From Saccharopolyspora thermophila (lineage in GTDB: Bacteria; Actinomycetota; Actinomycetes; Mycobacteriales; Pseudonocardiaceae): DNA of 64,000 nt. A program made the position numbers and the translations under genes. Under the pieces are notes generated by a model. That model was given only the letters and a program-made list of their open reading frames with translations, had not been told where the DNA came from and ran no database searches. The stretch is from NCBI RefSeq assembly GCF_014646075.1, contig NZ_BMMT01000007.1, positions 62,001-126,000 on the forward strand. Direction: 5' to 3'. Positions 1 to 64,000 of the stretch are shown piece after piece (the stretch's first letter is position 1; each line of letters opens with the position of its first letter).

Positions 1-755
1 AACCCGGTCCGCCGGGCGATCTCCAGCAGGTCCAGCACGTCGGCGTCGGCGGCCAGCGACTCGACCCGCACCCGCGGGGTCATCAGCTCGTCGGCGGTGC
101 GGTCGCCGAACCGCAGCGAGCGGTCCATCAGCTGCGCGGTGGACTCGTCCAACGTCCCGTGCGCCGCGCTGGAGCGCACGATCGACCCCAGCTCGTCGGG
201 AGAGCGCGCCGACCGCAGCTCCTCCTGGGGTTCGACGCCGAAGCGCCGCACCACCCAGTTCGCACTGTTGTTCAGCGCGTCGATCAACCAGCGAAAGACC
301 CGCGAGAACCCGGCGTGGTAGCCGGAGACGGCGCGCGCGGTCGGCAGCGGCCGCGCGATCGCCAGGTTCTTCGGCACCATCTCGCCGAACACCATCGACA
401 ACGTGGTCGCCAGCAGGATCGCCAGGGTCAACGACACCGCCCCGGCCGCCGCGTCCGGCAGGCCCAGCGCGGTGAGCACCGGCTGGATCAGATCGCCGAT
501 CAGCGGCTCGGCGACGTAACCGGTCACCAGCGTGGTCAGCGTGATCGCGACCTGGGCGCCGGAGAGCTGGAACGACAGCGTCCGGTGAGCCCGGGAAACC
601 GCGTTGGCGCGCCGGTCGCCCACCTGCCGCAGGTGGGCGTCGACCGTGCTGCGCTCCAGGGAGGTCAGGGAGAACTCCGCGGCGACCGCGAGACCGGTGC
701 CCAGTGTGAGAACTCCGACGAAGAGCAGACCGAGAACCGCCAGCAGTACTTCCAT
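1..755 (-). CDS. CNNM/CorC (HlyC) family membrane protein, 3' end outside window
   Basis: Reading leftward from an ATG at 753-755, 251 codons are present and the frame runs off the window edge. The N-terminus is hydrophobic, with further membrane segments that fit a DUF21 (CNNM) transmembrane domain; a conserved stretch reading MVFGEMVPKNLAIARP is typical of this family. The last visible part (about residues 200-251, including DELMTPRVRVE) is the start of the paired CBS region that follows DUF21 in CorC/HlyC-like divalent cation transport proteins. Family members act in the cytoplasmic membrane and are linked to Mg or Co efflux; the substrate here is inferred only. The missing end should carry the rest of the CBS pair and a CorC_HlyC domain. 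Confidence 0.85.
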   Translation of the reverse strand, partial: MEVLLAVLGLLFVGVLTLGTGLAVAAEFSLTSLERSTVDAHLRQVGDRRANAVSRAHRTLSFQLSGAQVAITLTTLVTGYVAEPLIGDLIQPVLTALGLPDAAAGAVSLTLAILLATTLSMVFGEMVPKNLAIARPLPTARAVSGYHAGFSRVFRWLIDALNNSANWVVRRFGVEPQEELRSARSPDELGSIVRSSAAHGTLDESTAQLMDRSLRFGDRTADELMTPRVRVESLAADADVLDLLEIARRTG

Positions 756-798
756 CACCGGCCACCCCGCTGCGGGCGACCGGCCACCAGTCGCGGAA

Positions 799-819
799 AG
801 CCGGGACTATGTCCCGGCT
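799..819. promoter_or_regulatory. Perfect 9-bp inverted repeat upstream of the CNNM gene
   Basis: AGCCGGGAC and its reverse complement are separated by TAT, 44 nt upstream of the CNNM start and downstream of the DinB-fold gene on the same strand. It could be a hairpin terminator for that gene or an operator for the CNNM gene. The core resembles a DosR box but is one base too short. The rest of 756-938 shows only a short CACTC-CTC-GAGTG dyad near 862-874. Confidence 0.4.
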
Positions 820-938
820 CGGTACTGCCTTCAGGAGACTGTGCCGCAGGCACTGAAGTTGTCACTCCTCGAGTGAAAAACGGAGAAATACGGCGCCCAG
901 TATATCCGCAACCCAGCGGTGCGCCAGGGACAACATCA

Positions 939-1502
939 TCACGACCGGCGGCCGAGCAGCGCCAACAACCTGGTCTGCTCGTCGGCGTCGTCGGGCACCG
1001 GCACCGGTGGCGCGAAGAGGCCCAGATCCTGCCAGGCGGGCACCTGCGGCGCGAACACCGTGTGCACGGCCGACACCAGCCGCGGTTCCAGGCGGTCGTC
1101 GGCCCCGATGCCGCGGGCCAGGTCCCAGGCGTGCACCGCCAGGTCCAGTGTCATCTGCCAGCCGTAGTCCACGGCCGGGATCACCCCGCCCGTGACGTGC
1201 ACCTCGCCCTCGGTCGCACCGGGCCGTTCCCACGCCTCGCGGGCCGCCGCCGCGGCACGCGACCAGGCGCCGACCGGGTCGTCGCCGAGCACGTCGCCAT
1301 CGAACCGGTCGCCCACCTCGTCCAGGGTGGCGCCGTCGAGCAGCCACGGCGCCCACAGCTGCTCGGACACCAGGTGGTTGAGCAGGTCCCGGACCGACCA
1401 CTGGCCGCACGGCGTCGGGGCGTCCCACTGGCCGGCGGAGATGCGCCGGACGCGGGCGTCAAACTCCGACGTGGCACTGCGGTGCGCGTCCAGTAGTCGC
1501 AT
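939..1502 (-). CDS. DinB/mycothiol-dependent maleylpyruvate isomerase-fold protein (TIGR03086-like)
   Basis: A 187-aa protein. It has the helical-bundle pattern of the maleylpyruvate isomerase N-terminal/DinB superfamily: a metal-ligand-type histidine in WSVRDLLNHLVSE near the N-terminus and a second group in LDLAVHAWDLARG near residue 125. Members are usually metal-binding, thiol-dependent transferases or isomerases that use mycothiol in actinobacteria; the substrate cannot be told from sequence. Two adjacent ATG codons follow an AGGAGG motif; the second, at 1500-1502, has the better spacing. It is a single gene, transcribed away from the POT transporter. Confidence 0.75.
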   Translation of the reverse strand: MRLLDAHRSATSEFDARVRRISAGQWDAPTPCGQWSVRDLLNHLVSEQLWAPWLLDGATLDEVGDRFDGDVLGDDPVGAWSRAAAAAREAWERPGATEGEVHVTGGVIPAVDYGWQMTLDLAVHAWDLARGIGADDRLEPRLVSAVHTVFAPQVPAWQDLGLFAPPVPVPDDADEQTRLLALLGRRS

Positions 1503-1570
1503 CATTCCTCCTGGTGTCCATCTGGTGTGATTGCGGCCACCTGTCGCCGCACGGGGCTGCTGGTGCCGCT

Positions 1571-1585
1571 GGTCACAGTGTGACC
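1571..1585. promoter_or_regulatory. Perfect 15-bp palindrome between divergent genes
   Basis: GGTCACAGTGTGACC is a perfect dyad around a central G. It lies between the divergent DinB-fold gene (start 1502) and the POT transporter (start 1728), so it is a plausible operator for either. No local regulator gene is obviously paired with it. I saw no other structured element in 1503-1727. Confidence 0.45.
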
Positions 1586-1727
1586 GCTGTGGACGGTGGT
1601 CGCGGTCCGTCCGGCGGTTTTACGCCCCGGTGGTCCACACCACTGCGCCGCGACGTAACCTGCCGCAGGTTTGGTCTCGACCAGCGGCCACCGCCGCCCG
1701 GTCAACACACGACGAGAGGACGTGATC

Positions 1728-3203
1728 GTGAGCACACCCACGGTTGCGGACGCGCCGCAGAAGGGCTTCTTCGGGCACCCGCGCGGCTTGTTGACGCTGT
1801 TCTTCACCGAAATGTGGGAGCGCTTCTCCTACTACGGCATGCGCGCGATCCTGGGGTACTACCTGTACTTCGCGGTCGCCGAGGGCGGCTTGGGCATCCC
1901 CGAGTCGACCGCGCTGTCGGTGGTGGGCGTCTACGGTGCCTCGGTCTACATGACCGGCATCCTCGGCGGCTGGCTGGCCGACCGGGTCGTGGGCGCGCAG
2001 CGTGCCGTGTTCTACGGCGGCGTCATCATCATGCTCGGCCACATCAGCCTGGCCCTGCCGGGCGGTGTCACCACCGTGGTGCTGGGCCTGGTGCTGCTGG
2101 TGATCGGCACCGGGCTGCTCAAACCGAACATCTCCGGGCTGGTCGGCGGCCTCTACGGCGAGCACGACACGCGCCGCGACGCCGGGTTCTCGATCTACTA
2201 CATGGGCATCAACCTCGGGGCGTTCGTCGCGCCGTTCGTGGTGGGCACGCTCGGCGAGAAGGTCAGCTGGCACGTCGGCTTCGGCGCGGCCGCGGTCGGC
2301 ATGGCCGCCGGGCTGGTGCAGTACGTGCTCGGCCGCGGCAACCTCGGCGGGGCCGGGCTCAAGCCGGTCAATCCGCTGCCCGCCGGGCACAAGGGCCGGG
2401 TGCTGGGCCGCGCCGCCGGGCTCGCGCTGCTGTTCGTGGTCGTCCTGGTCGGGCTGTCGGTCTCCGGCCTGATGGGGCTGGCGGGCCTGGTCAACCTGAT
2501 CAGCATCATCTCCGGTGTGCTGCCGGTGGTCTACTTCGTCGTCATGCTGTCCAGCCGGCAGATCACCAGAATCGAGCGGGACCGGCTGATCGCCTACATC
2601 CCGCTGTTCTTGTCCACCGCGCTGTTCTTCCTGCTGTTCGAGCAGCAGCCCAACACCCTGGCCAACCTCGCCGAGGCGGACACCGACCTGGACGTGTTCG
2701 GCTTCGAGGTCCCGGCTTCGTGGTTCCAGTCGATCAACCCGCTGTCGATCATCGTGCTGGCGCCGGTGATGGCGTGGCTGTGGATGAAGCTGGGCGAGCG
2801 GCAGCCGTCCACCCCGCAGAAGTTCGTCGGCGGCCTGTTCTTCGTCGGCCTGTCGTTCCTGTGGGTGGTGCTGTCGAAGTTCGTCGTCGGCCCGGACCAG
2901 CACCTGCCGGTGATGCTGGCGCTGGTGTTCGTGATCATGACCGTGGGTGAGCTGATGCTCTCGCCGGTTGGCCTGTCGGCGAGCACCAAGCTCGCGCCGA
3001 AGGTGTTCGCCTCGCAGACCATGGGCCTGTACTTCCTCGCCCCGGCGATGGGGCAGGGCCTGGGCGCGCAGGTGGTGAAGCTGTACTCGGTGGAGAACCA
3101 GCAGGTGTACTTCGGCATCGTCGGCGCCGCCACCATCGGCTGCGCGGTGCTGCTGCTGGTCGCGGCCAAGAGCATCAAGCGCTACATGCACGGCGTGCTC
3201 TGA
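1728..3203 (+). CDS. POT/PTR family proton-dependent oligopeptide transporter
   Basis: A 491-aa polytopic membrane protein of the major facilitator superfamily, peptide:H+ symporter branch (DtpT/YdgR/POT). The N-terminus has the diagnostic ExxERFSYYGMR motif (TEMWERFSYYGMRAIL), where Glu and Arg couple protons and bind peptide. The POT signature around GTGLLKPNISGLVGGLY and the FSIYYMGINLGAF region follow. About 13-14 hydrophobic segments are visible, with a long mid-protein insertion near 2660-2720, as in bacterial POTs. Start chosen at the GTG at 1728 because GAGAGGA lies 8 nt upstream. The upstream in-frame TTG and GTG codons lack good spacing. It imports di- and tripeptides across the cytoplasmic membrane. 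Confidence 0.93.
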   Translation: MSTPTVADAPQKGFFGHPRGLLTLFFTEMWERFSYYGMRAILGYYLYFAVAEGGLGIPESTALSVVGVYGASVYMTGILGGWLADRVVGAQRAVFYGGVIIMLGHISLALPGGVTTVVLGLVLLVIGTGLLKPNISGLVGGLYGEHDTRRDAGFSIYYMGINLGAFVAPFVVGTLGEKVSWHVGFGAAAVGMAAGLVQYVLGRGNLGGAGLKPVNPLPAGHKGRVLGRAAGLALLFVVVLVGLSVSGLMGLAGLVNLISIISGVLPVVYFVVMLSSRQITRIERDRLIAYIPLFLSTALFFLLFEQQPNTLANLAEADTDLDVFGFEVPASWFQSINPLSIIVLAPVMAWLWMKLGERQPSTPQKFVGGLFFVGLSFLWVVLSKFVVGPDQHLPVMLALVFVIMTVGELMLSPVGLSASTKLAPKVFASQTMGLYFLAPAMGQGLGAQVVKLYSVENQQVYFGIVGAATIGCAVLLLVAAKSIKRYMHGVL

Positions 3204-3223
3204 CCCTGATCGACGTACGGCTG

Positions 3224-3259
3224 AAGGGCATCGTTGACCACGTGGTCGACGATGCCCTT
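3224..3259. terminator. Long hairpin between convergent genes
   Basis: A 36-nt near-perfect palindrome (11-bp outer arms AAGGGCATCGT/ACGATGCCCTT, then GACCAC/GTGGTC, one mismatch pair) sits in the 83-nt gap between the POT gene and the convergent decarboxylase gene. There is no T-run, as is usual in high-GC actinomycetes. It probably ends transcription from both sides. Confidence 0.8.
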
Positions 3260-3286
3260 CACCGCGTCACGGCAGGGAAGTGGGTC

Positions 3287-4672
3287 TCAGTCGGCGGCGG
3301 CGCGCAGGACCTCCGCGATGCGGGCGACGTCCGCGCTGGTGGTCCGCCAGTTGCTGAATGCCGCGCGCAGCGCGGGCGTTCCCTTGTAGACGGTCGGGGT
3401 GAGGAAACCCGCGCCGGATTCCGCGACCGAGCGCACCACCGCATCCACTCGTTCGTGCGAAGGGTTGTCGCGCAGCGTGAAGCAGACGACGTTGAGCCGA
3501 ACCGGGGCCAGCAGCCGCAGGTGCGGCATCGCGCTGATGCGGTCGCCGAGTTCGCGCGCCAGTGCGACGTCGCGCTCAACGATCTCGCGGTGGCCGCGCC
3601 ACCCGTAGGCGGCGAGGGTGAACCAGGCGGGCAGCGCGCGCAGCCGCCGGGAGCTCTCCGGCGCCAGGTGCACCGGATCCGGGTCCGCGGTCGGCATGCC
3701 GAGGTAGGCCGCGGCGTTCTGGAAGACGCGGACCTGCAGGTCGCGGCGGCGGGTGAACTGCACGGCGCTGTCGTAGGGCACGTTCAACCACTTGTGCAGG
3801 TCCACGCACACCGAGTCGGCCTCCGCCAGACCCGCGACGAGGTGGGCGTGCTCCGGCGACAGCGCGGCGAACCCGCCGAAGGCGGCGTCGACGTGCAGCC
3901 AGAACGGGTACCGGCTCCGCAGCGCGGCGATGGCCCGCAGGTCATCGAAGTCCACGGTGTTGACCGTTCCGGCGTTGGCCACCACGATCGCGGGCCGACC
4001 GTCCAGCGCGGCCAGCTCCGCCGCGAGCCGGTCGACGTCCACGGCCTCCCGGTCCGCCACGGTCGGCACGAACCGGATGCTGCCGCGACCCAGCCCGAGC
4101 ACCGACAGCGCCTTGTGGATGCTCGAGTGCGGGCTCCCGGACAGCACGGGTAGCTCCCCGAGGGCGGCGACGCCGTCCTGCGCGACCGACACCCCGAGCT
4201 GCTCCCCGACCCACTCGCGGGCGATGGCCAGGCCGACCAGGTTCGACATCGTCGCGCCGCTGACGAACACGCCGCGGTGCTCCGGGGTCAGTCCGAACAG
4301 CTCCCGCAGCCAGTCCATCACCTCGCGTTCCAGGTCGACCGCGGCCGAGTCGGCGCGGCTCACCGCGTTCTGGTCGAAGGCGCTGGTCAGCCAGTCGCCC
4401 GCGATCGAGGCGGGGGTGCTGCCGCCGGTGACGAACCCGAGGTAGCGCGGCCCGGCGCTGCCCGAGAACCCCGGCGCCCAGCGGTCACAGAACAGCTCCA
4501 GCGCTGCCGCGCCGCCGATCCCGTCCGCGGGCAGCGGCATCGGGTCGCGCTCGTGCGGCGGTGTGGCGACCGGCCGGTCGGCGATGTCCGAAAGTACCTG
4601 CGCGGCGTAGCGCTGCACGCCGTCGAGCAGGTCCGGCAGGGTGTCGAGGTCCTTGGCGAGCTTCGGGTCCAC
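3287..4672 (-). CDS. PLP-dependent group II decarboxylase family protein
   Basis: A 461-aa fold-type I PLP enzyme of the aromatic-amino-acid/glutamate decarboxylase (group II) family. Visible landmarks, counted from the chosen start: His182 in PHSSIHKA (stacks on the PLP ring), Asp262 in LHVDAAFGG (binds the pyridine nitrogen) and Lys294 in VDLHKWLNVP (Schiff-base lysine, preceded by the usual His). It should decarboxylate an L-amino acid to an amine or run a related C-C lyase reaction; the substrate is unknown. Start chosen at the GTG at 4672, just after a GGAGTGGAG stretch; an upstream ATG at 4744 gives a non-homologous extension. Neighbours give no pathway hint. It is not EgtE, whose family lacks the His-Lys decarboxylase motif. 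Confidence 0.85.
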   Translation of the reverse strand: MDPKLAKDLDTLPDLLDGVQRYAAQVLSDIADRPVATPPHERDPMPLPADGIGGAAALELFCDRWAPGFSGSAGPRYLGFVTGGSTPASIAGDWLTSAFDQNAVSRADSAAVDLEREVMDWLRELFGLTPEHRGVFVSGATMSNLVGLAIAREWVGEQLGVSVAQDGVAALGELPVLSGSPHSSIHKALSVLGLGRGSIRFVPTVADREAVDVDRLAAELAALDGRPAIVVANAGTVNTVDFDDLRAIAALRSRYPFWLHVDAAFGGFAALSPEHAHLVAGLAEADSVCVDLHKWLNVPYDSAVQFTRRRDLQVRVFQNAAAYLGMPTADPDPVHLAPESSRRLRALPAWFTLAAYGWRGHREIVERDVALARELGDRISAMPHLRLLAPVRLNVVCFTLRDNPSHERVDAVVRSVAESGAGFLTPTVYKGTPALRAAFSNWRTTSADVARIAEVLRAAAD

Positions 4673-4787
4673 TACTCCACTCCACGTCCAGGCGCAAAGT
4701 CCGCGCTGACGGTAACCACCGGACGGCGCGCTGTCGCGGTCCAATTGGGATCAGGTGGCCTGCTCGCTGACCTGGCCGCGCCGCCGG

Positions 4788-5381
4788 TCAGCAGCCGCGG
4801 TGGCGGCGGACGCTCTCCTCGACGACGTCGAGCACTTCCCCGAGGTGCTTGGCGGGCAGCCCCATTGCCAGGTGCGAGACCAGGCCCTCCAGCACCAGTT
4901 CCAGGTAGGCGGTCAGCACGTCCACGTCGACGTCGTCGCGTAGGTTCCCCGACTCGCGCTGCCACTGCAGGCGGGCCCGGGTGGCGGCGGTCAGCTGCTC
5001 CGAGCGCTGCGCCCAGCGCTCCCGGAAGTCGCAGTCGGTGCGCAGCCGCCGGGACACCTCCAGTCGGGTGCCGAGCCAGTCCGCGCCGGGGGCGAGACCG
5101 CCGCCGTCGCCCGGTTCGGCGAGCAGGTCGCGCATCACCTGCACCAGGCCCTGCTCGGCCACCACGTCGGCCATCCGGGTCGCGTCGTCCTCGGCCAGCG
5201 CCAGGAACAGCGACTCCTTGTCCTTGAAGTGGTGGAAGATCGCACCGCGGGACAGTCCGGTCGCCTCCTCCAGGCGGCGCACGGTGGCGCCTTCGTAGCC
5301 GAAGCGCGCGAAGCACGACCGGGCGCCGTCGAGGATCTGGCGGCGCCGGGCGTCGAGGTGATCCTGGCTGACCCGGGGCAT
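4788..5381 (-). CDS. acnR: TetR-family repressor, AcnR-like
   Basis: A 197-aa TetR regulator. The N-terminal helix-turn-helix (GATVRRLEEATGLSRGAIFHHF, about residues 30-52) and the following KDKESLFLALAEDDATRMADVV segment closely match AcnR, the actinobacterial repressor of the aconitase gene, which also responds to citrate and Mg in Corynebacterium. The C-terminal ligand domain (TRLEVSRRLRTDCDFRERW) also matches. AcnR normally sits beside acn. No aconitase gene is present here; instead egtA lies divergently upstream. Start at the ATG at 5381 (MPRVSQDH); a further in-frame ATG at 5417 is less likely. It probably binds the dyad at 5414-5435 to control itself. Confidence 0.75.
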   Translation of the reverse strand: MPRVSQDHLDARRRQILDGARSCFARFGYEGATVRRLEEATGLSRGAIFHHFKDKESLFLALAEDDATRMADVVAEQGLVQVMRDLLAEPGDGGGLAPGADWLGTRLEVSRRLRTDCDFRERWAQRSEQLTAATRARLQWQRESGNLRDDVDVDVLTAYLELVLEGLVSHLAMGLPAKHLGEVLDVVEESVRRHRGC

Positions 5382-5413
5382 GTCCCCATCGTCCCAGGTG
5401 AGACGGCGGCATC

Positions 5414-5435
5414 GCAATCCGTACGTACGTTTTGC
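5414..5435. promoter_or_regulatory. Candidate TetR/AcnR operator
   Basis: A 22-bp dyad: core CGTACGTACG (perfect palindrome, 5420-5429) flanked by GCAA and TTGC arms, with two mismatched pairs. It lies 33 nt upstream of the TetR start codon, where an autoregulatory operator would be expected. CGTACG-centred dyads are common TetR-family sites. Binding is inferred. Confidence 0.6.
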
Positions 5436-5665
5436 AGCCCGGTCCCCCCGTCCGGGTGGCGGTGATCACACCGTCGGTCCGATCAGGACTCCGCGGTGGC
5501 CAGCCGGCGCACGCCGCAGCGAGCCGGTGTCTGAGCTGCCGCCCCCGGCCCCGCCAGGCGGAACGCACCTTCCTTAGCAGGGATTCGGGGCAAGAACAAG
5601 GGGTGCGGGTGCCCCGGCCGCGCGGTAGCGTCGGTAATCGGTCAATCACAGGCGGTGATCAAACG

Positions 5666-6895
5666 TTGCCCGTGTCAACCGATCCTGCTGCAGCGGACTT
5701 CCCGACCTCCCGGGTGCGCACCCGAGCGGAGGCCGAGGCATACGTCGCGTCGGTGTGCTTCAAGCACGGCCCTCCGGAACTCGCCGGCGTCGAGCTGGAA
5801 TGGACCGTGCACCACGCCGACGATCCAGGCCGACCGCTCGACGCCGCGGCGCTGATCGCCGCCCTCGGCCCGCACGCCCCCCGCTCCCTGGTCCCGGACA
5901 GCCCGCACCGCCGGTTGCCCAACGGCTCGGTGCTCACCGTCGAACCCGGCGGCCAGGTCGAGGTCTCCAGCCTCCCCACCCCCTCCATGCGGTCGCTGTT
6001 CAGCGTCGTCGAAGCCGACGCCGCGTACGTCGCGCGCCGCCTGCGCACCGCCGGTCTGGTGCTCGGCGACCAGGGCACCGACCCACTGCGGTTCCCCCGG
6101 CGCATCCTGCAGGTCCCCCGCTACGCCGCGATGGAGACCGCGTTCGACCGCATCGGCCTGGACGGCCGGCTGATGATGTGCAGCACCGCCGGCGTGCAGG
6201 TGTGTCTCGACGCGGGCGAGGCGCACCGCGTGGCCGCGCGGTGGAACGCGCTGCACGCGCTGGGGCCGGTGATGCTGGCGACGTTCGCGAATTCGCCGAT
6301 GCTGTTCGGCGAGTGCACCGGCTGGGTGTCCACCCGCACCCGCGCGCTGCTGCGCACGGACCCGCCGCGCACCCGGCCGGGCCCGGTCACCGAGGACCCG
6401 CCCCGGAGCTGGGCCAGGCGGGTGCTGGACACCTCGCTGGTGTGCCTGCGCCGGGACAACGGCGACTGGACGGCTCCCACGGGCATCAGCTTCGCCGAGT
6501 GGATCCACGGCGCGTTGCCCAACCCGCCCACCCGTGACGATCTCGACTACCACCTGAGCACGGTGTTCCCGCCGGTGCGGCCGCGCGGCTACCTGGAGGT
6601 GCGCTACCTGGACGCGCAGCCGGGCACGGACTGGATGCTGCCCGCCGGGGCGCTGATCGCGCTGTTCCGCGATGAATCCACTGTGGACGAGGTGCTGGAG
6701 CTGACCGTACCCGCGCGGGGGCGCTGGGTGCAGGCGGCGCGGCACGGGCTGCTCGACCGGGCGCTGGCGCGCTGCGCCCGCGACGTGTTCGAGCTGGCGT
6801 GCCGCCGACTGGAGCAACCCGACAGCCCCGCGGAGCTGCCCGGTCGGCTGGCCGACCACGTCGCCCGGCGGCTCGCCGCGGTCGGCGACCGGTGA
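5666..6895 (+). CDS. egtA: Glutamate-cysteine ligase EgtA (ergothioneine biosynthesis)
   Basis: A 409-aa gamma-glutamylcysteine synthetase of the actinobacterial EgtA type. It makes gamma-Glu-Cys, the sulfur donor that EgtB joins to hercynine. Visible family features include GVELEWTVHHADDPGRP near the N-terminus (the ExEW-type nucleotide/Glu-binding motif), LPNGSVLTVEPGGQVEVSS, and YLEVRYLDAQPGTDW near the C-terminus. It is the first gene of egtABCD. The start is ambiguous: a strong Shine-Dalgarno (GGCGGTGATC, 5651-5660) sits 9 nt before TTG 5666, while GTG 5672 is 15 nt away, so TTG is preferred. egtB follows after 19 nt. Confidence 0.9.
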   Translation: MPVSTDPAAADFPTSRVRTRAEAEAYVASVCFKHGPPELAGVELEWTVHHADDPGRPLDAAALIAALGPHAPRSLVPDSPHRRLPNGSVLTVEPGGQVEVSSLPTPSMRSLFSVVEADAAYVARRLRTAGLVLGDQGTDPLRFPRRILQVPRYAAMETAFDRIGLDGRLMMCSTAGVQVCLDAGEAHRVAARWNALHALGPVMLATFANSPMLFGECTGWVSTRTRALLRTDPPRTRPGPVTEDPPRSWARRVLDTSLVCLRRDNGDWTAPTGISFAEWIHGALPNPPTRDDLDYHLSTVFPPVRPRGYLEVRYLDAQPGTDWMLPAGALIALFRDESTVDEVLELTVPARGRWVQAARHGLLDRALARCARDVFELACRRLEQPDSPAELPGRLADHVARRLAAVGDR

Positions 6896-6914
6896 ACCAG
6901 GCGAAAGGGGAGCG

Positions 6915-8255
6915 ATGGAGAGCACGCAGCAGCTGGCGAACCTGGGAATCGAGGACCTGCGGGCCCACGTGGCCGCCGAACTGGCCCGCACCCGGCGCCG
7001 CAGTACCCAGCTGACCGACGCGGTGGACGACGACGACCTCATCCGGCAGCACTCGCCGCTGATGTCGCCGCTGGTGTGGGACCTGGCGCACATCGGTAGC
7101 CAGGAGGAGCTGTGGCTGGTCCGCGATGTCGGCGGCGCGCCGGCGATCCGCCCGGACATCGACGACCTCTACGACGCCTTCCAGCACCCGCGCGCCGACC
7201 GGCCGCAGCTGCCGCTGCTGGGACCGGCCGAGGCCCGCGACTACGTCGACACGGTGCGGGACAAGGTCTTCGACCTACTCGACCGGGTTCCGCTGGAAGG
7301 CCGTCGGCTGGTGGCGCAGGCGTTCGCCTTCGGCATGATCGTGCAGCACGAGCAGCAGCACGACGAGACGATGCTGGCCACCCACCAGCTGCGCAAGGGA
7401 CCGCCCGCGCTGACCGCCGAGTCACCGCCCCCGCCGCCGTCGGAGGTGCTGCCGCCGGAGGTTCACGTGCCCGGCGGGCCGTTCGTGATGGGCACCTCCA
7501 CCGAGCCGTGGGCGCTGGACAACGAGCGCCCCGCGCACGAGGTGCACGTGCCCGGGTTCTTCATCGACACCACCCCGGTCACCAACGGCCAGTTTCTGGC
7601 GTTCATTGACGCCGGGGGCTACGACGACCCGCGGTGGTGGAGTGAGGTGGGCTGGGCGCACCGGCAGCGCGCCGACCTGCGCGCCCCGCTGTTCTGGCGG
7701 CGCGACGGGGACCGCTGGCTGCGCCGCCGCTTCGGCCACGTCGAACCGGTGCCGCCGCACGAACCCGTGGTCCACGTCAGCTTCTACGAGGCCGAAGCCT
7801 ACGCGGCGTGGGCCGGCAGGCGGTTGCCCACCGAGCAGGAGTGGGAGAAGGCCGCGCGGTTCGACCCGGGCAATGGGCGCTCCCGTCGCTACCCCTGGGG
7901 CGACGCCGACCCGACCCCCGAGCACGCCAACCTCGGCCAGCGGCACCTGCAGCCGGCGCCCGCGGGGAGCTACCCGGCTGGGGCCGCGCCGTGCGGCGCG
8001 CGGCAGCTCATCGGTGACGTGTGGGAGTGGACCGCCTCGGACTTCCGGCCGTACCCGGGGTTCTCGGCGTTTCCGTACCGAGAGTACTCCGAGGTGTTCT
8101 TCGGTCCCGACTACAAGGTGCTGCGCGGCGGCTCGTTCGGCACCGACCGGGCCGCCTGCCGCGGCACGTTCCGCAACTGGGACTTCCCGATCCGCAGGCA
8201 GATCTTTGCCGGGTTCCGCTGCGCGCGGACCGCGCGGGACGAGGAGGGCGACTGA
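6915..8255 (+). CDS. egtB: Hercynylcysteine S-oxide synthase EgtB (non-haem iron)
   Basis: A 446-aa iron(II)-dependent sulfoxide synthase. It couples hercynine to gamma-Glu-Cys with O2. The N-terminal DinB-like domain holds the three-His iron site: His59 in LVWDLAHIGSQEE, and His145 and His149 in the HX3HXE motif IVQHEQQHDE. The C-terminal half is a formylglycine-generating-enzyme-like (sulfatase-modifying) domain with PGGPFVMGT, RLPTEQEWEKAAR, GDVWEWTASDF and VLRGGSF. The length is normal for the family. An AAAGGGGAG Shine-Dalgarno precedes the ATG. It lies inside egtABCD, 3 nt before egtC. Confidence 0.96.
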   Translation: MESTQQLANLGIEDLRAHVAAELARTRRRSTQLTDAVDDDDLIRQHSPLMSPLVWDLAHIGSQEELWLVRDVGGAPAIRPDIDDLYDAFQHPRADRPQLPLLGPAEARDYVDTVRDKVFDLLDRVPLEGRRLVAQAFAFGMIVQHEQQHDETMLATHQLRKGPPALTAESPPPPPSEVLPPEVHVPGGPFVMGTSTEPWALDNERPAHEVHVPGFFIDTTPVTNGQFLAFIDAGGYDDPRWWSEVGWAHRQRADLRAPLFWRRDGDRWLRRRFGHVEPVPPHEPVVHVSFYEAEAYAAWAGRRLPTEQEWEKAARFDPGNGRSRRYPWGDADPTPEHANLGQRHLQPAPAGSYPAGAAPCGARQLIGDVWEWTASDFRPYPGFSAFPYREYSEVFFGPDYKVLRGGSFGTDRAACRGTFRNWDFPIRRQIFAGFRCARTARDEEGD

Positions 8256-8258
8256 CCC

Positions 8259-9017
8259 ATGTGCCGCCACCTGGGATATCTGGGACCGGTGACGACGCTC
8301 GCCGAACTGGTGCTGGAACCGGAACATTCGCTGCTGGAACAGTCCTTCGCGCCCCGCGACATGCGCGGGGCGGGCACGCTCAACGCTGACGGTTTCGGTG
8401 TCGGCTGGTACCGGCCGGACGGCTCCGGGCCCGCCCGGTACCGCGCGGCGGTTCCGATGTGGACGGACGGCTCGTTCCGCGACGTGGCCGCCGAGGTGGT
8501 GAGCCCGGCGGTGGTGGCCGCGGTGCGGTCGGCGACCGCGGGCATGCCGGTGGGTGCCGGCGCGTGCGCCCCGTTCTCCGACGGCACCTGGTTGTTCAGC
8601 CACAACGGGCGTGTCACCGGCTGGCCCGAGTCGCTGGCGAAAGCGGCCGCGCGGCTGGAGGTGGTCGATCTGCTGACCCTGGAGGCGCCCACCGACTCGG
8701 CGGTGCTGTGGGCGCTGCTGCGCCAGCGGCTGGGTGAGGGCGTGGCCGCCGAGCGCGCCGTTGCCGAACTACTGGGGGAGGTCGTGGCGGCAGCACCCGG
8801 ATCACGGATGAACCTGCTGCTCACCGACGGCGCGCGGCTGGTCGCCACCACCTGGACGCACGCCCTGTGGGTGCGGCGCACCGACGAGTCGGTGGTGGTG
8901 GCCTCGGAACCGTTCGGGCCCGCCGACGGCTGGGTCGAGATTCCGGACCGGTCCCTAATGGTGGCCGACACCGGCCGGGTGGACGTCACCGCGCTGGCGG
9001 AGGTGTGGCAGCCGTGA
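8259..9017 (+). CDS. egtC: Gamma-glutamyl-hercynylcysteine S-oxide hydrolase EgtC
   Basis: A 252-aa class II glutamine-amidotransferase-fold hydrolase. Cys2 (MCRHLGYL) becomes the N-terminal nucleophile after Met removal. It removes glutamate from the EgtB product to give hercynylcysteine sulfoxide. Family features include NADGFGVGWY, the FSHNGRV segment around residue 113, and LEAPTDSAVLWAL. The gene starts 3 nt after egtB and its stop overlaps the egtD start by 4 nt, so the three are translationally coupled. Confidence 0.95.
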   Translation: MCRHLGYLGPVTTLAELVLEPEHSLLEQSFAPRDMRGAGTLNADGFGVGWYRPDGSGPARYRAAVPMWTDGSFRDVAAEVVSPAVVAAVRSATAGMPVGAGACAPFSDGTWLFSHNGRVTGWPESLAKAAARLEVVDLLTLEAPTDSAVLWALLRQRLGEGVAAERAVAELLGEVVAAAPGSRMNLLLTDGARLVATTWTHALWVRRTDESVVVASEPFGPADGWVEIPDRSLMVADTGRVDVTALAEVWQP

Positions 9018-9985
9018 GCGAACCCGAGCTGATCGTGCGCTTCACCGACGCCGATGCGGCCCGTGAGCTGCGCGGCGAGGCCCGCGCCGGGCTGACGGAC
9101 CAGCCCAAGTGGTTGTCCCCCAAGTGGTTTTACGACGCTGCGGGCAGCAACCTGTTCGAGCGCATCACCGAGCTGCCGGAGTACTACCAAACCCGCGCGG
9201 AGCAGCAGATCCTGCAGCGGCGCGCGCTGGAGATCGCCGAGATCACCGGCGCCGCCACGCTCGTTGAACTCGGCTCGGGTTCCTCGGAGAAGACTCGGCT
9301 GCTGCTCGACGCGCTGCGCAAGCAGCAGACGCTGGAGCTGTTCGTGCCGCTGGACGTCTCCGCCTCCGCGTTGCGCGCGGCGGTGGACTCCATCGCGCTG
9401 GACTATCCGGAACTGCGGGTGCGCGGCGTCGTCGACGACTTCACCAGCGGACTCGGCGCGCTGCAATCGAACACCGCGCGGCTGGTCGCGTTCCTCGGCG
9501 GCACCATCGGCAACCTGCTACCCACCGAGCGGGCGGGGTTCTTCGACTCGGTGCGCGCGGCGCTGCGCCCGGGGGAGTGGCTGCTGCTGGGTACCGACCT
9601 GGTGAAGGACCCGCGGCGGCTCGTCGCCGCCTACGACGACGCGCAGGGCGTGACCGCCGAGTTCAACCGCAACGTGCTGCACGTGCTCAACCGCGAACTC
9701 GGTGCGGATTTCGCTCCCGGGGAGTTCGACCACGTGGCGCTGTGGAACGCCGAGCAGGAGTGGATCGAGATGCGGCTGCGGGCGCGGCGGCCGCTGCGGG
9801 TGCGGCTGGCGGAACTGGCGCTGGACGTGGACTTCACCGCCGGGGAGGAGATCCGGACCGAGATCTCCGCGAAGTTCCGCCGCGACCGGGTCCACGACGA
9901 GCTCGCCGCAGCCGGTTTCCGGCTGCACCGCTGGTGGCTCGACGACGCCGGTGACTTCGCGCTGTCGCTGGCCGTGGCGGCCTGA
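9014..9985 (+). CDS. egtD: L-histidine N-alpha-methyltransferase EgtD
   Basis: A 323-aa SAM-dependent methyltransferase that trimethylates histidine to hercynine, the first committed step of ergothioneine synthesis. The GTG start at 9014 overlaps the egtC stop (GTGA). Motifs: PKWFYDAAGSNLFERITELPEYY near the N-terminus, the SAM-binding LVELGSGSSEKTRLLL near residue 85, DVSASAL, and FLGGTIGNLLP. It ends the egtABCD run. No egtE (PLP C-S lyase) follows, which is common in actinomycetes where egtE is unlinked. Confidence 0.96.
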   Translation: MSEPELIVRFTDADAARELRGEARAGLTDQPKWLSPKWFYDAAGSNLFERITELPEYYQTRAEQQILQRRALEIAEITGAATLVELGSGSSEKTRLLLDALRKQQTLELFVPLDVSASALRAAVDSIALDYPELRVRGVVDDFTSGLGALQSNTARLVAFLGGTIGNLLPTERAGFFDSVRAALRPGEWLLLGTDLVKDPRRLVAAYDDAQGVTAEFNRNVLHVLNRELGADFAPGEFDHVALWNAEQEWIEMRLRARRPLRVRLAELALDVDFTAGEEIRTEISAKFRRDRVHDELAAAGFRLHRWWLDDAGDFALSLAVAA

Positions 9986-10107
9986 CCGGCCGCCAGCGGA
10001 TCGGGTGCAACCACCCCACCGCGGGGTGAGTGCGCTGGCGTGGCGTCGGCGGGGCACGACCATTGCGGATGCAGTTGTTCGTTTTCCCCGACGAAAGGAC
10101 GACTCCG

Positions 10108-10443
10108 ATGCGCATGCGCGCCCTCATCCCCGCGGCACTCGGTGCCCTCGGAATGCTGCTGTCGCTGCCCGGTTCCGCGGGTGCCGCGATCGGCAGCTTC
10201 ACCTACTCCCTCAACCAGGACGGCGTGTTCACGCGGCAGGTGCTGCACAACCCGGTCGACGACGTCTGCCAGCACCTTGTGGCGCCGTGGGAGCCCGCGG
10301 CCTACCAGGTGAACAACTGGACCGACGCGACGGCCGTGGTCTTCCGCGACGCCGACTGCTCCTGGGACTCCTACTACGTGCTGGAGCCGGGTGAGAAGGC
10401 CCCGGCGGGAGTCCTGGTGCGTTCGGTGCTCTTCTGGCGCTGA
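10108..10443 (+). CDS. Small secreted protein, unknown function
   Basis: A 111-aa protein with a clear Sec signal peptide (MRMR followed by a hydrophobic stretch ending GSAGA, cut likely near residue 27). The mature part of about 85 aa has two cysteines (DDVCQHL and DADCSWD), which could form one disulfide. I do not recognise the family; small exported proteins of this pattern are common in Pseudonocardiales. Start chosen at ATG 10108 because GAAAGGA lies upstream and the signal peptide begins there. It follows egtD but is separated by 122 nt with its own ribosome site. Confidence 0.75.
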   Translation: MRMRALIPAALGALGMLLSLPGSAGAAIGSFTYSLNQDGVFTRQVLHNPVDDVCQHLVAPWEPAAYQVNNWTDATAVVFRDADCSWDSYYVLEPGEKAPAGVLVRSVLFWR

Positions 10444-10454
10444 CCGCCTCCCTT

Positions 10455-10487
10455 CCGGGCACCTCCGAGGCGTTCGGGGGTGCCCGG
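10455..10487. terminator. Hairpin between convergent genes
   Basis: A perfect 9-bp stem (CCGGGCACC/GGTGCCCGG) with a 15-nt loop lies just after the secreted-protein gene and just before the end of the convergent small gene, as expected of a bidirectional terminator. Confidence 0.65.
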
Positions 10488-10501
10488 TTCGCTGCGGCGG
10501 A

Positions 10502-10735
10502 TCAGTCCGTGAGGGCCGGGGTGGCCAGCGTCGGGAACCCGCCGGACAGGCAGCGCACGCACGGCATCCCGGCCGGGCGCGTGGACACCTCGGCCTGCTC
10601 GGCGGGGATCCGCAGGCCGCAGAACGTCGACCAGAACTCCGGGATGCCGTGCTCGGGCGCGTGGGCCAGGTGGGCCTGGCGGCGGGACTCGCCGACCACG
10701 CCGGGGGCGAATCGGACGACGACGGCTCCGGTCAT
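10502..10735 (-). CDS. Small protein with CxxC motif, unknown function
   Basis: A 77-aa protein. A CxxC pair in GMPCVRCLSGG and an earlier Cys in WSTFCGLRIP suggest a small zinc-ribbon-like fold. I do not recognise a function. Its start overlaps the stop of the upstream small gene by 4 nt (ATGA), typical of a coupled pair, which supports both being real. Codon use looks like that of the neighbours. Confidence 0.55.
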   Translation of the reverse strand: MTGAVVVRFAPGVVGESRRQAHLAHAPEHGIPEFWSTFCGLRIPAEQAEVSTRPAGMPCVRCLSGGFPTLATPALTD

Positions 10736-10923
10736 GACGCGGCCCCGCGCTCATCAGCCCGCAGCGCGGCCTGCCGGGCGGTTCGGTGCCGCTGCGGTCC
10801 GGTCGGTCGCCGGTGGTATCCGGGTCGCAACATTCTCCCCACCTCCGCTGACGGGACGAGCGCGCGCCGGGCGTGTGGTCGGTGTGCATGGTCCCGTTCC
10901 GCCCAACGCCGCCGCGGGGACAT
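10732..10923 (-). CDS. Small basic protein, unknown function
   Basis: A 63-aa Arg/His-rich protein (MSPRRRWAERDHAHRPHARR...) starting at an in-frame ATG at 10923. It is coupled by a 4-nt overlap to the CxxC protein downstream. No domain is recognised and the Shine-Dalgarno is weak, so the call rests mainly on the overlap. An in-frame ATG at 10953 is an alternative start. Confidence 0.4.
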   Translation of the reverse strand: MSPRRRWAERDHAHRPHARRALVPSAEVGRMLRPGYHRRPTGPQRHRTARQAALRADERGAAS

Positions 10924-10975
10924 GATCACTCGTTCACCGAGCGGATCCCACACCGGGGGGCCTTTCCCACGGTCG

Positions 10976-11696
10976 TCAGAACAGACTGCGGGCGATGAGG
11001 AGCACCGCGCCGCCGCCGGACAGCGCGAGCACGCACGGGCGCATCCACCTGGTGTCCAGATACCGGCGCAGCGGTCCGGAGAGCGCGAAACCGGCAGCCA
11101 TGAACGGCGCCAGCACCGCGCTGCCGAGTACCTGGGGCCACCCGATCTGCCCGCCAGCGGCCAGCGCCACCAGCGACAGCACCCCGCCGAAGGTGAGGTA
11201 GGCGGCCAGTGTCGCCCGGATCCGCGGACCGGTTTCGTGCTGGTACAGCAGGGCGACCGGGGGACCGCCGATCGACGAGGCGGTACCCAGCACCCCGCCG
11301 GCGAATCCGGCGACCACCAGCGCCGGTGCTGTCGGGCGCGGTCGCCACGACACCAGCGACGCCAGCAGGCACAGCAGGACGAAACCGCCCACCGCGGCGC
11401 CGAACGCGTCCCGCGGCAGCAACGCCACGGCCAGCGCGCCCAACGCGGTGCCGGGAGTGCGCCCGATGATGCTGAAACCCGTGCCGCGCCAGTTGACGTG
11501 GCCGAACTCCCCGCCGCATCGCCAGCACCGACAGGACCAGGGACGCCACCAGCAACGGTACCGGCACCAGGCGGGGATCCAGCAGCGCCAGCAGTGGGGC
11601 TGCCAGCAGGTTCATTCCCAGACCGGCGCTGCCCTGCACGATCGCGCCGAGCAGCACCACCGCACCGGCGATGCCCAGCACCACAAGCGGCGACAT
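10976..11696 (-). pseudogene. TauE/SafE-family sulfite/sulfonate exporter, frameshifted
   Basis: The two halves of a TauE/SafE membrane protein lie in different frames. The N-terminal half starts at ATG 11696 (MSPLVVLGIAG, first two membrane helices) and reads to about 11513. The rest, from GHVNWRGTGF through ALGALAVALLP to the stop at 10976, continues in another frame. Removing one base from the run of four C at 11509-11512 restores a continuous protein of about 239 aa with MRREFGHVNWRGTGF at the join, a family motif. The total length is 3n+1, consistent with one inserted base. It is either a real disruption or a homopolymer sequencing error. The intact protein would export small organosulfur or sulfite anions. 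Confidence 0.8.
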
Positions 11697-11953
11697 CGAC
11701 GCTTCTTCTTTCCGGTAGCGCGGTAGGCGAGGCCGGCCGCGCACCCGGCAGCCACTGGGGGGAGGTGCTGCCGGGGCGCGACCAGCGGGGCCCAGGCTAC
11801 ACCCGCCAGGCGCCACGCTCCCGCGGGCGGGGGTGTCTTCCACTGAGCTGAAACCCCGTCAGCATCAGCGAAATCACCTCGTCAGCCCCGCGACATCCCG
11901 TCCCGGTGCCTCGGTGGCGCCTCCCTGACGAGCCGCCCACCATGGCCCAAACC

Positions 11954-12019
11954 TCCCAAGTTCAGGGAAATTCGGGAGCCTGGCGGGGTCCGGAGTTCCC
12001 AAGTGCAGGGAAATTCGGG
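11954..12019. repeat. Pair of 23-bp near-identical direct repeats
   Basis: Two copies (11954-11976 and 11997-12019) of a 23-bp unit with core CAGGGAAATTCGGG differ at one base and are 43 bp apart. They lie in the 397-nt gap 11697-12093 between the TauE/SafE gene start and the PucR gene end, which otherwise holds no convincing gene. They could be paired binding sites or part of a dispersed intergenic repeat. Confidence 0.7.
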
Positions 12020-12093
12020 GGTGGTTGGTGCGATCGGTAGCGGGTGTCGCGCCGGATCTGCGCGGGTTCGTTCGGTGCACCGTGGCCGGAGCG

Positions 12094-13713
12094 TCACGTT
12101 CGGCTGCGGGTGTCCCACGCCAGAAGCGCGACGTGCAACGACAACAGCGACTCCGGGCTGTCCAGCGACACCCCCAGCAACTGCTCGATGCGCGACAGCT
12201 GGGCGTAGTACGCGGTACGCGACAGGTGAGCCGATGCCGCCGCGGCGGACTTGTTGCCGCCGTGCCGGCAGAGTGACCGCAGGGCGTCCAGCAGCCGCTC
12301 GTGGGCCAGCAGCGGGCCGAGTTCCCGTTCCGCGAAGGCGATCACCCGTTCGTCCCCGCGCAGCAGGTGCAGCAGGCCGCGCAGCCGCACGTCATCGAGC
12401 CGGTGGAACTCGCGGCTGCCGTCGTCGACGTGCAGCGCCGCCTCCGCGACCTGCGCGGCCTCGGTCAACGTCCGCCGCGCCCCGCTGACCGACGCGGCCG
12501 AGCTGCCCACCGCGATCACCACCGGCAGCGAGTGCGCCTCCGCCGACCGCCGCACCTCGGCGGCCAGCCGGGACAGCACCGCGTCGCTGTCGGCGGGCAC
12601 CGCCACCAAAGCCTGGACGGTGACGTCGTCGATCACCCCGGCCAGCACCGGCAGCTTCGCCCGGCGCGCGGCCAGCGCCGTCGCCTCGGCCAGATCGCGC
12701 AGCACCTGCTGGGTTTCCAGCGCGGGCGCGACCGTCGTGGTGGTGCGCGGGCGCACCGCGATGCCCACCAGTGGCCCGGTCAGCGGTACGCCCAGCCCCG
12801 CGGCGCGAGCCGCGAGATCGGCGGGGTCGGCACCGCCCGCGAGCAGCTCGGTCAACAGCGTCCGGTGCGTCTGCCGCTCCAGGCTCTCCCGGTCCCGGGT
12901 CACCAGCCGGTTCACCGCCAGCGCCGACGCCGCCCGCTCGGCCACCACGACGTGGCGGTGCGTCGGCTGCGGGGTCAGCACCACCAGCCGCCCCCAGTCG
13001 TCGCCGCGCGCCCCCACCACCGTGCTCAGCCACTGCTGGTCGGGCTCGTAGCAGGTGCGCCCGGTCTGCACCACCGACCGGGAGCGCTCCGACCAGTCCG
13101 ACAGCAGCGCCACCGGATCCTGCCCCGCGGCGTCGTAGGCGAGCACCTGGTGTGCCAGCGCCTCCAGCACCACCGGGCACTCCACCAGCCGCGCCGCCTC
13201 CCGCAGCACCGCGGCGGGCTCCGCGCCGGAGGTGGTCAACGCGGTGAACGTCTCGTGGATCGCATGCGTGGCGCGCAGTTCCTCGAGCTGTGCGTCCCGG
13301 ATGCGCGCGGCGACCGCTTCGGTCACCGCGACGAACCTCGTCTCCTCCGATAGCGTCACCAGCGGCAGGTCGTGCCGGTGCGCGGCGTCCACCAGCGCCG
13401 TCGGGACCCGGTCCCGCCACCGGCGCACCAGCTCCACCACCAGCCCGGCCGCGCCGACCCCGGCCAGCCCGTCGACGTAGCGCGCCAGCTCGGCGGGTTC
13501 CTCGGGCAGCGCGATGCCGGTGGTCAGCACCAGCTCCCCGCCGCTGAGCAGCGGCGCGATGTCGGCGAGCTCGGTCACATGCACCCAGCGCACCTGCCTG
13601 TCCAGCCCGCGGGCCCCGGCGACCACGCGCGGTTTGCCGCGCCGCAACACGGGCAGGTTGAGCACCTCGGACACGGTGGGCAGCGCCAGCACGTCCGGCG
13701 GGATCGGGTTCAT
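12094..13713 (-). CDS. PucR-family transcriptional regulator
   Basis: A 539-aa regulator. The N-terminal PucR ligand-type domain (TVSEVLNLPVLRRGKPRVVAG through LSGGELVLTTG, residues about 10-125) is followed by a GGDEF-like CdaR middle region and a C-terminal PucR helix-turn-helix (LLDALRSLCRHGGNKSAAAASAHLSRTAYYAQLSRIEQLLG). Start at ATG 13713 behind AGGAGGG; upstream in-frame codons lack a ribosome site. It is divergent from the aminotransferase/semialdehyde dehydrogenase operon, so it is the obvious candidate regulator of that catabolic pair. PucR relatives activate purine, GABA or beta-alanine breakdown genes in response to pathway metabolites. Confidence 0.9.
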   Translation of the reverse strand: MNPIPPDVLALPTVSEVLNLPVLRRGKPRVVAGARGLDRQVRWVHVTELADIAPLLSGGELVLTTGIALPEEPAELARYVDGLAGVGAAGLVVELVRRWRDRVPTALVDAAHRHDLPLVTLSEETRFVAVTEAVAARIRDAQLEELRATHAIHETFTALTTSGAEPAAVLREAARLVECPVVLEALAHQVLAYDAAGQDPVALLSDWSERSRSVVQTGRTCYEPDQQWLSTVVGARGDDWGRLVVLTPQPTHRHVVVAERAASALAVNRLVTRDRESLERQTHRTLLTELLAGGADPADLAARAAGLGVPLTGPLVGIAVRPRTTTTVAPALETQQVLRDLAEATALAARRAKLPVLAGVIDDVTVQALVAVPADSDAVLSRLAAEVRRSAEAHSLPVVIAVGSSAASVSGARRTLTEAAQVAEAALHVDDGSREFHRLDDVRLRGLLHLLRGDERVIAFAERELGPLLAHERLLDALRSLCRHGGNKSAAAASAHLSRTAYYAQLSRIEQLLGVSLDSPESLLSLHVALLAWDTRSRT

Positions 13714-13921
13714 CAGCCCTCCTTCCTGGGTGAACACACCGTAATGCCAGACAGCCCGATCCCGTACAGGTTGCCCATGGCTCCGCGACGCCGCGGCAGG
13801 CCAGACTGGCGCGGCGGAGCGGGACGCCCGAGGTCGGTGCTCCCGCGGCGAGAAGACGTCCACGTCACTCGCACCGCTGCGCACAACGAGCCGAGATTCC
13901 ACCGAGAAGCGGGGGAAATCC

Positions 13922-15226
13922 ATGACCGAGTCCGACCTGCTGGCGCGGCACCGCGCCGTCCTGCCCAGCTGGCTGGCGCTGTACTACGAGGAGCCCATCG
14001 AGATCGTCAGCGGCCGGGGACGCCACGTCACCGACGCCGACGGCCGGACCTACCTCGACTTCTTCGCCGGGATCCTGACCAACGCCATCGGCTATGACAT
14101 CGCCGAGATCAGCGACGCCGTCCGCCGCCAGGTCGACACCGGGATCCTGCACACCTCCACGCTGTACCTGATCCGCCACCAGGTGGAGCTGGCCGAGCGG
14201 ATCGGCGAGCTGTCCGGCCTGAAAAACCCCAAGGTGTTCTTCACCAACTCCGGCACCGAGGCCAACGAGACTGCGCTGATGCTGGCCACCCAGTACCGGC
14301 GCAGCAACCAGGTGCTCGCGCTGCGCAACTCCTACCACGGGCGGGCCTTCGGGACCCTCGGCGTCACCGGCAACCGCGGCTGGTCCGCCAGTTCGTTGTC
14401 CCCGCTCAAGGTCAGCTACGTGCACGGTGGCTACCGCTACCGCAGCCCGTTCCGGCACCTGTCCGACGCCGACTACATCGCCGCCTGCGTCGACGACCTG
14501 CGTGAGGTGATCGAGACGACCACCTCCGGTGACGTGGCGTGCCTGATCGCCGAGCCGATCCAGGGCGTCGGCGGCTTCGCCACCCCGCCGGACGGGTTGT
14601 TCGGCGCCTTCGCCGAGGTGCTGGATGAGTACGGCATCCTGCTGATCTCCGACGAGGTGCAGACCGGCTGGGGCCGCACCGGCGAGCACTTCTGGGGCAT
14701 CCAGGCGCACGGCGTCACCCCGGCGGCGATGACCTTCGCCAAGGGCCTGGGCAACGGCCTGGCGATCGGCGGGGTGGTCGCCGAGGCGGAGCTGATGGAC
14801 TGCCTGACGGCCAACTCCATCTCCACCTTCGGCGGCAACCCCGTGTCCACCGGTGGCGCCGCGGCCGCCCTGGAGTACCTGCTCGACCACGACCTGCAGG
14901 GCAACGCCGCCAAGCTCGGCACCCGGCTGCTGGCGGGGCTGCGCGCGCACGCCGAGCGCTGCCCGCTGATCGGCGACGTGCGTGGCAAGGGCCTGATGAT
15001 CGGGGTGGAGCTGGTCGAGCCGGGCACCACGCGGCCCGCGCCCGCGGCGGCCACGCGGGTGATGGAGCTGGCGAAGCAGCACGGCCTGCTGGTGGGCAAG
15101 GGCGGACTGCACGGCAACGTCCTGCGCCTGGCCCCGCCGATGACGTTGACCGACGAGGAAGCGGCGCAGGGGCTGCAGATTCTCACCGACACCATCTCCC
15201 AGACCGAGCAGGAGCTCCACGCATGA
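13922..15226 (+). CDS. Class III omega-aminotransferase (beta-alanine/GABA/alanine-glyoxylate type)
   Basis: A 434-aa PLP class III aminotransferase. Landmarks: FFTNSGTEANE (PLP phosphate site), SYHGRAFGTLG, the LLISDEVQTGWGRTG aspartate, and Schiff-base Lys274 in MTFAKGLGNG. A GAAGCGGGGGAAATCC stretch precedes the ATG. Its stop overlaps the start of the next gene, an acylating semialdehyde dehydrogenase, by 4 nt. The natural reading is amino acid to semialdehyde (beta-alanine to malonate semialdehyde, or 3-aminoisobutyrate to methylmalonate semialdehyde), then oxidation to an acyl-CoA. The exact amino donor is inferred from context only. Confidence 0.88.
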   Translation: MTESDLLARHRAVLPSWLALYYEEPIEIVSGRGRHVTDADGRTYLDFFAGILTNAIGYDIAEISDAVRRQVDTGILHTSTLYLIRHQVELAERIGELSGLKNPKVFFTNSGTEANETALMLATQYRRSNQVLALRNSYHGRAFGTLGVTGNRGWSASSLSPLKVSYVHGGYRYRSPFRHLSDADYIAACVDDLREVIETTTSGDVACLIAEPIQGVGGFATPPDGLFGAFAEVLDEYGILLISDEVQTGWGRTGEHFWGIQAHGVTPAAMTFAKGLGNGLAIGGVVAEAELMDCLTANSISTFGGNPVSTGGAAAALEYLLDHDLQGNAAKLGTRLLAGLRAHAERCPLIGDVRGKGLMIGVELVEPGTTRPAPAAATRVMELAKQHGLLVGKGGLHGNVLRLAPPMTLTDEEAAQGLQILTDTISQTEQELHA

Positions 15227-16716
15227 CAGAGCTGATCAGGCACTGGATCGCCGGCGGCGCCCAGCAGGGCGACCCGCAGCGCACCGGGGACGTCTTCGAC
15301 CCCGCCACCGGACAGGTGACCAAGCAGGTCGCCTTCGCCACCGAGTCCGATGTGGACACCGCGGTGACCGCGGCGGCCGAGGCGCTCACGACCTGGCGGC
15401 GCACCTCGCTGGCGCGGCGCTCGGCAGTGTTGTTCGCCTTCCGGGAACTGCTCAACCAGCGCAAGTCCGAGCTGGCCGAGATCATCACCGCCGAGCACGG
15501 CAAGGTGCTCTCCGACGCCGCCGGCGAGGTGCAGCGCGGCCTGGAGAACGTCGAGTACGCCTGCGGCATCCCCGCCCTGCTCCAGGGTGGCTTCTCGGAG
15601 AACGCCTCGACCAGGGTGGACGTGCATTCGGTACGCCAGCCGGTCGGCGTGGTCGGGGTGATCTCCCCGTTCAACTTCCCGGCCATGGTGCCGCTGTGGT
15701 TCGTGCCCAACGCCATCGCGTGCGGCAACACCGTGGTGCTCAAGCCCAGCGAGAAGGACCCGTCGGCGGCGGTGTTCCTGGCCCGGCTGTGGCAGGAGGC
15801 CGGGCTGCCCGACGGCGTGTTCAACGTGGTCCACGGCGACAAGGTCGCGGTGGACGCGCTGCTGGCGCACCCGACCGTGCGGGCGGTGTCGTTCGTCGGA
15901 TCCACCCCGGTGGCCCGCTACGTCTACGAGACCGCCACCGGCCACGGCAAGCGGGTACAGGCCCTCGGCGGGGCGAAGAACCACATGGTGGTGCTGCCCG
16001 ACGCCGACCTGGACCTGGCCGCCGACGCCGCGGTCTCCGCCGGGTTCGGCTCGGCGGGGGAGCGCTGCATGGCGGTCTCCGCGGTCGTCGCGGTCGACCC
16101 GGTCGGCGACGAGCTGGTGGCCAAGATCGCCGAGCGGATGGCGAAGCTGCACGTCGGCGACGGCCGCCGCGGCTGCGACATGGGCCCGCTGGTCACCGCC
16201 GCCCACCGGGACCGCGTGTCGTCCTACGTGGACGCCGGGGTGAACGCCGGTGCCAAGCTTGTCGTCGACGGCCGGGACCTGCAGGTCGACGGCCAGCCGA
16301 ACGGGTTCTGGCTCGGGCCGACCCTGTTCGACCACGTGAGCACCGACATGTCGATCTACACAGACGAGATCTTCGGGCCGGTGCTGTCGGTGCTGCGCGT
16401 GCCCAGCTACGACGCGGCGATCGAGGTGCTCCACGGCAACCCGTACGGCAACGGCACCGCGATCTTCACCCAGAACGGCGGGGCCGCCCGCCGGTTCTGC
16501 GAAGAGGTCGAGGTCGGCATGGTCGGCGTCAACGTGCCGATCCCGGTGCCGGTGTCGTACTACTCCTTCGGCGGCTGGAAGGACTCGCTGTTCGGCGACG
16601 CGCACGCCTACGGCCCCGACGGCATCCGCTTCTACACCCGCACCAAGGTGGTCACCACGCGCTGGCCGGACCCCTCGCAGGGCGGTGTCAACCTGGGCTT
16701 CCCGCAGAACACCTGA
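15223..16716 (+). CDS. mmsA: CoA-acylating methylmalonate/malonate-semialdehyde dehydrogenase
   Basis: A 497-aa aldehyde dehydrogenase of the MmsA type, which converts methylmalonate or malonate semialdehyde plus CoA and NAD to propionyl- or acetyl-CoA and CO2. Catalytic Cys282 sits in AGERCMAVS; ISPFNFPAMVPLWFVP and EIFGPVLSVLR are characteristic. The family-specific C-terminal YSFGGWKDSLFGD is present. It overlaps the aminotransferase by 4 nt (ATGA) and is followed by a strong terminator, so the two form a bicistronic operon. Likely roles are beta-alanine/pyrimidine, valine or 3-aminoisobutyrate catabolism. Confidence 0.92.
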   Translation: MTELIRHWIAGGAQQGDPQRTGDVFDPATGQVTKQVAFATESDVDTAVTAAAEALTTWRRTSLARRSAVLFAFRELLNQRKSELAEIITAEHGKVLSDAAGEVQRGLENVEYACGIPALLQGGFSENASTRVDVHSVRQPVGVVGVISPFNFPAMVPLWFVPNAIACGNTVVLKPSEKDPSAAVFLARLWQEAGLPDGVFNVVHGDKVAVDALLAHPTVRAVSFVGSTPVARYVYETATGHGKRVQALGGAKNHMVVLPDADLDLAADAAVSAGFGSAGERCMAVSAVVAVDPVGDELVAKIAERMAKLHVGDGRRGCDMGPLVTAAHRDRVSSYVDAGVNAGAKLVVDGRDLQVDGQPNGFWLGPTLFDHVSTDMSIYTDEIFGPVLSVLRVPSYDAAIEVLHGNPYGNGTAIFTQNGGAARRFCEEVEVGMVGVNVPIPVPVSYYSFGGWKDSLFGDAHAYGPDGIRFYTRTKVVTTRWPDPSQGGVNLGFPQNT

Positions 16717-16738
16717 CCCGGTCTGCGGGCAGCGGACA

Positions 16739-16772
16739 GATCCCGCGGAAACCAGGCGGTTTCCGCGGGATC
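16739..16772 (+). terminator. Strong hairpin terminator after mmsA
   Basis: A perfect 15-bp stem (GATCCCGCGGAAACC and its complement) with an AGGC loop begins 22 nt after the mmsA stop. It lacks a T-run, as many actinomycete terminators do. Confidence 0.85.
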
Positions 16773-16873
16773 GCCGCCAGGATCGCAACGGCCGCTGGCG
16801 CGACGGCGTGCTTCACAGCACTGCCACCCCCTCGATCACCCCAGGTCCGGGTACGCGGGCGCGGCGGATCTCC

Positions 16874-16879
16874 TAGGCT
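16874..16879 (+). promoter_or_regulatory. Candidate -10 element for leaderless prsW-like gene
   Basis: TAGGCT fits the actinobacterial TANNNT -10 pattern and ends 7 nt before the ATG at 16887, with no Shine-Dalgarno between. This is the usual geometry of a leaderless transcript. No -35 is evident. Confidence 0.5.
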
Positions 16880-16886
16880 CGCGGGC

Positions 16887-18197
16887 ATGCCCGCACTCAG
16901 CCCGCGCTCGATCCTCGAAGGCCGCAGCACCAACCGCGCCCCGATCTCACTGATCGTCGGCCTGGTCGTCTCCGGCGTGTGCCTGCTGCTGGCGCTGGGC
17001 CTGTACTTCGTGCAGGGCGGCCCGGTGAACGTCGTCATCGGCACGCTGCTGGCGCTGCCGACCGCGATCGTGCTCGTCGCGCTGATCCTGCTGGTCGATC
17101 GGCTGGAACCGGAACCGCGACTCAACCTGTGGCTCGCCTTCGGCTGGGGCGGGGGCGTGGCGATCGTCGGCGCGCTGATCGTCAACACCACCGGCGAGGT
17201 CCTCATGACCCCGGTGCTGGGACCGGAACCCGCCACCGCGGTGACCGTGTCGGTGGTGGCGCCGGTGGTCGAGGAGAGCTTCAAGGGCGCGCTGCTGCTG
17301 TACCTGCTGTGGGTGCGCCGCCACGAGATCGACGGTCCCACCGACGGGCTGGTCTACGCGGCGCTGTGCGGGCTGGGCTTCGCGCTCGTCGAGAACATCC
17401 TCTACTACATGCAGGGCCTGGACGCGGCCACGGGCGAAATCTGGATGACGGTGCTCATCCGCGGCGTCGTCGCTCCGCTCGGCCATCCGATGTACACCGC
17501 CCTCACCGGGCTCGGCGTCGCCTACGCCGCCACCCACCGCGGGGCGGGTCGGTTCTTCGCCGTCGTCGGCGGCTGGTGCGGCGCGGTGTTCCTGCACGCG
17601 CTGTGGAACGGCAGCCTGACCCTGGCCGGGTTCCCCGGCATGGTGGTGGCCTACCTAATCCAGTTCCTGGTTCTCGTCGCCCTGGTCGTGGTGCTGGTGC
17701 TGGACCGCAAACGGCTGGTCCACCTGATCCGCCGGTACCTGCCCGCCTACATCCCGAGCGGCCTGGTGCAGCCCGCCGACGTGCAGATGCTGGGCAGCAT
17801 GGCGGGGCGCCGCCGGGCCCGGCACTGGGCGCGCACCCAGGCCGGGGTGACCGGGGCGCGCGCGATGGGCGACTACCAGCTGGCGGCCACCGAACTGGCA
17901 CTCTTGCACGCGCACGCCGAGAAGGAGACGATCCCGCCGGAAAAGTTCTTTGCCCGACGGGAGGCGATCGTGGGGCTGATGGGGTCGGCGCGCGACGCGT
18001 TCTTCCGGCGCGTCCCGCGGGTGGCGCCGCCACCGTGGGTGCACCAGGAGCGCTCGGGCTTCCTCGCGCCGCCCGCGCAGCTGGCGACCGCCCAGCTGCC
18101 GGTCTACCGGCCCGGCATGCACCGGCCGCCGGGGCGCCCACCGCAGTCTCCGGGACCCAACGGGCCGCGGCCGGGCGGCCCCTGGGGACCGCGCTAG
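16887..18197 (+). CDS. PrsW-family intramembrane metalloprotease
   Basis: A 436-aa multi-pass membrane protein. The PrsW/CPBP-like core carries Glu129-Glu130 in VVEESFKG, an Asn/Glu pair in ALVENILYYMQ (about residues 166-176) and a His in GHPMYTALTG, the expected zinc-ligand positions. Seven or eight hydrophobic helices span about residues 22-285. A hydrophilic Pro-rich tail follows. In Bacillus, PrsW cuts the anti-sigma factor RsiW; actinobacterial relatives have unknown substrates. Start chosen at ATG 16887 behind a TANNNT hexamer. The 3' end overlaps the end of the convergent glycosyltransferase gene by 4 nt. Confidence 0.88.
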   Translation: MPALSPRSILEGRSTNRAPISLIVGLVVSGVCLLLALGLYFVQGGPVNVVIGTLLALPTAIVLVALILLVDRLEPEPRLNLWLAFGWGGGVAIVGALIVNTTGEVLMTPVLGPEPATAVTVSVVAPVVEESFKGALLLYLLWVRRHEIDGPTDGLVYAALCGLGFALVENILYYMQGLDAATGEIWMTVLIRGVVAPLGHPMYTALTGLGVAYAATHRGAGRFFAVVGGWCGAVFLHALWNGSLTLAGFPGMVVAYLIQFLVLVALVVVLVLDRKRLVHLIRRYLPAYIPSGLVQPADVQMLGSMAGRRRARHWARTQAGVTGARAMGDYQLAATELALLHAHAEKETIPPEKFFARREAIVGLMGSARDAFFRRVPRVAPPPWVHQERSGFLAPPAQLATAQLPVYRPGMHRPPGRPPQSPGPNGPRPGGPWGPR

Positions 18198-19579
18198 CCG
18201 GTGCGCAGCCGTGGCCACAGCGCCGACCACGGTCGCGACGGGTGTGTGTAGAGGGTGATCTTGGTGCCCTGCACCATGTTCACCAGGTGGGTCTCGATCC
18301 GCCCGAGCACCCGCGACTGTCCGAAGTGGTCGGCCAGCGGGGTGCGGGCGCCCACGTAGAGCACGGTGTCGGCATCGTCCGGCGGTGCGCCGAAGAACCA
18401 GTACCCGCGGTGCGGGCTGTGGGCGCGGGGCAGTCCCGCCGGGCGTCCCAGCACGTCAAGGGCTCCGGCCAGGTAGTAGGTCTCGGCGACGATCGCGGTG
18501 CGGGACCGCTGCTGCGGCGGCAGGTCGTGGTAGGCCCGCGAGACCGCCTCCACCAGGGCGGGCCAGCCCGTCTCGTACTGGCGCGGATAGCTGGGGAAGC
18601 CGGGGTGGCGGGCCAGGAAGTCCAGCGGGTAGACCGGCAGCATCGCCACCGGCAGCAGCGCCGAGCACAGGTAGACCGGCCACGGCCAGCGGCGCCGCCG
18701 CGCCCGGTGCTGGAGCCCGACGGCCGCCGCGGCGAACAGCAAACCGTACAGGCCCGCGACGTAGTTCGGCCGTCCCCCGGCGACCACGAACAACACCGGC
18801 ACCGCCACGCACATCCACCCCAGGAAGCGCATCGGGCGCAGCGCGGGGTTGCGCACCAACTGCACCAGTCCCCAGCAGCAGAACACCGCGCCGACCACCG
18901 GGCCCGCGTAGAACAGCGCCGTCGGGATGAACAGCAGCCGGTCGTTCTCGGCGTCGACCACGGCACCCATCGCCACCGCGGGCCAGCCGTGCGCGGCCTG
19001 CCACCACAGGGTGGGCAGCGCGGTGCCGACCGGGATCGCGGCTGCCACCCAGAACAGCGGCCGGGTGAACAGGGCCCGCGGTCCGGTCCGCGCGATACCC
19101 AGCAGCATCGCGGCGACCAGCGCGACCACCTGGAACTTCGTCTGCAGGGCGGCCGCGACCACCAGCCCCGCACCGAGTAGCAGCCGGTCGCGCCGAATTC
19201 CGATCGCGTGCCACCGTGCCCACCGGGTCACCAGCCAGATGATCACGCCCCACTGCAGCGGGTCCATCGTGGACGCCGTCAGCCAGTGGCCGTTCACCAG
19301 CAGCCACGGCGACAGCGGGTAGGCGGCAGCGGCCAGCATCTGCGCGGTGCGGGCGCCGCCGAGCTCGCGTGCGATCAACGCGGTGACGACCACGCCCAGC
19401 GCGGTCACCAGGGCCGCAGGCAGCCGCAGGACCAGCAGCGAGCCGGGGGCGATCGCGTCCAGCCCGGCGGCGAGCAGCGGCACCAGCGGCTGCTGGTAAC
19501 CACCGCTGATGCTCGCCGACGGTGCTTCGGCGGCGATGAACGTCGTGCCAGGCCGCCCGGATTGGGTTACAACGGGCAT
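18194..19579 (-). CDS. GT39-like membrane glycosyltransferase, N-terminally truncated
   Basis: 461 aa from ATG 19579. About nine hydrophobic segments and QQPLVPLLAAGLDAI, ALQTKFQVV and LPTLWWQAAHGWP mark it as a GT-C fold, family 39 (ArnT/PMT-like) glycosyltransferase using polyprenyl-phosphate sugars. Relatives begin with a membrane helix and a catalytic Asp-Glu loop before FIAA...QPPLVP. Here only about 13 unrelated residues precede FIAA, so the first helix and the acidic motif are missing. No upstream extension in frame looks homologous. It may be an inactive remnant. The start abuts the ATG of an opposite-strand gene inside one CATATG. Confidence 0.75.
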   Translation of the reverse strand: MPVVTQSGRPGTTFIAAEAPSASISGGYQQPLVPLLAAGLDAIAPGSLLVLRLPAALVTALGVVVTALIARELGGARTAQMLAAAAYPLSPWLLVNGHWLTASTMDPLQWGVIIWLVTRWARWHAIGIRRDRLLLGAGLVVAAALQTKFQVVALVAAMLLGIARTGPRALFTRPLFWVAAAIPVGTALPTLWWQAAHGWPAVAMGAVVDAENDRLLFIPTALFYAGPVVGAVFCCWGLVQLVRNPALRPMRFLGWMCVAVPVLFVVAGGRPNYVAGLYGLLFAAAAVGLQHRARRRRWPWPVYLCSALLPVAMLPVYPLDFLARHPGFPSYPRQYETGWPALVEAVSRAYHDLPPQQRSRTAIVAETYYLAGALDVLGRPAGLPRAHSPHRGYWFFGAPPDDADTVLYVGARTPLADHFGQSRVLGRIETHLVNMVQGTKITLYTHPSRPWSALWPRLRTG

Positions 19580-19804
19580 ATGGTGCACCACCTGCAACCC
19601 GGGCAGAGCGAAGCGAAGGACAACGGCGAGCGGCTCGGCTGCTCCGCCGGCGGCCGACTGGTGCAGTTGCGACGCCGGGTCTCCGAACCGGGGTTCGTCG
19701 TCACCGTGGACGCTGAACCGCGCCCCGACGTCCCGGCCGAGCTGATCACGCACGACTGGGCCGCGGCCAACGCCGCGTTCGATCGGCTCATGCGCGCCTA
19801 CTGA
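19580..19804 (+). CDS. Small hypothetical protein
   Basis: A 74-aa protein starting MVHHLQPGQSEAKDNG and ending in HDWAAANAAFDRLMRAY. The middle (GRLVQLRRRVSEPGFVVTV) looks like a short beta-sheet unit. Not recognised. The ATG at 19580 lies back-to-back with the start of the truncated glycosyltransferase on the other strand. Codon use fits a real gene, but there is no clear Shine-Dalgarno. The 175-nt gap to the ABC operon contains TTGACA at 19822 but no convincing -10 partner. Confidence 0.5.
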   Translation: MVHHLQPGQSEAKDNGERLGCSAGGRLVQLRRRVSEPGFVVTVDAEPRPDVPAELITHDWAAANAAFDRLMRAY

Positions 19805-19979
19805 CCAGGCGTCCACAAGGGATTGACATCGGCGAGCGCAAGTTTTCCTGTCGCCCGCGGACCGGATGACTCGCGCTGCAGGTCTTGCGGTCTGGCCACG
19901 AATGGCTTCACCATACGTCCACCCGACCGGAAGATCACCGGGCCCTCTCCTGGCGCCGATGCAGCACCCTGGAGTTCGC

Positions 19980-20891
19980 ATGCCCTCTTCCCCCGTCGCG
20001 CGCGGGCTGCGGCTGGTCGTCGCGCTGCTCGTGGCGTTGGTCGCGCTCGGGTGCTCGACGCCCGACGAGCGGCTCGCGGAGACCGCGGACGGCCCGCAGT
20101 ACGAGACCTTCGAGAAGGTCGCGGTCGACCCGGCGGTCGCCGCGCTGGTCCCGGCGCGGGTCCGGGAGGCGGGTGCGCTGCACGTGGTCATGAACGTCTC
20201 CAGCGCGCCGACCAAGTTCTACGCCGCGGACAACACCACCATCGTCGGGCTCAACGCCGACCTCGCCCGGGCGCTGGGCCGGGTGTTCGGCGTGCCGGTG
20301 ACGCTACACAACGTGCCGCTGGACGGCATCATCCCGGGCCTGCAGGCCCACCGCTACGACCTGACCATCTCCAGCATGTCGCCCACGGCCAAGCGGCTGG
20401 AGGTGCTGGACATGGTCCGCTACGGCACGTGGGGCAGCGGCATCGCGGTCAAAACCCGCAACCCGCTCGGCCTCAGCACGCAGCGGCTGTGCGGATACAA
20501 GGTCGCCGTGCAGCAGGGCTCCATCCAGGAGTCGCAGCGCCTACCGGAGCTCAACGCGGCGACCTGCCGCGGCGCGGAACCGATCGAACCGGTCGTGTTG
20601 CCCAGCCAGAACGACGCGCTGCTGCAGCTGGACAGCGGCCGGGTGGACGCGGTGTTCGCCGACTCCCCGGTGCTGGCCTACGCCCAGACCCGGGCCCCGG
20701 ACTCGTTCGAGCTGATCGGCGAGATGAACCGCAGCGCCATCACCATCGGCCTGCCCAAGGGCTCCGACCTCACCCCGGCCGTGCAGGCCGGGCTGCGCGC
20801 CCTGATGGCGAACGGGACCTACCAGCGGATCTTCCACCGCTGGGGGATGGACAGCAGCGCCATCACCGATCCCGTCGTGGAAACCCCCTGA
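19980..20891 (+). CDS. ABC transporter substrate-binding lipoprotein (family 3, polar amino acid type)
   Basis: A 303-aa lipoprotein. The signal peptide ends in a lipobox (LVALGC, Cys about residue 24). The mature protein is a solute-binding family 3 protein: GLNADLARALGRVFG, VTLHNVPLDGIIPGLQAHRYDL, and a duplicated alpha/beta fold ending YQRIFHRWGM. It captures a small amino-acid-like solute outside the membrane and delivers it to the permease encoded next. Start at ATG 19980 with GGAG 6-9 nt upstream; upstream ATG codons would bury the signal peptide. First gene of a three-gene importer operon. Confidence 0.92.
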   Translation: MPSSPVARGLRLVVALLVALVALGCSTPDERLAETADGPQYETFEKVAVDPAVAALVPARVREAGALHVVMNVSSAPTKFYAADNTTIVGLNADLARALGRVFGVPVTLHNVPLDGIIPGLQAHRYDLTISSMSPTAKRLEVLDMVRYGTWGSGIAVKTRNPLGLSTQRLCGYKVAVQQGSIQESQRLPELNAATCRGAEPIEPVVLPSQNDALLQLDSGRVDAVFADSPVLAYAQTRAPDSFELIGEMNRSAITIGLPKGSDLTPAVQAGLRALMANGTYQRIFHRWGMDSSAITDPVVETP

Positions 20892-20911
20892 AGTCCCGAG
20901 GAGAACCCGCG

Positions 20912-21769
20912 ATGACCACAGTGGACACCGTGGTCGGTGCCGCCGACGAGCTTGTGATCGTCCGGCGGCGACGGCCCTGGCGGATCGTCGGGACGGCCGT
21001 CCTGGTGGTGCTGGCCGCCGCGCTGCTGCACAGCCTGGTCACCAACGAGCAGTACGAGTGGGACGTCGTCGCCGAGTACCTCACCGCGCGGTCCATCGCG
21101 CAGGGCGCGCTGCTGACCGTGGAGCTGACCGCGATCACGATGGTCGCCGGCCTGCTGCTGGGCATCGTGCTGGCCGTGATGCGGCTGTCGCCGAGCCGGT
21201 TGATCAGCGGGGCGGCGGCCGCCTACATCTGGTTCTTCCGCGGCACCCCGCTGCTGATCCAGCTCATCTTCTGGTTCAACCTCTCCGCGCTGTACCCGGT
21301 GCTGGAACTGAGGATCCCGTTCGGGCCGGTGCTGGTCGCCGGCAACGCCAACGACCTCATCACCCCCTTCGTCGCAGCCGTGCTCGGGCTGGCGCTCAAC
21401 GAGGCCGCCTACATGGCCGAGATCGTGCGCGGCGGCCTGTTCGGCGTGGACCGCGGCCAGACCGAGGCCGCGCAGGCGCTGGGCATGGGCCGGTGGCACA
21501 TCCTGCGCCGGATCGTGCTGCCGCAGGCGATGCGGATCATCATCCCGCCGACGGCGAACCAGACCGTCGCCACGCTGAAGAACACCTCGCTGGTCAGCGT
21601 GCTGGGCGCGATGGATCTGATGCACAGCGCCCAGGTCATCTACTCCCGCACCTACCAGACGATGCCGCTGCTCATCGTCGCCGCCGTGTGGTATCTCGCG
21701 ATGACCTCGGTGCTCACCGTGGTGCAGCACCGCGTCGAACGGCACTTCGGGAAAGGAGCGGCCGCGTGA
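20912..21769 (+). CDS. ABC transporter permease (HisMQ/GlnP family)
   Basis: A 285-aa inner-membrane subunit. One N-terminal helix precedes a five-helix binding-protein-dependent permease core. The motif IWFFRGTPLLIQLIFWF and the EAA loop (EAAQALGMGRWHILRRIVLPQAMRIIIPP) that docks on the ATPase are clear. Start at ATG 20912 behind GAGGAG. The stop overlaps the ATPase start by 4 nt (GTGA). It transports a polar amino acid or amine together with its neighbours. Confidence 0.93.
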   Translation: MTTVDTVVGAADELVIVRRRRPWRIVGTAVLVVLAAALLHSLVTNEQYEWDVVAEYLTARSIAQGALLTVELTAITMVAGLLLGIVLAVMRLSPSRLISGAAAAYIWFFRGTPLLIQLIFWFNLSALYPVLELRIPFGPVLVAGNANDLITPFVAAVLGLALNEAAYMAEIVRGGLFGVDRGQTEAAQALGMGRWHILRRIVLPQAMRIIIPPTANQTVATLKNTSLVSVLGAMDLMHSAQVIYSRTYQTMPLLIVAAVWYLAMTSVLTVVQHRVERHFGKGAAA

Positions 21770-22530
21770 GCACTGCGCTGATCCAGCTCAGCAACGTGCG
21801 CAAGTCGTTCGGCTCGCTGGAGGTGCTCCGCGGCGTCGACCTGCAGGTGCGGGCGGGGGAGGTGTGCTGCGTCATCGGCCCCAGCGGCTGCGGCAAGTCC
21901 ACCCTGCTGCGCTGCATCAACCACCTGGAGCGCGTGGACGCCGGCGAGGTGCTCGTCGACGGGCAGCGCATCGGCTACCGACGCATCGGCAACCGGCTCG
22001 TCGAACTGCCCGAACGCGAGATCGCCAAGCAGCGCGCCGAGATCGGCATGGTCTTCCAGCGGTTCAACCTCTTCCCACACCTCACCGTGCTGGAGAACCT
22101 GCTGGAGGCCCCCACCAGGGTTCGCGGCGAACCCCGCGAGCAGGTGCGGGAACGCGCCCGGCAGCTGTTGGACCGGGTGGGCCTGGCGGCCAAGGAGGAC
22201 GCCTATCCCGCGCAGCTGTCCGGCGGGCAGCAGCAGCGGGTGGCGATCGCGCGGGCGCTGGCGATGCGCCCCAAGGTCATGCTGTTCGACGAGCCGACCT
22301 CGGCGCTGGACCCCGAACTCGTCGGCGACGTGCTGGCCACGATGCGCGACCTGGCCGCCGACGGGATGACCATGCTCGTGGTCACGCACGAGATCGGCTT
22401 CGCCCGCGAGGTCGCGAACACCCTGGTGTTCATGGCCGACGGCGACATCGTCGAACGCGGCGACCCGCGCCGGGTCATCGCCGAACCGGAACACGAACGC
22501 ACCAGGGCGTTCCTGTCGAAGGTGTTGTGA
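21766..22530 (+). CDS. ABC transporter ATP-binding protein (GlnQ/HisP family)
   Basis: A 254-aa ATPase with GTG start at 21766. Walker A GPSGCGKST, Q-loop MVFQRFNLFPH, signature LSGGQQQR, Walker B VMLFDEPTSALD and H-loop VVTHE are all intact. A short insertion after the first beta-strands (RRIGNRLVELPEREIAKQR) is seen in actinobacterial homologues. It powers the import of the solute bound by the lipoprotein two genes upstream. The flavoenzyme gene follows after 68 nt on the same strand and may be cotranscribed. Confidence 0.95.
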   Translation: MSTALIQLSNVRKSFGSLEVLRGVDLQVRAGEVCCVIGPSGCGKSTLLRCINHLERVDAGEVLVDGQRIGYRRIGNRLVELPEREIAKQRAEIGMVFQRFNLFPHLTVLENLLEAPTRVRGEPREQVRERARQLLDRVGLAAKEDAYPAQLSGGQQQRVAIARALAMRPKVMLFDEPTSALDPELVGDVLATMRDLAADGMTMLVVTHEIGFAREVANTLVFMADGDIVERGDPRRVIAEPEHERTRAFLSKVL

Positions 22531-22598
22531 GCGCGGGCGGTACCGGTGCGAGGGTGGGCCAAGCGGCTCGCCGCGGCGAGAAGACGGGATGTGAGGTC

Positions 22599-23732
22599 AT
22601 GACTGTGCGCCACGCGCAGGTGGGCATCATCGGCACCGGCACGATTGGCAGCATGCTGGCCTGGCGGCTGGCGCGGCGCGGCGTCGACGTGCTCGCCTTC
22701 GAGCAGTTCTCCCCGGGCCACGACCGCGGGGCCGTGGGCGGCGAGACCCGGCTGTTCCGGCTGGCCTACGCCGAGGGCCCGCAGTACGCGCCGCTGCTGC
22801 GGCGGTCGCTGGAGCTGTGGCGGGAACTGCAGGCCGAGTCCGGCGACGCGGTCCTGCACCAGTGCGGCGGGCTGACCATCGGCGACCCGGCCGGGGACTA
22901 CGTCCGTGGGTTGCTGGACAGCGCCCGCGTCAGCGGCACGGCCGTGCGGGTGCTGTCCACCGCCGAGGCGGCCGAGCGCTACCCGCAGCACCGGCTGCTC
23001 GACGGCGAGGTCGCCGTCCTCGACGAACAGGCCGGTTACCTGCGCTGCGAGCAGGCGGTGCTCAGCGCCACCCGGGTGGCCGAGCAGGCCGGGGCGCAGG
23101 TGTTGCGCTACACCGAGGTCGTCGAGATCGCCGAGGACGACGACAGCGTGTTGGTCCGCACCGCGGACGGTGCCGCGTACCGGGTTGGCCGGGTGGTGGT
23201 TGCCGCCGGGTCGTGGGCCGCCCGGTTCCTGCCCGCCGACCTGGCCGCGGCGGTGGAGCCGCGGCGCCTGCTGCTCACCTGGTTCGGCGCCGAGGACATC
23301 GACCAGTACCGGCCCGAGCGGTTCCCGATCTTCATCCACCACAGCCGCAACGCGCACCTGTACGGCACGCCGACGGTCGATGGCGTCATGGTCAAGGTCG
23401 CCGGGGCCGTCACCGCGCACCCGGTACCCGCGCCCGAGGCGGTGGACCGGCGGCACAGCCTCACCGAGGTCCGGGCGGTGGCCGCCGCGGTCGAGCGGGT
23501 GCTGCCGGGCCTGCACCCGCAGCCGATCCGCACCGACGCGTTCACCGACCTCTACACCACCGACGGGCAGGCGCTGGTCGGTCCGGTCGGCGGTGGCCGG
23601 GTCGTGCTGGCCACCGGGCACTCCGGCCGCGGGTTCAAGTACGCCCCCGGCGTCGCCGACGCCGTCGCCGACCTGCTCACCGGCGCCGCCGGGGCGGGCT
23701 GCGAGTTCCTCTCGCCGAGCCGGCTGCGCTGA
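22599..23732 (+). CDS. Sarcosine/N-methyl-L-tryptophan oxidase-family FAD oxidoreductase
   Basis: A 377-aa flavoprotein of the MSOX/MTOX (DAO) family, with VGIIGTGTIGSMLAWRLARRGVDVLAFEQ as the Rossmann FAD site and GHDRGAVGGETRLFR after it. The C-terminal TGHSGRGFKYAPGVADAVADLL matches the family. The position that carries covalently linked FAD in classic MSOX/MTOX (Cys before the Tyr) appears to be Asp here (TDLYTTDGQ), so FAD is probably non-covalent; this is an alignment by eye. It likely oxidises an N-methylated or secondary amine, plausibly the solute imported by the upstream ABC transporter. Start ATG 22599 behind GTGAGG. Confidence 0.82.
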   Translation: MTVRHAQVGIIGTGTIGSMLAWRLARRGVDVLAFEQFSPGHDRGAVGGETRLFRLAYAEGPQYAPLLRRSLELWRELQAESGDAVLHQCGGLTIGDPAGDYVRGLLDSARVSGTAVRVLSTAEAAERYPQHRLLDGEVAVLDEQAGYLRCEQAVLSATRVAEQAGAQVLRYTEVVEIAEDDDSVLVRTADGAAYRVGRVVVAAGSWAARFLPADLAAAVEPRRLLLTWFGAEDIDQYRPERFPIFIHHSRNAHLYGTPTVDGVMVKVAGAVTAHPVPAPEAVDRRHSLTEVRAVAAAVERVLPGLHPQPIRTDAFTDLYTTDGQALVGPVGGGRVVLATGHSGRGFKYAPGVADAVADLLTGAAGAGCEFLSPSRLR

Positions 23733-23832
23733 CCTGCGGGCCGCTGACCTCGCGGTTTCGCCGCCGATTCGGCCGGGTAGTGCCAGGGCGACACCGGAGA
23801 CGGTGTGCGCTGACGACGGAAAGGACGCAGTG

Positions 23833-24252
23833 ATGACGAAGGCGCGGGAAATCATGCATGCGGGTGCCCAGTGCATCGGCGAGGACGAGAGCTTGTACAA
23901 GGCCGCGCAGATGATGCGCGATCTGAACGTTGGTTCGTTGCCGATCTGCGGCCGCGACGACAGGTTGCACGGCATCATCACCGATCGCGACATCGTGATC
24001 AAGTGCTGCGCGGAGGGGCGCAACCCGGCTGAGGTCAAGGCAGGTGAACTGGCGCAGGGCAAGCCGCACTGGGTGGACGCGGAGTCCGACATCGACCAGG
24101 TGCTGACCATCATGGAGCAGCACCAGATCCGCAGGGTGCCGGTGATCTCCGAGCACCGGCTGGTCGGCATGATCAGCGAGGCCGACGTGGCCCGGAACCT
24201 CACCGACGACCAGATCGCGCACTTCGTGGAAAGCATCTACGCGGCGAGGTGA
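23833..24252 (+). CDS. Two-CBS-domain protein
   Basis: A 139-aa cytoplasmic protein made of a CBS pair: REIMHAGAQCIGEDESLYKAAQMMRDLNVGSLPIC with GIITDRDIV, then HWVDAESDIDQVLTIMEQHQIRRVPVI with GMISEADVA. This stand-alone form resembles mycobacterial Hrp1. CBS pairs often bind adenosyl ligands, but the role of these stress-associated proteins is unclear. AAGGA precedes the ATG; a GTG one codon upstream is possible. The response-regulator gene follows 118 nt downstream with its own promoter-like AT-rich patch (24312-24318). Confidence 0.85.
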   Translation: MTKAREIMHAGAQCIGEDESLYKAAQMMRDLNVGSLPICGRDDRLHGIITDRDIVIKCCAEGRNPAEVKAGELAQGKPHWVDAESDIDQVLTIMEQHQIRRVPVISEHRLVGMISEADVARNLTDDQIAHFVESIYAAR

Positions 24253-24370
24253 TGGTGCCACACCCCCTGCGCCGCTCCGCGCGGCTTCCGGCCAGCGTCC
24301 CGGACCCGGCCTATTTATCCTGGTCAGTGCCCTCCCAGTGGGTCCGGTGCGAAGGGGGCGGAAGTTCCAG

Positions 24371-25027
24371 ATGACGACGCGCGTGTTCGTGGTCGACGAC
24401 CACGAGGTGATCCGACGGGGCATCGCCGCGCTGCTGGCCACCGAACCGGAGCTGGAACTGGTCGGGGAGGCGGCCACCGTCGGCGAGGCGCTGGCCTGGG
24501 TGCCCAAGGCGCAACCCGATGTCGCGGTGCTCGACGTCCGGTTGCCTGACGGCAACGGCGTCGAGCTGTGCCGCGAACTGCAGTCGCAGCTGCCCGAGCT
24601 GCGCTGCCTGATGCTGACCTCCTTCGACGACCACGACGCTCTGATGGACGCGATCATGGCCGGGGCGGCCGGGTTCGTGCTCAAGGGCGTGGTCAGCAAT
24701 GAACTGGTGAATGCCATCCGCACCGTCGGGGCGGGCGAGTCGCTGCTGAGCCCGAAGAAGACCGAGGCGATGCTGTCCTGGCTGCGCAAGGAGCAGGAGC
24801 AGGCCGACCCGCTGCGCGAGCTGACCGCGCGGGAACGACAGGTGCTGGAGCTCATCGGCGAGGGACTGACCAACCGCGAGATCGCCGAGCGCATGTTCCT
24901 CGCCGAGAAGACCATCAAGAACTACGTGTCCCAGATGCTGGCGAAGCTGGCGATGCGGCACCGCAGCGAGGCCGCGGTGCTGGCCACCGAACTGCGCCTG
25001 GACCGCGGTTCGCGGAACAAGCGTTGA
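24371..25027 (+). CDS. NarL/FixJ-family response regulator (DevR-like)
   Basis: A 218-aa two-component regulator. The receiver domain spans residues 1-120, with Asp9/Asp10 and phospho-acceptor Asp55 (AVLDVRLPDG), and a Thr/Lys pair in MLTSFDD and FVLKGV. A LuxR-type DNA-binding domain follows (LTARERQVLELIGEGLTNREIAERMFLAEKTIKNYVSQML, about 150-190). This domain order and sequence resemble DevR/DosR. The next gene, 25 nt on, encodes a giant hybrid kinase, a likely partner. No DosR box was found near these genes. Confidence 0.9.
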   Translation: MTTRVFVVDDHEVIRRGIAALLATEPELELVGEAATVGEALAWVPKAQPDVAVLDVRLPDGNGVELCRELQSQLPELRCLMLTSFDDHDALMDAIMAGAAGFVLKGVVSNELVNAIRTVGAGESLLSPKKTEAMLSWLRKEQEQADPLRELTARERQVLELIGEGLTNREIAERMFLAEKTIKNYVSQMLAKLAMRHRSEAAVLATELRLDRGSRNKR

Positions 25028-25052
25028 ACCACGGCGCCCGTAGGGGGATGTG

Positions 25053-28000
25053 ATGGCGCAGCAACCGGACGTCGTGGTGGCGCAGCGGGCGGCACCGATG
25101 GCGCCCGACGACGTCGTGCTGACACGGCTGGCGATGGGTTTGCGGGAGCTGCGGGACGGCAACTTCCGCCGCCGTCTGGTGTTCTCCGAGGGGGGCATGG
25201 CCACCGAGGTCGCCGCCCTGTTCAACGAGCTCGCCGAACGCAACCAGCGTTTGGTCGGCGAGCTGCAGCGGGTCGCCGAGGCGGCCGAGCAGGGCCAGTG
25301 GCCCATCGAGCCGATCGACTTCGATGGGACGCGCGGCGGGTGGAAGGCCGCGGCGACCTCCGTCAACGGCATGGTGCGCACCCTGGTGGGGCCGATGGCC
25401 GAGCTCAACCGGGTGCTGGGCGCGCTGACCCGAGGAGACCTGACGCAGCGGATGCCGCGGCGCGCCCAGGACATGGCGCTGCCCGGCGAGCTCGCCGGGC
25501 TGAGCACCGGCGTCAACGAGCTGCTCGACCAGCTCTCACTGTTCGCCCAGGAGATCACCCGGGTCGCGCGGGAGATCGGTACCGAGGGCAAGCTCGGCGG
25601 CCAGGCCCAGGTGCCCGGCCTGGTCGGCACCTGGCGGCAGCTGGCCGACTCGGTCAACGGTATGGCCGCTGATCTCACCGGGCAGCTGCGCGACATCTCG
25701 CACGTCGCCAAGGCGGTCGCCGCGGGCGATCTGACCCGCAAGATCACCGTCGAGGCCGCCGGCGAGATGGGCGAGCTGAAAACGACCATCAACTCGATGG
25801 TCGACCAGCTGTCGTCATTCGCCGACGAGGTGTCCCGGGTGACCCGCGAGGTGGCCGCCGAGGGGCGGCTGGGCGGTCAGGCGCAGGTACCGGGTGCGGC
25901 GGGCACCTGGCGCGCGCTGACCGACTCGGTCAACTTCATGGCCGACAACCTCACCGCGCAGCTGCGCAACATCGCCCAGGTCGCCACCGCGGTCGCCCGC
26001 GGCGATCTGTCGCAGAAGATCGACGTGGACGCGCGCGGCGAGATTCTGCAGCTGAAGAACACCATCAACACGATGGTCGACCAGCTTTCGGCGTTCGCCG
26101 ACGAGGTCACCCGGGTGGCCCGCGAGGTCGGTACCGAGGGCAAGCTGGGCGGTCAGGCCCGGGTGCACGGTGTGGCGGGGACCTGGAAGGACCTCACCGA
26201 CAACGTCAACATCATGGCCGACAACCTGACCAACCAGGTCCGCAGCATCGCCCAGGTGGCCACCGCGGTCGCCGGCGGCGATCTGTCGAAGGAGATCACG
26301 GTGGAGGCCAAGGGCGAGGTCGCCGCGTTGGCCGAAACCATCAACGGGATGGTCGAGACGCTGCGCGCGTTCGCCGAGCAGGTCACCCTCGTCGCCCGTG
26401 AGGTCGGCACCGAGGGCATCCTCGGCGGCCAGGCCCGGGTGCCGAACGTGGCCGGCACGTGGAAGGACCTCACCGACAACGTCAACATCATGGCGCGCAA
26501 CCTGACCAACCAGGTGCGCAATATCGCCCAGGTGACCACCGCGGTGGCCCGCGGTGACCTGTCCAAGAAGATCGACGTGGACGCGCGCGGCGAGATCCTG
26601 GAGCTCAAGACCACGATCAACACGATGGTCGATCAGCTTTCGGCGTTCGCCGCGGAGGTCACCCGGGTGGCCCGTGAGGTCGGCACTGAGGGCAAGCTCG
26701 GTGGCCAGGCCGAGGTCGCCGACGTCTCCGGAACCTGGCGGCGGCTGACCGAGAGCGTCAACCGGCTGGCCGGCAACCTCACCACGCAGGTCCGCGCGAT
26801 CGCGCAGGTGGCCACCGCGGTCACCGAGGGCGACCTGACCCGGCAGATCACCGTGGACGCCTCCGGGGAGGTCGCCGAGCTCAAGGACAACATCAACGCG
26901 ATGATCAACAATCTCAAGGAAACGACCCGGGCCAACCAGGAGCAGGACTGGTTGAAGACCAACCTGGCGCGGATCTCGGCGTTGATGCAGGGCCAGCACG
27001 ACCTGGAGGCGCTGGCACAGCTGATCATGACCGAACTGGCGCCGCTGGTCTCGGCCCAGTACGGGGCGTTCTTCCTGAGCCGGACCAGCGACGGCGGCCG
27101 CGTCATCCTGGAGCGCACCGCGGGCTACGGCACGCCCGGCGGCCGGAACGGCCAGCCGCCGCTGCGTTTCGAGGTCGGCGAGTCGTTGGTCGGGCAGGTG
27201 GCGCAGGACCGCAAGTCGATCCTGGTCAGCGACGCGCCGCCGGACTACGTCCGGATCGGCTCCGGGCTCGGCGAGACCCGGCCGAAGAACGTGGTGATCG
27301 TGCCGGTGCTGTTCGAGGGCGAGGTGCTGGCGGTCATCGAGCTGGCGTCGGTCAACGAGTTCACGCCGGTGCACCTGGATCTGCTGGAACGGCTGAAGGA
27401 GACCATCGGCGTGGACGTCAACACCATCGTGGTCAACTCGCGCACCGAGGCGCTGCTGGCCGAGTCCCAGCACCTGGCCCAGGAGTTGCAGGCGCGGTCC
27501 GAGCAGCTCCAGCAGCAGCAGACCGAGCTGCAGCGCTCCAACACCGAGCTGGAGGAGAAGGCGGCGCTGCTGGCCAGTCGCAACCGGGACATCGAACTGA
27601 AGAACATCGAGATCGAACAGGCCCGGCAGGAGTTGGAGGAGCGGGCCCGGCAGCTGTCGCAGGCATCGGCCTACAAGTCCGAGTTCCTCGCCAACATGTC
27701 GCACGAGCTGCGCACCCCGCTCAACAGCGTGCTGATCCTGGCCAAGCTGCTCAGCGACAACATGGAGGGCAACCTCACCTCGCAGCAGGTGGACCTGGCC
27801 CGGACCATCCACCAGGCGGGCACCGACCTGCTGCAGCTGATCAACGATGTGCTGGATCTGTCCAAGGTGGAGGCCGGGCAGATGCACCTGCTGCCCGAGG
27901 ACGTCGAGCTGCCCGACCTGGCCACCCACCTGGAGTCGCTGTACGAGCCGCTGGCGGCGGACAAGGGGCTGGACTTCACGGTGGTCGTGGACCAGTCGGT

Positions 28001-28994
28001 GCCGCCGACGCTCTACACCGACCGCAACCGCCTGGAGCAGATCCTGCGCAATCTGCTGTCCAACGCGGTCAAGTTCACCGACAGGGGCGGTGTGGAGCTG
28101 CGGATCCGGCCGGCCCAGCCGACCGAGGTGCAGACCCAGCCGTTGCGGCGGGCCGAGCAGCGGCTGGCGTTCTCGGTGCGCGACACCGGCGTCGGCATCC
28201 CCGCGGACAAACTGAACCTGATCTTCGAGGCGTTCCAGCAGGTGGACGGTACGACGGTGCGCAAGTACGGCGGCACCGGTCTGGGGCTGTCGATCAGCCG
28301 CGAGCTGACCGCGCTGCTCGGCGGGGAGCTGCAGGTGCGCAGCGAATACGGGCAGGGCAGCACTTTCACGCTCTACCTGCCGGTGGAGCCGCCGTCCGGG
28401 CGGCCCACCGCGGCCGCCGAGTCGCCGGAGGAACCGGAGCGCCCGAAGCGGGTCTACGTGCCGACGGCGGCCGAGACCAGCCTGGACGTCTCGGTCGAGG
28501 GCATCGATCCGCCGTTGCGCTCCACCGAGCTGATCCGGCAGGAGGGTCACCACCACATGCTGCCCACCGAGCCGGAGGAGCACGCCGCGCTGCGGTTCAA
28601 CGGGGAGAAGGTGCTGGTCGTCGACGACGATGAGCGCAGCGTGCAGGCGATGGCCATGCTGCTGGAGCAGCACGGGCTGCAGGTGGTGCGCGCGGACAAC
28701 GCGCTGGCCGGGCTGAAGGCGCTGCAGCAGCACGGCGACATCGTCATCGTGCTGATGGACGTGATGATGCCCGAGATGGACGGCAACGAGACGATCCGCA
28801 TCATTCGGGAGATGCCGCGCTACCGGGATCTGGCGATCATCGCGATCACGGCGAAGGCGATGAAAGGCGACCGGGAGCGCAGCATCGCGGCGGGGGCGAC
28901 GGCGTACGTGACCAAGCCGGTGGACGGCGACGCCCTGCTGGAGCTGCTGGCCGAGCACCTCCCGGCCGGGATCAGTCCCGAGGCGGACAGCTGA
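25053..28994 (+). CDS. Multi-HAMP hybrid sensor histidine kinase
   Basis: A 1313-aa cytoplasmic-looking kinase with no membrane helix. Order: a short N-terminal region; about five tandem units of roughly 92 residues, each two HAMP-like halves, repeating TVEAxGE..LKTTINxMVDQLSxFAxEV and [13 protein letters not shown]; a GAF domain (about 660-800); a coiled coil; HisKA with His884 in [12 protein letters not shown]; HATPase_c ([25 protein letters not shown]); and a C-terminal receiver with Asp1236 (VLMDVMMPE). The architecture matches group III fungal kinases (Nik1) and Streptomyces OsaA-type osmotic-stress kinases. It probably phosphorylates its own receiver and the neighbouring NarL regulator. 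ATG at 25053 chosen; GTG at 25050 is possible. Confidence 0.93.
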
Positions 28995-29004
28995 TCCGGA
29001 CTTC

Positions 29005-29044
29005 GGGTGAGCGGCATCCGCCGCGCGGCGGATGCCGCTCACCC
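29005..29044. terminator. Perfect 40-bp palindrome between convergent genes
   Basis: Two perfectly complementary 20-nt arms meet with no spacer, 11 nt after the kinase stop. In RNA this would form a very stable hairpin and should end transcription from both the kinase gene and the small convergent gene. Confidence 0.85.
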
Positions 29045-29059
29045 GTCCACCGGGGGCGC

Positions 29060-29191
29060 TCAGGACTGTTCGGAATCCGCGGGTTCTTCGGTCGTGGGCA
29101 CCTGGGCGAGCTGCTCGCGCAGCTTCTGCGCCCAGGCGAGGTCGCGCGCGAAGGTCGCGTCGAGGTGGTCGATGCCGTGCGGTTCAGCCAT
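29060..29191 (-). CDS. Very small hypothetical protein
   Basis: A 43-aa acidic protein (MAEPHGIDHLDATFARDLAW... ending EEPADSEQS) from ATG 29191. One amphipathic helix (ATFARDLAWAQKLREQLAQV) is suggested. Not recognised. Support is limited to codon bias and the palindromic terminator at its 3' end; GGGA lies about 7 nt upstream of the ATG. Confidence 0.4.
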   Translation of the reverse strand: MAEPHGIDHLDATFARDLAWAQKLREQLAQVPTTEEPADSEQS

Positions 29192-29326
29192 GGCGGTTCC
29201 CAACTGTTGCTTGGCGACCACGATAACCGCTGGTAGCAGGCGCGTCGGTGGGGACGTCCCGAAAGTCACAGGGGCGCGCCCCCGGAACACCACACATGCG
29301 CGTTGTGAGCATCTTCGTCTCGACCA

Positions 29327-29356
29327 TTGCGCGATTCGCGCACTTGTATCTATGGT
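29327..29356 (+). promoter_or_regulatory. Candidate promoter with overlapping palindromic operator
   Basis: TGCGCGATTCGCGCA (29328-29342) is a perfect 15-bp palindrome. It overlaps a possible -35 (TTGCGC, 29327) and sits in front of a TATGGT -10-like hexamer (29351-29356, 18-bp spacing), about 60 nt upstream of the acid-sugar kinase start. The DeoR-family regulator encoded at the end of this cluster is the likely binder. Confidence 0.5.
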
Positions 29357-29415
29357 TGGCGAGCCGCCGCGCGGGGTGCGCGACCGGGTTTCCGTGAGCG
29401 GAAGAGCAGGTGATC

Positions 29416-30609
29416 ATGGGATCGCGAGTCTTGGTCGTGGCCGACGACCTCAGCGGTGCCGGTGATTCCGGAGTCCCCTTCGCGTTGCGCGAAATGCGCA
29501 CCTTGCTTGCGTTGGACGACACCGGGGACGCGGAGGTCTTCGTCGCCGACACCGACAGCCGGCACGTCGAGCCCGTCGTCGCCGCCGAGCGCGTCACCGC
29601 GGCGCTGCGCGGTCACGCCGACGGGCGCGTGGTGTTCAAGAAGATCGACTCGACGCTGCGCGGCAACCTTGCCGCCGAGGTCGGCGCGGTGGTCGAGCAC
29701 GCGGCCGGGGCCGGCGTCCTGCTGTGCCCGGCGTCCCCGGCCACCGGGCGCACGGTGCTCGGCGGGGTCGTGCACGTAGGAGGCATCGCCCTGCACCACA
29801 CCGACGCGTGGGCCGCCGAGGCCGACGACCCCCCGGTGGACATCGCCTCGGCGCTCAAACCGCTCACCGTGCGGCACGTCGCGCTCGCCTCCATCCGCGG
29901 CAACCGGGCGGCCCTGCGGGTCAAGCTCGCCGAACTGCTGACCGAGGCCGACGTGGTGGTCTGTGACGCGGTCTCCGAAAGCGATCTGCGCACCGTGGTC
30001 GCGGCCGGGTCGGCGGCCCAGCCGCAGCCGTACTGGATCGGCTCGGCCGGTCTGGCCCACGCCCTCGCCGAGCAGCTACGACCGGGCCGCGACGCCGGAC
30101 CGCCGCCACCGGTCCGCGGCAACGCCCTTGCCGTGGTCGGCAGCGCCAACGGCGTGTCCCGCGAGCAGGCCGAGTTCCTGGCCCAGCGGTTCCCGCACAC
30201 CCGCCGGCTGTCCGTGCGCAACCTGCTCGACGCCAACGCCGCGGCCCTGGCCCGGATGTCCGAGCAGCTGCGCGACGAGCTCGCCACCGGCGACGTGGTG
30301 GTCACCCTGGACGGGCCGGTGGAGATCGCCGCCGCCCGCCGGGTGAACGCCGCACTGGCCGAGGTGTGCGCCCCGGCCACCCGGCACGCGGGCCTGCTGG
30401 TGCTCACCGGAGGGGAGACCGCCCGCGCCGTGCTCAGCCGCCGCGGCGTCACCGGCCTGCGGCTGCTCAACGAACTCGAACCGGGCGTGGTGCTGGCGCG
30501 CACCGAGCCGCAGCCCGTTTACGTCATCACCAAGGCCGGCGGCTTCGGCACGCCGGAGACACTGCACCGAGCCGTCACCGCGGTCCGGTCCGGAAAGGAA
30601 GTTGGATGA
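29416..30609 (+). CDS. Four-carbon acid-sugar kinase (DUF1537; DtnK/OtnK type)
   Basis: A 397-aa kinase. The N-terminal VVADDLSGAGDSGVPFA holds the conserved DDLTGA-type motif, VFKKIDSTLRGN is the substrate-side signature, and the C-terminal GGETARAVL and ITKAGGFG are the nucleotide-binding motifs. The family phosphorylates D-threonate, D-erythronate or related aldonates at O4. Start at ATG 29416 with GGAAGAG upstream. Its stop overlaps the PdxA2-like gene by 4 nt. The pair implies phosphorylation, then oxidation and decarboxylation of a four-carbon acid sugar to a triose phosphate. Confidence 0.9.
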   Translation: MGSRVLVVADDLSGAGDSGVPFALREMRTLLALDDTGDAEVFVADTDSRHVEPVVAAERVTAALRGHADGRVVFKKIDSTLRGNLAAEVGAVVEHAAGAGVLLCPASPATGRTVLGGVVHVGGIALHHTDAWAAEADDPPVDIASALKPLTVRHVALASIRGNRAALRVKLAELLTEADVVVCDAVSESDLRTVVAAGSAAQPQPYWIGSAGLAHALAEQLRPGRDAGPPPPVRGNALAVVGSANGVSREQAEFLAQRFPHTRRLSVRNLLDANAAALARMSEQLRDELATGDVVVTLDGPVEIAAARRVNAALAEVCAPATRHAGLLVLTGGETARAVLSRRGVTGLRLLNELEPGVVLARTEPQPVYVITKAGGFGTPETLHRAVTAVRSGKEVG

Positions 30610-31598
30610 ACCTGCCCACCATTGCCGTCACGATGGGCGACGCGGCCGGTGTGGGACCCGAGGTGGTCGTGCGCGCCCTCGCCGAGCCCGAGGTGCGCGG
30701 ACTGGCCCGCTGCGTGGTGATCGGGGACGCCGCACGGCTGGCGCGGGCGGCCGAGATCTGCGGTGTCGACGTGCGGATCCACCCCGTCGAGGACCCCGCG
30801 AAGGCGACGGCCGAGCCCGGCGTGGTCGACGTCATCGACCTCGGCCTGATCCCGGCCGACCTGCCCTTCGGCGAACTGTCCGCCGTGGCCGGTGAGGGCG
30901 CCTACCGCTACGTGGAAAAGGCCGCGGAGCTGGCCATGGCCGGGCAGGTGCACGCGATCTGCACGGCCCCGCTGAACAAGGCGGCCCTGCACGCCGCCGG
31001 GCACCGCTACCCCGGACACACCGAGCTGCTGGCCGAGCTGTGCGGGGTGCCCGAGGTGTCGATGATGCTGTCCACCGGCACGGTTCGGGTCATCCACGTG
31101 ACCACGCACATCGGGCTGGTCGACGCCATCGAGCGGATCGACCCGGGCCTGGTGGAGCGCACCGTGCGGCGCGGGCACCGCACCCTGGTCAACGCCGGGA
31201 TCGCCGCGCCGAAGATCGCGGTGTGCGGCATCAACCCGCACGCCGGGGAGAACGGGCTGTTCGGCCGCGGCGAGGAGGAGGAGAAGATCGTCCCCGCGCT
31301 GGAGGTCTGCCGCGCCGACGGCATCGACGCGCAGGGACCGCTGCCCGCCGACACGGTGTTCTTCCGCGCCGGCCGCGGCGACTTCGACCTGGTGGTGGCG
31401 ATGTACCACGACCAGGGACACGGGCCGGTGAAGATCCTGGGCCTGGAGGCCGGGGTGAACATCACCGTCGGACTGCCGGTCATCCGCACCTCGGTGGACC
31501 ACGGCACGGCCTTCGACATCGCGGGCACCGGCCGGGCCGACGCGGGCAGCATGGTCGAGGCCCTGCGCCAGGCCGCAGCCCTTGCCCGCCGCCCCTGA
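30606..31598 (+). CDS. pdxA2: PdxA2-type 4-phospho-D-threonate/erythronate dehydrogenase
   Basis: A 330-aa NAD-dependent dehydrogenase of the PdxA family. Features: TIAVTMGDAAGVGPEV at the N-terminus, APLNKAALHAAGHRYPGHTE and CGINPHAGENGLFG (metal and phosphate ligands), AMYHDQGHGPVKIL and the RTSVDHGTAFDIAG C-terminal motif. Being coupled (ATGA) to a DUF1537 kinase identifies it as PdxA2 rather than the vitamin B6 enzyme PdxA. It oxidises and decarboxylates the 4-phospho acid to dihydroxyacetone phosphate. Confidence 0.9.
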   Translation: MNLPTIAVTMGDAAGVGPEVVVRALAEPEVRGLARCVVIGDAARLARAAEICGVDVRIHPVEDPAKATAEPGVVDVIDLGLIPADLPFGELSAVAGEGAYRYVEKAAELAMAGQVHAICTAPLNKAALHAAGHRYPGHTELLAELCGVPEVSMMLSTGTVRVIHVTTHIGLVDAIERIDPGLVERTVRRGHRTLVNAGIAAPKIAVCGINPHAGENGLFGRGEEEEKIVPALEVCRADGIDAQGPLPADTVFFRAGRGDFDLVVAMYHDQGHGPVKILGLEAGVNITVGLPVIRTSVDHGTAFDIAGTGRADAGSMVEALRQAAALARRP

Positions 31599-31683
31599 AG
31601 CCGCCCGGCCCGGGTTCGGCGGTACCGCGACGCGGCCGGGCATGATGTCGGGGTTGCGCAGCGGTTGTTGGGAGGATGACGGG

Positions 31684-32466
31684 GTGAGCACGGAGTCCGG
31701 GCAGCGGATGCCCGCCGGCCAGCGGCGGGCGTTGATCGAGCGGCTGGTGACCGAGCAGGGCGCGGTCCAGGTCGAGCAGCTGGCGGCGTCGCTGTCGGTC
31801 ACCCCGTCCACCATCCGCCGGGACCTGTCCCTGCTGACCGAGCAGGGCAAGCTCGCCCGCACCTACGGCGGCGCGATGCCCGCGGCCACCGCGGAGCCGT
31901 CGCTGGGGCAGCGCACCCGGTTGGCCACCGCGGAGAAGGACCGCATCGCGCGGTGGGCGGCGGCCCGGATCGGCTCCGCCGAGGCGGTGATCCTCGACGC
32001 CGGCACCACCACCGGGCGGCTGGCCCACCACCTGCGGGACCGCGCCGGGCTGACGGTGATCACCAACGGGATCACCGCGCTGACCGAGCTGGCCGACGCC
32101 GACGCGGTGCGGGTGATCGCGCTGGCGGGGGAGATGCGGCACATCAGCCAGGGCTTCGTCGGCCCGCTGGCCGAGCTGACCCTGTCCCGGATCACCGCCG
32201 ACAAGGTGTTCCTGGGCGCGGACGGGTTGGACCCGCGGCTGGGCATCTGCGAGGCGAGCCTGCACCAGACGCGGCTGAAGGAGCTGATGGTGGAGCGCGC
32301 CCGCGAGGTCTACGTGCTCGCCGACGCCAGCAAGCTTGGCACGGCGCCGTTCAACGCGTGGGCGCCGCTGCCGAGATCGTGGACGCTCGTCACGGACAGC
32401 TCCGCCACCGATGAGGCCCTCGCCCCGTTCCGCGCCCTGCCGGGCGCGAAGGTCGTCGTCGTCTGA
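31684..32466 (+). CDS. DeoR-family transcriptional regulator
   Basis: A 260-aa repressor. The DeoR helix-turn-helix (RRALIERLVTEQGAVQVEQLAASLSVTPSTIRRDLSLLTEQGKLARTYGG) is followed by the sugar-phosphate sensor domain (DAGTTTGRLAHHL, VITNGITALTEL, VFLGADGLDPRLGI, LADASKLG). GTG start at 31684 behind GGAGGAT. It follows the acid-sugar kinase/dehydrogenase pair by 85 nt and probably represses it, releasing when a phosphorylated intermediate accumulates. A truncated P450 begins immediately after its stop. Confidence 0.92.
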   Translation: MSTESGQRMPAGQRRALIERLVTEQGAVQVEQLAASLSVTPSTIRRDLSLLTEQGKLARTYGGAMPAATAEPSLGQRTRLATAEKDRIARWAAARIGSAEAVILDAGTTTGRLAHHLRDRAGLTVITNGITALTELADADAVRVIALAGEMRHISQGFVGPLAELTLSRITADKVFLGADGLDPRLGICEASLHQTRLKELMVERAREVYVLADASKLGTAPFNAWAPLPRSWTLVTDSSATDEALAPFRALPGAKVVVV

Positions 32467-33234
32467 CCCGCCGAGCAGGCCTGGTGGCCGTCCCGGCGCA
32501 TCCGCCGCTTCCTGCGGGCGCGGGAGGACACGCTGATTGCGGTGACCGAGCGGATCCGCCGCCGTCGCGCCCGGCCGCCCGCCGACCACCCGCGGGACCT
32601 GCTGGACGTCCTGCTTGCGGTGCGCGAACCGGAGCTGACCGAACTGCAGGTGCAGCGCCTGCTGCGCGGCATCATGCTGGCCGCGTTCGGGGTTCCGGCC
32701 ACGGCGCTGACCTGGCTGGTGTGGTCGCTGGCGACCCGGCCGGACCTGCACCGCCGCGTCGCCGGGGAAGCAGCGGCCTGGCAGGACGCGGCGGCACCGC
32801 CGCTGTCGGCGCTGCCGCAGACCGAGGCGGTGGTCGAAGTCCTGCGCCTGTGGCCGCCGACGTGGCTGATCGGCCGCACCGCCCGCCGCGAGACGACGCT
32901 CGGCGAGTGGCAGCTACGCCCGGACGACCAGGTGATGTTCAGCCCCTACCTGATGCACCGCGATCCCCGCTGGTGGCCCGACCCGGACGAGCCGGACCCG
33001 GACCGCTGGCTGGACCCGGCGAGAACGCCGAAACGCCACACCTACCTGCCGTTCGGAGCGGGCCCCCGGGTCTGCGTCGGTACCCAGCTGGGCATGATCC
33101 AGCTCGTCCTGGCGGCCTTCTGACTGGCCCGGCACCACGAGGTCCGCCCCACGACGCGGACCTGCGAACCCAGGTTCCACGACCTCCTGCTCCCGCAGGG
33201 CTTCCAAGCCCGCTTCATCCCCCGAACCCCATGA
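32467..33234 (+). pseudogene. Cytochrome P450, truncated and with an in-frame stop
   Basis: P450 homology begins abruptly at about 32479 (WWPSRRIRRFLRARED), directly after the DeoR stop, so about the first 190 residues are missing. The I-helix (IMLAAFGVPATALTWLVW), the ExxR motif (EVLRLWPP) and the haem loop FGAGPRVCVGTQLG with its Cys are present. A TGA at 33121-33123 interrupts the frame, but homology continues in the same frame after it (LARHHEVRPTTRT to PQGFQARFIPRTP) up to a stop at 33232. One GTG-started piece (32542-33123) could still be translated, but no active enzyme is expected. Confidence 0.85.
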
Positions 33235-33288
33235 TCTCCGACGAGGCGAGGGGCGCCCGACGTCGTCAGCGCTGTCTCAAGGGTGCCG

Positions 33289-33447
33289 TCAAGGCGGGCG
33301 CCTGCCGGGGTCTCCGCGCCGCACCCGCCGGGAATTGGGCGCCTGGCCAAGTAGGTCGGCCACCATCGCCACGCCGATCCATACCGGCAGCAACCGGTCC
33401 GGTGTCGACAACCGCACTACCACCGGAGCTTCTGCTGCGCGGGTCAT
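33289..33447 (-). pseudogene. Remnant of an Acr3 arsenite efflux permease
   Basis: A 52-codon frame whose ATG (33447) overlaps the arsR stop (ATGA). Its first 35 or so residues (VVVRLSTPDRLLPVWIGVAMVADLLG) match the start of Acr3/ArsB-type permeases, where RLSTLDRxLPVWIGxAM opens the first helix. It then changes to unrelated Arg-rich sequence and stops. Only the 5' end of the permease survives, still coupled to arsR. Confidence 0.7.
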
Positions 33448-33809
33448 GCGGTGACCGCCCCGGCGTCGGCGGGCACCAGCACAGACGAGACAGCCCGCAG
33501 CGTTTCCGGGCGCACGCGGTAGTAGATCCAGGTGCCGCGCCGTTCGCCTTCGATCACCCCGGACTCGCGCAACACCTTGAGGTGGTGCGAGATCGTCGGT
33601 CCGGACAGCTCGAACGCCCCGGCCAGATCGCACACGCACGCCTCCCCACCGGGGTGTGAGGCGATCAGCGACAGCAGCCTCAGCCGCACCGGCTCGCCGA
33701 TCGCCTTGAACACGCGTGCCAGCTCGGTCGACTGCTCCGCGGTCAGCGGCTCCCGCATCACCGGCGAGCAGCACAAGGCCGCGTCGACCTGCCCGTCTTG
33801 TTTCGACAT
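33444..33809 (-). CDS. arsR: ArsR/SmtB-family metalloregulator
   Basis: A 121-aa winged-helix repressor. Cys58 and Cys60 in EACVCDLAGAF, in the recognition-helix region, are the classic As(III)-binding pair; a Cys13-Cys14 pair near the N-terminus may add ligands. The DNA-recognition helix is SGPTISHHLKVLRESGVI with the usual beta-wing GERRGTWIYYRV. It probably represses itself and the divergent arsI from the intervening region and is released by arsenite. The efflux gene it once controlled is truncated downstream. Confidence 0.92.
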   Translation of the reverse strand: MSKQDGQVDAALCCSPVMREPLTAEQSTELARVFKAIGEPVRLRLLSLIASHPGGEACVCDLAGAFELSGPTISHHLKVLRESGVIEGERRGTWIYYRVRPETLRAVSSVLVPADAGAVTA

Positions 33810-33818
33810 GCTTCTATC

Positions 33819-33882
33819 TTGACAGTAGTCGAATCAAAGGGGCAAGCTGGTGTCACCATCTGATTAGATGGTCATCTAATCA
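33819..33882. promoter_or_regulatory. Two candidate operators between arsR and arsI
   Basis: TTGA and TCAA flank 11 nt at 33819-33837, the form of known actinobacterial ArsR sites, 10 nt upstream of arsR. A second, perfect dyad lies at 33861-33882: arms TGATTAGATG and CATCTAATCA with a GT spacer, 11 nt before arsI. Both are AT-rich against the local background and suit shared control by ArsR. Confidence 0.65.
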
Positions 33883-33892
33883 AGGGGATGAG

Positions 33893-34333
33893 ATGTCTCG
33901 CATGCAACTCGCCCTTCGGGTCGGTGACCTCGAAGGATCGATCGCGTTCTACTCGAAGCTCTTCGGTGCCAAACCGGCCAAGTTGCGGCCGGGCTATGCC
34001 AACTTTGCCATCGCCGATCCGCCGCTGAAGCTGGTTTTGTTGGAGGGTGAGCCCGGCCAGGACACGGTGATGGACCATCTCGGTGTCGAGGTCGAGGACA
34101 CCGAGACCGTCAACGACGCGACCAAGCGGCTGACCGAGCTGGGACTGTTCACTCAGGTCGAAAACGACACGACCTGTTGCTACGCCCGCCAGGACAAGGT
34201 CTGGGTCCATGGCCCCGGTCGCGAGCCCTGGGAGGTCTACGTCGTCAAGGCTGACTCCGAGACCGCCGGCCAACCCCCCAGCCTCCAGGTTCCGGAGGGC
34301 GAGCACTCAGATTCGCCTCCCGAACTTGCCTAG
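33893..34333 (+). CDS. arsI: ArsI/CadI-family glyoxalase-fold protein (C-As lyase type)
   Basis: A 146-aa vicinal-oxygen-chelate protein. Gln5, His62 and Glu114 fit the Fe(II) ligand set of ArsI, and the vicinal Cys95-Cys96 in NDTTCCYARQDKVWV is the arsenic-binding pair that marks this family. ArsI enzymes cleave the C-As bond of trivalent organoarsenicals; close relatives are annotated CadI. It is divergent from arsR over a palindromic operator. AAGGGG precedes the ATG at 33893. The gap to the next, convergent gene (34334-34514) shows no clear terminator. Confidence 0.88.
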   Translation: MSRMQLALRVGDLEGSIAFYSKLFGAKPAKLRPGYANFAIADPPLKLVLLEGEPGQDTVMDHLGVEVEDTETVNDATKRLTELGLFTQVENDTTCCYARQDKVWVHGPGREPWEVYVVKADSETAGQPPSLQVPEGEHSDSPPELA

Positions 34334-34514
34334 GTTGGGGAACCCTACCCGTGGGTAACCGTCCAAGTTTGATGCTCCGAACCTGGGGATCTGTAGTGCC
34401 TGGTGACCTGCGGTGCGCTTGTAGCGGCAGCTGACATCTGGGGGTGCGAGGGGACGGAGCCGGGGAGTGTGCCACGGGTGGGGTTGTGAGCCGCGGGTGG
34501 CGCTGGGTGGCGGG

Positions 34515-35201
34515 TCAGTCGTCTGAGTTCTCCGCGAGGTAGGTCTCGCGGGTGTGCTCGGTGTGTTCCCGCATCAGCTGGGCCGCCCGTTCGGCGTCCT
34601 TCTTGCTGATCGCGTCGATCAGGGCCGAGTGCTCGTCCCACGCCTTCCTGCCGCGGGATCTGGCCACCGGCGTGTGGTACCAGCGGACCCGGCGGTTGAT
34701 CTGCGCGGCCAGCTCGTTGAGGATCTTGTTGCCGCTCATCTCGATGATGCGCGCGTGCAGTTCGGCGTTCGCGCTGACCACCTCGTCGATGTCGTCGGCC
34801 TTGAGGGCCTGCACCCCGCGCTTGTGGATCTGCCTGAGCTCGGCCACACCCTCCTTGGTGGAGTGCAACGCCGCCAGTCGAGCTGACTCCGCCTCCAGCA
34901 GGGTGCGCACGCTCAGCAGCTGGTCGGCCTCCTCCGGGGTGGGGCTGTGCACGAACGCCCCGTAGCCGGGGCGCAGGTCCACCCACTCGTCCTTGTTGAG
35001 CCACTGCAGCGCCTCGCGCACCGGCTGGCGGGACACGCCAAGCAGTTCGGCGAGTTCCTTTTCCACCAGGTGCTGCCCGGGCTTCAGTTCTCCGGCGATG
35101 ATCATTTCCAGGATGGCCTCGTAGACCGTCTCCCGCAGCGGCACCGGGCGCGTGACCTGGCGCGCGGCGAGGCCCTGCGGCAGTTTCGAGGTCAGTGACA
35201 T
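34515..35201 (-). CDS. GntR-family regulator, FadR/FCD subfamily
   Basis: A 228-aa regulator. The N-terminal winged helix (VYEAILEMIIAGELKPGQHLVEKELAELLGVSRQPVREALQWL, about 26-70) is followed by an all-helical FCD effector domain, with Asp/His metal-ligand-type residues in SANAELHARIIEMSGN and HSALIDAISKKDAE. Such proteins sense organic acids. The partner operon is not adjacent: the same-strand dehydrogenase at 37.6 kb and the plus-strand genes nearby are possible targets. A perfect palindrome at 35283-35295 is a likely binding site. Confidence 0.88.
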   Translation of the reverse strand: MSLTSKLPQGLAARQVTRPVPLRETVYEAILEMIIAGELKPGQHLVEKELAELLGVSRQPVREALQWLNKDEWVDLRPGYGAFVHSPTPEEADQLLSVRTLLEAESARLAALHSTKEGVAELRQIHKRGVQALKADDIDEVVSANAELHARIIEMSGNKILNELAAQINRRVRWYHTPVARSRGRKAWDEHSALIDAISKKDAERAAQLMREHTEHTRETYLAENSDD

Positions 35202-35282
35202 GCAATCAACTCCGGGGCTTGGCCGGATCCGCTCTGCGGTCCCGGTCGGCTCGTGCGGTTGGCGGCGGCGCCAGCGGATTTA

Positions 35283-35295
35283 GCATACAGTATGC
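35283..35295. promoter_or_regulatory. Candidate GntR operator
   Basis: GCATACAGTATGC is a perfect 13-bp palindrome about 80 nt upstream of the GntR start, in an otherwise unstructured leader. GTATAC-type half-sites are usual for FCD regulators. I found no second exact copy in the window. Confidence 0.6.
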
Positions 35296-35379
35296 GTCCA
35301 TTCCGGGTGGTTCGTCCCGGATGTGCTGAATCCGGCTCGCGGTCCAGTCCTGTCCACTCAGGACAGATCGCTGACGGCC

Positions 35380-35577
35380 TTCGCGCTGTTCTCGGTGTCC
35401 GCGACCGCCCAGCTGGCTGCTCAGACCGACCTGCTGTTCGGCGCGAACACCCTCGCACTGCTCGGCCTGCATCCCCTGCGCCGCCTGCTCGGGCGCCTGG
35501 TCCACCGGGCGCCGGTCGGGCTGGCCGTGGTGCTGGTGTTCCTCGGCGTGAGACCGGTGCTGGCCGCTGCCGCCGGT
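35380..35577 (+). pseudogene. TerC-family membrane protein relic
   Basis: A short frame reads FALFSVSATAQLAAQTDLLFGANTLALLGLHPLRRLLGRLV...GLAVVLVFLGVRPVLAA. This parallels the TerC core (FAVDSIPAIFA...EPYLVFTANAFALLGLRxLYFLLxGLLDR...GLAxILAFIGVK). No start, no upstream domain and no downstream half are present, and the FAVDS aspartate is replaced. It is a fragment of a tellurite-resistance-type membrane protein in the 35202-35750 gap. Confidence 0.55.
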
Positions 35578-35750
35578 CAGGGACCCGCAACACGACGCGC
35601 AGGTCGTCGTCCTGTCGCTGGTCATGACCGACGTGGTGGCTCGGCCTCAGCGCCATCACCGCCGCCCGAGCGGCCCGCTGATCACGCCAGCGGAATGTGC
35701 GTGGCCTGCGCGGCGTTGCGCAGGCACACGACTCGCAGCGGGAGGTCGGG

Positions 35751-36686
35751 ATGGCCGACGAGTTCCGGGCGCTGGACGCCTACTCGCAGACGGTGGTCGC
35801 GGTGGCCGAGGCGATCACGCCCAGCGTGGCCGGCCTGCACGCGACCAACGAATGGGGCGAGGCAGCCGGATCGGCGGTGGTCGCCGACGGTGTCCTGCTG
35901 ACCAACGCGCACGTCGTCGGCCGCGCCACCAGCGGCACCGCGCGGTTCGCCGACGGCACCAGCACCCCCTTCGAGGTGGTCGGCAGCGACCCGCTGTCGG
36001 ACCTGGCCGTGGTCCGCGCCGACTGGCCCACCCCGCCGCCGGTGCGGTTCGGCGACAGCGACGAGCTGGTGGTCGGCCAGCTCGTGGTGGCCGTGGGCAA
36101 CCCGCTCGGCCTGGCCGGGTCGGTCACCGCCGGGGTGGTCAGCGGCCTCGGCCGCTCGCTGCCCGCGCGCAGCCGCACCGCGGCCCGGATCATCGAGGAC
36201 GTCATCCAGACCGATGCGGCCCTCAATCCGGGCAACTCCGGCGGTGCGCTGGCCGACTCGCGGGGCTCGGTGGTCGGCATCAACACCGCGGTCGCCGGGA
36301 TCGGGGTGGGGCTGGCCATCCCGATCAACGCCACCACCCACCGCATCATCGACTCGCTGGTCCGGCACGGTCGGGTCCGCCGCGCCTTCCTCGGCCTGGT
36401 CACCACCCCGGCGCCGCTGCCGGACGACCTGGCCGCCCGCACCGGCCAGGACACCGGTCTGCGCGTGGTCGACGTGGTGGGCGGCAGTCCGGCAGCGCGC
36501 GCCGGACTACATCGCGGCGACCTGGTCCTGACCGCGGGCGGCAACCCGGTCCGCGACGCCCAGGGCCTGCAGCGGCTGATGTTCGCCGAAGCCATCGGCC
36601 GCCCCCTGCAGATCACGGTGACCCGCAACGGAGCCCTGGTCGATGTGATCACGGAACCCGTCGAACTCCTCGACGACCCCCGTTGA
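35751..36686 (+). CDS. Trypsin-like serine protease with PDZ domain (HtrA family)
   Basis: A 311-aa protease. The catalytic triad is His54 (TNAHVV), Asp84 (SDLAVV) and Ser163 (NPGNSGGAL), followed by one PDZ domain (about 215-305, GLRVVDVVGGSPAARAGLHRGDLVLTAGG). There is no signal peptide or membrane anchor from the chosen ATG at 35751, which has GGGAGG upstream. The protein would therefore be cytoplasmic, unlike the anchored HtrA of most actinomycetes. An upstream in-frame start at 35697 adds no export signal. A role in protein quality control is inferred. Confidence 0.88.
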   Translation: MADEFRALDAYSQTVVAVAEAITPSVAGLHATNEWGEAAGSAVVADGVLLTNAHVVGRATSGTARFADGTSTPFEVVGSDPLSDLAVVRADWPTPPPVRFGDSDELVVGQLVVAVGNPLGLAGSVTAGVVSGLGRSLPARSRTAARIIEDVIQTDAALNPGNSGGALADSRGSVVGINTAVAGIGVGLAIPINATTHRIIDSLVRHGRVRRAFLGLVTTPAPLPDDLAARTGQDTGLRVVDVVGGSPAARAGLHRGDLVLTAGGNPVRDAQGLQRLMFAEAIGRPLQITVTRNGALVDVITEPVELLDDPR

Positions 36687-36731
36687 CCCGCCGGCGGCCT
36701 GCGGTGCGGGGCCGGGGACATGGTCGGGACA

Positions 36732-36737
36732 TAGAGT
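36732..36737 (+). promoter_or_regulatory. Candidate -10 element for the leaderless fetB-like gene
   Basis: TAGAGT (TANNNT) ends 6 nt before the GTG at 36744, with no Shine-Dalgarno, the geometry expected of a leaderless transcript. Confidence 0.5.
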
Positions 36738-36743
36738 CGTCGG

Positions 36744-37510
36744 GTGAGTTCAGGTTCCATCCCGGTCACCCCGCAACTCGGGGCAGCCATCGCGCTGCTA
36801 CTGGTCGCCGCTGCGGCGGTGGCCGGGCTCGGCGGGCTCGCCCGCCACCGCGACGTGCTGCTGGCCGGGCTGCGCGGCGCGGTGCAACTACTGGCGGTGT
36901 CCCTACTGATCGCCCACCTCGTGCGGTGGACCGCGCTGGCCGCGCTGTTCATCGTGCTGATGTTCGCCGTCGCCGCGCACACCGCGGGCGGCGCATCACC
37001 CGCGACCGCACATGGTGGCTGGCCGGGCTGCCGATCGCCGCCGGGGTGGCCCCGGCCGTCGGACTCCTGGTGGCCACCCGCGCCGTGCCGCTGACCGGGC
37101 TGGTGCTGATCCCGCTGGTCGGTCAGCTGATCGGGGGCGCGCTGGTGGCCACCGCGCTGGCCGGGCGGCGGCTGCTCGACGAACTGCACCAGCGCCACGG
37201 CGAGGTGGAGGCGGCGCTGGCGCTGGGCCTGACGGGCCGGGAGGCACGGTTGGAGATCGTCCGCCCGGTGGCGGGCACCGCCCTGGTACCAGAGCTGGAC
37301 CAGACCCGCACGGTGGGCACCGTGACGTTGCCGGGCGCGTTCGTCGGCATGCTGCTCGGCGGGGCGAGCCCGCTGCAGGCCGGGATCGTGCAGCTCTACG
37401 TGCTGGTGGCGCTGCTGGCCGTGGAGTCGGTGTCGATCCTGGTGGTGCGGGAGATCGTGGCGCGCGGCCTGCTGACCAGGTCCGGCAAGCCCCTGTCCCT
37501 GCGGGCATGA
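36744..37510 (+). pseudogene. FetB/UPF0014-family ABC permease, frameshifted
   Basis: The N-terminal third (from GTG 36744: QLGAAIALLLVAAAAVAGL, RGAVQLLAVSLLIAHLV) breaks off near 36987-36992. The rest continues in another frame (RITRDRTWWLAGLPIAAGVAPAVGLL ... EIVRPVAGTALVPELDQTRTVGTVTLPGAFVGMLLGGASPLQAG). Adding one base inside GCGGGCGGCGC restores HTAGRRITRDRTWW, and the length is 3n+2, so one base is missing. The intact protein, about 255 aa with six or seven helices, belongs to the YbbM/FetB iron-export permeases. No FetA-like ATPase is adjacent. Sequencing error is possible. Confidence 0.75.
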
Positions 37511-37575
37511 CGCTTTCTCAACGGCCCGCATCGCGGCAACCACCGCCGCGTAGGGGCGTGCGACCCCGGCGCGGG

Positions 37576-38643
37576 TCAGCCCTGGACGGCGGCGGCGATG
37601 GCCTTGCCGAGGTCCTCGGTCGTGGCCTGGCCGCCGAGGTCCGGGGTGCGGGGCGCGGCCGCGTCGGACAGGACGCGCTCGATCGCGCCGACCACGTCCG
37701 CCGCCGCCTCCGCCTGCCCGAGGTGGTCCAGCATCATCGCCGCCGACCAGATCTGCCCGATGGGGTTGGCGATGCCACGCCCGGCGAGGTCGGGGGCCGA
37801 GCCGTGCACCGGCTCGAACGTCGACGGGTAGGTGCGTTCCGGGTTGATGTTGCCCGAAGGCGCCACCCCGATCGTGCCGGTCACGCCCGGCCCCAGGTCG
37901 GAGAGGATGTCGCCGAACAGGTTGCTGGCCACCACCACGTCGAACCGCTCCGGCGTCATCACGAACCGCGCGCACAGGATGTCGATGTGGTACTCGTCGG
38001 TGGTGACGTCGGGGTACTCGGCGGCGATGGCCGCGAACCGCTCGTCCCAGTACGGCATCGAGTGGTAGATGCCGTTGGATTTGGTGGCCGAGGTGACGTG
38101 CGGCTTGTCCAGCTTGCGGGCCAGCTCGAAGGCGTAGCGCATGATCCGGTCGGTGCCGCGGCGGGTGAACGCCGCGGTCTGCAGCACCATCTCGTTCGGG
38201 GTGCCCTCGCCCTGCCGCCCGCCGAGCTGCGAGTACTCACCCTCGGTGTTCTCCCGCACCACCCAGAAGTCGATGTCGCCGGGCTGCTTGTCGCGCACCG
38301 GCGGCGTCACGCCGGGCAGCAGCCGCACCGGCCGCAGGTTGACGTACTGGTCGAAGGCGCGGCGGATCGGCAGCAGCAGGCCCCACAGCGAAATGTGGTC
38401 GGGCACCCCCGGCCAGCCGACCGCGCCGAGCAGGATCGCGTCATGGTCGCGTAGCCGGTCGAGGCCGTCGGCGGGCATCATGCGGCCGGTGCTCCGGTAC
38501 GTCTCGCAGCTCCAGTCGAAGTGCCGGTAGCTGAACCGCAGGCCGTACTTCGCGCTGACCGCGTCCAGGACGCGCAGCGCCTCGGGCATCACCTCGTTGC
38601 CGATACCGTCGCCGGGCAGCACCGCCAGTTCGTACTGCTGCAC
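37576..38643 (-). CDS. Tartrate/D-malate-type beta-decarboxylating dehydrogenase
   Basis: A 355-aa NAD-dependent dehydrogenase of the isopropylmalate/isocitrate family. ELAVLPGDGIGNEVMPEALRVLDAV, NLRPVRLLPG, FWVVRENTEGEYSQLGGR, the metal-binding DVVVASNLFGDILSDLG and EPVHGSAPDLAGRGIANPIG are clear. The length and the lack of LeuB-specific features fit tartrate dehydrogenase/D-malate dehydrogenase (TtuC/DmlA). Start at GTG 38643 after GAGGTGTG; an ATG at 38685 is possible. It is a single gene; the GntR regulator at 34.5 kb is a conceivable controller. Confidence 0.85.
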   Translation of the reverse strand: MQQYELAVLPGDGIGNEVMPEALRVLDAVSAKYGLRFSYRHFDWSCETYRSTGRMMPADGLDRLRDHDAILLGAVGWPGVPDHISLWGLLLPIRRAFDQYVNLRPVRLLPGVTPPVRDKQPGDIDFWVVRENTEGEYSQLGGRQGEGTPNEMVLQTAAFTRRGTDRIMRYAFELARKLDKPHVTSATKSNGIYHSMPYWDERFAAIAAEYPDVTTDEYHIDILCARFVMTPERFDVVVASNLFGDILSDLGPGVTGTIGVAPSGNINPERTYPSTFEPVHGSAPDLAGRGIANPIGQIWSAAMMLDHLGQAEAAADVVGAIERVLSDAAAPRTPDLGGQATTEDLGKAIAAAVQG

Positions 38644-38823
38644 ACCACACCTCGCAGATCGTCGAAAAGAATTGTCGGCCGCCATTCAACGCCGCCGACC
38701 ACGACGTGACCACCCCCCCCGAACCGAAAACGGTGGCGCACACCTCACGCCCCGCAGCCCGCCCGCCGGAGCCACGGCCGGACTCGGGTGGCGGGGCGGG
38801 CCACCAGGGGCTACCAAGGACCC

Positions 38824-39831
38824 GTGGATGCGGTACGAGCGCTGCGGGAAATCGCGTTCCGCCTGGAGCGGGCCGGTGCGCCGACCTACCGGGTGCGGGC
38901 CTTCCGGCGCGCCGCGGCGGTGGTCGACGACTGCGCCGACCTCGACGAACGGATCGCCGCGAACCGGCTGACCGAGCTGCCTGGCATCGGCGGCACCACC
39001 GCGGGAGTCATCGCAGCCGCCCACCGCGGCGAGGTCCCCGGCTACCTCGCCCGCCTGCGGTCCGAAGTGGACGTTCCGGAGCGGGGGCGCGAGCTGCGGG
39101 TCGCGCTGCGCGGCGACTGCCACACCCACTCCGACTGGTCCGACGGCGGCAGCCCGATCGCCGAAATGGCCGCCACGGCCCGGGAACTCGGCCACGAGTG
39201 GATGGTGCTCACCGATCACTCGCCGCGGCTGACGATCGCGCGCGGGCTGTCCGCGGACCGGCTGCGCCACCAGCTGGACGTGGTCGCCGAGCTCAACCAG
39301 CGGCTGGCGCCGTTCCGCATCCTCACCGGCATCGAGGTGGACATCCTCGCCGACGGTTCCCTGGACCAGGAGGAAGATCTGCTGGCGCAGCTGGACCTCG
39401 TGGTGGCCAGCGTGCACTCCGAGCTGCGGATGCCCGCCCCGCAGATGACCCGCCGGATGTGTGCCGCAGCGGCCAATCCACATGTCGACGTGCTGGGCCA
39501 CTGCACCGGCCGCCTCATCGGCGGCAAGCGGCGCCCACCGTCCACATTCGACGCCGAGGAGGTGTTCTCGGCCTGCCGGGACAACGGTGTCGCGGTCGAG
39601 ATCAACTCGCGGCCGGAGCGGCTGGACCCGCCGCGCGAACTGCTCCGGCTGGCCCGCGACACAGGCTGCCTGTTCAGCATCGACTCCGACGCGCACGCGC
39701 CCGGGCAACTGGACTGGCTCGGCTACGGCTGCGCGCGGGCCGAGGAGTGCGAGGTGCCCGCCGACCGCGTCATCAACACCCGCACCGCGGAGGACCTGCT
39801 GCGCGGCAGGCGCGGTCACCGGGCCAGCTGA
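38824..39831 (+). CDS. PHP-domain hydrolase with N-terminal helix-hairpin-helix
   Basis: A 335-aa protein. The first 90 residues (ALREIAFRLERAGAPTYRVRAFRRAA, LPGIGGTTAGVIAAAHRG) form the helix-hairpin-helix region found in DNA polymerase X-type proteins. The PHP metal-dependent phosphoesterase domain follows, with DCHTHSDWSDGG, VLTDHSPRL, GIEVDIL, VASVHSE, DVLGHCTGR and SIDSDAHAP supplying metal-binding His/Asp/Glu. The order matches the C-terminal part of bacterial PolX without the polymerase. It may be a nuclease or phosphatase; the substrate is unknown. GTG 38824 follows CAAGGA. Confidence 0.82.
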   Translation: MDAVRALREIAFRLERAGAPTYRVRAFRRAAAVVDDCADLDERIAANRLTELPGIGGTTAGVIAAAHRGEVPGYLARLRSEVDVPERGRELRVALRGDCHTHSDWSDGGSPIAEMAATARELGHEWMVLTDHSPRLTIARGLSADRLRHQLDVVAELNQRLAPFRILTGIEVDILADGSLDQEEDLLAQLDLVVASVHSELRMPAPQMTRRMCAAAANPHVDVLGHCTGRLIGGKRRPPSTFDAEEVFSACRDNGVAVEINSRPERLDPPRELLRLARDTGCLFSIDSDAHAPGQLDWLGYGCARAEECEVPADRVINTRTAEDLLRGRRGHRAS

Positions 39832-39935
39832 AGCGCACGACCACCGCGGGGACGCCGACCTGCCGACCAGGACCGCGCTGCGTGAGCTGCGCCGCTGACC
39901 AGCGCAGATACCCCGAAGGGGCACATACCGGCGGA

Positions 39936-39941
39936 TATGCT
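39936..39941 (+). promoter_or_regulatory. Candidate -10 element for leaderless marR-like gene
   Basis: TATGCT ends 6 nt before the GTG at 39948. The CATACC/GGATATG sequences around it (39923-39940) form an imperfect dyad that could be the MarR protein's own operator. Confidence 0.5.
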
Positions 39942-39947
39942 GGTGGA

Positions 39948-40439
39948 GTGACCGAACCGCGATGGCTGACCGGCGAGCAGCAGTGCGCCTGGCGGAAGTT
40001 CGCCGCGCTGATGACCGTCATCCCGGCCGCGCTCGACGCGCAGCTGCAACGGGACTCCGGATTGACCCACTTCGGGTACTGGGTCCTGGCGATGCTCTCG
40101 GAAGAGCCGGGCCGAGCGCTGCGGATGAGCGACCTGGCCGCCCGCTCCAACGCCTCGCCGTCGCGCGTCTCGCACGTGGTGGCCCGACTGGAGCAACAGG
40201 GCTGGGTACGGCGGCACCGCGCGTGCAGCGACGGCCGCGGCAACGTCGCCGAACTCACCGAGGCCGGGTACGACAAGCTCGTCGCGGCCGCCCCGGGCCA
40301 CGTGGAGAAGGTCCGGTCGCTGCTGTTCGACGGCCTGTCCGCGGACCAGGTGCGCCAGCTCGACGAGCTCTGCACGGCGGTGCTGGCGCACCTCGACCCG
40401 GACGGCACCCTCACCACCGCCCCGCCCGCGACCACCTGA
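39948..40439 (+). CDS. MarR-family transcriptional regulator
   Basis: A 163-aa winged-helix dimeric regulator. Helices at LTHFGYWVLAMLSEEPGRALRMSDLAARSNASPSRVSHVVARLEQQGWVRR carry the DNA-binding fold, followed by the acidic beta-wing (ACSDGRGNVAELTEAG) and a C-terminal dimerisation helix. Ligand unknown. It is convergent with the ABC exporter gene, 128 nt apart, so it is not in that operon but could regulate it. Confidence 0.9.
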   Translation: MTEPRWLTGEQQCAWRKFAALMTVIPAALDAQLQRDSGLTHFGYWVLAMLSEEPGRALRMSDLAARSNASPSRVSHVVARLEQQGWVRRHRACSDGRGNVAELTEAGYDKLVAAAPGHVEKVRSLLFDGLSADQVRQLDELCTAVLAHLDPDGTLTTAPPATT

Positions 40440-40567
40440 CACCGCGGCGGATTTCCTGAAAACCGACGTGCCGGATCGCGCCGCTGTCCATCGGTGTGCC
40501 GGACGACCGACACGCCGCGGCACCGCAGGTGCCCAGCGCACGGCACCGGGGCTCGAACAGGGGCAGG

Positions 40568-42445
40568 TCAGGCCGCGTCCTCGGTGTCGGTCTGCTGCGC
40601 GAACTGGGTCCGGTAGAGCTCCGCGTACAGGCCGCCGCGAGCCAGCAGCTCCGCATGCGTGCCCTCCTCGGCGATACGACCCTCGGAGATCACCAGGATG
40701 CGGTCCGCCTCGCGGATCGTCGACAACCGGTGCGCGATCACCAGCGCGGTCCGGCCCGACAGCGCGGTCTGCAACGCCTCCTGCACGGCCGCCTCCGACT
40801 CGGAGTCCAGGTGCGCGGTCGCCTCGTCGAGCACCACGATCGGCGGTGCCTTGAGCAGCAGCCGCGCCAGCGCCAGCCGCTGCTTCTCCCCACCGGACAA
40901 CCGGTACCCGCGGTCGCCGACCACCGTGTCCAGCCCGTCGGGCAGCGACTCGACCAGGTGCCCCAGCTGCGCCGTGCGCAGGGCTTCCAGCAGTTCCTGC
41001 TCGGTGGCGTCCGGTCGGGCGAAGGCCAGGTTGGCGCGGATGGTGTCGTGGAACAGGTGCGGGTCCTGGGTGACCACCCCCACCGTCGCGTACAGCGAGG
41101 ACAGCTTCACGTCGCGCACGTCCACCCCGCCGATGCGCACCGCGCCCGAGTCGACGTCGTAGAGCCGCCCGGCCAGCTGGGTGATCGTCGTCTTGCCCGC
41201 CCCGGAGTGCCCGACCAGCGCGATCGTCTGGCCGGGTTCGGCGCGGAAGGACACGCCGTGCAGCACGTCGTGCGCGGGCGCGTTGTCCGGGCGCGCCACC
41301 GACTCCAGCGACGCGAGCGAGACGTCGCTGGCAGCCGGGTAGCGGAAGGACACGTTGTCGAACTCCACGTCGGCGGCCCCCGGCGGCAGCTCCCGCGCGT
41401 CGGCCTTCTCCTGGACCATCGGGCGCAGGTCCAGCACCTCGAAGACGCGGTCGAAGCTGACCAGTGCGGTCATCACGTCGACGTGCACGTTGGACAGCGC
41501 GGTCAGCGGTCCGTACAGGCGGTTGAGCAGCGTCGCCAGCGCCACCATGGTGCCCAGCTCGAACGCCCCGGCCACCACCAGCGACCCGCCGAGCCCGTAG
41601 ACCACCGCGGTGGCCAGCGCCGCCAGCAGCGTCAGTGCCACGAAGAACACCCGGCTGTACATGGCCGAGACTACGCCCATGTCGCGCACCCGCTCCGCCC
41701 GGGTGGCGAACCGCTCGGACTCCTCCTCGGCTCGCCCGTAGAGCTTGGCCAGCATCGCCCCGGCCACACCGAACCGCTCGGTCATCAGCGAGCTCATCTC
41801 GGCGTCGACCTTCATCTGCTCGCGGGTCACCCGCTGCAGGCGGCGGCCGATCCAGCGCACCGGCAGCAGGAACAGCGGCAGCAGCGCCAGCGCGATCAGG
41901 GTGATCTGCCAGGACAGGGTGAACATGGTGGCCAGCACCAGCACCAGGCTCAGCACGTTGGACACCACCGACGACAGCGTGCTGGTCAGCGCCCGCTGCG
42001 CGCCGATGACGTCGTTGTTCAGGCGGCTGACCAGCGCCCCGGTCTGCGCCCGCACGAAGAACGCCACCGGCATCCGCTGCACGTGGTCGAAGACCTCGCG
42101 GCGCAGGTCGTAGATCAGCCCCTCGCCGAGCCGGGCCGAGTACCAACGCTGCAGCAGCGACAGCGCCGCCTCCAGCAGCGCGACCCCGGCCACCGCGACC
42201 GCCAGCCAGACGACCACCGCGGTGTTCCGCGGCACGATGCCGTCGTCGATGATCGCCTTGAACAGCAGCGGGTTGACGATGCCGAGCACCGCCGCAGCGG
42301 CGACCAGCACCAGGAAGGGGACGATGTCGCGGGTGTAGGGGCGGGCGTAGCGCAGGATCCGGCGGGCCAGCCCGGGGGAGAGGCGTTGCCGGGTCACCGA
42401 CTTGTCACTGGCGAAGGAGCGCATCGTCTCCCAGGTCACCGTCAT
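40568..42445 (-). CDS. ABC exporter, fused membrane and ATPase domains (MsbA-like)
   Basis: A 625-aa half-transporter. Six membrane helices (residues about 40-330) form a type I exporter domain, then an ATPase domain: Walker A LVGHSGAGKTT, Q-loop VVTQDPHLFHD, signature RLSGGEKQRLALARLLL, Walker B PIVVLDEATAHLD and H-loop IAHRLS. It works as a homodimer exporting lipids or drugs from the membrane. An insertion between the two domains (SLASLESVARPDNAPAHD) is slightly unusual. AAGGGGA precedes the ATG at 42445. Confidence 0.93.
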   Translation of the reverse strand: MTVTWETMRSFASDKSVTRQRLSPGLARRILRYARPYTRDIVPFLVLVAAAAVLGIVNPLLFKAIIDDGIVPRNTAVVVWLAVAVAGVALLEAALSLLQRWYSARLGEGLIYDLRREVFDHVQRMPVAFFVRAQTGALVSRLNNDVIGAQRALTSTLSSVVSNVLSLVLVLATMFTLSWQITLIALALLPLFLLPVRWIGRRLQRVTREQMKVDAEMSSLMTERFGVAGAMLAKLYGRAEEESERFATRAERVRDMGVVSAMYSRVFFVALTLLAALATAVVYGLGGSLVVAGAFELGTMVALATLLNRLYGPLTALSNVHVDVMTALVSFDRVFEVLDLRPMVQEKADARELPPGAADVEFDNVSFRYPAASDVSLASLESVARPDNAPAHDVLHGVSFRAEPGQTIALVGHSGAGKTTITQLAGRLYDVDSGAVRIGGVDVRDVKLSSLYATVGVVTQDPHLFHDTIRANLAFARPDATEQELLEALRTAQLGHLVESLPDGLDTVVGDRGYRLSGGEKQRLALARLLLKAPPIVVLDEATAHLDSESEAAVQEALQTALSGRTALVIAHRLSTIREADRILVISEGRIAEEGTHAELLARGGLYAELYRTQFAQQTDTEDAA

Positions 42446-42600
42446 GGTCGCAGTCCCCTTCGAGGTCGTTCGAGGTGGTCCGCGACCATCCTCGAACTTC
42501 GCGTCAGGTGGAAGTCAACGCCGCGGTGACGGGCCCGATTCCCGCGCCCGGCGCCAGGCAACGACCGGGCCGGACCTGGCGCGCGCCGCCAGCAGCGAAC

Positions 42601-42629
42601 TTGAATGGATCTTCAGATACGTTACTCTG
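42601..42629 (+). promoter_or_regulatory. Candidate sigma-70-type promoter for the GPP34 operon
   Basis: TTGAAT (42601-42606) and TACTCT (42624-42629) are separated by 17 bp in an unusually AT-rich patch of the 271-nt gap between the divergent ABC exporter and GPP34 genes. Confidence 0.55.
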
Positions 42630-42690
42630 TGCGCTGCTTCGAACACGATCCGAACACGGGGGCGGACTGTCGAACAGGAGAGACCGCGTG

Positions 42691-42720
42691 ATGAGCATTT
42701 TGACCGGGGGTGACCGGTGA
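42691..42720 (+). CDS. Possible 9-aa leader peptide
   Basis: A strong AGGAGAGA (42676-42683) is well placed for the ATG at 42691, whose frame encodes MSILTGGDR and stops at 42718-42720. That stop overlaps the GTG start of the GPP34 gene. The arrangement suggests translational coupling or attenuation, but such a short frame could also be chance. Confidence 0.35.
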   Translation: MSILTGGDR

Positions 42721-43412
42721 CGGATTCGGGAGGCGACGCGCGCCTGCCGCTGCGCGTGGCCGATCGGTTCTTCCTCGCCGCACACACCGGTGAGCAGCGC
42801 CTGTCGGCCCGCGTGGACGCCGCGCTGGTGGCGCTGGGCTGCGCCGGGGGTCTGCTCGCCGAGCTGATCCTGGAGGAGGAGATCGCGGTGACGCCCAGCG
42901 TCCGGCCCAGCGGCCGGGGCCGCTGCCCGGACTTTCTGTCCTGGGTGGTGCTGCGGGAGATCCGCCAGGAACCGGGCCATGACCTGCGGACCTGGCTGGA
43001 GTACCTGGGCCAGACCGCCACCGAGAAGGTGCGTGCCCGGTTGACCATCACCGACGTGCTGCGCGAGGTGCCGGTGTCCGGCGGCTGGCGGGGCGGCTCG
43101 GCTGCGGCATGGCGGTGCGCCGACACCGCGGTCCGCCCGGCCGAGGACGAGCTGGAGCTGCTGTTCACCAGCGCCGAAACGACCAGCGGCAGCGGCATGA
43201 TCACCGTCACCGACCGGCTGGCCGAAATCACCTTCGCGCTGCTGGTCCGGGAGACCGGGGTGCTGCGGCAGGTGCGGTTGCCCAAGCACGTCGCGCGGCA
43301 GGGCGAGTACCGGATGGAGTCCTGGGAGCCGCGCATCCCCGGCCCGCTGCGCACCCTGATCAACGAGGTCGCCGCCGCCCACGGGCAGTCGGCGATCACT
43401 CCCCGCCGCTGA
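42717..43412 (+). CDS. GPP34 (GOLPH3/Vps74-like) family protein
   Basis: A 231-aa mainly helical protein of the GPP34 family (LPLRVADRFFLAAHTGEQRLSARVDAALVALGCAGGLLAELILEEEI, then VRARLTITDVLREVP and PRIPGPLRTLINEVAAA). Eukaryotic GOLPH3/Vps74 binds phosphoinositides and glycosyltransferases at the Golgi; the many actinobacterial copies have no settled role. The GTG start overlaps a short upstream leader frame. The APC permease gene follows after 21 nt, in the same operon. Confidence 0.82.
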   Translation: MTDSGGDARLPLRVADRFFLAAHTGEQRLSARVDAALVALGCAGGLLAELILEEEIAVTPSVRPSGRGRCPDFLSWVVLREIRQEPGHDLRTWLEYLGQTATEKVRARLTITDVLREVPVSGGWRGGSAAAWRCADTAVRPAEDELELLFTSAETTSGSGMITVTDRLAEITFALLVRETGVLRQVRLPKHVARQGEYRMESWEPRIPGPLRTLINEVAAAHGQSAITPRR

Positions 43413-43433
43413 CCACCACCGAGGAGGGCGCCT

Positions 43434-44912
43434 TTGTCACCGTCCAAAGTGTCCGCCGCACTGGCCCGACATCGGTTGGGCGTGCTGTCCATTGTGTTCT
43501 TCACGGTCGCCGCGGCCGCCCCGGAAACGGTGGTGGGCGGCGGCGCGGTCAGCGGGTTCGCGGTGTCCGGAGTGACCGGAATCCCGCTGGGCTACCTGGC
43601 GATCGCGCTGGTGCTGGGCACGTTCGCGATCGGCTACGTGACGATGTCACAGCACGTGGCCAACGCCGGTGCGTTCTACGCCTACGTCGCCAAGGGGCTG
43701 GGCCGGGTGACCGGCACGGCCGCCGGCGGTGTCGCGCTGGTGTCCTACCTGATGATCCTGGCCAGCCTGGTCGGCGGCTTCGGCGTCGGAGCGGCGGACT
43801 TCGTGCGCCAGGTCAGCGGCGCGCAGGTGCCGTGGTGGCTGCCCGCCGCCGTCGGGTTGGCCGTGGTCGCGCTGCTGGGCGTGCTGCGTATCGACGTCAA
43901 CGGGCGCGTGCTGGGCGTGCTGCTGCTGGCCGAGGTGGCGATCATCCTGATCTTCGACGTGGCGTTCGTGTCCGCGCCCGCTCCGACCGGGGTCGTGCTC
44001 GACACGCTGAACCCGGTGCAGCTGATGACCGGCGCGGCCGGAGTGATCCTGGTGATCGCCTTCACCGGTTTCATCGGGTTCGAGAACTCCACCGTGTTGG
44101 CCGAGGAGGCGAAGAACCCCCGCACGGTGATCTACGCGACCTACACCTCGCTGGCCGTCATCGGCGGGCTGTACTCGCTGTCAACCTGGGCGATGACGGT
44201 GGCAACCGGGCCTGGCGAGATCGTGGCGCAGGCCGACGAGCACTCCACCGAGCTGCTGTTCGTGCTCGCCGCGCAGCGGCTGCCGAGCGCCCTGGTGACC
44301 GTCGGTTCGGCGCTGTATGTGACGAGCCTGTTCGCCGCGACGTTGTCGTTCCACCACGTCTGTGCCCGCTACTTCTTCGCCCTCGGCCGCGAGGGCGTCG
44401 GGTTCGCCTGGTGGGGGTCCACGAGCGCGCGCACCGCGGCTCCGGCCGCCGGGTCGCTGACCACCACGGCGATCACCACCGCGGTGGTGGTTCTGGTCGC
44501 GGTGACCGGGATCGACCCGATCACCTACCTGTTCTTCTGGGGTGCCTCGGTGGGGGCGCTCGGGGTGCTCGTGCTGGTGCTGCTGACGTCCCTGGCCGTG
44601 GTGGGCTACTTCCTGCGCGTCCGCGACCACGGGCACAGCCGGTGGCGCACCACCGTGGCACCGGCTGTGGCGGCCGCGGTGCTGGCGGTGGTGCTGGTGC
44701 TGACGGTGTCGTCGTTCGGGACCGTGCTCGGGGTCGCCGAGGGCGACCCGGCGGCGTGGGCGCTGCCGATGGGCTTCCTGGTCGTGTTCCTGCTCGGCGC
44801 GGGGTGGGGCGCGGTGCTCCGACGGGCCCGGCCGGAGGCGTACGCGCGGATCGGCATGGGGCCACGGGCCACCACGGTGCAGTTGCCGAAGGAGACCGCT
44901 GATGTCCACTGA
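43434..44912 (+). CDS. APC-superfamily amino acid permease
   Basis: A 492-aa membrane protein with about 12-13 helices. The first helix VFFTVAAAAPETVVGGGAVSGFAVSG and AIGYVTMSQHVANAGAFYAYVAKGLG match the amino acid/polyamine/organocation superfamily, as does the FTGFIGFENSTVLAEEAKNPRTVI motif. TTG start at 43434 behind GAGGAGG. The substrate is not predictable. The gene overlaps the acetyltransferase gene by 11 nt, so it sits in the middle of a three-gene operon. Confidence 0.9.
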   Translation: MSPSKVSAALARHRLGVLSIVFFTVAAAAPETVVGGGAVSGFAVSGVTGIPLGYLAIALVLGTFAIGYVTMSQHVANAGAFYAYVAKGLGRVTGTAAGGVALVSYLMILASLVGGFGVGAADFVRQVSGAQVPWWLPAAVGLAVVALLGVLRIDVNGRVLGVLLLAEVAIILIFDVAFVSAPAPTGVVLDTLNPVQLMTGAAGVILVIAFTGFIGFENSTVLAEEAKNPRTVIYATYTSLAVIGGLYSLSTWAMTVATGPGEIVAQADEHSTELLFVLAAQRLPSALVTVGSALYVTSLFAATLSFHHVCARYFFALGREGVGFAWWGSTSARTAAPAAGSLTTTAITTAVVVLVAVTGIDPITYLFFWGASVGALGVLVLVLLTSLAVVGYFLRVRDHGHSRWRTTVAPAVAAAVLAVVLVLTVSSFGTVLGVAEGDPAAWALPMGFLVVFLLGAGWGAVLRRARPEAYARIGMGPRATTVQLPKETADVH

Positions 44913-45480
44913 GGACGGAATGGATCCGCGGGCGCGTACGCTGGTGCGCGCCTTCGGCGACGACGCCTTCGCCCGCTGGCTGCTGCCGGACCGCGAGCAC
45001 CGGCACCGCGTGTACCGGGAGTGGTTCACCATGGTGCTGGCCCACACCGAGCGGGTCGGCGACGTGATCAGCACGCCGGACGCCCAGGCGGTGCAGGTGT
45101 GGCTGCCCTGCGAGCGGGAACTGCCGAGCATGCTCGCCGAGGACGACATGCAGCGCCTGCTCGACCTCGCCGGGCCCCGGGCGCAGTGGTTTCGGATTTT
45201 TGGCGAGCTCAGCGCGCGGTGCCACCCGCGCGAACCGCACCAGTACCTGGCGCTGATCGGCGTCGACCCGGCCGTGCAGGGCACCGGCGTCGGCACCCGG
45301 GCGCTCGGCGAGGTCCTCCGCCGCTGGGACGCTGCGGGAACCGCGGCCTACCTGGAGGCCAGCAGCACCCGCAGCCGCCGCCTCTACCTGCGCCTGGGCT
45401 TCCAGGACCGCGGCGCCCCGATCGAGCTCCCGAACGACGGCCCGGACCTTTATCCGATGTGGCGGCCCCCGCAGGACTGA
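44902..45480 (+). CDS. GNAT-family N-acetyltransferase
   Basis: A 192-aa acetyltransferase. The acetyl-CoA pyrophosphate loop is VDPAVQGTGVGTRALGEVL (about residues 125-143), followed by YLEASSTRSRRLYLRLGFQD. The substrate is unknown; the overlap with the APC permease gene suggests it may acetylate an imported amine or amino acid, which is inference. Confidence 0.88.
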   Translation: MSTEDGMDPRARTLVRAFGDDAFARWLLPDREHRHRVYREWFTMVLAHTERVGDVISTPDAQAVQVWLPCERELPSMLAEDDMQRLLDLAGPRAQWFRIFGELSARCHPREPHQYLALIGVDPAVQGTGVGTRALGEVLRRWDAAGTAAYLEASSTRSRRLYLRLGFQDRGAPIELPNDGPDLYPMWRPPQD

Positions 45481-45503
45481 TCACCGCTCGAACCGGCGCC
45501 GGT

Positions 45504-45549
45504 GGCGATCTCCAGGGAGATCGAACCGTCGATGTCCCTGGAGATCGCC
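45504..45549. terminator. Long hairpin between convergent genes
   Basis: A perfect 15-bp stem (GGCGATCTCCAGGGA and its complement) with a 16-nt loop follows the acetyltransferase gene. ACCGGCGCCGGT (45492-45503), a perfect palindrome, lies just before it. It probably terminates both this operon and the convergent small gene. Confidence 0.8.
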
Positions 45550-45602
45550 CGGTGGGACGCGGTCCGCGCGCAGCCGGTTGCGCCCACCGCTGCCGGCCCG
45601 CG

Positions 45603-45815
45603 CTACGGCTGGGCCCCGACGTAGTCGAACACCCACGTCCCGTCGGCGCCCCGCGTGCTTCGCTCGTAGATGAGCTGCGGCGGCACCGCCTGGGCGTTGC
45701 GCACCCGGGCGGGCAGCGTGATGCGCGGGACCGGGTTGCCCGACGCGTCCGCCGACACTGTCACCTCGTGACCGTCCTCCGGCCCACCGCGCAGCTGAAC
45801 CCGGATGTCCGCCAC
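45603..45815 (-). CDS. Small hypothetical protein
   Basis: A 70-aa protein predicted to be mostly beta (MADIRVQLRGGPEDGHEVTVSADASGNPVPRITLP ... WVFDYVGAQP). The GGPEDG-type turn recurs in actinomycete hypothetical proteins, but I cannot assign a function. The ATG at 45815 is preceded by GAGAGGAG, a good ribosome site. Confidence 0.65.
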   Translation of the reverse strand: MADIRVQLRGGPEDGHEVTVSADASGNPVPRITLPARVRNAQAVPPQLIYERSTRGADGTWVFDYVGAQP

Positions 45816-45922
45816 CCGAACTCCTCTCCTCGATCGTTCACGACACCGCTTTCGACCAGGCTTACCGGAATCCGGTTCCCGCTGTCACTGGATCGTGTGG
45901 CCTGGGCGGGGAACGGTGCGGT

Positions 45923-46123
45923 GGAAACGGCAGATGGGATGTCGCACGCACGGTCCGGCTGCGGTTCGAGGCCGGCGCGGTGGCCGCCGGGACGCACGTC
46001 AGCTTCCCGCTGGCCGACGTGGTCCCGCTGCCCGGCGAGGCCGACGAAGAGGTCGACGTCGAGGGCATCTCGCCCAACGGCCCGTACCTGTGCGTGGCCG
46101 GCTCGCACAGCAGCACGGACAGG
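45923..46123 (+). pseudogene. DUF3616-family protein fragment
   Basis: A plus-strand reading frame without a start encodes DVARTVRLRFEAGAVAAG...LADVVPLPGEADEEVDVEGISPNGPYLCVAGSHSS. This parallels a segment of DUF3616 proteins (EADxEVDIEGLxxDGxYLWVxGSHS). Nothing before or after belongs to the family, so it is a relic between the small gene and the flavoprotein gene. Confidence 0.5.
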
Positions 46124-46151
46124 CCGACTCTGAGGAGCACGGACAGGGGTT

Positions 46152-47333
46152 TCAGATCATCTCGGTGATGTTGGGTTCGACGTTGAGCAGCGCCCGGCCG
46201 AACACCTCGGCGTTGCTGGCCGGGTGCGACAGCGCGTGCCGGCTGGCGGTCTGGATGTCGCGCAGCACCGCCTGCAGCGGGTCCGCCTCGGCCAGCGCAC
46301 CGGCACCGTACGCCGAGACCAGCACGTCCACCGCTTCGCGGCACTGCTGGACCGCGTGGCTGGAGTGCATCCGCAGCCGCGCCCGCTCCAGCAGGTCCGG
46401 GTGCGTGCCGGACAGCGCATGCCCCTCCACGACCGCCGCCGCCCGGTCCGCGACCAGCCGCGCGACGTCCAGCTTCATCGACGCCTCGGCCACGGCCAGC
46501 TGGAACCCGGTGGAGTCGCGCTGGCGCTCGTAGCTGGTGAAGGCGATGCCGCGCCTGCCGGACTGCGCGACCACGTGGTCCAGTGCGAGTTCGGCCATGC
46601 CAAGAAACGGCGCGATCAGAAAGGTGGCCAGGGTCGGCACCAGCGCGGTGCGGTACCGCGGGGAGTCGTTGCGGTGGCGCGGGAACTCGCCGCGGGTCGC
46701 GGGTCCGCGGCGCAGCACGCGGTGCTCGGGCACGAACACGTCCTCGCCGACCAGCAGGTTGCTGCCGGTGGCGCGCATGCCGAGGGTGAACCAGGTGTCC
46801 TTGACGCGGAGGTCGGCCATCGGCACCAGTCCGAACGCGGCGCCTCCGGGTTCGTCGCCGGCCTCGGGCAGCACCATGCCCAGCATCGCCCACCCGGCGT
46901 GCAGGCAGCCGGACGCCGGGGCCCAGTTACCGCTGACCAGCCAGCCGCCGTCGGTGCGCCGCGCGGTCGCCTTCGGTGTGAGGACCTGGCAGACGCGGGT
47001 GTCCGGGTCGGTGCCGAAGACCTCTTCCTGGGCCCGGTCGGGGAACAGTCCGGTGAGCCAGTCGCCGCAGGCGAGGATCAGCACCAGCCACCCGGCGGAG
47101 GCGTCGCCCTTGGTGACCTCGGCGGTGGCGTCCATGACGGTGCGCAGGTCGTGTTCCAGACCGCCGAAGCGGCGGGGTACCCAGGCGCGGAACAGACCGG
47201 CCTCGGTGAGCGCGGCGATCGACTCCTCGGGCAGCCTGCGTTCCCGCTCCCCTTCGGCGCGGTTGCGTTCCAGCACCGGTCGCAGCGTCGCCGCCCGGTC
47301 GACGAGATCCCCTCCTGACGCACCGGCCACCAT
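46152..47333 (-). CDS. Acyl-CoA dehydrogenase-like flavoprotein (group D monooxygenase/HsaA type)
   Basis: A 393-aa protein with the acyl-CoA dehydrogenase fold: N-terminal helices (RLPEESIAALTEAGLFRAWVPRRFGGLE), a middle beta-domain (GWLVSGNWAPASGCLHAGW, the FMN/FAD-side motif) and C-terminal helices. WAPASGCxxAxW and the absence of a clear acyl-CoA catalytic Glu resemble two-component flavin monooxygenases (HsaA, HpaB class D) or DszC-like enzymes. The substrate is unknown and no flavin reductase gene is adjacent. ATG at 47333 follows AAGGAG. Confidence 0.8.
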   Translation of the reverse strand: MVAGASGGDLVDRAATLRPVLERNRAEGERERRLPEESIAALTEAGLFRAWVPRRFGGLEHDLRTVMDATAEVTKGDASAGWLVLILACGDWLTGLFPDRAQEEVFGTDPDTRVCQVLTPKATARRTDGGWLVSGNWAPASGCLHAGWAMLGMVLPEAGDEPGGAAFGLVPMADLRVKDTWFTLGMRATGSNLLVGEDVFVPEHRVLRRGPATRGEFPRHRNDSPRYRTALVPTLATFLIAPFLGMAELALDHVVAQSGRRGIAFTSYERQRDSTGFQLAVAEASMKLDVARLVADRAAAVVEGHALSGTHPDLLERARLRMHSSHAVQQCREAVDVLVSAYGAGALAEADPLQAVLRDIQTASRHALSHPASNAEVFGRALLNVEPNITEMI

Positions 47334-47373
47334 GGTCGACTCCTTCGCATCACCGGTTCTGGTGATCAGTGTG

Positions 47374-47407
47374 CCCGGACGGTGATGTTGGACGTCACCC
47401 GGACGGT
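47374..47407. repeat. 10-bp direct repeat upstream of the flavoprotein gene
   Basis: CCCGGACGGT occurs at 47374-47383 and 47398-47407, a 24-bp period. An ATCACC/GGTGAT dyad lies at 47349-47366. Both sit 15-75 nt upstream of the flavoprotein start and may bind its regulator. Confidence 0.35.
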
Positions 47408-47460
47408 CGCGCGTGATCAGCAAGCGGCGTCGCGGCCCGCCCGGGAAGGCGGACCACCGG

Positions 47461-48132
47461 CTACGCGGAACGAGTTTGAAGGCGACTTCCGAGGTCGGCG
47501 GTGACCAGGACATGCAGGGTGCGCGGACCGTGCACGCCCTCCACCCGGTTGAGCTCGATGTCGCTGGTGGCGGACGGGCCGCTGATGAAGGTCATCGGGC
47601 GGTTCGGGTCGAGGCGGCGCAGCGCGGCGGGCACGTCGTCGGCGATCTGGGACTCCTCGACGACGCAGATGTGCACGTCCGGCACCAGCGTCACGGCGCG
47701 ACGCCCCTGGCCCGGACCGTGGTCGAGCACGATCGTGCCGGTCGACGCGATGCCCACCACGGCCGTGGTGATCACCGCGTCAATCTGGTCCAGGCCCGCG
47801 GTGTCGATGCCCTCGCCGTCATCGACCTGCGCGAACTCCGGCCGCAGCGCGTCGTACCACGCCTGTGGTGCTCCGCTGGGGACGAGCACCCGGCGGGCTC
47901 CGACCGCCTTCGCGGCGGCCGCGATCGCCGCGGTCAGCCCGGTCGGCTCGACGCGCTCCACCGTGGCCCGGTAGTCGGCGACCCGCTCGCAGAACAGCCC
48001 CACCAGGTCGGCCGCCGGCCGCGCGATGCGGTAGTCCCGTGGAATGTCCGCCAGCGGGGTCCGCTCGGTCCCGGCCAGCGCCGACCGGACCCGGCCCAGC
48101 ACCGCCTCGCGTGCCGAATGCGCCGTGCTCAT
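47461..48132 (-). CDS. lutC: Lactate utilisation protein LutC (LUD domain)
   Basis: A 223-aa LUD-domain protein, the third subunit of the LutABC L-lactate oxidation complex. VLGRVRSAL near the N-terminus, GARRVLVPSGAP, AVVGIASTGTIVL, LVPDVHICVVEESQI and the C-terminal ISGPSATSDIELNRVEGVHGP are family hallmarks. The ATG at 48132 overlaps the lutB stop by 4 nt. It acts in the cytoplasm with LutA and LutB to convert L-lactate to pyruvate. Confidence 0.94.
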   Translation of the reverse strand: MSTAHSAREAVLGRVRSALAGTERTPLADIPRDYRIARPAADLVGLFCERVADYRATVERVEPTGLTAAIAAAAKAVGARRVLVPSGAPQAWYDALRPEFAQVDDGEGIDTAGLDQIDAVITTAVVGIASTGTIVLDHGPGQGRRAVTLVPDVHICVVEESQIADDVPAALRRLDPNRPMTFISGPSATSDIELNRVEGVHGPRTLHVLVTADLGSRLQTRSA

Positions 48133-49577
48133 CGCGAACTGCCTCCTCGGGTGCGTTGCCACCAGACGCGGAAGGACTCCTCGGCCGGTGCGGGTGCGTC
48201 ACGCGCGTCCGTCCAGCGCGACAGCGGCGGCGGGAGCCGCCGGATGGTGCCGCCGCGGCCCAGGAACCGGCGGCTGAACGACGCGACCCGCTCCGCGGCG
48301 GCCAGCCGCCGCGAGTCGCCGAACACCCACGAGGCCAGGCGCATCACGGCGTCCAGCGGCCGAGACTTCACGTCGTGCTGGTCCACCACCCGGGTCCGCA
48401 GGTGAACCAGCAGGTCCGGGATGTTGATGGCCACCGGGCACACGTCGTAGCAGGCGCCGCACAGCGACGACGCGTAGGGCAGCGCCTTGTCCACTTCGGA
48501 CGTCGTGCCGCGCAGCTGCGGTGTGAGCACCGCGCCGATCGGCCCCGGGTAGACCGAGCCGTAGGCGTGGCCGCCGGTGCGCTCGTAGACCGGGCACACG
48601 TTCAGGCAGGCCGAGCAGCGGATGCAGCGCAATGCCTGCCGCCCCACCTCGTCGGCGAGCGCGTTGGTGCGGCCGTTGTCCAGCAGCACCACGTGCAACG
48701 CCTGCGGGCCGTCCCCGGCGCTCACCCCGGTCCACGTCGAGGTGTAGGGGTTCATCCGCTCCCCGGTGCTGGACCGCGGCAGCAGCTGCAGGAAGACCTC
48801 CAGGTCCTGCCAGCGCGGCACCAGCTTCTCGATCCCCACCACGCTGATCAGCGTCTCCGGCAGGGTCAGGCACATCCGGCCGTTGCCCTCGGACTCCACC
48901 ACGACCAGCGTGCCGGTCTCGGCCACGGCGAAGTTCGCCCCGGACACGGCGACCTTGGCGCGCAGGAACTTCTCTCGCAGGTGCCGCCGCGCCGCCTCGG
49001 CCAGCCGGGCGGGCTCGTCGGTGAGGTCCTCCGGCGCGGGCACCCCCACCGCGCCCATCTCGCGGCGGAAGATCTCGCGGATCTCCGCCCGGTTGCGGTG
49101 GATCGCGGGCACCAGGATATGGCTGGGCGGGTCGTGGCCGAGCTGCACGATCAGCTCGGCGAGATCGGTCTCCCACGCGTCGATCCCGGCCGCCGCCAGC
49201 GCCTCGTTGAGCGCGATCTCCTGGGTGGCCATCGACTTGACCTTGACCACCTCGCGCTCGCCGGTGGCGCGCACCAGGTCCACGACGATCCGGTTGGCTT
49301 CCGCGGCGTCGCGCGCCCAGTGCACGGTGCCGCCCGCAGCCGTGACCGCCGCCTCGAACTGCTCCAGGTAGGTGTCCAGGTTGGACAGCGTGTGCGCCTT
49401 GAGGGCGGCACCGGCCGCGCGCAGCTGCGCCCAGTCGTCGAGTTCGTCGACCACTGTGGCGCGTTTCTGCCGGATGGTGGCGGTGGCGTTGGCCAGGTTG
49501 TGCCGCAGCTGCGAGTTGGCCAGCTCGCGCTTTGCGGCGCGGGGGAAGGCGGGCATGCCCAGGTCGACGACCGTCAC
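48129..49577 (-). CDS. lutB: Lactate utilisation iron-sulfur protein LutB
   Basis: A 482-aa protein. An N-terminal LUD domain is followed by two [4Fe-4S] ferredoxin-like clusters: CIRCSACLNVCP and CGACYDVCP (about residues 310-370). A C-terminal LutB/DUF3390 region ends the protein. GTG start at 49577 overlaps the lutA stop (GTGA). It carries electrons in the LutABC L-lactate dehydrogenase complex. Confidence 0.95.
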   Translation of the reverse strand: MTVVDLGMPAFPRAAKRELANSQLRHNLANATATIRQKRATVVDELDDWAQLRAAGAALKAHTLSNLDTYLEQFEAAVTAAGGTVHWARDAAEANRIVVDLVRATGEREVVKVKSMATQEIALNEALAAAGIDAWETDLAELIVQLGHDPPSHILVPAIHRNRAEIREIFRREMGAVGVPAPEDLTDEPARLAEAARRHLREKFLRAKVAVSGANFAVAETGTLVVVESEGNGRMCLTLPETLISVVGIEKLVPRWQDLEVFLQLLPRSSTGERMNPYTSTWTGVSAGDGPQALHVVLLDNGRTNALADEVGRQALRCIRCSACLNVCPVYERTGGHAYGSVYPGPIGAVLTPQLRGTTSEVDKALPYASSLCGACYDVCPVAINIPDLLVHLRTRVVDQHDVKSRPLDAVMRLASWVFGDSRRLAAAERVASFSRRFLGRGGTIRRLPPPLSRWTDARDAPAPAEESFRVWWQRTRGGSSR

Positions 49578-50308
49578 TGGTCCGCTCCTTCGGTCGAGGC
49601 GAGGATCTCGGCGAGGTGCAGCACCCGGATGCCGGAGCGCTGCCGCGACAGCAGTCCGCCGATGTGCATCAGGCACGAGCTGTCGCCGGCGCACAGCACC
49701 TCGGCGCCGGTTTCTCGGACGTGCCGGGCCTTGTCCGCCCCCATCGCCACCGACACGTCCGGGTTCTTCAACGCGAAGGTGCCGCCGAACCCGCAGCACT
49801 GGTCGGCGGCGGGCAGCTCGACCAGGTCCAGCGCGCGCACCGCGCGCAGCAGCCGCAGCGGTTTGTCGCCGACGCGCAGCAGGCGGGCCGAGTGGCAGGT
49901 GGGGTGGTAGGTGACGCGGTGCGGGAAGTAGGCGCCGACGTCGGTCACGCCCAGCACGTCGACCAGGAACTCCGACAGCTCGTACACCCGCGGCGCGATC
50001 CGCTCGACGGCGCGGGTGAGGCGCCGGTCCCCGTCGGCGACCAGCGCGTGCTGGTGGCGCACCGACGCGACGCAGGATCCGGACGGGGCGACCACGGCGT
50101 CGTAGTCGGCGAACGCATCCACGAAGGTCCGCACCGACGAGACGGCCTGCCGGCGGTAACCGGTGTTGGTGTGCATCTGCCCGCAGCAGGTCTGCGCGAT
50201 GGGGAACTCCACCTCGTGGCCGAGCCGCTCCAGGATCCGCACCGTCGCCTTGGGGGCGGCCGGGAACAGTGCGTCCCCGAGGCAGGTCGCGAACAACGCC
50301 ACCCTCAT
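49574..50308 (-). CDS. lutA: Lactate utilisation protein LutA
   Basis: A 244-aa protein of the heterodisulfide-reductase-subunit-B-like CCG family. Two CCG cysteine clusters (QTCCGQMHTNTG and DQCCGFGGTFALKN), plus ATCLGD and HPTCHSAR, bind an iron-sulfur centre. It is the first gene of lutABC. Start at ATG 50308; GGAGGAG lies upstream, and an ATG at 50338 would add ten unconserved residues. It diverges from the GntR regulator over a palindromic operator. Confidence 0.94.
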   Translation of the reverse strand: MRVALFATCLGDALFPAAPKATVRILERLGHEVEFPIAQTCCGQMHTNTGYRRQAVSSVRTFVDAFADYDAVVAPSGSCVASVRHQHALVADGDRRLTRAVERIAPRVYELSEFLVDVLGVTDVGAYFPHRVTYHPTCHSARLLRVGDKPLRLLRAVRALDLVELPAADQCCGFGGTFALKNPDVSVAMGADKARHVRETGAEVLCAGDSSCLMHIGGLLSRQRSGIRVLHLAEILASTEGADQ

Positions 50309-50378
50309 CTGCGCATCACTCCTCCGCTCGGCGTCCACCGAGATCCTCGCCGGGCCGCGCGCTCGACGCCGAACCAGC

Positions 50379-50410
50379 GTATGTGGACCATACTATGGTC
50401 GGACCATACG
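50379..50410. promoter_or_regulatory. Overlapping palindromes, candidate lut operator
   Basis: Three nested dyads in 32 bp: GTATG-N5-CATAC (50379-50393), GACCATACTATGGTC (50386-50400, perfect) and TGGTCGGACCA (50396-50406, perfect). TGGT...ACCA half-sites are the FadR/LldR signature. The block lies between lutA and the regulator gene, so one site could control both directions. Confidence 0.8.
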
Positions 50411-50457
50411 CGCACCGTACTCTCGTCGGTGACCGGACATGCGAAGGGGTGGGCCGA

Positions 50458-51201
50458 ATGGCGGGGCAGGAGCAGGCCGCGAACTGGCGGCCGGTGGCGC
50501 GCGCCCACACCTACGAACTCGTCATCGACCGCATCGAGGAGCAGATCCTCACCGGCACGCTGCGCGTCGGCGACCGGCTGCCGCCCGAACGCGACCTCGC
50601 GGCCATGCTCGGCGTCAGCCGCTCCGCGGTGCGGGAGGCCCTGCGGGCGTTGCAGGCGCAGGGCGTGCTGCGGATGGCTGTGGGTACCGGCCCCGACTCG
50701 GGCACCACGGTCGCGGCCCTGCCCAGCCAGGCCATGACCCGCCTGCTGCGGCTGCACGTGGCGCTGGCCAACTTCCCGCTGCGTGACGTGGTCGAGGCCC
50801 GCGTGATGCTGGAGCGGGAGAGCGCCCGCAACGCCGCGGTGCGGGCCACCGACCAGGAGCTCGCGGACCTGCACCGGATGGTCGAGGAAATGGCCGCCCC
50901 GGACCTGGACCGCGACCGGTTCAACGAACTGGACATCGCCTTCCACGTGGCGATCGCCGAGGCCGGGGGCAACCGGCTGATCGCCGACATGACGATCGCC
51001 ATCCGCGAGTCGCTGCGCCACCCGCTTTCGCGGGCCTTCCGCGACCTCGGCGAGAAGTGGACCGGCATCGCGGCGGGCCTCCGCGACGACCACCGGGCGA
51101 TCCTGGCAGCGCTGCGCGCCCACGACCCGGACCTCGCCGAACACCGCATGGTCGAGCACATCCGCGGCTTCTACGCCACGATCCCCGCCGTCACGGCCTG
51201 A
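50458..51201 (+). CDS. GntR-family lactate-operon regulator (LldR/LutR-like, FCD)
   Basis: A 247-aa FadR-type regulator. Winged helix: YELVIDRIEEQILTGTLRVGDRLPPERDLAAMLGVSRSAVREALRALQAQGVLRM. The FCD domain has Asp/His metal ligands in ELDIAFHVAIAEAGGN and DDHRAILAALRAHD. Start at ATG 50458 after GAAGGGG. It is divergent from lutABC and probably represses it until L-lactate binds. Confidence 0.92.
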   Translation: MAGQEQAANWRPVARAHTYELVIDRIEEQILTGTLRVGDRLPPERDLAAMLGVSRSAVREALRALQAQGVLRMAVGTGPDSGTTVAALPSQAMTRLLRLHVALANFPLRDVVEARVMLERESARNAAVRATDQELADLHRMVEEMAAPDLDRDRFNELDIAFHVAIAEAGGNRLIADMTIAIRESLRHPLSRAFRDLGEKWTGIAAGLRDDHRAILAALRAHDPDLAEHRMVEHIRGFYATIPAVTA

Positions 51202-51292
51202 ATTGATTGGGCGTGGCCGACGCGGGGTGTGCCAGGGTCATCGACCCGCGCGTACTCGTGTACCGGTTGATCGTCGACGGGCACACGCCAGT

Positions 51293-51472
51293 GCCGAGGC
51301 GTGGGTGCGCGACACGCCTGCGTGGGCCGCCGCGTCGGCCGAGGCGGTCGACGTGTTCGCCCGCGTCAACGCCCGCGTGTGGGAAGAGGCCGCCGCCACT
51401 GACCCGCACCCGTGGAAACAAGTGTCCACCGGAATCGCCACGTCGCTGGAGGACACGCCGAAACCGCGCATG
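51293..51472 (+). other. Unexplained coding-like fragment
   Basis: In the gap between the lut regulator and the IclR gene, a plus-strand frame with no obvious start reads AEAWVRDTPAWAAASAEAVDVFARVNARVWEEAAATDPHPW and continues to LEDTP. Composition and codon bias look protein-coding, and the preceding 80 nt look coding in a different frame, so this may be a frameshifted small gene. The family is not recognised. Confidence 0.3.
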
Positions 51473-51478
51473 CGGAGG

Positions 51479-52285
51479 TCAGCGGGGCAGGGCGCCGGCC
51501 CGGGGGTTCGGCGAGACCGCCAGGTCCGCGCCGATGCGGGCTGCCGTCTCCAGCAGCGGCGGCAGCAGCCTGGTCCGCGCGTCTTCGACGCTGGTGCGGC
51601 TGGCGTGTGAGGAGATGTTCACCGCCGCGACGACCCGGTCCGACCGGTCCCGGATCGGTGCCGCGATCGACCGCAGGCCCGCCTCCAGCTCCTGGTCCAC
51701 CAGCGCCCAGCCCTGCTCACGTACCCGCGCCAGCTCCCGCTTCAGCTCCGCCGGGGTGGTGATGGTGTGCGGGCCCAGGGGTTGCAGCTCCACCTGGGCG
51801 AGGTGCTCATCCAGGTGCTCGTCCGGCAGGTCGGCGAGGATCACCCGGCCCATCGAGGTGGCGTAGGCCGGGAACCGGGTGCCGATGTTGATCGACACCG
51901 TCATGATCCGCGAGGTCGGCACGCGGGCCACGTACACGATGTCGGTCCCGTCGAGCACCGACACCGACGCTGACTCGTGCACCTCGGCCACCAGCCGCTC
52001 CAGGTACGGCTGGGCGATCTCCGGCAGCGAGATGCTGGACAGGTACGCAAAGCCCAGCTCCAGCACCCGCGGGGTGAGCGCGAAGACCCGGCCGTCGGTC
52101 CACACGTACCCCAGGTGAACCAGGGTGTGCAGGAACCGGCGGGCGGCCGCGCGCGACATGTCCGTCGCGCGGGCCACCTCCGACAGCGTCATCTCCGGGT
52201 TGGACTCGTTGAACGCGCGGATCACCAGCAGCCCGCGCGCCAGCGACTGGACGTACCCGCCGCTCGTCTCGGACACGGGCTCCAT
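51479..52285 (-). CDS. IclR-family regulator (PcaR/PobR type)
   Basis: A 268-aa regulator. The N-terminal winged helix (SLARGLLVIRAFNESNPEMTLSEVARATDMSRAAARRFLHTLVHLGYV) is followed by the IclR effector domain (VSINIGTRFPAYATSMGRVILADLP, LEAGLRSIAAPIRDRSDRVVAAVNISSH). The SLxRGLxVIRAF start is typical of the protocatechuate-pathway regulators PcaR/PcaU. Start at ATG 52285 behind CAGGAG. It follows the pca genes on the same strand and probably controls them, possibly through the GAAC repeats upstream of pcaI. Confidence 0.9.
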   Translation of the reverse strand: MEPVSETSGGYVQSLARGLLVIRAFNESNPEMTLSEVARATDMSRAAARRFLHTLVHLGYVWTDGRVFALTPRVLELGFAYLSSISLPEIAQPYLERLVAEVHESASVSVLDGTDIVYVARVPTSRIMTVSINIGTRFPAYATSMGRVILADLPDEHLDEHLAQVELQPLGPHTITTPAELKRELARVREQGWALVDQELEAGLRSIAAPIRDRSDRVVAAVNISSHASRTSVEDARTRLLPPLLETAARIGADLAVSPNPRAGALPR

Positions 52286-52298
52286 GGTCAGCTCCTGG

Positions 52299-52397
52299 TC
52301 AGTCGGTCCGCTCTTCGTCGAGGATCGTATGGGCGATCGCGACGGCACTGTTCGTGCGGGGTATCCCGGCGTCGATCGCGACGTGCACCGCGGGCAT
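52299..52397 (-). pseudogene. Residual C-terminus of 4-carboxymuconolactone decarboxylase
   Basis: A 32-residue frame (MPAVHVAIDAGIPRTNSAVAIAHTILDEERTD) overlaps the pcaD stop. It parallels the end of PcaC/CMD proteins (xTAxYAGVPAANxAFAxAQRVLxE). The catalytic part is absent. Actinomycetes often encode PcaD and PcaC as one fused protein (PcaL), so this is most simply the tail of a pcaL or pcaDC unit after an internal deletion. Confidence 0.65.
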
Positions 52398-53182
52398 CAC
52401 AGGCTCCTCGTGAAGTGGTCCAGCAGCAGCCGGTTGACGGCCTCGGGCTGCTCGACGTTGGCCAGGTGCGCGGCCGGGGACAGTACCTCCACGCGGGCCC
52501 CGGGCACGGTCGCGGCGATGCGCTCGGCGTGCGCAGGCGGCGTGGCCGGGTCCTCGGCCCCGGCGATGAGCAGGGTCGGCGCGGTGATCTCGGAGAGCTT
52601 CGGCAGCAGGTCCATGGTGGCGATGGCCTCGCAGCACGCCGCGTAGCCCTCGTCGTCGACGGTGGCGAGCATGCCGCCGAACTTCGCCACGATGTCCGGC
52701 CGCCCGGCCAGTTCGGGGGTGAACCACCTCGGCAGCGACATGTCGACCATCGCCTTCGTGCCCTGTTCGCGCACGGCCGCGGCGCGGTCCCGCCACCTCG
52801 AGGCGGGTCCCAGGTCGGCGGAGGTGCAGATCAACGCCAGCCGGTCGATGCGTTCGGGGGCGTGCTCGGCCAGCCACATGCCGGTCATGCCGCCCAGCGA
52901 GACCCCGGCGAAGTGCACCCGGTCGATGCCGAGCCGGTCGAGCAGCGCCAGCACGTCTCCGCTGAGCTGCTGGAGGGTGTAGGGGCCCGGCTTGGCCGGG
53001 GTGGCGCCGTGGCCACGCTGGTCGTAGCGCAGCACCCGAAACTCCCGCGCCAGCGCGGGCATCTGCGCGTCCCACAGGGTCAGGTCGGTGCCCACCGAGT
53101 TGGACAGCACCACGACCGGGGCGTCGTCCGGCCCGGTCAGCTCGTAGTTGACGTTCACCGGGTCTCCAGTTGACGTTTTCAC
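52397..53182 (-). CDS. pcaD: 3-oxoadipate enol-lactonase
   Basis: A 261-aa alpha/beta hydrolase. Nucleophile Ser in VHFAGVSLGGMTG (about residue 95), an acidic residue in LLIAGAEDPATPP and the catalytic His in SPAAHLANVEQP. It hydrolyses beta-ketoadipate enol-lactone to beta-ketoadipate. The first GTG (53182) overlaps the pcaJ stop; a second in-frame GTG (53158) has the same GGAGA ribosome site, because the junction is tandemly duplicated. The length fits the PcaD half of actinobacterial PcaL. Confidence 0.9.
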   Translation of the reverse strand: MKTSTGDPVNVNYELTGPDDAPVVVLSNSVGTDLTLWDAQMPALAREFRVLRYDQRGHGATPAKPGPYTLQQLSGDVLALLDRLGIDRVHFAGVSLGGMTGMWLAEHAPERIDRLALICTSADLGPASRWRDRAAAVREQGTKAMVDMSLPRWFTPELAGRPDIVAKFGGMLATVDDEGYAACCEAIATMDLLPKLSEITAPTLLIAGAEDPATPPAHAERIAATVPGARVEVLSPAAHLANVEQPEAVNRLLLDHFTRSL

Positions 53183-53192
53183 CGGGTCTCCA
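53147..53192. repeat. Tandem duplication at the pcaJ/pcaD junction
   Basis: Adjacent copies of 22 bp (53147-53168) and 24 bp (53169-53192) are identical except for two extra T in the second (plus-strand view; shared ending CACCGGGTCTCCA). Each copy carries a GGAGA ribosome site or a GTG used at the pcaJ/pcaD boundary. Confidence 0.9.
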
Positions 53193-53928
53193 TCAGTTCG
53201 TGCAGCACGGTCAGCTCGGTCTCGGTCGGCTCCGGTTGCACGGTCGGCTCGGGCACGACCTTCAGCGGCCAGCCCACCGCCTCCTGCGCCTGCTCCACCG
53301 TGACACCGGGGCTGAGCTGGGTGAGGGTCAGTTCGCAGCTCTGCGGGTCCGGCTCCAGCACGCCCAGGTCGGTGATCACCTTAACCGGGCCGCGGCCGCG
53401 CAGGCCGAGCCTTTCCCGGTCCCCCCTGCCGCCGCCGTAGCCGACGGAGGTCACGAAGTCGAGCCTGTCGACGAAGTTCCGGGTGCTCATGCGCATCACG
53501 ATGAGCACCTCGCGGCAGGACGCGGCGATCTCCGGGGCGCCTCCGGCACCGGGCAGCCGCACCTCGGGGTTGGCGTAGTCGCCGATGACCGTGGTGTTGA
53601 TATTGCCGAAGCGGTCCACCTGCGCGCCGCCGAGGAACCCGATGTCGATGCGGCCGGGCTGTAACCAGTAGTTGAAGATCTCCGGGACGCTGACCACCGA
53701 GTCGGCGGTGTCGGCCAGCACGCCGTCGCCGATGGACAGCGGCAGCCGGTCGGGCTTGGCGCCCAGCGTGCCGGACTCGTAGATCAGCACCAGGTTTGGG
53801 GCGTGGGTGCGGCGGGCGAGGTTTGCCGCCGTGCTGGGCAGCCCGATGCCGACGAAGCACGCCGCTCCGTCGCGCAGGGACCGGGCGGCGGCGACGGTCA
53901 TCATCTCGTCGGCGGTGAACTCGCTCAT
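53179..53928 (-). CDS. pcaJ: 3-oxoadipate CoA-transferase subunit B
   Basis: A 249-aa CoA-transferase beta subunit. GACCFVGIGLPSTAANLARR and VLIYESGTLG, whose Glu is the expected CoA-ester-forming residue, are followed by FLGGAQVDRFGNINTT and PGAGGAPEIAASCREVLIVM. With PcaI it activates beta-ketoadipate with succinyl-CoA. The ATG at 53928 overlaps the pcaI stop, and its own stop overlaps pcaD, so pcaIJD are coupled. Confidence 0.9.
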   Translation of the reverse strand: MSEFTADEMMTVAAARSLRDGAACFVGIGLPSTAANLARRTHAPNLVLIYESGTLGAKPDRLPLSIGDGVLADTADSVVSVPEIFNYWLQPGRIDIGFLGGAQVDRFGNINTTVIGDYANPEVRLPGAGGAPEIAASCREVLIVMRMSTRNFVDRLDFVTSVGYGGGRGDRERLGLRGRGPVKVITDLGVLEPDPQSCELTLTQLSPGVTVEQAQEAVGWPLKVVPEPTVQPEPTETELTVLHELMETR

Positions 53929-54746
53929 CGCGCACTCCTCGCGGTGCCGTGCACCTCGGCTTCCAGCCACTTCTCGAACTGCTCGCGGTCCCGGCCGATC
54001 GGGTCCCACTGCTGGTAGTAGGCGTTGTCGCGCTCGTAGTAGCCCTGCGCGTACGACGGCCTCGCCCCGCCGGGAACCTCGGCGACGGCGGTGACGACCC
54101 AGTTCGGCAGCACCACGGAGTGGGGCCGCGGGGTCAGCTCGTCGACGATCTCCTCGACGGTGACCAGCGACCGGGTGGAGGCGAGCACGGTTTCCTTCTG
54201 GACCCCGGTGATACCCCACATCTGCACGTTGCCCGCCCGGTCGGCCTGCTGCGCGTGGATGATGCCGACGTCGGGGTTGATCGCCGGGACCGCGGCCAGC
54301 TCCTCCCCGGTGAACGGGCACTCGATCATCCTGATGGTGCTGGTGTGCTGGGGCAGGTCGGTGCCGGCGTAGCCGCGGAGCACGGCGAACGGCAGCCCGG
54401 CGGCGCCGGCGGCGTAGCGGTTGGCCATCCCGGCGTGGCTGTGCTCCTCGATCTCCAGCGGCACGGGCCAGGAGTTCTCGATGGCGTCGCGGAACCGGTG
54501 CAGCGACCCGACACCGGGGTTGCCGCCCCAGGAGAAGATCAGCTTGCGCGCGCAGCCGGCGCCAATCAGCTGGTCGTAGACGATGTCGGGTGTCATCCGG
54601 ACCAGGGTCAGGTCCTTCTTCCGCTGCCGGATGATCTCGTGCCCGGCGGCGACCGGGATCAGGTGGGTGAAGCCCTCCAGGGCCACCACGTCCCCGTCGT
54701 GGACCAGCTCCGCGATCGCCTCATCGAGCTGCAGGATGCGTGCCAC
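53925..54746 (-). CDS. pcaI: 3-oxoadipate CoA-transferase subunit A
   Basis: A 273-aa CoA-transferase alpha subunit. DGDVVALEGFTHLIPVAAGHEIIRQRKKDLTLVRMTPD, FSWGGNPGVGSLHRFRDAIE and IAPFTGEEL-like CPFTGEELAAVPAINPDVGIIHAQQADRAGNVQMWG are characteristic. GTG 54746 is chosen; TTG 54755 is closer to the GAGGAG Shine-Dalgarno and is a real alternative. First gene of pcaIJD. A close relative could serve another 3-oxoacid, so the assignment rests partly on the PcaD neighbour. Confidence 0.88.
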   Translation of the reverse strand: MARILQLDEAIAELVHDGDVVALEGFTHLIPVAAGHEIIRQRKKDLTLVRMTPDIVYDQLIGAGCARKLIFSWGGNPGVGSLHRFRDAIENSWPVPLEIEEHSHAGMANRYAAGAAGLPFAVLRGYAGTDLPQHTSTIRMIECPFTGEELAAVPAINPDVGIIHAQQADRAGNVQMWGITGVQKETVLASTRSLVTVEEIVDELTPRPHSVVLPNWVVTAVAEVPGGARPSYAQGYYERDNAYYQQWDPIGRDREQFEKWLEAEVHGTARSAR

Positions 54747-54768
54747 CCCGACCAACTCCGCTCCTCGT

Positions 54769-54813
54769 CGAACATTGCTGTGCGCATAGAGAACACATGT
54801 GCTTTCTGCGAAC
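54769..54813. promoter_or_regulatory. Triple GAAC repeat, candidate IclR operator
   Basis: GAAC occurs at 54770, 54791 and 54810, spacing 21 and 19 nt (about two helical turns), with CGAAC in the outer copies, 25-65 nt upstream of pcaI. IclR regulators of the PcaU/PobR group bind three GTTCG-type repeats in such an array. A CACATGTG palindrome lies inside. Confidence 0.5.
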
Positions 54814-54896
54814 GATAGGCGAGCGCGCGGGCAGCGGTCAAGGAATCGGCTGCCGCGGGACCTGGAGCGCGGTGTGAGTGGATCCCAGCGATCTTC

Positions 54897-54902
54897 TAAG
54901 GT
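54897..54902 (+). promoter_or_regulatory. Candidate -10 element for leaderless gene
   Basis: TAAGGT (TANNNT) ends 7 nt before the GTG at 54910 with no ribosome site between, supporting that start over the upstream GTG at 54874. Confidence 0.45.
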
Positions 54903-54909
54903 CGAAGCC

Positions 54910-55347
54910 GTGCTGACTCCGCCCTTGCACGTGGTCACAGCGGTGTGCGCGGCGTTGCAGAGCCGCGGTGCGGTCGTCGCCCTCGGCGGCTCCGGGCTGC
55001 TCGCCGGCCTCGGCCTGGTCGACCGGGTGCGGGACTGGGATCTGACCACCGACGCGGACGCGGACCTGGTGCGCGAGGCGCTGGGGGAGGGGCAGTGGCC
55101 GTTCCGCGCCGCGGAGGTCCGCGACGGGGGCCACCGCATCGGCGAGCGGTTCGTCATCGAGACCGACCACGAGGTGGAGGTCTGGGTGGGCTTCGCGGCC
55201 GTGGTGGACGGGCGGGTGGTGCGGTTCCCGACGCGCGTCACCGGCCACTGGCGGGGCCTGCCGCTGGGCGACCCGGACGTCTGGGCGCGGGTCTACCGGG
55301 CCATCGGCCGCCCGGAACGCGCCGAGCTGCTAAAGAACCGCGGGTAA
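54910..55347 (+). CDS. Nucleotidyltransferase-fold-like hypothetical protein
   Basis: A 145-aa protein. GAVVALGGSGLLAGLGLVDRVRDWDLTTDAD resembles the GSxxL...DWDxxxD pattern of minimal nucleotidyltransferases, and VEVWVGFAAVVDGRVVRFPTRVTG follows. The motif match is partial, so activity is uncertain. It is divergent from pcaI and ends 10 nt from the convergent NUDIX gene. Confidence 0.6.
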   Translation: MLTPPLHVVTAVCAALQSRGAVVALGGSGLLAGLGLVDRVRDWDLTTDADADLVREALGEGQWPFRAAEVRDGGHRIGERFVIETDHEVEVWVGFAAVVDGRVVRFPTRVTGHWRGLPLGDPDVWARVYRAIGRPERAELLKNRG

Positions 55348-55357
55348 CGGCCGGTGC

Positions 55358-55843
55358 TCAGAGGTAGCCCTCGTCGGGCAGCCCGTCGCCGGGCAGGCCG
55401 AGTACCGTGACGGCGGCCTCGGCGGCGGCCGTGGCCTGCAGGTACCCGGTTTCGCCCCAGGAGAGCAGGTCCCCGGCCTTGCCGGGGTGCACCAGCAGCC
55501 GCCGGTAGGTGCGCCCGCTGTCGGGGTCGGGCGCGGCGGGGTGCGCGGTGGTGATCAGCGCGGCCATCCGCACCTGCGCGTAGGGGGAGATGCCGTCGTC
55601 GACACACTGGTATCCGAGGTAGTGCGGGTCGTCGATGTCGACGGTGACCTCCTCCAGCGTCTCCCTCCGCAGGATGTCGGCGTACTCGACCTCACCGGGC
55701 TCGGGTCGGCCACCGGGCAGCGAGTGCTTCCGCCCGTCGACCCGGATGAGCACCCGACCGTCGGGTACGAACAGAAACCCGTACACCTGCCGCACCGGCA
55801 GGCCCTCGGGCACGGCGCGGGTGTGCCAGCTGAACTTCGGCAT
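55358..55843 (-). CDS. NUDIX hydrolase
   Basis: A 161-aa protein. The Nudix box GGRPEPGEVEYADILRRETLEEVTVDI (residues about 44-70) has the metal-binding RExxEE core. VYGFLFVPDGRVLIRVDGRKHSLPGG before it is standard. It hydrolyses a nucleoside diphosphate linked to another group; the substrate is unknown. It lies directly downstream of the cyclase/Crp module on the same strand, 102 nt after the last module gene, and may or may not belong to it. AAGGGA precedes the ATG. Confidence 0.85.
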   Translation of the reverse strand: MPKFSWHTRAVPEGLPVRQVYGFLFVPDGRVLIRVDGRKHSLPGGRPEPGEVEYADILRRETLEEVTVDIDDPHYLGYQCVDDGISPYAQVRMAALITTAHPAAPDPDSGRTYRRLLVHPGKAGDLLSWGETGYLQATAAAEAAVTVLGLPGDGLPDEGYL

Positions 55844-55945
55844 CGCGGCTGGTCCCTTCGCTCGGTGGGAAAGATCACCCTAACCGAGGACCACGCCGAT
55901 TTCCCCTCCGCCGCGCCCCGATCCATCGCAATGAGGCCCTTCGTG

Positions 55946-56731
55946 TCAGCTGGCAGCAGGCTCGTCGTCGGCGCTTGCAATGGAGCCCCCGTACCTCGTC
56001 CGCAGTCGGTCGGCGAGGTCGCTCCGGCCATAGGTGCCGAACGCATTCAGCAGTGTCTCCAGCAACCACATCCTCTCGGCCTTGTCGGCGTCATCCAGGA
56101 ACTCATCGACCAGACGTCCGGCCGAGTCCGACTGCTCAGGTTCCAGCGTGGTGCGCAGCAACTGGAAATCCTGCGCAACCTTCACCAGTTGATCCGGTTT
56201 GTCCAGGTTGTCGGCGAACCACCACGCTGTCGCCCGAAGCGGATCGGTGATCAGCGAACCAAGCCACCGGACCTCGTCCTCCCGCTGCTCGCGCTGCCAG
56301 GACAGGACCGTTCGGCGGCGAATCGTCTCCTCCCTGGCCGCCACCCCGGCGATCAGCTCCGGGTCGGCTTCGACGGACACGCAGTGCGCCCGAGCGTGGA
56401 CACCTGTCATGGCAACCGGTTCCCAATGCAGCAGAGCGATGTTCAGCTCAGCGCGCAGCCGCTCGCATTCGGTCAGCGCGCGGAGCTTGCTGACCTCCTC
56501 GGCCCGGCGCGCGACGCCTCTAACCGCGATGTCCCCCGCGGTCAGCGGTGCGGGACCCGTGCCAGTCCATGTGAACTCGACGGACAGCTTCACGTCGAAG
56601 TACAGGGCCGGGTCGCTGCTGCGGAGCAGCAGCGGATGGTCGCTGCGCGCTGAACGTGACGGATCTGCTGATGCTCCGGACCCACTGGCCATCAGCTTTC
56701 GCAGTTGCCGCGCGGACCGGCGGTAACGCAC
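55946..56731 (-). CDS. Module protein of unknown function
   Basis: A 261-aa protein from GTG 56731 (AGGGGGA upstream; ATG 56782 lacks a ribosome site). An Arg-rich N-terminus (VRYRRSARQLRKL) leads to DHPLLLRSSDPALYFDVKLSVEFTW, suggesting a beta-rich domain. Then come helices with conserved-looking GVHARAHCVSVEADPELIAGVAARE and WLGSLITDPLRATAWWFADNLDKPDQL. The VEADPE segment and the charged helix after it recall SPFH/band-7-like proteins only loosely. I cannot name the family. It starts 41 nt after the 708-aa gene and is the last gene of the four-gene module. Confidence 0.7.
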   Translation of the reverse strand: MRYRRSARQLRKLMASGSGASADPSRSARSDHPLLLRSSDPALYFDVKLSVEFTWTGTGPAPLTAGDIAVRGVARRAEEVSKLRALTECERLRAELNIALLHWEPVAMTGVHARAHCVSVEADPELIAGVAAREETIRRRTVLSWQREQREDEVRWLGSLITDPLRATAWWFADNLDKPDQLVKVAQDFQLLRTTLEPEQSDSAGRLVDEFLDDADKAERMWLLETLLNAFGTYGRSDLADRLRTRYGGSIASADDEPAAS

Positions 56732-56772
56732 GTGCCGTCCCCCTCTCCCAGTGCGGGCGTCCGGTGCACCTT

Positions 56773-58899
56773 CTACCGCCATACCGGATGGACTTCATCC
56801 AGCCGCGTCCGGAGGTGCCGGACGCTGTCGGCCACTCGCTTGTCGCCGAGCGAGGTGAAGTCGGGCAGTGTGCCGAAACTGCTGGCGTACTGGAGCTGGG
56901 CGATCCGGCGGGCATCTCCCCTGGTGGCCGCCACCAGTGGCTCCACCAATGCGCCTCGTTCCTCGGGCTCGAGGTTGGCGGCTGTGCGCAGCCAGCTTTC
57001 CGCGACCGGCCGCAGGTCGTCCGGGGCCATGCTGCCGAGGGCGCGGTCCCAGAAGGCCACTGCGGCATCGCTGTCGATGTCCGACGTCCGCTCGGCGAGC
57101 ACGGATGCCACGCTCTCGCTCAGGATTTTCAGGCGTGCGGGCGAGGCGTCGTCAAACCACTCCGCCATGTAGCGCAGGAACGTCGAGACACCAAGTTCGC
57201 CACCGATCTGCAGCACCGCGGCCAGCACCGCGCGACGAACCGTTTCGCTCTCCGAGGTCGCCAGGTGCTTGAGCCTGGTGAGTGCGATGCGGGGGAACAC
57301 CTGCCCGATCCCGGCGCAGACCTCGGCGGTCAGCAGTTTCCGGTCCGCGTTGCCGTCTCTTGACCACTCCCAGAGCTTCTGGCGGACAGACCTGCCCAGT
57401 GATGCATCCAGCGCGGTTGTGGTCAACAGGCGCACCGCGATCGACCTGCGGTAACGGTTCTTCCAGTGGTCGGAGGTCTCGGCTCCGTCCGACCGGTCTG
57501 CTGCCGCGGTCCTGGCCCATTCGTCCGCGAGCGACACCGCGATGTCGGCGCCGCCTTCGGCCGCCAGTTCAGCAACTCGGTCGGCGACTCGCTCCAGTTC
57601 CTTGCGGTTCAGGTCCTCGATCTGCCGCGGTAGATCCCTGATCCACTCCAGGAGAGTGTCGTGGACATCGGGGTGTTCCCGCCAGAAGTGCCGAAGAACC
57701 TGGGTTCCGAGTCCCGGAGGCTTCAGTTCGCACGTCTCCAGGTCGAAGTAGTCGTCGCCGAGGTGGTGCAACCGGGTGAACGGGCTCGGGCGCAGGAGCG
57801 GGATGACCTGTTCCCGCGCGACGTTGCTGTGCTCCAGCATCGTGTCCGCCGCGACCGCGATGTGCTTGGCCGAGGCGCCTTCCAACAAGCCTGCGGCGAG
57901 CAGCAGCGCGAGCCACTCGGTGTCTTCGGCCTGCTGTTTCCTCGTGATCTCGGCTCGAAGGGTGGTGGTCGGGTCCTTGGACTCGGTCTCCAGCACCGCG
58001 CGGAGAGCCTCGTCGGGATCTGTGCCCCGGTTGATCCGGTCGGACACAGCTTCCGCGAGATCCTTCACCTTCGGCGGCCACAGTCGCTCCACGCATTGCG
58101 CAACGCCCGACTTCTCGACCAGCTCGTGCGCGTTCTCCACACCCGTCAAGTGTCGGACGAACACGTCAACGGACGATGGCTTCGCCAGTCGGTGCACGCG
58201 TCCCGGGAAGGACTCCCCGAAGGCGGGCGCCAGGTTGTGCGGAATGATCAGGATCAGGTAGCTCCGGTACTGCTCGAGCTGGTCGGTGAATTCCACCAGA
58301 CCTCGCCGAACGTTCTGGATCTCGTCGCGCCCGGCACCGCGTAGGTCAACCAGGACGGCTGCCGGTTCGTGCGCGACCAACAGCGTTTTCGCCTGCAGCC
58401 GGAACCCGGTATCCGCCAGTTCCTCTCGGACGACGAGCTCGGGGTGCTTCTCCTGCAGTTCGTAACCGAGTCGGAGAGCGGCAGAGAACTGACCACAGGC
58501 GCTTCCTTCGCCGGCGATCAACAGGACCCTGCGGTCGTGGAGCACCTGGAACGCGCTGCCCCGCTGCTCCCCGAGGAGGCCAGGGGGTGTCACGTACCTG
58601 GACGCCAGCCGTTCGAGCGCCTCCCGGTCCTGCAGGCCGCGGCCGTTGTGCTCACGGTCGTGTGCCCGTGCCAAGGCATCGGCGGCATCCTTGCCGACGA
58701 TGAGCTGGAGGAGGTTGGTCACGGACTGGTCGATGTTCCCATACGTCGTGACATTGCCATCGCCGTTCACCGACATCGCAGGCGGCTGTGTCGGCACCTC
58801 GTCGAGACCGGTGCTCTGCGGGGGTTCGAACCGGGCACCGACGGGCTCGGGGCTGTCCAGCATGCCGAAGGCATCCACGTCGTAGCTCACGGCGCTCAC
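56773..58899 (-). CDS. STAND-like protein with degenerate P-loop and N-terminal amyloid-like motif
   Basis: 708 aa. Residues 1-40 are disordered. Residues 43-59 (SVNGDGNVTTYGNIDQS) resemble the Gly/Asn-rich tail of the cyclase-like neighbour. An NTPase-like core follows: RRVLLIAGEGSACGQFSAAL (about 123-142) sits where Walker A belongs but lacks the GK[ST] lysine, and AAVLVDLRGAG (about 180) mimics Walker B. Conserved-looking helices (YLILIIPHNLAP, VDVFVRHLTG) and a long alpha-helical C-terminal half (about 250-700) with HEAT-like pairs complete it. The plan resembles actinobacterial NLR/STAND conflict proteins. Its GTG overlaps the cyclase stop (GTGA). Codon bias looks weaker than in neighbours, hinting at acquisition. 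Confidence 0.65.
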   Translation of the reverse strand: MSAVSYDVDAFGMLDSPEPVGARFEPPQSTGLDEVPTQPPAMSVNGDGNVTTYGNIDQSVTNLLQLIVGKDAADALARAHDREHNGRGLQDREALERLASRYVTPPGLLGEQRGSAFQVLHDRRVLLIAGEGSACGQFSAALRLGYELQEKHPELVVREELADTGFRLQAKTLLVAHEPAAVLVDLRGAGRDEIQNVRRGLVEFTDQLEQYRSYLILIIPHNLAPAFGESFPGRVHRLAKPSSVDVFVRHLTGVENAHELVEKSGVAQCVERLWPPKVKDLAEAVSDRINRGTDPDEALRAVLETESKDPTTTLRAEITRKQQAEDTEWLALLLAAGLLEGASAKHIAVAADTMLEHSNVAREQVIPLLRPSPFTRLHHLGDDYFDLETCELKPPGLGTQVLRHFWREHPDVHDTLLEWIRDLPRQIEDLNRKELERVADRVAELAAEGGADIAVSLADEWARTAAADRSDGAETSDHWKNRYRRSIAVRLLTTTALDASLGRSVRQKLWEWSRDGNADRKLLTAEVCAGIGQVFPRIALTRLKHLATSESETVRRAVLAAVLQIGGELGVSTFLRYMAEWFDDASPARLKILSESVASVLAERTSDIDSDAAVAFWDRALGSMAPDDLRPVAESWLRTAANLEPEERGALVEPLVAATRGDARRIAQLQYASSFGTLPDFTSLGDKRVADSVRHLRTRLDEVHPVWR

Positions 58900-59864
58900 C
58901 GTCCCACCGTGTCGTCAGTGTTGATGCGGCGACCGCTGGAAGGCCCGAAGTTGGCATCGCCATGCGTGTAGAAGTGCCCGGAGAACTCCTGCTTGTCCTT
59001 CGACTGGTCGATGCCGTGACCAGCGGTGGTGTTGCCGTTCCCCTTCACCACGATGCCGCGGTTCTGCGTCCCCTGGTTGATCCCGCCCGAGACATCGTGG
59101 GTCTGTGCGACGTTATCCGCTCTGCCGTGCACGTCGTTCGCGGTTCCGGCGATGGCCCGTTTTTCCGTTGTCGGTTCCGGATCTGGTTCCGGTTGTCCGA
59201 AGAGCAGACCCGAACTCAGCAGTTTTTGCGACGGTGCGGGCACGCGCAGGTACCCCACGCCTGAGTAGTCCTTGGCGTCGACCTGCAGCGGTGCTTCGAC
59301 GAACTCGCTGGGCTTCCGGGCGGTCCGGCCAGCACGCACGACGTGTTCCATCACCGCGTTCGAGATGACCGACGCCACGAACGTCACGTTCGGGTCGGAA
59401 TGGTCGAGCAGCGCCCGAACGGAGTCAGCGTCCACCATCCGCCCCGTGTCGACCATGACCTTCCCACTGGGTGAGTCGGTCAGGAGCGCGTCGAACGACT
59501 GCACGGGCCCGAGGTGAAGGCTGGTCCGCACGCGAAGCGTGATCTCGGCCGCTCGGAACTGCGCGGCCCGCTGGCGCATCGCACCTTGCAGGGCGTCGAA
59601 GAACCTGTCCACCACGGCGCTTACCAGGTCGACGTGGAAGCCGAAGAGGTAGCCGTCGCCACGCGGTGCGCGGAAATGCCCGTCCCACAGCTGCGGGAGA
59701 CCTGCGCGGCTCGCCGACTGCTGGATGATCTCCGGTAGCAGGTCGATGATCATCTTCTGCTGAGCGTCGTTGTGCCTGCCGAAGCAGTGCACGTCCACCG
59801 CGAGGATGCCGCGGTACTCGCCCAGTGCGCGGGTGCTGTCGGGGAGTTCGAGTTCGTGGTCCAC
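58896..59864 (-). CDS. Class III nucleotidyl cyclase-like protein with Gly/Asn-rich tail
   Basis: 322 aa from GTG 59864, with GGAGGCG 6 nt upstream. Residues 18-180 have the class III cyclase plan: Asp24 in ILAVDVHCFGR (first metal ligand), GDG at 69-71 in APRGDGYLFGF (second metal ligand Asp70), LRVRTSLHLGPV (110-121) and GRMVDADSVRALL. Both metal aspartates are present, so activity is possible; the base-specifying residues cannot be judged by eye. Residues 240-322 are low-complexity (GGINQGTQNRGIVVKGNGN..., HGDANFG) and include a motif shared with the next protein. The gene overlaps the 708-aa gene by 4 nt and follows the Crp gene by 58 nt. It may make a cyclic nucleotide for Crp or for an effector. 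Confidence 0.75.
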   Translation of the reverse strand: MDHELELPDSTRALGEYRGILAVDVHCFGRHNDAQQKMIIDLLPEIIQQSASRAGLPQLWDGHFRAPRGDGYLFGFHVDLVSAVVDRFFDALQGAMRQRAAQFRAAEITLRVRTSLHLGPVQSFDALLTDSPSGKVMVDTGRMVDADSVRALLDHSDPNVTFVASVISNAVMEHVVRAGRTARKPSEFVEAPLQVDAKDYSGVGYLRVPAPSQKLLSSGLLFGQPEPDPEPTTEKRAIAGTANDVHGRADNVAQTHDVSGGINQGTQNRGIVVKGNGNTTAGHGIDQSKDKQEFSGHFYTHGDANFGPSSGRRINTDDTVGR

Positions 59865-59922
59865 CGATTCGCCTCCAGTGGTGTACGTGGATGACGGTGC
59901 CGAGGTTGCCCGGTGGTCACGA

Positions 59923-60624
59923 TCAGTTCTGTCCAGAAGTGGACACATCACCGCGGTGCATGTCGAGGAGTCCCGGGATGTCGAGGACGTGCAGCCTGGC
60001 GCGCGACACCTGGATCAGCCCAGCGGCCTTCCACTCGGCGAGGACCGGCGTGACCGCGGACCGCACCAGACCCAGCGCGGTCGCCAGTTCTTCCTGCGAC
60101 ATCGGAATCGTGGTCGGCGCAGGGTGGTCCGGACCGGCTGCCCCGATGAGGGCCACGAGGAGGTCCGCCAGCCGCGCCGCCGTGGTCCGGTGTGCCAGTC
60201 GCCACGCGTGCGGCGCGCTTTCCCGGACCTTGCCCAGCATGTAGCTGTTCAGCTGCGCCCTGATGCCGTGGCGGTCCACGACGTCGTCGAACCGCTGGTC
60301 GGAGAGTTTCGAGGTGACCCCCGGTTCGATCGCCTGCACGGTGGCCGACCTGGGTCGCCCGTCCTGCCCGGAGAATTCGCCGATCACGTCACCGGGGCCG
60401 CGCACGGCGAGCATCAGTTCGCGTCCCTCGGGTTCGGAGTAGATCACCTTCAGCCGCCCGGACACGCACAGCAGCACCCAACCACCGGGCTCGCCCTGGT
60501 GGAGCAGACGCTCACGGGCGTGGTGCTTCCTGACGATGCCGCTTTGAACCAGGGCCGCCCAAGCGGGGAAGGGGATGAGGGATCGGAAGCCGCGCGGTCG
60601 GCGGAATTCGTGTGCCTCGCTCAC
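59923..60624 (-). CDS. Crp/Fnr-family transcriptional regulator
   Basis: A 233-aa regulator with GTG start at 60624. The N-terminal cyclic-nucleotide-binding barrel includes GPGDVIGEFSGQDGRPRSATVQA, retaining the Glu and Arg-Ser-Ala-Thr of the phosphate-binding cassette, so cNMP binding is plausible. The C-terminal winged helix is IPMSQEELATALGLVRSAVTPVLAEWKAAGLIQV. It has no FNR-type Cys cluster. It is the first gene of the module and lies 58 nt before the cyclase-like gene, suggesting a local cyclic-nucleotide circuit. No Crp-type TGTGA...TCACA site is obvious upstream. Confidence 0.88.
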   Translation of the reverse strand: MSEAHEFRRPRGFRSLIPFPAWAALVQSGIVRKHHARERLLHQGEPGGWVLLCVSGRLKVIYSEPEGRELMLAVRGPGDVIGEFSGQDGRPRSATVQAIEPGVTSKLSDQRFDDVVDRHGIRAQLNSYMLGKVRESAPHAWRLAHRTTAARLADLLVALIGAAGPDHPAPTTIPMSQEELATALGLVRSAVTPVLAEWKAAGLIQVSRARLHVLDIPGLLDMHRGDVSTSGQN

Positions 60625-60697
60625 GTGTTCGTGTCTAGTCGGTGCCGTCCGAGTACGGGCGGGCGCCGAGCAAGATCACTCGAAGAGTCCGGTCTGG

Positions 60698-61231
60698 CTA
60701 CGTCGGGTGACCAAGATCAGCCTGCGACTTGTCGCTCAGGTGTTCCCACCGCGTGTTCTGGACGGCCGATTCAGCGCGATCGGGGCTCCGAGGCGGGGTG
60801 ATGCCGAGGTCGGTGCAGGTGGCCGGATCGAGGTAGTCGAGAGCCAGACGGCGGAAAACGTAGTCCGGGAGGGAGTGGGCGTAGCCGATGTCCGGGTCCG
60901 CCACCGGGCCCGACGGGTCGAACCGCATGCCCGCGTACCTGGCCACGTAGGTCTCCAGGGGGACACCGTGCTGCAGGCCCAGCGAGACCGCCGTCGACAG
61001 GCTCGCCAGGAAACCGCTGATCGGGGTGCCCTGGCCGTCGACGTGCACCCATAGTTCGCCGAGCTTGCCGTCCGGGTAGGCGTTGGTGGTCAGGTGGCCG
61101 GTGACGCCGCCGATGTCGAACCGCACGGTGTAGCCGCGGCGGCGGCGCGGCGGCTGCTGGCGCGGCGCGCTCTGCTCCAGCCGGATCACCCGCCGCCTGC
61201 GGCGGGCCGGGGCGACGTCGGTGCGGGCCAT
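60698..61231 (-). CDS. Stand-alone C-terminal domain of B12-dependent ribonucleotide reductase (NrdJ-like)
   Basis: A 177-aa protein. After a basic N-terminus (ARRRRRVIRLEQ), residues about 33-140 match the C-terminal region of NrdJ: YTVRFDIGGVTGHLTTNAYPDGKLGELWVHV, STAVSLGLQHGVPLETYVARYAGMRFDPSG and YVFRRLALDYLD. The large catalytic barrel and redox cysteines of NrdJ are absent and not nearby. It may be a regulatory, nucleotide-binding or DNA-binding relative of NrdJb. The ATG at 61231 is used; GGCGG lies close upstream. Function is not predictable from sequence alone. Confidence 0.78.
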   Translation of the reverse strand: MARTDVAPARRRRRVIRLEQSAPRQQPPRRRRGYTVRFDIGGVTGHLTTNAYPDGKLGELWVHVDGQGTPISGFLASLSTAVSLGLQHGVPLETYVARYAGMRFDPSGPVADPDIGYAHSLPDYVFRRLALDYLDPATCTDLGITPPRSPDRAESAVQNTRWEHLSDKSQADLGHPT

Positions 61232-61300
61232 TGCCGCCAGGGCCCCCTTCGGGTCGCGTCAAAAGTCCTTTGAGGACAGCGACGGTACCGCAGCCGCACG

Positions 61301-62413
61301 TCAGCGCGGTGCTCGGGCCCGGGGCGCGGCCACCAGCGTGCCGTCGGCCAGGTGGACGTCCGTGCCGAACCGGCCGCTGACCCGGGCCAGCGTGCCGCAC
61401 AACCACGCCGCATCCTCGGCCGACGCCGGCTCCAGGCGCATCCGGCGGGCCTGCATCGGCAGCATGCGCAGGTCGACCAGATCGCCTGCGGGCGACAGCG
61501 ACGCGAAGAACAGCAGCCGCAGGTCGTCGCGGTAGCGCTCGTAGCCCGGGATGCCCTCGTAGTCGTCGATGAAGTCGCCGCAGCCGTACAGCACCAGGCG
61601 GTCCCGATAGATCTCGATCGGGCGCGGGTGGTGCGAGGAGTGCCCGTGCACCACGTGCACGCCTCCGTCGACCAGCCGGTGCGCGAAGCGCATCTGGTCC
61701 GGCCCGACGTGGTAGCGCCAGTTCGAACCCCAGTGCAGCGACACCACCACGATGTCGCCGGGGCGGGTGCGCTCCCGGATATCCGCGGTGATCTCGGCCG
61801 CCCACCGGTCGGTCAGCTCCGGCACGAAGTTGACACCGGAGCGGTTCCGGGTCGCCGCCCACCCGGCCGGGATGCCGCTGGTGGCCGCGCCGTAGCCGAA
61901 CACCACGACGCGCCCGCGCGGTGCGCCGACCACCGCCGGGCGGCGGGCCTCATCCTCGTCGCGCCCCGCGCCGACCCGGCGCAGGCCCGCTGCCGACAGC
62001 GTGTCCAGCGTCTCGGCGAGGCCGCGGTGGCCGAAGTCCAGGACGTGGTTGTTGGCCAGGTTGCACACGTCCGGCCGGCCGGCGGTCAGGCATGCCACGT
62101 TCGCCGGGTTCATCCGGTAGTGCACGCCCTTGTCCGGGGCGAAGTCGTCGCTGCGGGTGATGCCGGACTCCAAATTGATCACCCGCACGTGCGGCGCCGC
62201 CTCGTCGAGCGCCCGCAGCGCGGCGCCCCACGGCCACGCGGGGTCCACCGGCCGCCGGATCGGCCCGTTGCGCTCCTCGGCCGCCGCGACGTAGTCCCGC
62301 GCATCCCGCAGGTAGCTCTCCGCCAGCCGCGGATCACCCGGGTGCGGGAGGATCTGGTCCACCCCGCGGCCCAGCATCACGTCACCGCACAGGAACAACC
62401 GGATCGGCTCCAT
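61301..62413 (-). CDS. CapA-family metallophosphatase-like protein
   Basis: A 370-aa protein of the CapA/PgsA (poly-gamma-glutamate capsule) family, calcineurin-like fold. Metal-ligand motifs: LFLCGDVMLGRGVD, INLESGIT, CNLANNHVLDFG, VVVSLHWGSNWRY and VVHGHSSHHPRPIEIY. There is no signal peptide, so it is probably cytoplasmic, unlike classic CapA. The substrate is unknown; no other capsule gene is nearby. It is followed on the same strand by the NrdJ-like gene after 69 nt. Confidence 0.85.
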   Translation of the reverse strand: MEPIRLFLCGDVMLGRGVDQILPHPGDPRLAESYLRDARDYVAAAEERNGPIRRPVDPAWPWGAALRALDEAAPHVRVINLESGITRSDDFAPDKGVHYRMNPANVACLTAGRPDVCNLANNHVLDFGHRGLAETLDTLSAAGLRRVGAGRDEDEARRPAVVGAPRGRVVVFGYGAATSGIPAGWAATRNRSGVNFVPELTDRWAAEITADIRERTRPGDIVVVSLHWGSNWRYHVGPDQMRFAHRLVDGGVHVVHGHSSHHPRPIEIYRDRLVLYGCGDFIDDYEGIPGYERYRDDLRLLFFASLSPAGDLVDLRMLPMQARRMRLEPASAEDAAWLCGTLARVSGRFGTDVHLADGTLVAAPRARAPR

Positions 62414-62426
62414 CCGCCACCCCCGG

Positions 62427-63410
62427 TCACGGCGTCAGCACGGTCCACACCTGGCCGGGCGCGGCGGTCAGCGCCGAGCCGTCCGGCGCGGTCCAGGTGG
62501 TGGCGGCCTCGGGGGCGGGGCGGTTCCAGGTCCCCTCGAAGGCGCGGCCGTCACGCAGCACCACGACCCGGCCGCTGCCCACGGTCTTGGCGATCGGTGA
62601 CGGGTTGCCCGCGGCGTCCCGGATCGCCGACTCGCGGACCGCCACCTGCTGGATCGCCACGGTGGACGGGGCGAGGCGCCCGCTGTCGCTCGCGACGTAG
62701 GGTTCGCCGTCCATGGACACCAGCCAGGCGCGCTGCTGGGGCGACCACGAGACCTCGACGGTGGCCGACGGGTAGTCGACCCGGCGGTGGTCGGTCGGGG
62801 TGCCATCGGCCGGCGTCGGCCCGAACACGGGGCGCGATTGGGCGGGCCAGGCCGCGCCCTGCGGCAGTGCGGCGGGGTGGAGGAAGAGGTTGTGCGGCAC
62901 GGATCGCGATCTGTCGCGCGAGTAGGCGGCGGGTTGGTGGGCGTCGGAAGCGTCGGTCACCGGGGCGGCGGCGATCAGCGGCAGCAGTTCGGGCGCCGCG
63001 CCCGAATACGCCAGCGTCGGGTGGCCGAACTGGGGCAGCAGCTCCGCGTCGGTCTCGCGGGCGCTGCGCACCGGGCCGATCAGCGGTGGCAGATCATCAC
63101 CGCCGAAGATCGTCAACAGCCGGCTGTAGCCGCCCTCCACCGGTTCGACGACGACCAGCTCGGCCGCGCCGATACCCACCGGCGGGCGAGCCTTCGCCAC
63201 GTTGTCGATCTTCACCGCCAGCACCGGCGGTCCCGGCGGTGGTTCGGGCGGTGGCTCCGGAGTGGGGCTGGTCCGCGGAACGGGCGAGGTGGTCGGCGCC
63301 GCCGGCGGCGGCCGCGCAGGGGAACCCCCACGCGGTGCGGTGAACAGACCGCAGGCCGTGGCGAGCACCGCGAGCACGGTCAGCGCTGTCGCGAACCAGG
63401 CGCGTTGCAT
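62427..63410 (-). CDS. DUF3048 (YerB-like) lipoprotein
   Basis: A 327-aa exported lipoprotein. The signal peptide ends VLATACG (lipobox Cys about residue 20). A Pro/Thr-rich linker (residues about 27-60) leads to the DUF3048 domain: VLAVKIDNVAKARPPVGIGAAELVVVEPVEGGYSRLL, GPVRSARETDAELLPQF and VPHNLFLHPAAL. The family function is unknown; it is likely cell-wall associated. ATG at 63410 follows AGGAG. It precedes the CapA-like gene by 13 nt, so the two are probably cotranscribed. Confidence 0.88.
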   Translation of the reverse strand: MQRAWFATALTVLAVLATACGLFTAPRGGSPARPPPAAPTTSPVPRTSPTPEPPPEPPPGPPVLAVKIDNVAKARPPVGIGAAELVVVEPVEGGYSRLLTIFGGDDLPPLIGPVRSARETDAELLPQFGHPTLAYSGAAPELLPLIAAAPVTDASDAHQPAAYSRDRSRSVPHNLFLHPAALPQGAAWPAQSRPVFGPTPADGTPTDHRRVDYPSATVEVSWSPQQRAWLVSMDGEPYVASDSGRLAPSTVAIQQVAVRESAIRDAAGNPSPIAKTVGSGRVVVLRDGRAFEGTWNRPAPEAATTWTAPDGSALTAAPGQVWTVLTP

Positions 63411-63582
63411 CCGGACTCCTCTCGAAATCCAGGCTACGCCGGTCAGCGCCACGCGAAGGCTGGCTGCTCCATGTCGGTCACCCGGGTGTCCGGCCGCGGA
63501 GCACCAGGCGGTGGAGGCGATGTGCGGCGTCCTGCCGCGCCGGAGCGCTGCTCGCGGTCCGCCGGTTGCGCCGTGCCCGCCG

Positions 63583-64000
63583 CTAGTCCGCCGCCCGGTG
63601 GCGGACGACGAGGGTTTCGGTCAGGTCCGCCACCGCGGTGCCGTCCGCCCGGGTCACCGCCGTCTCGCGCACGATGAACTCCAGGGCGCCGCCCTTTTTG
63701 ACGTAGACGTCGCGGATCACCGGGCGCAGCACCAGGGTGTCCCCGGCGTGCGCCATCGAGTGATATGTGAACGCCTGCTCGCCGTGCAGTACCTTGCGCA
63801 GGTCGACTCCGAGGTTGGCGAGGAATCCGAAGGAATCCGGCCCGTCCAGGGTGAGCCCGAACAGGAACGTCGGTGGCACCGGCAGGTCCGGGTGCCCGGC
63901 GGCCCGTGCCGCCGCGAGATCGGTGTAGATCGGGTCGGTCTCGCCGATGGCGGCGGCGAAGAACCGCAGCCGCCCGCGCTCGACGTCAACGGTGATGACC
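63583..64000 (-). CDS. MaoC-type dehydratase N-terminal (FAS1-like) protein, 5' end outside window
   Basis: The last 138 or so codons of a minus-strand gene that starts beyond the window. TVDVERGRLRFFAAAIGETDPIYTDLAAARAAGHPDLPVPPTFLFGL and GEQAFTYHSMAHAGDTLVLRPVIRDVYVKKGG match the FAS1-like dehydratase domain (HadA/HadC, MaoC_dehydrat_N). The hot-dog fold likely hydrates or dehydrates an acyl thioester. A second MaoC subunit may lie upstream, outside the window. Nothing was seen between this gene and the DUF3048 gene. Confidence 0.85.
   Translation of the reverse strand, partial: VITVDVERGRLRFFAAAIGETDPIYTDLAAARAAGHPDLPVPPTFLFGLTLDGPDSFGFLANLGVDLRKVLHGEQAFTYHSMAHAGDTLVLRPVIRDVYVKKGGALEFIVRETAVTRADGTAVADLTETLVVRHRAAD

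Follow-up and report, generated by a model that had tools for sequence, protein, structure and literature searches.

The window, a 64,000-nucleotide stretch of the Saccharopolyspora thermophila genome, carries four consecutive minus-strand genes, A to D, in the order and at the coordinates reported by an earlier sequence-only reading. Gene A (59923..60624, minus strand) encodes a Crp/Fnr-type regulator with an intact cyclic-nucleotide cassette, gene B (58896..59864, minus) a class III cyclase-like protein whose disordered tail bears a motif, gene C (56773..58899, minus) a divergent nSTAND3-type protein with a helical C-terminal part, and gene D (55946..56731, minus) a protein with a predicted SPFH/Band-7 fold. 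A and B are separated by 58 nt, B and C overlap by 4 nt, and C and D are separated by 41 nt. The GC3 of the four genes is 0.79-0.84, versus 0.89-0.95 in the eight flanking genes counted. The comparisons below indicate that A-B-C-D is a real, conserved signaling operon, inherited as a set in soil bacteria.

The encoded proteins and the promoter

Gene A belongs to the Crp/Fnr family, with both the Pfam cNMP_binding and HTH_Crp_2 domains over cut-off, and its cyclic-nucleotide cassette is invariant in 23 Crp homologues, which bears out the preserved cassette described earlier. It also matches the cNMP part of the PycTIR models, but has an HTH in place of the TIR domain. An alignment of 19 of the 23 Crp upstream regions (omitting L053 and the near-duplicates L035, L040, and L049) revealed, in most of them, a TTCGAGTGATCTTG-like block at about -60 to -47, C-rich columns at about -35, and a TANANA-like hexamer 7 nt before the start codon. 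In the window, the conserved promoter-region element is TCGAGTGATCTTG (60671..60683, minus), and the putative -10 hexamer (60632..60637, minus), corresponding to conserved columns -13 to -8, lies 7 nt before the Crp start codon, a position that suggests a leaderless operon transcript. The exact 13-mer pattern, TCGRGTGATCTTG, occurs once in the genome, at the Crp promoter, with 13 further sites at one mismatch, and its reversed control has zero sites. Two of the one-mismatch copies, on contig C2, fall by eye inside amino-acid biosynthesis genes and look like chance. No classical Crp dyad above shuffles was found upstream of A, and the promoter element is asymmetric and is therefore not claimed as a Crp operator.

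Searches with B yielded nothing over cut-off in Pfam, NCBIfam, or PADLOC and no row in a profile search of solved structures. The PycC models of PADLOC gave no match to B at E ≤ 1 and none at E ≤ 0.1 to four distant B homologues, and NCBIfam returned a single weak row across all 24 B homologues (FapE, E 0.0089, 1/24). The predicted structure of B has a class III cyclase fold, in agreement with the cyclase-like domain proposed from the sequence. This domain (residues about 15-210; 59235..59822, minus), delimited by the fold model, VIA rows, and residue conservation, contains the metal aspartates D24 and D70, conserved in 24/24 and 23/24 homologues, and an arginine, R142, present in 24/24 and likely catalytic. 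Missing catalytic residues and a predicted structure devoid of a nucleotide site, an outcome that had been foreseen as possible, did not come about: the site is conserved and sits on the predicted cyclase fold. Activity is not certain, since V or I stands at the Asn position; a manual alignment also puts Ala where the base-pocket Lys usually is. These two positions would suit a scenario in which B is a non-catalytic cyclase fold acting as a nucleotide binder or oligomerization adaptor, with Crp answering cAMP from elsewhere; the window genome does encode another class III cyclase, and passages of PMC7159879 report vWA components with cNMP cyclase domains that are catalytically inactive. The near-complete conservation of D24, D70, and R142 argues against it, as does the observation that the sole B copy altered at D70 has neither Crp nor D beside it, and we consider this scenario unlikely.

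Gene C itself has no family over cut-off in Pfam, NCBIfam, or PADLOC, and a profile search of solved structures returned one row, a designed protein at E 2. Its affiliation is established through relatives only: the gene C profile (A2) matches that of A6, a set of more distant C homologues, at E 2e-40 across 557 columns, and nSTAND3 is matched in 17/17 A6 members at E ≤ 0.01; among four homologues scanned, two passed the nSTAND3 cut-off. By this sequence homology, C is a distant nSTAND3 relative with the P-loop lysine replaced. Residue conservation locates the degenerate P-loop at residues 130-138 (58486..58512, minus), with Gln for Lys; the lysine position is Q in 23/24 and H in 1/24 copies of C, and Arg in 17/17 A6 members. 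The NTPase-like protein with a lysine-less P-loop that had been proposed is thus placed in a family, and its substitution extends to all 24 copies.

Gene D, left nameless by the sequence-only reading, has an SPFH/Band-7 fold according to its structural model (pLDDT 89.8). In the VIA comparison, rows 1-34 carry titles of SPFH-family chains, except 2rpb, titled only membrane protein, and Foldseek identified 7vhq at E 1.4e-4 with probability 1.00 and low whole-chain TM-scores. No Band_7 sequence match was detected in 41 D members, D had nothing over cut-off in Pfam, NCBIfam, or PADLOC, and the profile search of solved structures gave no row for D and, for a wider D set, ten weak rows, none SPFH. 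Distant D homologues have, by eye, a hydrophobic segment at the start, which is absent in the window copy. SPFH does not occur in the open-access papers listed by a search on the topic; passages of PMC13174449, on a TIR-like NADase and the vault, have no bearing on D. The model gives D-like proteins a predicted fold that the family libraries used (Pfam, NCBIfam, and PADLOC) missed.

Co-inheritance and genomic site

The family sample comprised 249 Pseudonocardiaceae genomes drawn from a larger group. B matches at E ≤ 0.001 occur in 120/249 genomes and close B homologues (46-64% identity to B) in 24/249, own genome included; close C homologues occur in the identical 24. Across the 24 close loci, window included, B is adjoined by Crp in 23, C in 24, and D in 22; the 23 non-window loci (L032-L054), all of them fetched, account for 22, 23, and 21 of these, respectively. 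Gene calls in fetched loci followed our own GC-frame rule. D is absent from L049 and L054, Crp is absent from L054, and D is split into two pieces in L040, while genome G068 has a close D without B and with an internal stop within the D match. The order A-B-C-D is kept across the close loci, and independent shuffling of the genes, raised beforehand as the outcome that would speak against a module, did not occur. A and D adjoin the B-C pair nearly always, whereas the flanks are mostly unrelated: close flank homologues were found only in L032 and L034, from the same genus as the window, with weak ones (26-28%) in L036 and L051. Divergence between pairs of loci is correlated among A, B, C, and D (r 0.78-0.91, without species-tree control). 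Outside the family, all four genes are present in Actinopolymorpha (L084). In a phylum sample, B relatives occur in 4/396 genomes, own included. Viral contigs contained one pattern stretch and no B relative, the phage records searched gave no match, and plasmid records gave two partial matches (25.9% and 31.2% identity).

The flanking genes were traced in 22 genomes of the genus, with NUDIX found in 20 and capA in 14. The two are linked by position in 12 genomes, of which 3 have the module in between, 6 a short gap (0.2-1.1 kb), and 3 other genes; the last three sites and four of the short gaps were fetched and read. In L037 and L052, from further genus members, the module is at another site. 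In L147-L149, where the NUDIX-capA site holds other genes, none of them was recognized by eye as a defense gene, and the nearby defense island that had been suggested as a check was likewise not found by eye.

Paired motifs and apparently exchangeable partners

The tail of B and the head of C have a Gly/Asn-rich motif in common. In the window, residues 270-288 of B (59001..59057, minus) match residues 43-59 of C (58723..58773, minus) with a score of 47 versus a shuffle mean of 27.5 (p 0.006). Tail-head similarity is above shuffles in 27/27 operons (24 close, 3 distant; p ≤ 0.03 each), with a mean score of 56 versus 23 for other C windows (maximum 36); in one of the operons, L042, the highest-scoring alignment falls outside the motif. 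Own tail-head pairs average 56.4 versus 40.1 when permuted (p 1e-4), the permutation being confounded by relatedness; the own C head is best-scoring in 10/27 operons, and at least three foreign heads outscore it in 11/27. The idea of amyloid motifs put forward from the sequence thus gains backing from these matched pairs, and the motifs may form amyloid.

In 28 C-family loci, partly picked for lacking a nearby B so that their mix is no rate, C is preceded by a TIR homologue in 20, by a cyclase in 4, and by neither in 4. The upstream ORF was chosen mechanically in these loci, sometimes wrongly, and the comparison was hence repeated on 14 TIR pairs, 12 of which show a significant tail-head match; L112 and L124 do not. 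Mean scores are 42.3 for cyclase tails with cyclase-type heads and 38.7 for TIR tails with TIR heads, versus 27.9 and 27.8 for cross pairs. The window genome also encodes a C relative paired with a TIR protein (L100, 5975-8679; TIR_2 over cut-off) through a different motif, and the output of the system therefore looks exchangeable, with TIR and cyclase as apparent alternatives within one STAND family.

Known systems and a proposed mechanism

Several described systems resemble parts of this operon. The amyloid-type NLR pairs termed BASS, in passages of PMC7889193, likewise involve adjacent genes with a motif at the STAND N-terminus and the partner C-terminus. However, the partner in the window is a cyclase rather than BELL, CHAT, or TIR, C lacks the P-loop lysine, and any amyloid is here putative; the likeness is one of layout. 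Passages of Kaur et al. 2020 (PMC7159879) describe MoxR-vWA systems (iSTAND/VMAP conflict systems) that include Band-7 domains, cNMP cyclases, and inactive STAND proteins; adjacent genes there carry paired adaptor domains, and CRP-like genes lie near some related systems. The window differs from these in having separate genes, a short motif instead of a folded adaptor, and a dedicated Crp; no MoxR-vWA pair was recognized by eye in the translated neighbors, apart from a MoxR-like protein in L042, encoded on the opposite strand some 3 kb upstream. Avs5, an antiphage STAND protein treated in a section of PMC12931631, belongs to the same nSTAND3 subfamily as the relatives of C (A6, 17/17), but depends on its Walker A lysine and carries its Sir2 effector as a fusion; C is without the lysine, and a separate gene encodes its putative partner. 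Judging by titles and abstracts, none of the papers listed in searches of an open-access library describes a Crp-cyclase-STAND-SPFH operon. Since the STAND, cyclase, and Band-7 domains, the paired adaptors, and the CRP-like genes are already reported in those passages of PMC7159879, the parts and logic are known, and it is the combination of separate genes with a short motif that appears new.

The Pycsar connection raised in the sequence-only reading is backed by PycTM genes near homologous operons, and the window locus itself has no PycTM. PycTM (PF18967) occurs at 81 sites in 70/249 genomes. Of 92 B sites (B matches down to E 4.1e-22, weaker B rows omitted), 14 have PycTM within 2 kb, versus 0.09 expected; these are 3/24 close and 11/68 distant loci. 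At the other 78 sites, there is none within 6 kb. Four B-adjacent PycTM-type proteins scanned with Pfam and PADLOC all match PycTM. One of the distant loci, L055, belongs to the window genome itself, and its divergent Crp-cyclase-STAND set is accompanied by PycTM and a D-like gene; the one PycTM of this genome is at G000:C1:665242, away from the window. The window locus could accordingly be plain Pycsar with its effector elsewhere, in the PycTM of L055, a reading we regard as very improbable. Although B shares with Pycsar a class III-type cyclase fold with both metal aspartates, it matches no PycC model, and Pycsar as described in part of PMC11224242 consists of a cyclase and a receptor, to which the STAND, SPFH, and Crp genes are here added.

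For this self-contained operon, we regard one mechanism as slightly more likely than not: a cyclase gated by the STAND protein and scaffolded by the SPFH protein, with a dedicated Crp reading the cyclase product. C would sense a trigger and assemble with B through the matched motifs at the C N-terminus and the B C-terminus. The active sites of class III cyclases form at the dimer interface, and the gathering of B subunits would switch the cyclase on, in this presumed order of activation. The presumed cyclic-nucleotide product would be bound by the adjacent Crp, which may then alter how the operon, and perhaps a small number of further genes, is transcribed, with D as a probable cage or membrane scaffold. 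In some relatives, PycTM, a membrane effector of Pycsar type, is encoded beside Crp, and elsewhere in the same STAND family a TIR protein takes the place of the cyclase.

Because relatives carry PycTM, an anti-phage membrane effector, the operon is probably an immune or stress alarm; its most likely role is as an alarm for infection or severe stress, and a function in defense is likely. The cyclase-driven defense or stress system first suggested from the sequence is partly supported, by co-inheritance, the conserved cyclase site, the PycTM linkage, and the motif pairs; the window locus itself has neither PycTM nor an island seen by eye nearby. An alternative scenario is a developmental or stress regulator outside immunity, in which an internal state sensed by C and D leads B to produce cAMP or cGMP, with Crp tuning expression and neither cell death nor defense ensuing. 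The same two absences at the window are consistent with such a regulator, as are the dedicated Crp and the single exact copy of its promoter element. However, PycTM stands beside homologous operons, the TIR and nSTAND3 relatives belong to families used in antiphage systems, and the site is occupied in 3 and empty in 6 of the 12 linked genus genomes, and we judge this scenario rather improbable.

Returning to the STAND-gated cyclase, a more specific and more tentative version, possible although we would not rely on it, is that a lysine-less NLR-like sensor switches the cyclase by motif templating (of amyloid or beta-solenoid type) on an SPFH cage, with a product that drives the dedicated Crp as a switch and also, in some strains, PycTM as a killer. 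Such a system would link Pycsar to amyloid NLR signalosomes, and a single sensor family would use TIR and cyclase interchangeably as its outputs. Known bacterial NLR pairs, in the portions of the literature drawn on here, end in pore-like, protease, or TIR proteins. If the operon works as proposed, it would supply a switch for a Pycsar-like cyclase and connect an NLR-like sensor with a second messenger and a transcription factor, the outputs of this one sensor family being exchangeable.

Related loci in the same genome and the left flank

The S. thermophila genome carries a second Crp-cyclase-STAND locus, divergent from the module, on contig C1 (L055, 6150-11583), with PycTM, the Pycsar membrane effector, encoded on the opposite strand and, upstream, a gene resembling D, the SPFH/Band-7-fold member of the module. 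On contig C12 of the same genome, a TIR protein is followed by an nSTAND3-type protein (L100, 5975-8679), and this pair has a matched tail and head motif of its own. Left of the module, window positions 51479-54830 encode, as read by eye, an IclR-type regulator, a CoA transferase of two subunits and an alpha/beta hydrolase, a gene set similar to a beta-ketoadipate pathway cluster.

Variant copy and possible further partner

Among the close Pseudonocardiaceae loci, the L054 copy is without Crp and D, and its second metal aspartate is replaced by glutamate; this copy is perhaps a decaying or repurposed system. At L043, another of these loci, the stretch from 64 to 396 nt beyond the module, counted in the direction in which the module is read, holds a 110-aa ORF whose tail is similar to the Gly/Asn-rich motif (NEISGTVYGKVVQARDIHGDLSF) that the cyclase tail and the STAND head share. 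This ORF is perhaps an additional partner of the module.

D-like genes in other settings

In the Actinopolymorpha module (L084), D-like sequence occurs in two places (6032-6961 and 11360-12124): one stretch precedes Crp, and the other follows the STAND-type gene C. At L105 and L106, D-like genes (about 7200-8240) are distant from any cyclase and adjoin a methyltransferase-like gene; the SPFH-like family is also found in other contexts.
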